A DNA stretch of 22,527 nt from a virus. This document shows positions 1 through 22,527 of the stretch, one piece after another. The stretch covers positions 1 to 22,527 of the IMG/VR virus record IMGVR_UViG_3300030106_004407. One strand, 5' to 3'. The notes under the pieces are model-generated. The model had not been told where the DNA came from and searched no databases. It saw nothing but the letters and a program-made list of their open reading frames with translations. The first letter of the stretch is position 1, and each line of letters opens with the position of its first letter. The translations under genes and the position numbers were made by a program.

Positions 1-1610
1 TAGAATTACCTTGTGATAAAGTATTTCACAATGCTATTTACGATGTTGGATGGCTTGATGCCATGGGTTTAAAAGTTAATGGTCGTATTGTTGACACAAT
101 GGTTGCAGCTCCTTTGGTAGATGAGAACAGACGTAATTATTCTTTACGAGAACTATCTAGACACTATGTAGGAGAAACAAAATCAGAAACTTTATTGTAT
201 GAAGCTGCGGCTGAGTATGGTGTAAACCCAAAGAGTGAGATGTGGAAACTACCTCCGATGTACGTTGGTCCATATGCAGAACAAGATGCTGCAGTAACTT
301 TAAAGTTATGGAAAGCATTACAAAGAAAAATAATTCAAGGAGACTTAACGGATATATTTAATTTAGAATCAGATTTGTTTCATGTTTTGTTTGCCATGAA
401 AAAGAAAGGTGTAAGAATAGATCTTGATAAAGCTGCAACAATTAAAATTGATTTTGAAAAAGAAGAAAATAAAGTACGACGCAGTTTAAATAAAACATGT
501 GGCTTTGATCTTGAGATTTTATCACCACTATCTATTGCAAAAGCTTTTGATAAATTAAAAATAAAATACAGTACAACACCAACAGGATTACCTGCCTTTG
601 ATAAAAACTTTTTATCAAATCAACCATCAAAGTTTGCACAAGACATAGTAAAAGCAAGAGAGTTTAACAAGGCAAGAACAACATTTGTAGACTCTATTTT
701 AAAACATGCACACAATGGTCGTATTCATGCAGATGTAAATCAAATGCGATCTGAAACAGGTGGCACTATTTCTGGTAGATTAAGCATGCAAAATCCTAAC
801 TTGCAACAAATGCCTACACGTAATCAAAATATTGGACCTAAAATACGAGAGCTTTTTATTCCTGAAGAGGGTGAGCAATGGGGTTGCTTTGACTATTCAC
901 AGCAAGAGCCTAGACTTCTTGCACACTATGGCGCACTCGTTAGTGAGACAACATCGTGGGAGGTTAGCTCGGTAAATAAATTAGTAAAAGATTATAATGA
1001 AAATCCAGACACAGACTTTCACCAGGTGGTTGCAGATATGGCTGGTATAGATCGTAAACAAGCAAAGACAATCAACCTTGGCATGATGTATGGTATGGGC
1101 AGAGGTAAGCTTGGTTCTCAATTAGGATTGGACATGGATGATGCTAAGGAAGTTTTTGAAAAATATCACGCTACAGTTCCATTTGTAAAAGCATTAACAG
1201 ACGGCACGATGAAAAAAGCTGCTGATGTAGGAGAGATCAGAACTTTACTTGGTCGTGTTTGTCGTTTTGATATGTGGGAGCCAAACATGTATGGTCTTCA
1301 TCAAGCTTTAAAAAAAGAAGAAGCAGAAAGAAAACATGGAGGCATGAATAGAATACGTCGTGCTTTTACATACAGAGCTTTGAATAGATTAATACAAGGA
1401 TCGGCAGCTGATCAAACAAAGAAAGCAATGGTAGATATTTTTAAAGCAGGGATAACACCTTTAATACAAGTTCATGATGAGTTAGATGTTTCAATACATA
1501 GTGAAGATCAAAAGAAAATGATTATTGAGATCATGGAAAACACAGTTCCTCTAAGAGTTCCATCACAAATAGATTGTGAAGTTGGTCCTTCTTGGGGTGA
1601 GATAAAGTGA
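1..1610 (+). CDS. Family A DNA polymerase with 3'-5' exonuclease domain, 5' partial
   Basis: Replicative phage DNA polymerase of the Pol I/T7 gp5 type. The reading frame is open to the left edge (first whole codon at base 3), so the methionine at 63 is internal and the N-terminus with the first exonuclease motif lies outside. Visible in order: exonuclease motif II (NAIYDVGWL, bases about 30-56), exonuclease motif III (YAEQD, residues 71-75 counted from base 63), then the polymerase motif A (DYSQQEPR), motif B (RKQAKTINLGMMYGMG) and motif C (VHDE), all with their key catalytic aspartates, lysine and tyrosine present. The residue matching E. coli Pol I position 762 is leucine (codon 1077-1079) rather than phenylalanine. 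The stop overlaps the GTG start of the endonuclease gene (GTGA), so the two are probably translated together. Identification is firm; only the lifestyle meaning of Leu762 is uncertain. Confidence 0.96.
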   Translation, partial: ELPCDKVFHNAIYDVGWLDAMGLKVNGRIVDTMVAAPLVDENRRNYSLRELSRHYVGETKSETLLYEAAAEYGVNPKSEMWKLPPMYVGPYAEQDAAVTLKLWKALQRKIIQGDLTDIFNLESDLFHVLFAMKKKGVRIDLDKAATIKIDFEKEENKVRRSLNKTCGFDLEILSPLSIAKAFDKLKIKYSTTPTGLPAFDKNFLSNQPSKFAQDIVKAREFNKARTTFVDSILKHAHNGRIHADVNQMRSETGGTISGRLSMQNPNLQQMPTRNQNIGPKIRELFIPEEGEQWGCFDYSQQEPRLLAHYGALVSETTSWEVSSVNKLVKDYNENPDTDFHQVVADMAGIDRKQAKTINLGMMYGMGRGKLGSQLGLDMDDAKEVFEKYHATVPFVKALTDGTMKKAADVGEIRTLLGRVCRFDMWEPNMYGLHQALKKEEAERKHGGMNRIRRAFTYRALNRLIQGSAADQTKKAMVDIFKAGITPLIQVHDELDVSIHSEDQKKMIIEIMENTVPLRVPSQIDCEVGPSWGEIK

Positions 1611-2038
1611 TAAAACAAGAGAGAAACAGACGTTATAGAGCTACAGAAAAAGGTAGGCAAAAGCATAACGAAGTACAAAGAAATTATATTAGCAGATTAA
1701 AAACATCCAGAGATGGTAGAATTAAACTTAGGATGCAAAAGATTAAAGCCATGTATAATGAAAAGACTTCTTTGTGGTGGTTAAAGAAAAAACCTGCCTG
1801 TGATATTTGTGGCAAAAAATTTAAAGAGAAAGCTCCAAAGAGAACCAGTGACAACAGGCCCAACTTTACAACAGAGTTGGTAATAGATCACGATCACAAG
1901 TATAAACGTAAAGATTTCAAGGAAAATCCGGACCTCTTACCAAGAGGCCTGCTCTGTAATCCATGCAACATAATGTTGGGTATAATAAAAGATAATGTTC
2001 AAACATTAAAATCTTCTATAAAGTATTTGGATGACTAA
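1607..2038 (+). CDS. Phage endonuclease VII-like (HNH/treble-clef) nuclease
   Basis: Predicted recombination endonuclease VII, the class that in T4 cuts Holliday junctions and branched replicated DNA before packaging. The 143-residue protein shows the family signature: a CxxC pair (C65, C68), a DHDH block at 94-97 holding the catalytic histidine and metal-binding residues, and RGLLCNPCN at 113-121 with the second CxxC that completes the zinc site. The first 55 residues are strongly basic and likely contact DNA. The start is GTG, chosen because it overlaps the polymerase stop as GTGA; no other start precedes the conserved part so neatly. It sits directly behind the polymerase, as in many marine podoviruses. 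The 3' end overlaps the next gene by 8 bases. Resolution of replication intermediates is the likely role, by family analogy. Confidence 0.9.
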   Translation: MIKQERNRRYRATEKGRQKHNEVQRNYISRLKTSRDGRIKLRMQKIKAMYNEKTSLWWLKKKPACDICGKKFKEKAPKRTSDNRPNFTTELVIDHDHKYKRKDFKENPDLLPRGLLCNPCNIMLGIIKDNVQTLKSSIKYLDD

Positions 2039-2237
2039 GATTTTTTTATTGGTGGTAAGCCTGTGGGGTTACAATGGTAGCGCTTGGGTATACACCGGTA
2101 ATCAAATGGTCTACCAAGAAAAGTTTGAAGATCTAAAAGTGTGTGAAGATATGGGCAGAAAGTTCATGAAGTTTGATATGAATAAGTATTTTACTTTTAA
2201 AGTGCAGTGTATCGAGGATGTAAGAAAAGATATTTAA
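2031..2237 (+). CDS. Small exported or membrane-anchored protein, unknown function
   Basis: A 68-residue protein I cannot name. The first 18 or so residues (MTKIFLLVVSLWGYNGSAW) form a short hydrophobic stretch after one lysine, consistent with a signal peptide or a short membrane anchor. The rest is polar and aromatic, with two cysteines (C38, C60) that could form a disulfide in the periplasm. The ATG lies inside the end of the endonuclease VII gene (8-base overlap), indicating coupled translation and supporting it as a real gene. Its stop codon shares the palindrome TTAA with the stop of the convergent minus-strand gene. A role at the cell envelope, such as superinfection exclusion or lysis, is possible but is only inference. 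Confidence 0.72.
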   Translation: MTKIFLLVVSLWGYNGSAWVYTGNQMVYQEKFEDLKVCEDMGRKFMKFDMNKYFTFKVQCIEDVRKDI

Positions 2238-2437
2238 TCTAGTAACTTATCTAATTTTTCGTTTATTTCTATGACTTGTATCTCAATGACCGAGAGCCGT
2301 GAGTCTATGCGCAGCATGTCTAAGTCTTTTATGTTTGATTCAAGAGCCGTGACCCGTGATGACATCATGCCGTACGTTGTAGCAATACCAGCCACAATAC
2401 CCATGATCCATATCCAATCACGCATTGACAGGTTCAT
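2234..2437 (-). CDS. One-helix membrane protein with coiled coil, holin/XhlA-like candidate
   Basis: A 67-residue protein with a short N-terminus, one hydrophobic segment at about residues 8-26 (WIWIMGIVAGIATTYGMM) and a heptad-like coiled coil from about 30 to 67. This layout resembles small phage membrane proteins grouped with holins or XhlA-type accessory proteins, though in those the coiled coil is sometimes on the other side of the helix. It is the last gene of the long minus-strand virion operon. Its ATG overlaps the stop of the gene upstream as ATGA, so it is probably translated by re-initiation. No lysozyme or amidase is visible nearby. Lysis function is a guess based on topology; a structural membrane protein is the main alternative. 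Confidence 0.7.
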   Translation of the reverse strand: MNLSMRDWIWIMGIVAGIATTYGMMSSRVTALESNIKDLDMLRIDSRLSVIEIQVIEINEKLDKLLD

Positions 2438-2589
2438 TTTCTTTTAACCCCAGCCTCTCTCAAAGCAATAGCTATTGCTTGTTTTCTAGATTTAACTTTC
2501 TTTTTGGATTTACCAATTGGAAGTTTACCTTTCTTAAACTCGCGCATAACTTTACTTATCTTTTTATCTTGTTTTGTTTTCTTCTTCAT
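2434..2589 (-). CDS. DUF6496-like small basic protein (51 aa)
   Basis: A short gene that is easily missed. Translation gives a very lysine-rich 51-residue protein: a lysine-rich start, then VMREFKKGKLPIGKSKKKV (residues 14-32) and SRKQAIAIALREAG (34-47). The pattern 'VM.EFK.GKL..gs.k..V.srkQAiAIal.ea' is what I associate with the DUF6496 family of small proteins found in phages and bacteria; its function is not known. The gene is locked into the operon by ATGA overlaps on both sides (its start at 2589 overlaps the upstream stop, and its stop overlaps the start of the membrane-protein gene at 2437). The dense positive charge suggests nucleic-acid binding, but that is inference. Confidence 0.82.
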   Translation of the reverse strand: MKKKTKQDKKISKVMREFKKGKLPIGKSKKKVKSRKQAIAIALREAGVKRK

Positions 2590-4043
2590 CGATTAGGGCT
2601 AAAATTAAATAATTGAAAGCCTGCTTCATCTGGATTAGCATCAAAGATATCAGCTAAACTGAATCCTCGATTTTGATTATTTAATGAATTCAGTACCTCT
2701 AAAGCTGCAGCTTCACTTGCTGGATTGGCTGCATTAAGTTGATTAATTACTGCAGTAGGATTAGACACGGGCGCTTGACCAGCATCACTTTGAATCATAT
2801 CAATCATAGATGGACCCTGAAAAGTTTGAATACTGTTTATATAATCAATAGTATTTTGTTTTGCTTCTGGAGGTATGCTTGGATCTGCTATTATATTTTC
2901 TATAGCTCGTTGCGCTGTATCTTTTTGTTGCATTTGAAAATCTTCTCCAGACACTGTTGTCATTTGAGGAGGTTCTTTTTCTCGCATTGCATTTTCTCGA
3001 TTAAACTCTTCTAATTGTTCTGCAAAACTTTTCGATGTAGCGTCCATAAAAACAGGGTTTGCTTTTTGTGGATCTACAAAAGGTGCTGTGTAAGGAACGA
3101 ATGTATTTGGATTAACAGTTTTATAATTTGCTCCTCCTGCAACGTTTTTATCTAAATCTCTTGAGCTTTCATCATACGTTTGTGGATTCATCAATGTAGG
3201 AAAAGATGATTGTATTTCTTCAGTCATAGTTTGAAAAGGAACACCCGGAGGTGCAACATCTAATGCTTTGTCAAAAGTATCTAAAGGCACAGCATCTGGT
3301 GCACGATCTTGTGACTTATCAAATCCACTATCTGGCACTATAGACTCAGGACCTGTGGCTCCTTCTCCTGCACCAAAATCTTTATCTAAAGCATATCTCT
3401 CTCCTGGCATTCTATCATCTGTATACTGTTGTTTCTTATCATCAATACCAGCTATACCTTTTAAAAACCTTGTGCCAGGAAGCCCTTGTCTCAGTTGATT
3501 AGCAATCGGATACATCGCACCATATGCTTCTGGGTTTTCGTTTATAAGTTTTCTTGTTGGATCTAAAAAGTCTCTGTCAATTGTTTCATTAAATACACTC
3601 AAACCTTTTTTATTTAATAAATTAGGGTTATTTCTTATTCGAGTTCTAATTTCATCTCTTTTAGAAAGAGGAGCATTGGAAATCATTGCCTTGTGAGCAT
3701 TTAAATAACCTAAGTCTTTTACAAATTTATTTTGTCTTGATCGAAGGTCTTTTACTAAATCTAAATTACCTGCCTTCAAAGCGTTCTGTATTCGTCTATC
3801 AAGACTACCAATACTTTGTTCTAAACTTTTCTTCTTATCTTTATTTTGAGTGGCTATGATGCCAGATTCTCTAGCGGTGCTTGATCCACCAGTTCTTACG
3901 TCAGCTCCTCCGCCTCCGCTACCACCAGATCTGGCCTCTTCTCTTATACGAGCGCGTCTTTCATCAGCACGTCTCTTAACATTACGTTGTACACGTCTAC
4001 GTTTTTCTCTGTTTACTTTTCTTGGTCCACGTCCTCTAGGCAT
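2586..4043 (-). CDS. Probable internal virion protein, arginine-rich N-terminus
   Basis: A 485-residue protein not recognised as a named family. The first 45 residues are exceptionally rich in arginine and lysine, suggesting contact with DNA, and are followed by a glycine/serine linker (GGSGGGG, about 40-47). Residues about 65-180 look alpha-helical and charged, and the rest is a low-complexity, Pro/Asn/Gln-rich region with a possible helical stretch near 360-420. The start is well supported by an AAGGAG ribosome-binding site six bases upstream, and the ATG overlaps the stop of the 1387-residue gene by one base (TAATG). Position at the end of a run of ejection-type proteins suggests a packaged or injected virion protein. 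I see no enzymatic motif. Confidence 0.75.
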   Translation of the reverse strand: MPRGRGPRKVNREKRRRVQRNVKRRADERRARIREEARSGGSGGGGADVRTGGSSTARESGIIATQNKDKKKSLEQSIGSLDRRIQNALKAGNLDLVKDLRSRQNKFVKDLGYLNAHKAMISNAPLSKRDEIRTRIRNNPNLLNKKGLSVFNETIDRDFLDPTRKLINENPEAYGAMYPIANQLRQGLPGTRFLKGIAGIDDKKQQYTDDRMPGERYALDKDFGAGEGATGPESIVPDSGFDKSQDRAPDAVPLDTFDKALDVAPPGVPFQTMTEEIQSSFPTLMNPQTYDESSRDLDKNVAGGANYKTVNPNTFVPYTAPFVDPQKANPVFMDATSKSFAEQLEEFNRENAMREKEPPQMTTVSGEDFQMQQKDTAQRAIENIIADPSIPPEAKQNTIDYINSIQTFQGPSMIDMIQSDAGQAPVSNPTAVINQLNAANPASEAAALEVLNSLNNQNRGFSLADIFDANPDEAGFQLFNFSPNR

Positions 4044-7000
4044 TATGTTCTCCTTGATAGTGCTTCTGTTATATCAATATCTCCGCTTTTGGCAAGTTGA
4101 GATCTATCTGATTGTGATAACGTGCCAGTTCCCGCAGAAGATATGTCAATGTTAAGAGCGTCTAATAGTTGATTACCACTACCACTAGGTGCGCTAGGCG
4201 CTGCAGGGACAGGTTTATCTACAGGATCTTCAGGTATAACAATAGGCTGTTCTCTATCTTCCAATATATCTAAAGGTCTTTCAAACAGACTATCAGGATT
4301 ATCAAAGAAAGGTCTATTAAGATACTTTTGAAATATTGAGGTTACTAAAGGAGATATTGAGCCCATTGGATTAGGCAGGCCTGCTATTCTAGCATTCTTA
4401 ACTATTGCTTGTATTTGACCCGATGTTAGTTTTAATGGAGAAAATCTATTCTGTAAAACGAACGCTCCCTCTTTCTTTCCTAGTCTTCTAATTATTTGTT
4501 TACGTATAACATTATCTGGTAGTCCTAAATTTTTAGCTGCTTCTATATCTTTAAACAAAGCTTGATCTGCTTTAAATTTTACTTCGTTAGCTTTATCAAG
4601 AGCTTTTACAATGTCTTCTGCGGTTGCGCCACGTTGAAATACCACACTTAATTCTCTATTTGCATTAGTTTTTGCGTCTTGATTTTCTTTTATTTTAAAG
4701 TTTAGTCCTCGTTCTACAAAAGGATCTTGTATTCTAAAACCAAATATGCCCATGAATTCACTACTAAAATCAAAAGTTCTTCCGTATTTATCTGGAGCAC
4801 CTACACCAGAAGCATACAGTCTTTTTAACTGAGAGTATCCTAAAGGAGACGCTCTTCCAAATAATTCTATGGTTCCCTTAAAAAATTTTTCTGTGCCAGA
4901 GTCAGATGGATTCCATATTCTAGCACCACTTTTCTTTTGACCATCTCTTGCTGTAACATCTAGTAACCACTCGGTAAGTATGGCCTCGGAAAAAAATGGT
5001 TGTGCTAATTCTTTTACCGCTGCAAAACCTGCATCATCAATCGCTTTCAATCCTTGCTCTTCTGATGCTCTGCCATACTCTCCAAGAGCTGCTCTCAAAG
5101 GTCTTGTTAATAAATCGTAAGCATTGGTATGAGAAAAATCTATGAAATGAATTTCTCCATCAGGTTTTCTAATTGGCACGATGTTAGAATTTTCTGACCA
5201 CTCAGGTAAAAATTCTTTCAAAGAATTTACTACTTTGTTTGAAACACCAAAACCTAATTGTCCTGCAAGAACTGCACCTTCACCCATGCCAACACCAAAA
5301 ACTCCTAATCCAGCTAATCTTTTCCATCCAACTGATTGTAAATTTGGATCATTGATTTCTTTAAAGCCCTGCCTTGCAACATTAATCCCTGTTCTAATTA
5401 CCTCTGCAGGAAAAGAAACAAAGTTACCTATAGGAGAAAAACGAAGTCCTCTAATAAAACTACCCACGTAATCATAGTTAGGTATATTGTTTCTTACTGT
5501 ATCTGCAGCTTTATTTTTTATAAATTCATCGTAACCTTTTCTTGTAAATAAATCGTCTTTTAATTGTCCATATTTAGTAGCTTCTTCTCCGTACTGAGCC
5601 ACGAATCTATTTACATCTGTTTTATATAAATCATCAAGAGCATCATGATATTTATTTTGTTCTGCAATATAATTTTGTATTTTAAAAAAATCATCCTCTG
5701 ATTGATACAATCCTCTTGCTACACTTCTTCCCTTTGACACAAAGCCTTGCGTGTCTCCGACTAAACCTTTAGCTGCTTTTTGACCTAATCTTCCAAACAA
5801 AGTATTCATTTGTCCTTCATATGTTAGATTGTGAGCGCCTGTTGAAATCTCATTTAACATTGATCTTAGATCTCCTAAGTTAGCGTTAGTATTAATGACA
5901 CCTCTTCCTTGTAATTCTTGAACGCTGTTAATGTATTTCTCAATTTGATTTAAACTCTTTTCACTTTTAAATAATTGTTTACCAAGATCAGATTCTATTT
6001 GGCTTTTTGTTTGACCTTTTACTATATCAAGAGCTTCTGTAAATGCAGGAAAAAATCTAGTTTTACCATCGATAACTCTTATCGGGCTATTAAAAAAGTT
6101 TCCGTTGATACCTGTAAATGAAAGAGCACTAATAATATTTCTTACATGTGTAAAAGGATTAAGTGTTGTTTTTGCTTCTTGAGTCAACGCTTTAAATGGT
6201 AGAAAAGAAACCTTGTAAATAGATCCGAGAGCGCCACCAAGAACTTCTTGAGGATTGAATTGATCTGAAATAGTCTTTGCTAACCTCTCTGTTGTATAAA
6301 CAGTTTTTCCTCCAAGATTCAAAGGTTTGTTAAATGCAACTCCACCTTGAGCAAAAGTTGGCTGGTCAAAAAAATATTTTCCTTCTCCAGTTTTTCTAAG
6401 GCGATCTATATATTTAGCCTCACCTAAAAGTTTAGATAGCTTTGCACCAGTTTCTAAAAAAGCTTCTGTAGGATTTCTTATTTCTCCCAATAGTTCACGT
6501 ATTGGTTTAGGAATATTTTGACGTGACTTAGCTATACCTGTGTCTATAGAGGTGTTTCTAATTATTGTATTCTTTGCCGCTTGTTCGTATCCTACATTAC
6601 CTGCTAATACTTTATTTATTTCATCATCCATCATTCTTGCAGCTTGATTATTTCTTGGCACAAATCTACCATCAACAATATCTCCAAGGCCCTGACCTTC
6701 TCTGGTAAGCACCTGATTAATAAATACTTTTGCCTTGTCTATCACTTCTCTTCCAGCAGGAGTATTGTATAAAGTTTCCATGTAGGCGTCTTTATTAGAA
6801 CCAAAAGCCCTGTAAGATCTGGTTAAATAATTTCCTATGTTAGCAGCTACCGTATCTGTAAAACCTTTTGCTATACCGGGTATGCCTTCTATTTTACCTG
6901 CACCCATCTCAACTATATCTCTACCTAAATCATCAATTGTTTGTCTCATTTTTTGTATTTCAGGAAGTATTTCTTTTGGTATTCCGAGTTTATTTATTTC

Positions 7001-8206
7001 GGCTAAAAGTTTTGCATCGTCTACATCTCTTAGAACTTTTTTAGTTTCACCTGTTATCTTACTACGCATAGTTTTTGCTAATCTACCACTAGTTAATAAA
7101 GAGTGAATATTTTCCATTAACTTTTCTCTTTCAGGTAGTGGAGTGCCATCCATCGTATTTTTAAACTTACCTGATTTATAAAGTCTAGTGACAGCTTGTT
7201 CTAATTTATTTACTTGTATTCTTACCTGTTGGTTTACGGCTCTCATGACATCAACTTTATTTCTAAAATCAAGAAACCCGTCTTTAGTCATGTCACCTCT
7301 TGGTCGAAGCTTACTTATTATTCTATCAAAGGCACGTACAATATTACTTTTATTAAATTGAAAATCATCTGGAAGAGTAACATATTCATCCACTTCTTTT
7401 TCTTCCATTCTACCAGTTCTTTTGTTTCTTCTTCTTACTATATTTCTTTGAACAAAAGTATTTGGTCCACCCGTTGCACTTCTAAACACACCTGCTGTTA
7501 TAGGTCCAACACTTTTAAGTGCTTTGCCTGTCAAAGGAATTATGGCTTTATCAAATAAAGAAAAGCCGAGAGCACCCTCTACTCCAAACTTAAATTTATT
7601 TTCTAGTTGACGGTATGCTTCTGCTCTACCTTTTTCTCCTTGGTTTTCTCTTGTCTTTGTAGGCCCCACTCCAAACATGTCTCCTATTGTGTCAACGTCA
7701 CCAGTGGATGCTGCAGCATCAGCAAGACCTGCTGCGGAATATCTTGTTATGTTGGGAACCTTTCCTAACACACCTAAATTTTTTGCTTTTAACAATGCGT
7801 TAGCACCTTTTAATGCCACACCACCTGGTACACCAAATTGTGTTAGAAGTTCTGTAACTGTGCCAGTCCACCTGTCATCGGCTAAATCTTCTAATTGTTT
7901 ATATAAATCTATACTATCAAAATATTTTTCTACTTTTGCAGCTTCGTTGGTTCCTAAACCTAGATCTAATAATAATGCACCAGTAGACACTATACCCTCT
8001 GCCGCTTTAAATGCGCCTGATCCTATGCCTGCAAGACCAGATTGAATTAAACCTGTGTCATTACTTTTGTCTTGTCCTTTGGTTGTGCTTGATGGTATTG
8101 TTTCTTCTTCTAAACCTAAACCTTGTAGTAGTTTATTTCCCGAAGTAAAAAGTTTATTGTCGTCTTCTTTTTCTAAACCAAGACCTCTTAGTAACTCATT
8201 TGCCAT
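4043..8206 (-). CDS. Giant internal virion / ejection protein (1387 aa)
   Basis: The largest gene in the window. The size, largely alpha-helical composition and position in a run of Gly/Ala/Gln-rich proteins match the very large internal core or ejection proteins of podoviruses (T7 gp16-type by analogy only). I see no lytic transglycosylase signature. The N-terminus carries a duplicated short motif (NELLRGLGLEKE at 3-14 and NKLLQGLGLEEE at about 24-35), and a related GNQLLDALNI occurs near the C-terminus. Hydrophobic Gly/Ala-rich stretches occur near residues 50-85 and 960-1000 and could insert in membranes. The gene starts three bases after the upstream stop with no obvious ribosome-binding site in an AT-rich context, so it may depend on coupled translation. 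It is probably a virion structural protein delivered with the DNA; the exact role is unknown. Confidence 0.82.
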   Translation of the reverse strand: MANELLRGLGLEKEDDNKLFTSGNKLLQGLGLEEETIPSSTTKGQDKSNDTGLIQSGLAGIGSGAFKAAEGIVSTGALLLDLGLGTNEAAKVEKYFDSIDLYKQLEDLADDRWTGTVTELLTQFGVPGGVALKGANALLKAKNLGVLGKVPNITRYSAAGLADAAASTGDVDTIGDMFGVGPTKTRENQGEKGRAEAYRQLENKFKFGVEGALGFSLFDKAIIPLTGKALKSVGPITAGVFRSATGGPNTFVQRNIVRRRNKRTGRMEEKEVDEYVTLPDDFQFNKSNIVRAFDRIISKLRPRGDMTKDGFLDFRNKVDVMRAVNQQVRIQVNKLEQAVTRLYKSGKFKNTMDGTPLPEREKLMENIHSLLTSGRLAKTMRSKITGETKKVLRDVDDAKLLAEINKLGIPKEILPEIQKMRQTIDDLGRDIVEMGAGKIEGIPGIAKGFTDTVAANIGNYLTRSYRAFGSNKDAYMETLYNTPAGREVIDKAKVFINQVLTREGQGLGDIVDGRFVPRNNQAARMMDDEINKVLAGNVGYEQAAKNTIIRNTSIDTGIAKSRQNIPKPIRELLGEIRNPTEAFLETGAKLSKLLGEAKYIDRLRKTGEGKYFFDQPTFAQGGVAFNKPLNLGGKTVYTTERLAKTISDQFNPQEVLGGALGSIYKVSFLPFKALTQEAKTTLNPFTHVRNIISALSFTGINGNFFNSPIRVIDGKTRFFPAFTEALDIVKGQTKSQIESDLGKQLFKSEKSLNQIEKYINSVQELQGRGVINTNANLGDLRSMLNEISTGAHNLTYEGQMNTLFGRLGQKAAKGLVGDTQGFVSKGRSVARGLYQSEDDFFKIQNYIAEQNKYHDALDDLYKTDVNRFVAQYGEEATKYGQLKDDLFTRKGYDEFIKNKAADTVRNNIPNYDYVGSFIRGLRFSPIGNFVSFPAEVIRTGINVARQGFKEINDPNLQSVGWKRLAGLGVFGVGMGEGAVLAGQLGFGVSNKVVNSLKEFLPEWSENSNIVPIRKPDGEIHFIDFSHTNAYDLLTRPLRAALGEYGRASEEQGLKAIDDAGFAAVKELAQPFFSEAILTEWLLDVTARDGQKKSGARIWNPSDSGTEKFFKGTIELFGRASPLGYSQLKRLYASGVGAPDKYGRTFDFSSEFMGIFGFRIQDPFVERGLNFKIKENQDAKTNANRELSVVFQRGATAEDIVKALDKANEVKFKADQALFKDIEAAKNLGLPDNVIRKQIIRRLGKKEGAFVLQNRFSPLKLTSGQIQAIVKNARIAGLPNPMGSISPLVTSIFQKYLNRPFFDNPDSLFERPLDILEDREQPIVIPEDPVDKPVPAAPSAPSGSGNQLLDALNIDISSAGTGTLSQSDRSQLAKSGDIDITEALSRRT

Positions 8207-8209
8207 TTT

Positions 8210-9328
8210 TTAAAATCCATAGTCTTTTGGATCTTCTCCTAATGCTATAAGCTGTTCTCTAATTTGATCATTACTTGCACCTTTTTCTTTTGCAAGATCT
8301 ACTTGTTCTTGCATGGATAAAGAACCCACACCACCTGTACCAGTGCCTATGTTTGCAAGATTAACAACACTGTCTACAATTCCTGGTAATTGTTCTGCAG
8401 TTATAGTTGTTCCAATTTGAGGAGTTAGTGATAAAATTAATTCTTTTCTAAAGTCATCATCAGACATCGTAGCTTTTGATTTAGATAATCTAATTAGCTC
8501 TTCAATTGGTTTATCTCTTAGTCCAGGAATACTCATGAAGTATTCTAGAGTTTGAATATCATCTGGTTTATCTTTTTCAGCTCTATCAAGTGCAGCTTCT
8601 CTTTGTTGAATACCTGTTTCAATAGCAGCCATTTTAATTTTATCTGCTCTATCTCTTGCTGCTTTTCCTATTGCTGCAAATGTTTGTAATGGATCTTTTG
8701 CAGAACGAGCAATTTTGTCTATAAGATTACCGCCTCTTGCCGTAGCTAAATTTAAACCAAACTCTGTCAAAGCTTGAAAGCCTGCAGCTTTTGTTTTCTC
8801 TTTTCCATCACCAAGAAATTTTTCAAACAAGGAAATATTTTTAGAAATATAATCATCTAAATCTCCTTTGTTTATATCTTCTACAGTTTTTTTAGTTTCA
8901 TCATCTTTATCTTTTCTCGGAACTCCTGTTTGTTCATCCTCAGAATCTCTCTTTCTTTGTTCCTCACTAATGCCTCCACCCGCATCTGGAGTGGTTTGTT
9001 CATTACCTATCATATATGGAAGACTCATTAGTGTAGCTCCAGTCGTTAAAGGTCCCAAAGAAGAACCTCTGAATATACTTGATCCGCCTGCTCCTGTAAT
9101 GCCTCCACCTGCAGAAGGAACACTACCACTACCTACTCTGGCGCCACCACCTGTAACAGCAGGTAGTCTACCTCCTAAATAAGGACCAACAGCCGTTCCT
9201 GGTTTTATTATTCCTGTTCCTGCTCCTGGTTTAATTAACCGTGATCCTGCTCTAACTAAGCTTGGTGCAAATCTTAACGCTGCAAGACCAGCAGTTCCTA
9301 AATACGGTAGTGCCGCTATAATAGGCAT
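8210..9328 (-). CDS. Probable internal virion protein with hydrophobic Gly-rich N-terminus
   Basis: A 372-residue protein without a recognised family. The first 35 residues are hydrophobic with scattered arginines (MPIIAALPYLGTAGLAALRF onward), followed by a glycine/serine/proline-rich region to about residue 110. The remainder is a charged helical region: an acidic stretch near 120-165, and an Ala/Lys helix near 195-260 resembling the helical part of other phage ejection proteins. Translation start is strong: GGAGGT five bases before the ATG, which overlaps the upstream stop by one base (TAATG). It lies between the Gln-rich protein and the giant protein, so a shared role in the virion core is likely. 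The hydrophobic N-terminus could help form a channel across the cell envelope, by analogy with podovirus ejection proteins. Confidence 0.76.
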   Translation of the reverse strand: MPIIAALPYLGTAGLAALRFAPSLVRAGSRLIKPGAGTGIIKPGTAVGPYLGGRLPAVTGGGARVGSGSVPSAGGGITGAGGSSIFRGSSLGPLTTGATLMSLPYMIGNEQTTPDAGGGISEEQRKRDSEDEQTGVPRKDKDDETKKTVEDINKGDLDDYISKNISLFEKFLGDGKEKTKAAGFQALTEFGLNLATARGGNLIDKIARSAKDPLQTFAAIGKAARDRADKIKMAAIETGIQQREAALDRAEKDKPDDIQTLEYFMSIPGLRDKPIEELIRLSKSKATMSDDDFRKELILSLTPQIGTTITAEQLPGIVDSVVNLANIGTGTGGVGSLSMQEQVDLAKEKGASNDQIREQLIALGEDPKDYGF

Positions 9329-10356
9329 TAATTACCTCCGAATGCACTAAAAGCATCTGATATGCCACCAAAGCCTTGACCAAACTGACCAAGTGCTCCA
9401 ATACCTGCAATACCAAGACCAAGTGCTTGAGCAAATGGATTGGTAGATGGCTGTTGAGTGAATTGAATTGCACTACTTGGAGTGCCTCGTAGTATATCAC
9501 TAGCAAATGTTAGTCTTCTAAACGGCTCTTGTTGAGCTTGAATTTGTTGTTGTCTTTGAGCCTCTAGTTGAGCTTGGCCTAATTGTTGTTGCATGCCACC
9601 AATACCTAGAAGAGATTGTATATCTTGTTGTCCTAGTTGTTGTGTGAGGGCGCCAAGACCAGCTTGTCTTTGTCCAAGACTAGCAAGACCTTGACCTGTA
9701 GCACCTAATTGCTGTGCTGCAGCCAACTGTCTTCTTTGCTGTGCTTCTTGTGCACTCATTGCAGCTCTTTGAGCTTGTTGAAAGTTTCTTGATAAATCTT
9801 CAAATATTCTTCTTGATTTTATGTCTTGTAAATTACGACCTAGTTCTGCCTCTTGCACACCAAAACGTGAGCCACCAAAAGCTCCTGCTCTTTGTGCTTG
9901 TGTTGCTAAATTAGATTGTGCAATCTGTGCCTGACGATCAAATTCTTTTAAAGCTTCTTGTGTTACATCAGCCTGATATTGATCCATAAAAGGTGTTGTT
10001 TGTCCTGGCTGAAAAGCTTGTGTTGCACCGAGAGCCTGTTGCCCTGCACCTGTCAACGCAGCTCCTGCAAGACCTAGAGTTCCTCCTGCCTGTGTTAAAG
10101 CAGGCTGAAAAGCTCCTACGTTTTGACTTGCTAAACCAAATGCTCTTTGTTGTTCAGGTGTAAAACCTGCAAACTGAAATGCTGGAATGTTTTGAGCAAT
10201 ACCCGCTCTACCAAACTTACGTAAATTAAAATCTGCTTCGCTTTCACCTGCTTTTCTTACTGCGTTTGGATCACCAAATACGGATGCAAGTAATTGTTCT
10301 GCTCTCTTTTCAATGAAGGGCGCTTGTTGCGTTCGTTGTACTACTTCATCAACCAT
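9328..10356 (-). CDS. Gln/Ala-rich virion protein, podovirus internal/injection type
   Basis: A 342-residue protein dominated by glutamine, alanine and glycine. The middle carries a pattern I recognise from many podovirus and marine-phage virion proteins: FMDQYQADVTQEALKEFDRQ, then a Gln-rich helix, then AFGGSRFGVQEAEL and a helix with repeated RNFQQAQRAA-like elements. The C-terminal 35 residues are a glycine-zipper hydrophobic segment (NPFAQALGLGIAGIGALGQF). Such proteins are usually annotated as internal or DNA-ejection proteins, though some databases label relatives only as hypothetical. The ATG overlaps the preceding stop by one base and has a GGAGAT site about nine bases upstream. Role: likely ejected with or ahead of the DNA. 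The ejection assignment is analogy; that it is a structural protein is well supported. Confidence 0.8.
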   Translation of the reverse strand: MVDEVVQRTQQAPFIEKRAEQLLASVFGDPNAVRKAGESEADFNLRKFGRAGIAQNIPAFQFAGFTPEQQRAFGLASQNVGAFQPALTQAGGTLGLAGAALTGAGQQALGATQAFQPGQTTPFMDQYQADVTQEALKEFDRQAQIAQSNLATQAQRAGAFGGSRFGVQEAELGRNLQDIKSRRIFEDLSRNFQQAQRAAMSAQEAQQRRQLAAAQQLGATGQGLASLGQRQAGLGALTQQLGQQDIQSLLGIGGMQQQLGQAQLEAQRQQQIQAQQEPFRRLTFASDILRGTPSSAIQFTQQPSTNPFAQALGLGIAGIGALGQFGQGFGGISDAFSAFGGN

Positions 10357-11189
10357 TATGCTCTATCTCCATATTTGTTTTGTAAACTATACAAGAATTT
10401 TGACCCTCTGTCTCTACTCTCTTTTGTTCCTTTACCACCCATAGCTCGTCCAAGTCCTCTTACAGTTTTTGCATTAATAACAAACTCACCATCACTTAAC
10501 ATTGCTGGTATGTCATCACTTGTCTCTGTGCCTGGCCCTGCTATCTTACCATTTTTACGTGGAAAACCACCTTCATTTAAACCAATTTGTTTTAATCCAT
10601 TTATCTCTCCACCCATAGCTCTTTGTTGTAGATTAGGACCATATTGAGAGAAAGGAACTAAGTTAACACCGCCTACGCCAGCGTCATCTAAATCTCTTAA
10701 AGGGTCCATTGTTCCATATACGTCTTCAAATTGTGATTTTTTCTTTTCTTCTTCACCAAAACCACCTGCAGCTCCTGCTAATGCTGACAAGCCAAGTGCT
10801 GTTTTTATAGGATTAGCTTTTGCAAAATTAACTATTGATCCTAAAACACTTTGTTTAGGTGCTTGAGCAGCGACAGCTTGTGTGAGAGCCCCTGTGCTTC
10901 CCGGTGCTAATCCAGATCCTGCAGCTCCAAGAGTTTGTCCCGGCACAGATTTAAATAATCCACCCAGACCTTGTCCAGCCTGTAGTCCACCAAATTTGCT
11001 TAATGCTCCACCTGTTAACCCAGACAATGCTGCAAATTTAAGTGCCTCTTGAGGGCTTCTACCTGCAACTAAACTACCAAGACCACCACCAATAGCGGAA
11101 CCTAATACAGGTCCACCAGCTAGAAATCCTAGTCCTGCACCGATAATTGGGGCTGCTTTCTTTGCAGCTTTAAATATTTTTTTTAGCAT
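10356..11189 (-). CDS. Membrane-active virion protein with C-terminal 'SDGEFV' motif
   Basis: First gene of the minus-strand virion operon, 277 residues. It begins with a cationic amphipathic helix (MLKKIFKAAKKAAPIIGAGL) and continues into a glycine-zipper hydrophobic region to about residue 70, resembling membrane-inserting peptides. The C-terminus contains GPGTETSDDIPAMLSDGEFV (from about residue 218) followed by NAKTVRGLG, a motif I know from phage tape-measure and internal virion proteins of many marine phages; its function is not established. I chose the ATG at 11189, preceded by GGAG, over an in-frame TTG at 11204, because the ATG begins the conserved-looking helix; the site is close (three bases). 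A good TTGTCA/TATAAA promoter lies about 75-100 bases upstream. Likely part of the ejection apparatus. Confidence 0.8.
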   Translation of the reverse strand: MLKKIFKAAKKAAPIIGAGLGFLAGGPVLGSAIGGGLGSLVAGRSPQEALKFAALSGLTGGALSKFGGLQAGQGLGGLFKSVPGQTLGAAGSGLAPGSTGALTQAVAAQAPKQSVLGSIVNFAKANPIKTALGLSALAGAAGGFGEEEKKKSQFEDVYGTMDPLRDLDDAGVGGVNLVPFSQYGPNLQQRAMGGEINGLKQIGLNEGGFPRKNGKIAGPGTETSDDIPAMLSDGEFVINAKTVRGLGRAMGGKGTKESRDRGSKFLYSLQNKYGDRA

Positions 11190-11264
11190 GCTCTCCTTCT
11201 GCAAATCATGATTGTTTTAGTGCAAGGAGGCTGGCCTTGTAAGTTAAGCCTATTTAATTGTATA

Positions 11265-11293
11265 TTTATAGGCAAATTATTGCTATATGACAA
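11265..11293 (-). promoter_or_regulatory. Sigma70-like promoter for the minus-strand virion operon
   Basis: On the minus strand, TTGTCA (11293-11288) and TATAAA (11270-11265) are separated by exactly 17 bases; each matches the consensus at five of six positions. It lies in the divergent gap and points at the gene starting at 11189, leaving a leader of about 70 bases. That leader holds a small hairpin (CAAGG...CCTTG, 11223-11239). In the opposite direction an extended -10-like TGCTATATG (11281-11289) overlaps the same -35 region and could drive the oxygenase genes, but it is much weaker evidence. Confidence 0.55.
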
Positions 11294-11318
11294 TAGAAAA
11301 AGAATGAGAGGTGCTTCT

Positions 11319-11996
11319 ATGGCAGAACAAACGAAACGTGAATTCCAAGCGTTCAGACCTTTTGGTCCCACTATTTTTGCAGGATCATTACCAGAATCGT
11401 TAATAAAATTATTAGACGATAAAGCAACAGAAATTATGACTAATAAAAAAATGTCTAAAGATTGGGATCACTCAATGCATTTAGCGGGTAATGTTAAGCA
11501 AGAAGTAAGATATCCTCCAGCTTGGATGATATCAACTGAGTTTACACCCATGAGTAACTCTTTGCAAATGATCATACATAAATATTTAGAACATCCACCA
11601 ATGGTAAACACTATATCTCCAGATAAAGTAGATAAAATATTAATAACAAGCATGTGGGTTGTGTCACAATGGTCAGGAGACTTTAATCCCTCGCATGTTC
11701 ATGATGGTGATTTATCTGGCGTAATATATTTACGAATACCTCCAAGTTTAAAAGAGGAGTATGCAAAGGAGGATCATTTTCCATGTGTAGGAGATATTCA
11801 ATGGCAGTGTGGACAAGCTGCTACTTTTAATGGACATACATTTCAAGCAACGCCAAAAGTAGGAGATATTTATTTGTTTCCTTCTTGGCTTTCACATATG
11901 GTTTATCCATTTAGAACACAAGATGAGGAAAGAAGATCTGTGTCCTTTAATGTGACTATTAAAAGAAAAAAAGAGAAAGATGAGCAACAAATCTAA
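11319..11996 (+). CDS. 2OG-Fe(II) oxygenase-like protein A (TIGR02466/2OG-FeII_Oxy_5 type)
   Basis: Predicted non-heme iron dioxygenase, which would use 2-oxoglutarate and O2 to hydroxylate an unknown substrate. In the 225-residue protein the typical order of this family is seen: SHVHDGDLSGVIYL (residues 125-138, iron-site histidines H126 and H128), then VGDIYLFPSWLSHMV (181-195) with the distal histidine H193, and RRSVSFN (205-211) with the arginine expected to bind 2-oxoglutarate. The first motif reads HxH instead of the classical HxD. The start at 11319 is chosen because AGAGGT lies six bases upstream; earlier in-frame ATGs at 11304 and 11208 exist, but the latter would run through the opposite-strand promoter. 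The gene is first in the plus-strand block and overlaps the next by 17 bases. Confidence 0.86.
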   Translation: MAEQTKREFQAFRPFGPTIFAGSLPESLIKLLDDKATEIMTNKKMSKDWDHSMHLAGNVKQEVRYPPAWMISTEFTPMSNSLQMIIHKYLEHPPMVNTISPDKVDKILITSMWVVSQWSGDFNPSHVHDGDLSGVIYLRIPPSLKEEYAKEDHFPCVGDIQWQCGQAATFNGHTFQATPKVGDIYLFPSWLSHMVYPFRTQDEERRSVSFNVTIKRKKEKDEQQI

Positions 11997-12261
11997 TACA
12001 CCATTTCCAATGGTTAGAATAACATGGCATGACGCAAAAGATACAGAGACAGGTTGGTTACACATAAAAGAAATTATTTCTGCTCCGTTGGCCGTGTGCC
12101 AAGAAGTAGGATACATGGTAGTAAATAGTGACGACAAAATAGTAATTATGAGATCATGGTGTGTTGACAAAGACGATAATCATGGTGGAGGTGCAATAGC
12201 AATACCTCGTGGTTGGGTTAGAAAAATAGAATACTTAACAGTAGAATATGCAACACAATAG
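11980..12261 (+). CDS. Conserved-type small phage protein, unknown function
   Basis: A 93-residue protein containing MVRITWHDAKDTETGWLHI (residues 11-29) and later GGGAIAIPRGWVRKIEYL. I have the impression that this pattern is widespread in cyanophages and pelagiphages ('WxDA.d...gW', then 'aIPkg.v..i..L'), but I know no function. The composition suggests a small beta-rich domain. It overlaps the oxygenase before it by 17 bases and the oxygenase after it by 14 bases, so it belongs to the same transcript and is likely translated by coupling; no strong ribosome-binding site is visible. It could be an accessory or regulatory partner, but nothing in the sequence shows that. Confidence 0.78.
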   Translation: MSNKSNTPFPMVRITWHDAKDTETGWLHIKEIISAPLAVCQEVGYMVVNSDDKIVIMRSWCVDKDDNHGGGAIAIPRGWVRKIEYLTVEYATQ

Positions 12262-12772
12262 TAATACAGAATTTGTTATGTATGTTGATAATTTTTTATC
12301 AATTGAAACATTAGAATCATTACAAGAAACCTTTTTAAACATTAATTACGCAGAAGTAAAAAACCCAGAGGGTCAGATTTATGGCTATAGACATACCTTT
12401 CCGCACAGTTTTCATACAGATCCTTTGTTAAAGTTAATAAAAAATTATTTTTTTCCTAATAGAAATCTAGAGCCTATCTCAGTTAGTGCACACAAAAGAC
12501 AAAACAACAAAGAGCCTTTATTTCATGTAGACGTAGAAAAAGATAATGTTGCTAATTTTCTTTTATTTGTGAAAGGAAAACCTTTATTAAATAACGGCAC
12601 AGGTTTTATGACAGGTAAGTCTTTATCATCACACATAGGTTTCATTGAAAACAGAGCTTTATTTTTTAATGGTAGTAAAATACCACACTCAGATTTGCAA
12701 TCTTTTGGAGATAGCTCTGAAAGATATACACTTAATATTTTTTATAAAGATAGTAGTAGTGATAATAAATAA
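12248..12772 (+). CDS. 2OG-Fe(II) oxygenase-like protein B (prolyl-hydroxylase-like)
   Basis: A 174-residue predicted iron/2-oxoglutarate dioxygenase with the classical facial triad. The first motif is FHVDVEKDN (H93, D95), and the distal part is KIPHSDLQSFGDSSERYTLN (144-163) with H147 as third ligand and R159 as candidate 2-oxoglutarate-binding arginine. The final strand, YTLNIFYK, is typical of prolyl-4-hydroxylase-type double-stranded beta-helix folds. It is shorter than cellular prolyl hydroxylases, so it is probably a catalytic core only. The gene overlaps its neighbours by 14 bases on both sides. The substrate is unknown; protein side chains are possible because of the resemblance, but small molecules cannot be excluded. 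Sequence similarity to protein A is low by eye, so this is a separate subfamily. Confidence 0.83.
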   Translation: MQHNSNTEFVMYVDNFLSIETLESLQETFLNINYAEVKNPEGQIYGYRHTFPHSFHTDPLLKLIKNYFFPNRNLEPISVSAHKRQNNKEPLFHVDVEKDNVANFLLFVKGKPLLNNGTGFMTGKSLSSHIGFIENRALFFNGSKIPHSDLQSFGDSSERYTLNIFYKDSSSDNK

Positions 12773-13283
12773 AAAACATCTATTCGCGACAACATTACAA
12801 ATATTTCAATTTAATGACGAAGAGATGAAACCTTTAGTAGATGAAGTAAATAGTAAAAAAAATTTAATTACAAAAACATCCAGCTCACATAATTATTTTA
12901 CAGATTATAAAAACCCAATACAACTTTATGAGTATGAAAAATTAATTAATGACGTTGCAAATAAATATTCTAATGAGGGGCTAACATTGAATCTTTTAAA
13001 TTATTGGACGGCTATTTATGGTAATAATTCTACACATGGTGCACACCAACACGATTCAGTGGGTGTAAACTTTTCTACTGTGCTTTATTTAACAAATGGT
13101 GGTGCCACGACATTTTTATCACCGCATAATGCAACAAACCAAAGAGTATATGATGAAGAATCAATATTAGGTAAATTAGTTATTTTTCCCTCTACATTGT
13201 GGCATTACGTTTCATACAGCGGAGATTTAGAAAGAATAATTATTTCATCTAATATACAAATTTATGGTCAGAAAAATGGTTAA
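12759..13283 (+). CDS. 2OG-Fe(II) oxygenase-like protein C
   Basis: A 174-residue protein of the same broad superfamily as protein A. Key parts: GAHQHDSVGVNFSTVLYLT (94-112) with H96 and H98, GKLVIFPSTLWHYVSYSGD (138-156) with distal H149, and ERIIISSNI with R159. Like protein A it carries HxH where HxD is usual. The start is uncertain: I take GTG at 12759, just before an N-terminus reading HLFATTLQIFQFND, which resembles the start of related proteins. Translations starting further upstream run through the previous gene in another frame and look unnatural. The gene overlaps the preceding oxygenase by 14 bases and the following glycosyltransferase gene by 8 bases. The tight B-C-glycosyltransferase overlap suggests the three proteins are made together. 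Confidence 0.82.
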   Translation: MIINKKHLFATTLQIFQFNDEEMKPLVDEVNSKKNLITKTSSSHNYFTDYKNPIQLYEYEKLINDVANKYSNEGLTLNLLNYWTAIYGNNSTHGAHQHDSVGVNFSTVLYLTNGGATTFLSPHNATNQRVYDEESILGKLVIFPSTLWHYVSYSGDLERIIISSNIQIYGQKNG

Positions 13284-14058
13284 AATATTTATTGGAACTC
13301 CTTGCTATGGTGGATTAATAACAACTGAATACTTTAAAAGTTGTATGCAACTTGTAGCTCTCGCAGCCACTAACAAAATTGAATTACAGTTTGGAACTAT
13401 AGGTAATGAGTCTTTAATAACGAGAGCAAGAAATACTCTTGTTCAATTATTTATGGACGGTGACTACACACATCTTCTGTTTATTGATGCTGATTTAGCT
13501 TTTAATCCTGATTCAGTAATGAGGATGCTTGATTATGATAAAGATGTTGTAACTGGTATTTATCCAAGAAAAACCATAGATTGGATAAAAGTAAAAAAAA
13601 GACTAAAAGATAAACCAGATATTTCAGAAGATGAGCTATTGGCTGCCTCATTGCAATATAATTTAAATGTGAAAGATCCTAACAATATATTACTTGAAAA
13701 AGGCTTCATAGAAGTATTGGACGGACCTACTGGTTTTATGATGATCAAAAGAGAGGTGTTTGAACGTATGGCAAGAATATATCCGGATCTTAAATTTAAA
13801 CCAGACCAACACATTAATCAATCTCATGACAAAGAGTTTGATTACCATAAAACATCTGATTGGAACTATGCTTTTTTTGATACCATGATAGAGCCAAAAA
13901 CTAAAAGATATCTATCTGAGGACTACGCTTTCTGCCGTTTATGGCAAAATATGGGTGGCAAAATCTACGCTGACATAATGTCAGGTATGACTCACTACGG
14001 TAATTATGCATTTAGAGGCAATGTAGGAACTCAATTCTTGCCTCAAAACAATAAGTAA
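13276..14058 (+). CDS. GT-A type glycosyltransferase-like protein
   Basis: A roughly 260-residue protein with the features of a GT-A fold nucleotide-sugar transferase. It opens with MVKIFIGTPCYGGLIT, carries ESLITRARNTLV (a pattern typical of these phage proteins), then a DxD metal/nucleotide site (LLFIDADLAFNPDS, DAD at residues 71-73) and an acidic LSEDYAFCRLW motif (about 213-223) plus MTHYG near the end that fits the second metal-binding or catalytic part. Sugar donor and acceptor are unknown. I start it at 13276; an ATG four codons upstream (13264) is an alternative and neither has a clear ribosome-binding site. It follows directly on two overlapping oxygenases, so a joint hydroxylation-glycosylation function is a reasonable hypothesis. 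Fourteen bases separate it from the tail gene. Confidence 0.82.
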   Translation: MVKIFIGTPCYGGLITTEYFKSCMQLVALAATNKIELQFGTIGNESLITRARNTLVQLFMDGDYTHLLFIDADLAFNPDSVMRMLDYDKDVVTGIYPRKTIDWIKVKKRLKDKPDISEDELLAASLQYNLNVKDPNNILLEKGFIEVLDGPTGFMMIKREVFERMARIYPDLKFKPDQHINQSHDKEFDYHKTSDWNYAFFDTMIEPKTKRYLSEDYAFCRLWQNMGGKIYADIMSGMTHYGNYAFRGNVGTQFLPQNNK

Positions 14059-14072
14059 TTTATTATAAAACT

Positions 14073-15917
14073 ATGAAATTAGTGGATCTTAAGTTTAAAC
14101 CGGGTGTTGACAAACAAGATACTGCCTATTCTGCTGGTGATCAACGTAAGTATGTTGATTCTGACTTTGTAAGATTTCATTATGGTAAACCAGAAAGATG
14201 GGGTGGTTGGACAAATCTACCTAATCCTAATAAAACTATAGTAGGTGTTGTAAGAGACACTCACTCATGGGTAGGTTTAGATGGTTTAAGATATCTGGCC
14301 CTAGGCACAGATAGAAAACTATACATTTACAACGAAGGAGCAATGTATGACATAACTCCTATTCGTGAAACACAAGCTTTAACCAATCCTTTCACAACAA
14401 ATGGCACCACCACGGTGTCTGTAGCCGACACTGGTCATAACGCAATACAGGGAGATTTTGTAACTTTTGACTCTTTTTCATCAATTGATGGATTAGATAT
14501 GAATCAAGAATTTGAAATCATATCCATAACTGATGCAAATAATTACACAGTAACGCACACTAGTGCAGCATCTGGATCAACATCTGGTGGTGGTGGCTCA
14601 GGCAATGCAAAATATCAAATTAACGTAGGACCAGCAACATCAACGTACGGACTTGGATGGGGCACAGACACTTGGAGTAGTGGCACGTGGGGCACGGCTA
14701 GCTCTGCATCTGATGTCGTCATAGTGGGAAGAAACTGGTCATTAGATAACTTTGGCGAAGACTTAATTGCAACTGTTTTAGATGGTGGCACATTTATTTG
14801 GGACACGTCAGGAGGTTTAGCTTCAAGAGCAACAGCTTTGTCAAATGCTCCAACTGCATCAAGATTTAGTATTGTTTCAACAGATACAAGACATTTATTA
14901 ATATTTGGCACAGAAACTACAATCGGCACCCCTGACACTCAAGATGATCTATTTTTTAGATTTTCAGATAGAGAAGATGCAACAGACTACACACCTGTTG
15001 CTACAAACGAAGCTGGATCTTTGAGAATAACAGATGGATCAAAAATAGTGGGGGCCGTAAAATCATCAGGACAGATACTGGTTTGGACAGACACGTCATT
15101 GCACGGTATTCAATTTGTTGGCACACCTTTTACTTTTGGCCTTAGACAACTTGGTGCTAATGCTGGTTTAATTTCTCAACATGCAGCCATAGAAGTAAAT
15201 GGTAAAGCATATTGGATGTCTGATGATGCATTTTACCTTTACGATGGTGTTGTCAAAAAAATGCCATGTTCTGTTCAAGATTTTGTTTTTGATGATCTTA
15301 GCTACACAAACAAAAATGACATAGCTGTAGGATTAAACACAGCGTATAATGAAATAATTTGGTACTATCCCTCAGCTAATGCATCACAAATAGATAGAGC
15401 AGTTGCATATAATTATTTGGAAGGAACTTGGTACACTTTGAGTCTCGGTAGAACTACATGGCTTGGTGCTTACGTATATGAGAAACCAATAGCCACTGAG
15501 TACAACGCTAGCGCCACAGCTAATGTGTCCACCATACTAGGACTAACTGCTGGTTCATCTTTTGTATATGAGCATGAGTCTGGCAATAACCAAGCAGATG
15601 GATCAGCTATTACAGCATTCTTGGAAACAGGCTCTGTTGAAATAGCAGACGGAGATCAATTAATGTCGGTAAGTAAATTAGTGCCAGATTTTGACAATCT
15701 AGCGAACACAATGACAGCACAATTAACTTTAGAACAATATCCTCAATCCGCAGCTAACGTGACGACTAGTGGTTCTATTACTAACACAACAGAAAAAATT
15801 AATGTCAGAGGTAGAGGAAGAGCTGTTAAAATAAGGTATACAACTAATACAATAGATGATACACCTTGGAGACTTGGTTCACAGAAATTGCAGATAAGAC
15901 CAGACGGTAGAAGATGA
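14073..15917 (+). CDS. P22 gp10-like tail / packaged-DNA stabilisation protein
   Basis: A 614-residue probable tail-tube or tail-accessory protein. The order of elements resembles P22 gp10 family proteins: an N-terminal DSDFVRFHYGKPERWGGWTN, a propeller-like LALGTDRKLYIYNEG, a central LVWTDTSLHGIQFVG with FGLRQLGANAGLISQHAA, then YWMSDDAFYLYDGVVKKMP, and a C-terminal VRGRGRAVKIRYTTN with W..GS.KL.IRPDGRR. In P22, gp10 closes the portal channel and supports fibre attachment. Residues about 105-190 look like an inserted Ig-like domain (TVSVADTGHNAIQGDFVTFD) ending in a GGGGSG linker, as in many marine phages. There is no clear ribosome-binding site before the ATG. The end overlaps the next oxygenase as ATGA. 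Tail function is well supported; the exact gp10 equivalence is by pattern only. Confidence 0.84.
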   Translation: MKLVDLKFKPGVDKQDTAYSAGDQRKYVDSDFVRFHYGKPERWGGWTNLPNPNKTIVGVVRDTHSWVGLDGLRYLALGTDRKLYIYNEGAMYDITPIRETQALTNPFTTNGTTTVSVADTGHNAIQGDFVTFDSFSSIDGLDMNQEFEIISITDANNYTVTHTSAASGSTSGGGGSGNAKYQINVGPATSTYGLGWGTDTWSSGTWGTASSASDVVIVGRNWSLDNFGEDLIATVLDGGTFIWDTSGGLASRATALSNAPTASRFSIVSTDTRHLLIFGTETTIGTPDTQDDLFFRFSDREDATDYTPVATNEAGSLRITDGSKIVGAVKSSGQILVWTDTSLHGIQFVGTPFTFGLRQLGANAGLISQHAAIEVNGKAYWMSDDAFYLYDGVVKKMPCSVQDFVFDDLSYTNKNDIAVGLNTAYNEIIWYYPSANASQIDRAVAYNYLEGTWYTLSLGRTTWLGAYVYEKPIATEYNASATANVSTILGLTAGSSFVYEHESGNNQADGSAITAFLETGSVEIADGDQLMSVSKLVPDFDNLANTMTAQLTLEQYPQSAANVTTSGSITNTTEKINVRGRGRAVKIRYTTNTIDDTPWRLGSQKLQIRPDGRR

Positions 15918-16372
15918 TATATATTAAAGACCATGTTTTATCTAACGAAGATATTGATCAATTAAAGCCTTTTGTTGAAAAACAGGATTGGAATTCTTGG
16001 TATGAATCACTTCACGTCGAGATACCCTCAACACACAATATTGTGCAAAAAGTAAAAAATACAATAAATGCTGACTTTAACAACAGTCATCCATTATTTA
16101 ATGAAGTAGATTGGTCACAAATAGTAGTATATGATACAGGGTGCTCTAAAAATTTTCATTTAGACCATGCTTCAGACAAAACAACAGGCACATCTGTTAC
16201 TTTTTTAAATGAAGATTTTATTGGAGGCGAGGCTATTGTAGAGGGCGTACAAGTTGCTCCTATTAAAGGTAGAACTTATTACATGGACGGAAAAATGTAT
16301 AAACACGCTGTTTTAAATGTCATAAAGGGGTCCAGATTTACTTTAACATGCTGGTATAAGAAAAAAGATTAA
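15914..16372 (+). CDS. 2OG-Fe(II) oxygenase-like protein D (prolyl 4-hydroxylase type)
   Basis: A 152-residue predicted iron/2-oxoglutarate dioxygenase. The classical set is visible: KNFHLDHASD (H82, D84), a GGEA turn at 104-107, PIKGRTYYMDG leading to the distal histidine H131 in KHAVLNVIKGSRFT, and R141 as the 2-oxoglutarate-binding arginine. The GGE...P..G....(D)G...H.V..V..G.R pattern is that of prolyl 4-hydroxylase-like enzymes and of small phage members of that family. Its ATG overlaps the stop of the gp10-like tail gene (ATGA) and its stop overlaps the next start (TAATG), so it sits inside the tail-gene transcript. This position makes a virion protein a plausible substrate, but that is inference. 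Confidence 0.87.
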   Translation: MIYIKDHVLSNEDIDQLKPFVEKQDWNSWYESLHVEIPSTHNIVQKVKNTINADFNNSHPLFNEVDWSQIVVYDTGCSKNFHLDHASDKTTGTSVTFLNEDFIGGEAIVEGVQVAPIKGRTYYMDGKMYKHAVLNVIKGSRFTLTCWYKKKD

Positions 16373-16539
16373 TGGCTAAAATTACAATAACTAGATTACC
16401 TAACGCTACACCAGAGTATGATGCTGGTCAGTTTGATCAGATGATTAGATTACTTGATCAAATAATATTTTTATTAAATACAAACTATCAACAGGATATA
16501 AAAGAAGAATCAGAATCGGAGGGTTTTTTCCTTGGCTAA
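16372..16539 (+). CDS. Small tail-region protein (55 aa), unknown function
   Basis: A short gene translating to 55 residues that begins MAKITITRLPNATPEYDAGQ and continues with a predicted helix (DQMIRLLDQIIFLLN, residues 23-37). I have seen similar short proteins ('ITRLPnAtPEYd...fd.mIr.Ld.ii..LN') between tail genes of marine phages, without a known role. It starts inside the stop of the oxygenase before it (TAATG) and its 3' end overlaps the next gene by 8 bases, so its reality rests on strict coupling to both neighbours. A small structural or assembly protein is the likeliest explanation. Confidence 0.8.
   Translation: MAKITITRLPNATPEYDAGQFDQMIRLLDQIIFLLNTNYQQDIKEESESEGFFLG
16518..16523 (+). 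promoter_or_regulatory. Ribosome-binding site fixing a TTG start
   Basis: GGAGGG followed by eight bases and TTG at 16532. It is the strongest ribosome-binding site of the plus-strand block and lies inside the coding end of the 55-residue gene. It supports the unusual TTG start; the next ATG in frame is only eight codons further. Confidence 0.7.
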
Positions 16540-16915
16540 TACATTTAGAGGACCTATGTTGGATGTCACTTCGACAGACCTAACAACTTTAATAACTGTG
16601 CCAACAGCTAATCCTGGTGCAACGCCACCTGTTCCGCCAACTACTATAATAATTAAATCTTTAATTGTTTGTAATGACTCTGGTAGTGCTACACTTCTAG
16701 ATGTGCAAACAGTTAGAAGTTCTGCAACATTTAAACAGTTTCACCAAAAAAACATAGCTGCAGGAGCAACAGTGGATTTATTAAATCAGCACGACGGAAT
16801 TACTGGAGGAATGATTGTCTTGCAAGAATCTGACGTGTTGAAAGTACAAGCTAATGCAGCCAATCAAGTTCACATATCTGTGGCTAATATGGAGGTTACA
16901 AAAGGTCAACTTTAG
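16532..16915 (+). CDS. Probable virion protein, beta-rich, TTG start
   Basis: A 127-residue protein not assigned to a named family. It begins MANTFRGPMLDVTSTDLTTL and contains IIIKSLIVCNDSGSATLLDV (residues about 45-64) and a C-terminal half typical of a compact beta-sandwich, with the end reading MEVTKGQL. The motif 'iksl.v.N.s.s...v.v', then 'pa..t.dl......L..gD.l.v.a', recurs in small phage head-tail and decoration-type proteins; this one has LQESDVLKVQANAAN near the end. It begins with TTG, supported by the GGAGGG site. Position between tail genes favours a structural role. The precise role in the virion cannot be read from the sequence. Confidence 0.76.
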   Translation: MANTFRGPMLDVTSTDLTTLITVPTANPGATPPVPPTTIIIKSLIVCNDSGSATLLDVQTVRSSATFKQFHQKNIAAGATVDLLNQHDGITGGMIVLQESDVLKVQANAANQVHISVANMEVTKGQL

Positions 16916-16927
16916 AAAGGAAAAAGA

Positions 16928-17503
16928 ATGAAATTACAAGGTATGTTTATTACTCCTGTGTTTACCACAGAGTTAGAAAATAATTATAATTTAGAACAAA
17001 AACTTTATGATTTACAAAAACAAGATAAAGTTGGATCACCAAAATCAAACGTAAAAGGGTGGCACAGTAAAGAGGATTTGTACTTGCATGAAGGGTTTAA
17101 AAAAGTAACACAAGACATAATGTTTCAAGCACAAGAGTGTTTTAATGCATTAAGTGTAGAGAAAAAATATGGGCCTGAAATGACAGGTTTATGGGGTATG
17201 ATAAATCCACCGGGTGCTAGAAATACAGTTCACACACATCCGTTAAATTTTTTATCTGGAGTATATTATTTAAAAGTGCCAAAAAATAGTGGTAATCTTG
17301 TTTTCATAGAACCAAGACCACAAGCCGAGGTACTTGATCCGCCTAAAAATCAAGACTTGTCGGTTCATTTTGCACATAGTGTGCAGTGGGAGGCAAAAGA
17401 GAATAACTTGATTTTTTTCCCATCATGGTTACAACATGAGGTACAACAAAATAATTCTAATCAAGATAGAATTATTTTAAGTTTTAATTTAAGATGGAGA
17501 TAG
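16928..17503 (+). CDS. 2OG-Fe(II) oxygenase-like protein E (TIGR02466 type)
   Basis: A 191-residue protein closest of the six to the TIGR02466 pattern. Seen in order: GLWGMINPPGARNTVHTHP with H102 and H104 and then LSGVYYLKVP (109-118), FIEPRP (126-131), NLIFFPSWLQHEV with distal H160, and RIILSFNLRW with R171. The first motif is HxHP, not HxD, as in protein A. A clear AAAGGA site lies six bases before the ATG. The gene is preceded by a 12-base gap and followed after 4 bases by a small gene. Substrate unknown. Proteins of this type are common in marine myoviruses and podoviruses, and are usually annotated only from the domain. Confidence 0.87.
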   Translation: MKLQGMFITPVFTTELENNYNLEQKLYDLQKQDKVGSPKSNVKGWHSKEDLYLHEGFKKVTQDIMFQAQECFNALSVEKKYGPEMTGLWGMINPPGARNTVHTHPLNFLSGVYYLKVPKNSGNLVFIEPRPQAEVLDPPKNQDLSVHFAHSVQWEAKENNLIFFPSWLQHEVQQNNSNQDRIILSFNLRWR

Positions 17504-17507
17504 TAAA

Positions 17508-17762
17508 ATGCCAATAATAAAAAACGCTGAACAAATTGGAACAGTTACATTAGAGGATGGTAGAGTTGTTCCTAAATACAATGTAAAAACAGAGACGACA
17601 ATTACTAACATAGATACGGGAAAAGAATACGAGTCTGAAGAAGCTATGCAAGCCGATATAGATGATCCAAACACTTCTACAACCGCAGAAAAAATTAAGC
17701 GTGATGTAAAAGTATTTGCTCCATCATTAAAAGATATGTTAGGTCAGACTCCTAAGTCTTAA
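17508..17762 (+). CDS. Small acidic protein, unknown function
   Basis: An 84-residue protein I do not recognise. It opens MPIIKNAEQIGTVTLEDGRV and is rich in threonine, acidic residues and lysine, with no hydrophobic segment, so it should be soluble. A GGAGAT site, within the end of the oxygenase gene, lies about six bases before the ATG. It ends the plus-strand block: its TAA stop shares the palindrome TTAA with the stop of the convergent cysteine-rich gene. The likely role, virion-associated or regulatory, cannot be told. Confidence 0.72.
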   Translation: MPIIKNAEQIGTVTLEDGRVVPKYNVKTETTITNIDTGKEYESEEAMQADIDDPNTSTTAEKIKRDVKVFAPSLKDMLGQTPKS

Positions 17763-17914
17763 GATTTTTTACAATCACAATCATCACAACAATGCTGTTC
17801 TGTGTTCTTAATGTGTCTTTCAGTATCTCTTTCCACAGCTAATAGTCGTTCGTGGTATTTGCTCACCTTGTCTGCAAGGTAGGCAATGGCTTTATTTATA
17901 TCTTCATTTTCCAT
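17759..17914 (-). CDS. Cysteine-rich 51-residue protein, unknown function
   Basis: A short gene on the opposite strand to its neighbours. It translates to 51 residues: a charged helical part (MENEDINKAIAYLADKVSKY and on to residue 40) with coiled-coil-like spacing, followed by HCCDDCDCKKS, a cluster of four cysteines and a histidine within eight residues (41-48) that could bind metal, for instance zinc or iron. The ATG is preceded by AGGAG six bases upstream, supporting the start. The stop overlaps the convergent stop. The metal-binding idea is inference from the cysteine spacing; no family was recognised. Confidence 0.72.
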   Translation of the reverse strand: MENEDINKAIAYLADKVSKYHERLLAVERDTERHIKNTEQHCCDDCDCKKS

Positions 17915-18001
17915 ATTTTCTCCTGTGATTATTAATTTTGGTGAGAACCTAATGTAAGCATATTTTTTTGTTCTGCAATATAATTATTTTAAATTGTTTT
18001 C

Positions 18002-18030
18002 TTGACATCGATTTGGTGTTATAAATTAAT
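18002..18030 (+). promoter_or_regulatory. Sigma70-like promoter upstream of oxygenase F
   Basis: TTGACA (18002-18007), a perfect -35 hexamer, is followed after 17 bases by ATTAAT (18025-18030), matching four of six -10 positions. It lies in the divergent gap before the gene starting at 18058, which has an AAAGGA site six bases ahead of its ATG. On the opposite strand, TTGCAG and TACATT (17978-17951) are 16 bases apart and are only a weak match. Confidence 0.5.
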
Positions 18031-18057
18031 AAAGTATAAGATAAGAAAGGATTAAAT

Positions 18058-18705
18058 ATGGCTGGCTGGGAACTTGGGAAAAAAATTAAAACTAAAGCTA
18101 TAGTTATGGGAAAAATCATAAGAAAATATGAACTACCTTTAGATGAAATTGATGAATTAAATAATATTTATGAAAAAAATAAACATACTTTAGAACCATA
18201 TGGTAGCAAATTAGCTGGCAATATAGAAACAGAATTAGATGTAACTAATATGTTACCGAATGCAAAAATAATTTATACTATGTACGAATGCATGAAAGAT
18301 TGTGTGGCAGAAAACGGCAAACTTTTAAATACAAAAGATTATGAAAACGTAAAAGATTACAACATTACTTCTGCTTGGATAAATGATATGAAAGATGGAG
18401 AGTGGAATCCACCTCATACACACAATGTTACAAAGGAGGGATACGCCTCTGGTTGGTCAACAGTTTTATTTTTGAAAACACCTGAGATGAATATTAAAAA
18501 TGATTTACACAAAAATTTATTAAACGGAAGATTAACATTTACTGATGTTCACGGTGAAAAGGTAACATCGTTTAAACCAAAGGTGGGAGATTTTTACATA
18601 TTTGATGCTAAACATCAGCACTTAGTAATGCCAATACAATTAAAAAATCCTACAGAAACTAGAAGATCTTTATCTTTTAATTTTGAAATTACTCGTCAGC
18701 AATAG
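18058..18705 (+). CDS. 2OG-Fe(II) oxygenase-like protein F
   Basis: A 215-residue predicted dioxygenase of the TIGR02466-like branch. Visible: EWNPPHTHN (115-123) with H120 and H122, a strand WSTVLFLKTP, GRLTFTDVHG, then PKVGDFYIFDAKHQHLVMP with distal H188 (H186 is also possible) and RRSLSFNFE with R202/R203 to bind 2-oxoglutarate. As in A, C and E, the first motif is HxH. The N-terminal 60 residues are helical and differ from A and E. It stands alone on the plus strand between two minus-strand genes, with a promoter-like TTGACA element of its own, so it may be regulated apart from the other oxygenases. Its 3' end overlaps the convergent tail gene by 17 bases. Confidence 0.85.
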   Translation: MAGWELGKKIKTKAIVMGKIIRKYELPLDEIDELNNIYEKNKHTLEPYGSKLAGNIETELDVTNMLPNAKIIYTMYECMKDCVAENGKLLNTKDYENVKDYNITSAWINDMKDGEWNPPHTHNVTKEGYASGWSTVLFLKTPEMNIKNDLHKNLLNGRLTFTDVHGEKVTSFKPKVGDFYIFDAKHQHLVMPIQLKNPTETRRSLSFNFEITRQQ

Positions 18706-18994
18706 CACCGTGTTTACCAGCGACTAAATCAGCATGAAGAGCTTTTCCATGTTCTTCTGTGTCTTCAGGGTTAGCTGTAAATGGTGTCCATTCTTGTGTG
18801 TCGTCTCCTAAATGAGTCCATTTAGTTTCACATTCAATTACTTTTATAGTGTTACCGTTTTTATCAAGGACATCTACTATTATATGATTACCTGACTCGT
18901 CTTTAACAGATGCACCGTTTTCATCTCTTTTGAAATCTTTTAATGTATGCCATCTTGGATTTCTTACTGCTATTAATGTTGTATTGATCGCCAT
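18689..18994 (-). CDS. Probable tail-fibre-associated small protein
   Basis: A 101-residue protein with the look of a short phage tail-fibre companion: MAINTTLIAVRNPRWHTLKD at the start, a beta-hairpin-like middle (EVIECETKW region, about residues 50-60), and an acidic, His-containing end (FTANPEDTEEHGKALHADLV, about 72-91). I do not know a function. The ATG overlaps the stop of the upstream gene by one base (TAATG) and GAGG lies about eight bases before it. The stop is inside the coding end of the convergent oxygenase gene. As the last gene of the fibre operon it may assist fibre assembly, but this is position-based inference. Confidence 0.72.
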   Translation of the reverse strand: MAINTTLIAVRNPRWHTLKDFKRDENGASVKDESGNHIIVDVLDKNGNTIKVIECETKWTHLGDDTQEWTPFTANPEDTEEHGKALHADLVAGKHGAIADE

Positions 18995-19368
18995 TATGAT
19001 TGCCTCAAAAATACCGTGGTTTGTTGATCTGTACCAGCCGGATTGTTTGTATTACCCATTCTCACCCAAGTTCCACTTTGTGAAGGACCAGCATTACCCC
19101 CAGCATTAGATGCATACAAAGAGCCACCTCCAACTGTACCACCAAAAGGTCCTGACCATCCGTGACCGCCCTGATATTCTCTAAAAAAACCATAAGATCC
19201 AACATCAGCTCCACCTAATCCTGCTGTGCCTGCTCCAACAGCCGTTGCTGTCGGTGCTGGTAAATTAGTCAAATCTGCTCCTGAAATTTCAGGCAAATTA
19301 CCTGTTAATTTAGTTGCATCTAAAGTTTGTGTACCTGTAACGGTGGTACCACCTACGATTAAAGCCAT
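18994..19368 (-). CDS. Small Gly-rich tail-fibre-like protein
   Basis: A 124-residue protein. It opens MALIVGGTTVTGTQTLDATK, followed by LTGNLPEISGADLTNLPAPT, which is the N-terminal pattern I associate with short tail-fibre proteins of marine phages ('GGTTVTGTqtLda..LTG.LPaisGa.LTNLp'). The middle is a glycine/serine/asparagine-rich region and the end reads SGTWVRMGN...TTVFLRQS, typical of fibre C-terminal tips. AGGAG about eight bases ahead of the ATG and the one-base overlap with the previous stop support the start. It may bind a receptor or cap the fibre; not provable from sequence. Confidence 0.76.
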   Translation of the reverse strand: MALIVGGTTVTGTQTLDATKLTGNLPEISGADLTNLPAPTATAVGAGTAGLGGADVGSYGFFREYQGGHGWSGPFGGTVGGGSLYASNAGGNAGPSQSGTWVRMGNTNNPAGTDQQTTVFLRQS

Positions 19369-20582
19369 TATGCGATCTCCTCTAAATTAAACTTATATTT
19401 TTTACCATTTAATCTGTTCAAGATAAAGAGATTTTCGTCACCCTCTTGAATAGTCCAATGACCTGAAGTTCCATCAACTTCATTAGCTCTAGTTTTTGTA
19501 TTATTTAAATTTAAGTCACCAGTATATATGTCTCTCCACTGCAAAGTAGATGATCCTAAATCATGTGTATCATCAGCAGATGGTAAAACAGCACCACCAA
19601 AAGTAGCACCAGAATTAAATGTAGCATTTCCAGCAGCACTACCATCTATCGTGAGAAAAGTTGTGTCCGCACCACCATCAGTGCCTTTTAATATAATATC
19701 TGTATCATCCCCTTGAGCATCAATCGTAATATTACCAGCAGATGTTGCTAAAGTAGATGCAGCATCACCTGTCGCAATGTCATCTAATTTAGTTGTTGTT
19801 GAAACTGTTCCAAAAGAAAGAGTTCCTGCTCCATCAGTTTTAATAAATTGACCATCTGAACCATCACCAGTAGGTAATGTCATTGACGTAGTGCCAAAAC
19901 CAATTGCATCCATACGAACTGTGCCGTCAAAGAAAGCGTCTTTAAATTCTAAAGATGCTGTTCCAAGATCAATATCATTAGTTGTAGAAGGTGATAAAGC
20001 TCCATCTGATAATGTTATTTGATTTGCATTAGCAACTTTAAATGTAACTACGTCATCAGAAGCTGCTGAGATAGTTGTATCAGCATCAGCGTCTAAAGTT
20101 AATGTTTGACCGTTAAGATCAACTGGAGCAGTAACTGTTCCTGGTCCTGCAAAAACATCATACCAGTTTGTTCCATCCGTAGCGACTAGTCTAGTAGCTC
20201 CGTTTTCAATTGTTAAAGTGTTACCAGATGCACCAAGTCTTGCTGTCATAGCATAAGGACCTGAAGATCCAGAATCTGTTGTTGCGTTTGTAATTAAATA
20301 AATTTTTTGTGTAGCTGGGAATTGTGCAATTCTTACTCCACCATGTGCCCCTGTTAATCTTATGTGTGCGTTTCTCGCTTGGTTGTTTGCTTGAGATTGT
20401 GGTCCATCTCCATTCGTAAGAGTTGTGACCGCAGCGTCACCACAAGCTACATCTACGACACCAGCAATTGAAAACTCTAAAGATTGAGAAAAGTTATTGT
20501 TTGTAATAGTACCCCAGGTTCCTGAATTTGCACCAGTAGCTTGAAGCTCTATTCTTAAACTTGTCGAATATGTCGAACTCAT
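19368..20582 (-). CDS. Tail-fibre protein with trimeric-fibre repeats
   Basis: A 404-residue probable tail fibre. The N-terminal part (MSSTYSTSLRIELQATGANS, then GTWGTITNNNFSQSLEFSI) is the adhesion or base-plate-binding domain common in marine phages. The rest is threonine, aspartate and glycine rich, as expected for an elongated beta-helical trimer. Two copies of a fibre repeat are visible: DIDLGTASLEFKDAFFDGT (203-221) and THDLGSSTLQWRDIYTGDL (339-357). The end (HWTIQEGDENLFILNRLNGK) is a compact terminal domain. The start has AGGAG five bases before the ATG. A promoter-like element and an inverted repeat lie in the 44-base gap ahead. It should contact the host cell surface. Confidence 0.82.
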   Translation of the reverse strand: MSSTYSTSLRIELQATGANSGTWGTITNNNFSQSLEFSIAGVVDVACGDAAVTTLTNGDGPQSQANNQARNAHIRLTGAHGGVRIAQFPATQKIYLITNATTDSGSSGPYAMTARLGASGNTLTIENGATRLVATDGTNWYDVFAGPGTVTAPVDLNGQTLTLDADADTTISAASDDVVTFKVANANQITLSDGALSPSTTNDIDLGTASLEFKDAFFDGTVRMDAIGFGTTSMTLPTGDGSDGQFIKTDGAGTLSFGTVSTTTKLDDIATGDAASTLATSAGNITIDAQGDDTDIILKGTDGGADTTFLTIDGSAAGNATFNSGATFGGAVLPSADDTHDLGSSTLQWRDIYTGDLNLNNTKTRANEVDGTSGHWTIQEGDENLFILNRLNGKKYKFNLEEIA

Positions 20583-20591
20583 AATATCTCC

Positions 20592-20621
20592 TATATAAAG
20601 TTAAAAATTAAAGTTTGTCAA
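20592..20621 (-). promoter_or_regulatory. Promoter-like element ahead of the tail-fibre gene
   Basis: On the minus strand, TTGACA (20621-20616) is a perfect -35 hexamer; TATATA (20597-20592), 18 bases on, is a modest -10 match. It would start transcription close to or just ahead of the AGGAG site of the tail-fibre gene, which overlaps the TATATA edge, so the transcript leader would be very short. The match may be a by-product of AT-rich DNA. Confidence 0.3.
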
Positions 20622-20627
20622 AACTTT
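20610..20627 (-). terminator. AT-rich hairpin with T-run (possible terminator)
   Basis: A perfect 7-base inverted repeat, AAAGTTT and AAACTTT with a four-base TGAC loop, begins at the stop codon of the repeat-rich gene and, on the minus strand, is followed by AATTTTT. The layout is terminator-like, but only one G-C pair is present in the stem, so it would be weak. The loop holds the end of the TTGACA element. Confidence 0.35.
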
Positions 20628-22111
20628 TATGCAGCTTTATGGACCTCTGTCCAACTTATATCGCTGTTTGAGTCGTCTACCTCTGACCAGAAGGTGCCTT
20701 GTAGAGTACCAGTTGAACTTGTAACAGAATTACCAGTAAGTGTCAAAGTAGAACTTCCACTAACCGACACAGTTCCAGTGCTTGAAGTGGCAGAAACACC
20801 TGTAAAGCTATAGATAGAAGATTGACTTTCGTCCCCTAAAGATGATGTTAAACCATTACCTGATACTGCAATATTTACACTACCAACAAAACTCATTGAA
20901 CCACTTACAATATTAAGTCCAGTAGCTGAAAAAGCGTTTGCGTCTGCAGAAGGAGTGTTAGCTTGACCACCCATGCCTGAGTGATTAACACAATAGTAAT
21001 ATAAAGTAGGAGCACCAGTGGCTACAGTTATTTGCGTATAGGCACCAGCTTGTCCAGGAGTGCCGAATGTTGTTACTCCTGTAGTATATTCACTTCCTCC
21101 TCCATGTGTTCCGTCTGAAGTTTCTGAGAAGCGCAAACCATGTGTATTATTTGAACTATCTGCTTGATCGAAATAATACGTATTGCCTTCAGCTAGCTCT
21201 AAGGTTGGTTGTGGAACACCGTCTATCGCATAAATATTCGCTGTGTCAGAAGCGTTTCTCACTACTGTAACTGTTTTGGTAATAAACGAACCAGTTCCCA
21301 CTACCTCGACATCAGTTGAGACTGCCTCAGTTCCTAAAGAAGCTGTGTTAGATACCCCTGTTGGTGTAACAATTGCATTACCTACTGCAGTTACAGATCC
21401 CTCAGAAGCAGTAAGTGCATTACCTGATGGGAAAGCTGTCTTACCTATTTGAACAGACGCTGTGCCTATTGAAATATCTAATTCAGGTTCACTAGCAGCT
21501 ACAATAGTTAGTTGTGAATCTCCAGTAATAGAAAAGGTTCCTATAGATGAAGTTGCAACTAAAGACCCTGCTTCAGCCATAGATCCAATAGATCCTCTGG
21601 TAGCTGTTAAACCCACTCCTGTAGGTGTAATATTTACATCTGCTGTTGCTACAGATGTTCCTACCGATGATGTTAGAGCATTACCTGTAAATGCATACTC
21701 AGATTCTAATATATTCCAAAGGTTGTCACCCCATCCAATAAGTATACCTGTGTTTTGATTTGCACCACGGCCCCAACCAGATTGAGGGACACCTGTTGCT
21801 GTCTCATCACCCTGCTGTGCTTGTAAACCTAATCCTGTGGCTGTGACAGCTGAAGATCCTGTAACTGTTTCTGTTCCTAATGAAGCGGCAATATTATTGC
21901 CTGATGCGGTTACCTCTGCAACACCTGTACCGACTGCAGTCCCTAGAGACGCAGTTGTTCCTATCCCCGTAAGGGTAATATTACAATCACCTGTAGGTGA
22001 AAGTGATCCTGGAGATGAAGAGAGGCCATTCCCTGTAGCACTTACAGGCGCAAAGCTATCCCATGCGCCTGAGTTCCAAGTCTGTCGGCCCCATCCTTGA
22101 AGAGAGGCCAT
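20627..22111 (-). CDS. Repetitive tail/virion protein with cupredoxin-like domain
   Basis: A 494-residue structural protein. It opens with an aromatic motif (GWGRQTWNSGAW, residues 6-17), and related GWG motifs recur near 112 and 126. Most of it is a run of about 22-residue repeats (pattern 'TGNGLTaSLGT..v.G.a.v') at roughly 22-107, 139-272 and 393-470. Between them, residues about 276-386 look like a cupredoxin: a beta-rich segment with H324 (NNTHGLRF) and YYYCVNHSGMGG giving C374, H377 and M380, the spacing of the type 1 copper site in amicyanin. The C-terminus (FWSEVDDSNSDISWTEV) is again aromatic. AGGAG lies seven bases before the ATG. Copper binding is inference, but the ligand set is complete. 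Tail or fibre decoration is the likely role; whether the domain binds metal or is structural is unknown. Confidence 0.82.
   Translation of the reverse strand: MASLQGWGRQTWNSGAWDSFAPVSATGNGLSSSPGSLSPTGDCNITLTGIGTTASLGTAVGTGVAEVTASGNNIAASLGTETVTGSSAVTATGLGLQAQQGDETATGVPQSGWGRGANQNTGILIGWGDNLWNILESEYAFTGNALTSSVGTSVATADVNITPTGVGLTATRGSIGSMAEAGSLVATSSIGTFSITGDSQLTIVAASEPELDISIGTASVQIGKTAFPSGNALTASEGSVTAVGNAIVTPTGVSNTASLGTEAVSTDVEVVGTGSFITKTVTVVRNASDTANIYAIDGVPQPTLELAEGNTYYFDQADSSNNTHGLRFSETSDGTHGGGSEYTTGVTTFGTPGQAGAYTQITVATGAPTLYYYCVNHSGMGGQANTPSADANAFSATGLNIVSGSMSFVGSVNIAVSGNGLTSSLGDESQSSIYSFTGVSATSSTGTVSVSGSSTLTLTGNSVTSSTGTLQGTFWSEVDDSNSDISWTEVHKAA
20702..22048 (-). repeat. Tandem-like ~66-bp (22-codon) coding repeats
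   Basis: Within the virion gene, three blocks (about 21791-22048, 21296-21697 and 20702-20935) hold degenerate 22-codon units of the form 'a.GNGLTaSLGTe.v.G.a.v'. I count around eleven units by eye. They are diverged at DNA level, so not a simple satellite. The cupredoxin-like domain separates the second and third blocks. Confidence 0.6.
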
Positions 22112-22121
22112 TTTCTATCTC

Positions 22122-22527
22122 CTATGCTATTCTCAATATTGCAGCAGTTGCTTCAGCCGCTGGAAACGTAATTGTAAACGTACCAGAAGTTGAAGTTTTT
22201 ACAGCACCAAAATCAAGAACACAAACCGCTGCGTTAGTGGTTAAACCAGATACAGTCGAGCTGTTATAAATAACAGCAGCTTGTGCAGATATTGTTGCAC
22301 TTGTAAATGATATATCAGCAAAATCACAAACGGCTGCATCACCAGATAAAGTTGGTGTTACAGATGTTAGTGCTCCTCCACCTTCTGCATAAGTGCCTGA
22401 TGCACCTACTTCGTCAGTTTGTTGAAAAGCAGTTGTTGATTTACTTAAAGTTGCTTCGTTGTCATATAGCGCTAGTTTAAAAGCATTCCCCGTCGTAGCC
22501 GTAAAATTGTGTAGGCCTTTCAGGATC
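22122..22527 (-). CDS. Phage virion-type protein, 5' partial
   Basis: The reading frame runs off the right edge on the minus strand, so the N-terminus is missing; about 134 residues are visible. It shows LKGLHNFTATTGNAFKLALY at the truncated end, followed by a Ser/Thr/Gly-rich stretch, TLSGDAAVCDFADISFTSAT, and a C-terminus ending FPAAEATAAILRIA. The 'LKG.HNFT...G..FKLALY..nATLs..TtaF...deV' pattern is one I have seen in small phage proteins near tail genes of marine phages, function unknown. Ten bases after its stop begins the next gene, which has its AGGAG site at the end of this one. A virion role is inferred from its position. Confidence 0.75.
   Translation of the reverse strand, partial: ILKGLHNFTATTGNAFKLALYDNEATLSKSTTAFQQTDEVGASGTYAEGGGALTSVTPTLSGDAAVCDFADISFTSATISAQAAVIYNSSTVSGLTTNAAVCVLDFGAVKTSTSGTFTITFPAAEATAAILRIA

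Follow-up and report, generated by a model that had tools for sequence, protein, structure and literature searches.

Genes for 2OG-Fe(II) oxygenases are known from several groups of marine phages. Closest to the locus described here are the HTVC023P-type pelagiphages, for which the part of a 2022 report available to us describes eight non-orthologous, co-located 2OG genes together with adjoining ferrochelatases (PMC9599517). Among the cyanophages, S-SCSM1 carries 24 2OG genes (PMC9602691), S-CREM1 ten (PMC9964418) and S-SZBM1 nine, which are scattered over the genome (PMC9146016). The Pelagibacter phage HTVC008M contains four consecutive 2OG genes and a 'ferrochelatase' (gp068–gp072) in less than 3 kb, with baseplate genes on one side and head-tail genes on the other. 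Two proteins from marine Rhodobacterales, 2rg4 and 3bvc, are solved members of the same fold family; they are bacterial and their function is unknown.

In this work we analyzed a stretch of 22,527 bases (the window), which is a complete IMG/VR record. Its DNA polymerase (48–55%) and its gp10-like protein (40–44%) are closest to those of 023Pt_psg01, HTVC023P, HTVC027P and the lake phage DSL-LC04. By protein similarity, the window is a relative of the HTVC023P-type pelagiphages, and a DNA-level search of phage records for near relatives found none. Since the genomes of its relatives measure roughly 58–62 kb, the shorter window presumably is a genome fragment. From these relatives only, we infer Pelagibacter as the probable host of this uncultured fragment. 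A first-pass annotation had proposed six mutually divergent oxygenase genes in the window, and all six reading frames (A–F) are open in the following island:

11319..11996, + strand: oxygenase A, 225 aa, HxH type (H126, H128, H193, R205); PF13759 71.6 bits, phrog_81 E 3.7e-31
11980..12261, + strand: x93, small protein of 93 aa, function unknown (phrog_25889); overlaps A and B, same place in relatives
12248..12772, + strand: oxygenase B, 174 aa, HxD type (H93, D95, H147, R159); prolyl-hydroxylase-like fold, phrog_274 match
12759..13283, + strand: oxygenase C, 174 aa, GTG start, HxH type (H96, H98, H149, R159); PF13759 31.5 bits, phrog_81 E 2.1e-22
13264..14058, + strand: GT-A-like glycosyltransferase, putative (phrog_1574); invariant DxD (D75, D77), PF00535 E 0.0013
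14073..15917, + strand: gp10-like virion stabilisation/tail protein, island centre (phrog_3287, E 8e-79)
15914..16372, + strand: oxygenase D, 152 aa, HxD type (H82, D84, H131, R141); PF13640 34.1 bits, phrog_2297 and phrog_61
16532..16915, + strand: x127, conserved protein of 127 aa, function unknown; weak phrog_1276 match, order kept in relatives
16928..17503, + strand: oxygenase E, 191 aa, HxH type (H102, H104, H170, R181); PF13759 87.2 bits, TIGR02466 119 bits
17508..17762, + strand: x84, conserved small protein of 84 aa directly after E; E–x84 junction without insertion in 53 contigs
18058..18705, + strand: oxygenase F, 215 aa, HxH type (H120, H122, H188, R202); PF13759 39.9 bits, phrog_81 E 7e-23
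18689..22111, − strand: tail-fibre-like genes, closing the island; phrog_1141, phrog_892 and phrog_30742 matches

All six genes encode proteins of the 2OG-Fe(II) oxygenase fold superfamily, as shown by profile for five and by fold for B. A, C, D, E and F pass the curated Pfam cut-off, which is 27 bits for both PF13759 and PF13640. The Pfam search left B without a match, and phrog_274, the family matched by B, also picks up D and E. The division into two types held as the annotation had drawn it. B and D contain the canonical facial triad HxD/E..H, followed by an arginine (HxD..H..R). A, C, E and F contain a conserved three-histidine variant of this triad (HxH..H..R), a pattern common to 2rg4 and 3bvc. 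Family naming suggests that the HxH type uses 2-oxoglutarate; searching the literature under the family name turned up no biochemically characterized PF13759 member. The likeness to TIGR02466 claimed for the entire HxH type was sustained for E alone (119 bits against a curated cut-off of 62.5), with A just under at 57.6 bits and C and F well under at about 30 bits. None of the six passed an AlkB or DNA-oxygenase model in the Pfam profile search. In pairwise phmmer comparisons, clear similarity was limited to A–F and A–E, so the six genes indeed are mutually divergent.

For oxygenase B, an AlphaFold2 model of middling confidence (mean pLDDT 74, pTM 0.74) matched 48 PDB chains at E ≤ 0.001 with TM-scores of about 0.5–0.6. 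Among the matches listed, all are 2OG oxygenases and most are prolyl hydroxylases, with vCPH (viral collagen prolyl hydroxylase), OGFOD1, PHD2 and the P. putida P4H among the first; weaker matches listed include AlkB, and HygX is also in the list. B was thus rightly called prolyl-hydroxylase-like, but because of the model confidence and the TM-scores we take the model to support the fold, not a substrate. Residues H93, D95, H147 and R159 are invariant in an alignment of 27 orthologues of B and also in a larger set of 37. A tblastn search with B against 50,697 records of isolated phages gave no match. The profile and model searches suggested with the annotation hence did not turn up several members that lack the dioxygenase fold or all iron ligands.

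The iron-binding histidine pattern, the distal histidine and the arginine, claimed for all six proteins, are near-invariant among orthologues. The four active-site residues are conserved throughout 44, 37, 7, 8, 55 and 8 orthologues of A–F, respectively, except for a single E sequence that has no match at the distal histidine and the arginine. Apart from this sequence, the invariance includes the C-terminal basic residue for the 2OG carboxylate (R205, R159, R159, R141, R181 and R202 in A–F). Median dN/dS values against the window were 0.19 for A, 0.05 for B, 0.18 for C, 0.22 for D, 0.18 for E and 0.33 for F; for distant pairs these values call for caution, as dS may have reached saturation. 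Near-invariant ligand and 2OG-binding residues, together with medians of 0.05–0.33, mean that the six genes are real and under selection. Up to 80 independent contigs carry orthologues of them, which is not expected by chance. E scores 87 bits against a protein of phage Mosig and at most 24 bits against the rest of the window's own set; D scores 87 bits against cyanophage ACG-2014d and at most 4 bits against its own set. The oxygenases hence look like acquisitions from a pool common to marine phages, not like products of recent local duplication.

The island is tightly packed. Neighbouring genes overlap by 17 bases (A and x93), 14 (x93 and B), 14 (B and C) and 20 (C and the glycosyltransferase-like gene), and the start of D overlaps the stop of the gp10-like gene by 4 bases. 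These overlaps suggest joint translation of the genes. A promoter scan of the island found no excess over shuffled sequences. The glycosyltransferase-like protein is conserved in HTVC023P and HTVC027P as well (35–36%). Its PF00535 match lies under the curated cut-off, and its profile match to the viral protein A197 (2c0n; E 0.006) is likewise sub-threshold. We take A197 to be a GT-A glycosyltransferase, and a GT-A fold is predicted for the island protein from its sequence.

We then compared the island in 80 IMG/VR contigs that have the gp10-like gene in common. A conserved order emerged, namely A, x93, the glycosyltransferase-like gene, the gp10-like gene, x127, E, x84 and then the opposite-strand fibre genes. 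A is the conserved first gene of this scaffold and E a conserved core member, while accessory genes are inserted at the scaffold junctions and vary between contigs; F sits in such a variable slot ahead of the fibre genes. Oxygenase types make up about four fifths of the inserted genes counted (approximately 202 of 257). The others comprise DUF6065-like proteins (19), virion-like proteins (14), a second glycosyltransferase-like family (8; without a Pfam match and named by eye), carbamoyltransferase pieces (8), a Trp halogenase (3) and methyltransferases (2), where each rare family takes its label from one or two representatives. Scores were 306 bits for the Trp halogenase, 175 for the carbamoyltransferase C-terminus, 55 for the methyltransferase and 33.5 for a JmjC-type member. 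Gene content changes fast, with a mean Jaccard index of accessory groups of 0.45 in contig pairs whose gp10 proteins are 95–98% identical. Each of four phage genomes (isolates or complete), and likewise a relative of 50.6 kb, has its PF13759 and PF13640 matches only in a single stretch no longer than about 5 kb. We are therefore almost certain of the island and its enzymes, i.e., of a lineage-wide, fast-changing enzyme set in the tail operon to which the six genes belong.

Complete islands, from A to the fibre genes, hold 3–11 oxygenases with a median of six (22 islands), and the window with its six is thus typical of its clade. The annotation had read this density as a sign of a modification programme and not of a stray metabolic gene. 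The second part stands, given the tail-gene operon and relatives that keep 3–11 oxygenases plus other modifying-type enzymes in the same slots. A modification programme is plausible, but the density as such is normal for this phage group. As far as the available part of PMC9599517 shows, multiple co-located 2OG genes are already published in outline for the HTVC023P-type phages, which like the window carry several non-orthologous genes of this kind; measured against the same part, the window's clade packs more oxygenases into a single island. We did not find the scaffold-and-slot organization, the median of six, the wider set of inserted enzymes or the re-reading of the ferrochelatase given below in those parts of earlier descriptions that were available. 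The HTVC008M block resembles the island in gene content and location, but it belongs to a T4-like myophage and is one opposite-strand insert, not spread over scaffold junctions. With the scaffold-and-slot picture, and with isolates whose islands are small, the substrate question can be tested directly.

We reject the 'ferrochelatase' annotation of HTVC023P gp67. A Pfam search with this protein gave no match, and it shows an HxD..H motif. In its family, H107, D109 and H160 are invariant in 43 relatives. A high-confidence model of the family (pLDDT 93, pTM 0.89) matched 667 PDB chains at E ≤ 0.001, with the P. putida P4H that was solved with EF-Tu on top. The best 50 of these 667 matches are 2OG-type enzymes or uncharacterized relatives, and there is no ferrochelatase among the matches listed. 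A 2OG gene adjoins the ferrochelatase-like gene in 74 of 80 further contigs. From the motif and the predicted structure we conclude that the 'ferrochelatase' is another protein of the 2OG-oxygenase fold, a reading that removes the heme-iron story resting on the annotation. Profile–profile comparisons of this family and of B with D-type proteins were not significant, the profiles being too shallow.

The explanation of the island that we find best, tentatively and with somewhat less than even confidence, is a late enzyme island that decorates virion proteins. The enzymes would be made late, together with the tail proteins, and would add hydroxyl groups to the side chains of proteins, with virion (tail) proteins as the most likely targets. 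Some of these hydroxyls or side chains might then be modified further by the partner enzymes (glycosyltransferase, carbamoyltransferase, halogenase, methyltransferase), and a changing enzyme set would give the virion surface or adhesins a varying chemistry. Covalent protein decoration is suggested by the location in the tail operon, the overlap with structural genes, the diversity of enzymes with intact active sites and the presence of partners that modify hydroxyls or side chains. Enzymes that modify proteins (PHD2, vCPH and the P. putida P4H solved with EF-Tu) are among the nearest structural neighbours of the B and ferrochelatase-like models, and the HTVC008M block, flanked by baseplate and head-tail genes, points the same way. 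Protein hydroxylation is thus the probable chemistry, and virion proteins may be the main target, although here we would stop just short of an even chance. We may further speculate that the late, exchangeable oxygenases, halogenase, carbamoyltransferase, methyltransferase and glycosyltransferases write strain-specific modifications on virion proteins in a combinatorial manner. We consider this extension rather doubtful; if true, phage particles would in a sense be diversified post-translationally.

Modification of host macromolecules during infection, for example of translation factors or ribosomal proteins, or of surface glycans so that superinfection is blocked, is a serious rival, although we think it on the unlikely side. 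The set would then turn over as hosts differ. The ferrochelatase-like family has as its best structural match a P4H solved with EF-Tu, which fits this idea, as does the JmjC-type member in the islands, and the glycosyltransferase, carbamoyltransferase and methyltransferase partners would suit glycan tailoring. The repertoire also does not follow fibre type. In partial Mantel tests controlled for gp10 divergence, oxygenase repertoire and fibre type showed no association overall (n = 18–19, low power); one of four tests gave p = 0.041, uncorrected, at n = 18. However, host-takeover genes usually are early, whereas in this lineage the enzymes are confined to the tail operon and overlap structural genes.

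An auxiliary metabolic role, in which 2-oxoglutarate is drawn down or metabolites are altered and the nitrogen or energy state shifts, was proposed for cyanophages by Sullivan et al. 2010 (PMC3037559) and has been repeated since. For the island we regard it as improbable: one enzyme would be enough to drain 2OG, yet the islands retain 3–11 divergent ones, whose active sites are intact in the six families tested, enzymes independent of 2OG occur in the islands too, and the location is the tail operon. AlkB-like DNA repair or demethylation, suggested by cyanophage uvsY–uvsW neighbourhoods (phage Mosig has one 2OG gene with putative UvsY and UvsW genes on either side), by names like 'DNA endonuclease V' and by AlkB among the weaker structural matches of B, is very improbable, as the genes of the window's lineage stand with tail genes and not with repair genes, the Pfam profile search assigned no member to an AlkB or DNA-oxygenase model and the endonuclease names sit on proteins with 2OG signatures.

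T4-like cyanophages share with the window both PF13759 and PF13640 and large, mutually divergent sets, and halogenase and carbamoyltransferase occur in cyanophages as they do in the window's relatives. Unlike the single tail operon of the window, their genes often lie near replication or photosynthesis genes, or are scattered as in S-SZBM1 (PMC9146016). In T4-like phages, homologues adjoin replication, repair or photosynthesis genes, which, like the missing link between repertoire and fibre type, counts against virion proteins as the substrate; neighbourhoods in these phages were inconsistent, and we rejected them as general evidence for a tail role. Database names vary in this group of proteins. 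Cyanophage homologues of D are named 'leprecan protein', and names of the 'DNA endonuclease V' type are attached to proteins with 2OG signatures.

The HxD..H motif is invariant in the pelagiphage proteins named 'ferrochelatase' (phrog_2954), and the predicted structure of this family confidently adopts the 2OG-oxygenase fold. The ferrochelatase–oxygenase pairing of the literature (PMC9599517) probably consists of two oxygenases.

'Ferrochelatase'-annotated proteins (phrog_2954; L-numbers denote other phage records)
L086:10295-10915, HTVC023P gp67
L088:12057-12713
L051:14343-15041
L093:2576-3193

2OG-oxygenase-type proteins also fall into PHROG families with endonuclease names: phrog_274 is called 'DNA endonuclease V', and phrog_2297 'DNA endonuclease'. 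One cyanophage gene with such a name is called 'leprecan protein' in sister records. Both families are likely misnamed.

Oxygenase-type proteins under endonuclease names
window:12248-12772
window:15914-16372
L089:7989-8465

The tail-operon islands also carry inserts other than oxygenases, most frequently DUF6065-like proteins (19 in counted slots). The tryptophan halogenase has a likeness in HTVC008M, where such a gene immediately adjoins a 2OG gene. In some contigs, the carbamoyltransferase appears as a pair of neighbouring reading frames. A passage of PMC9146016 gives a cyanophage carbamoyltransferase a role in pyrimidine synthesis; the family type of the island proteins does not suggest this role.

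Non-oxygenase island inserts
L016:9597-10719, L009:4818-5940 and L078:9711-10247, carbamoyltransferases (PF16861 and PF02543 matches)
L056:2021-3469, tryptophan halogenase (PF04820, 306 bits)
L039:8449-9291 and 22 others, DUF6065-like proteins

Among the other virion genes of the window, the 1387-aa product is a probable internal or ejection protein; its gene adjoins further minus-strand virion genes. Divergence of the fibre-like protein among relatives was almost uncorrelated with that of the gp10-like tail protein (r 0.05-0.06).

Other virion genes
window:4043-8206, minus strand, 1387-aa virion protein (phrog_22602 match)
window:20627-22111, minus strand, tail-fibre-like protein whose sequence contains numerous degenerate TG-rich repeats
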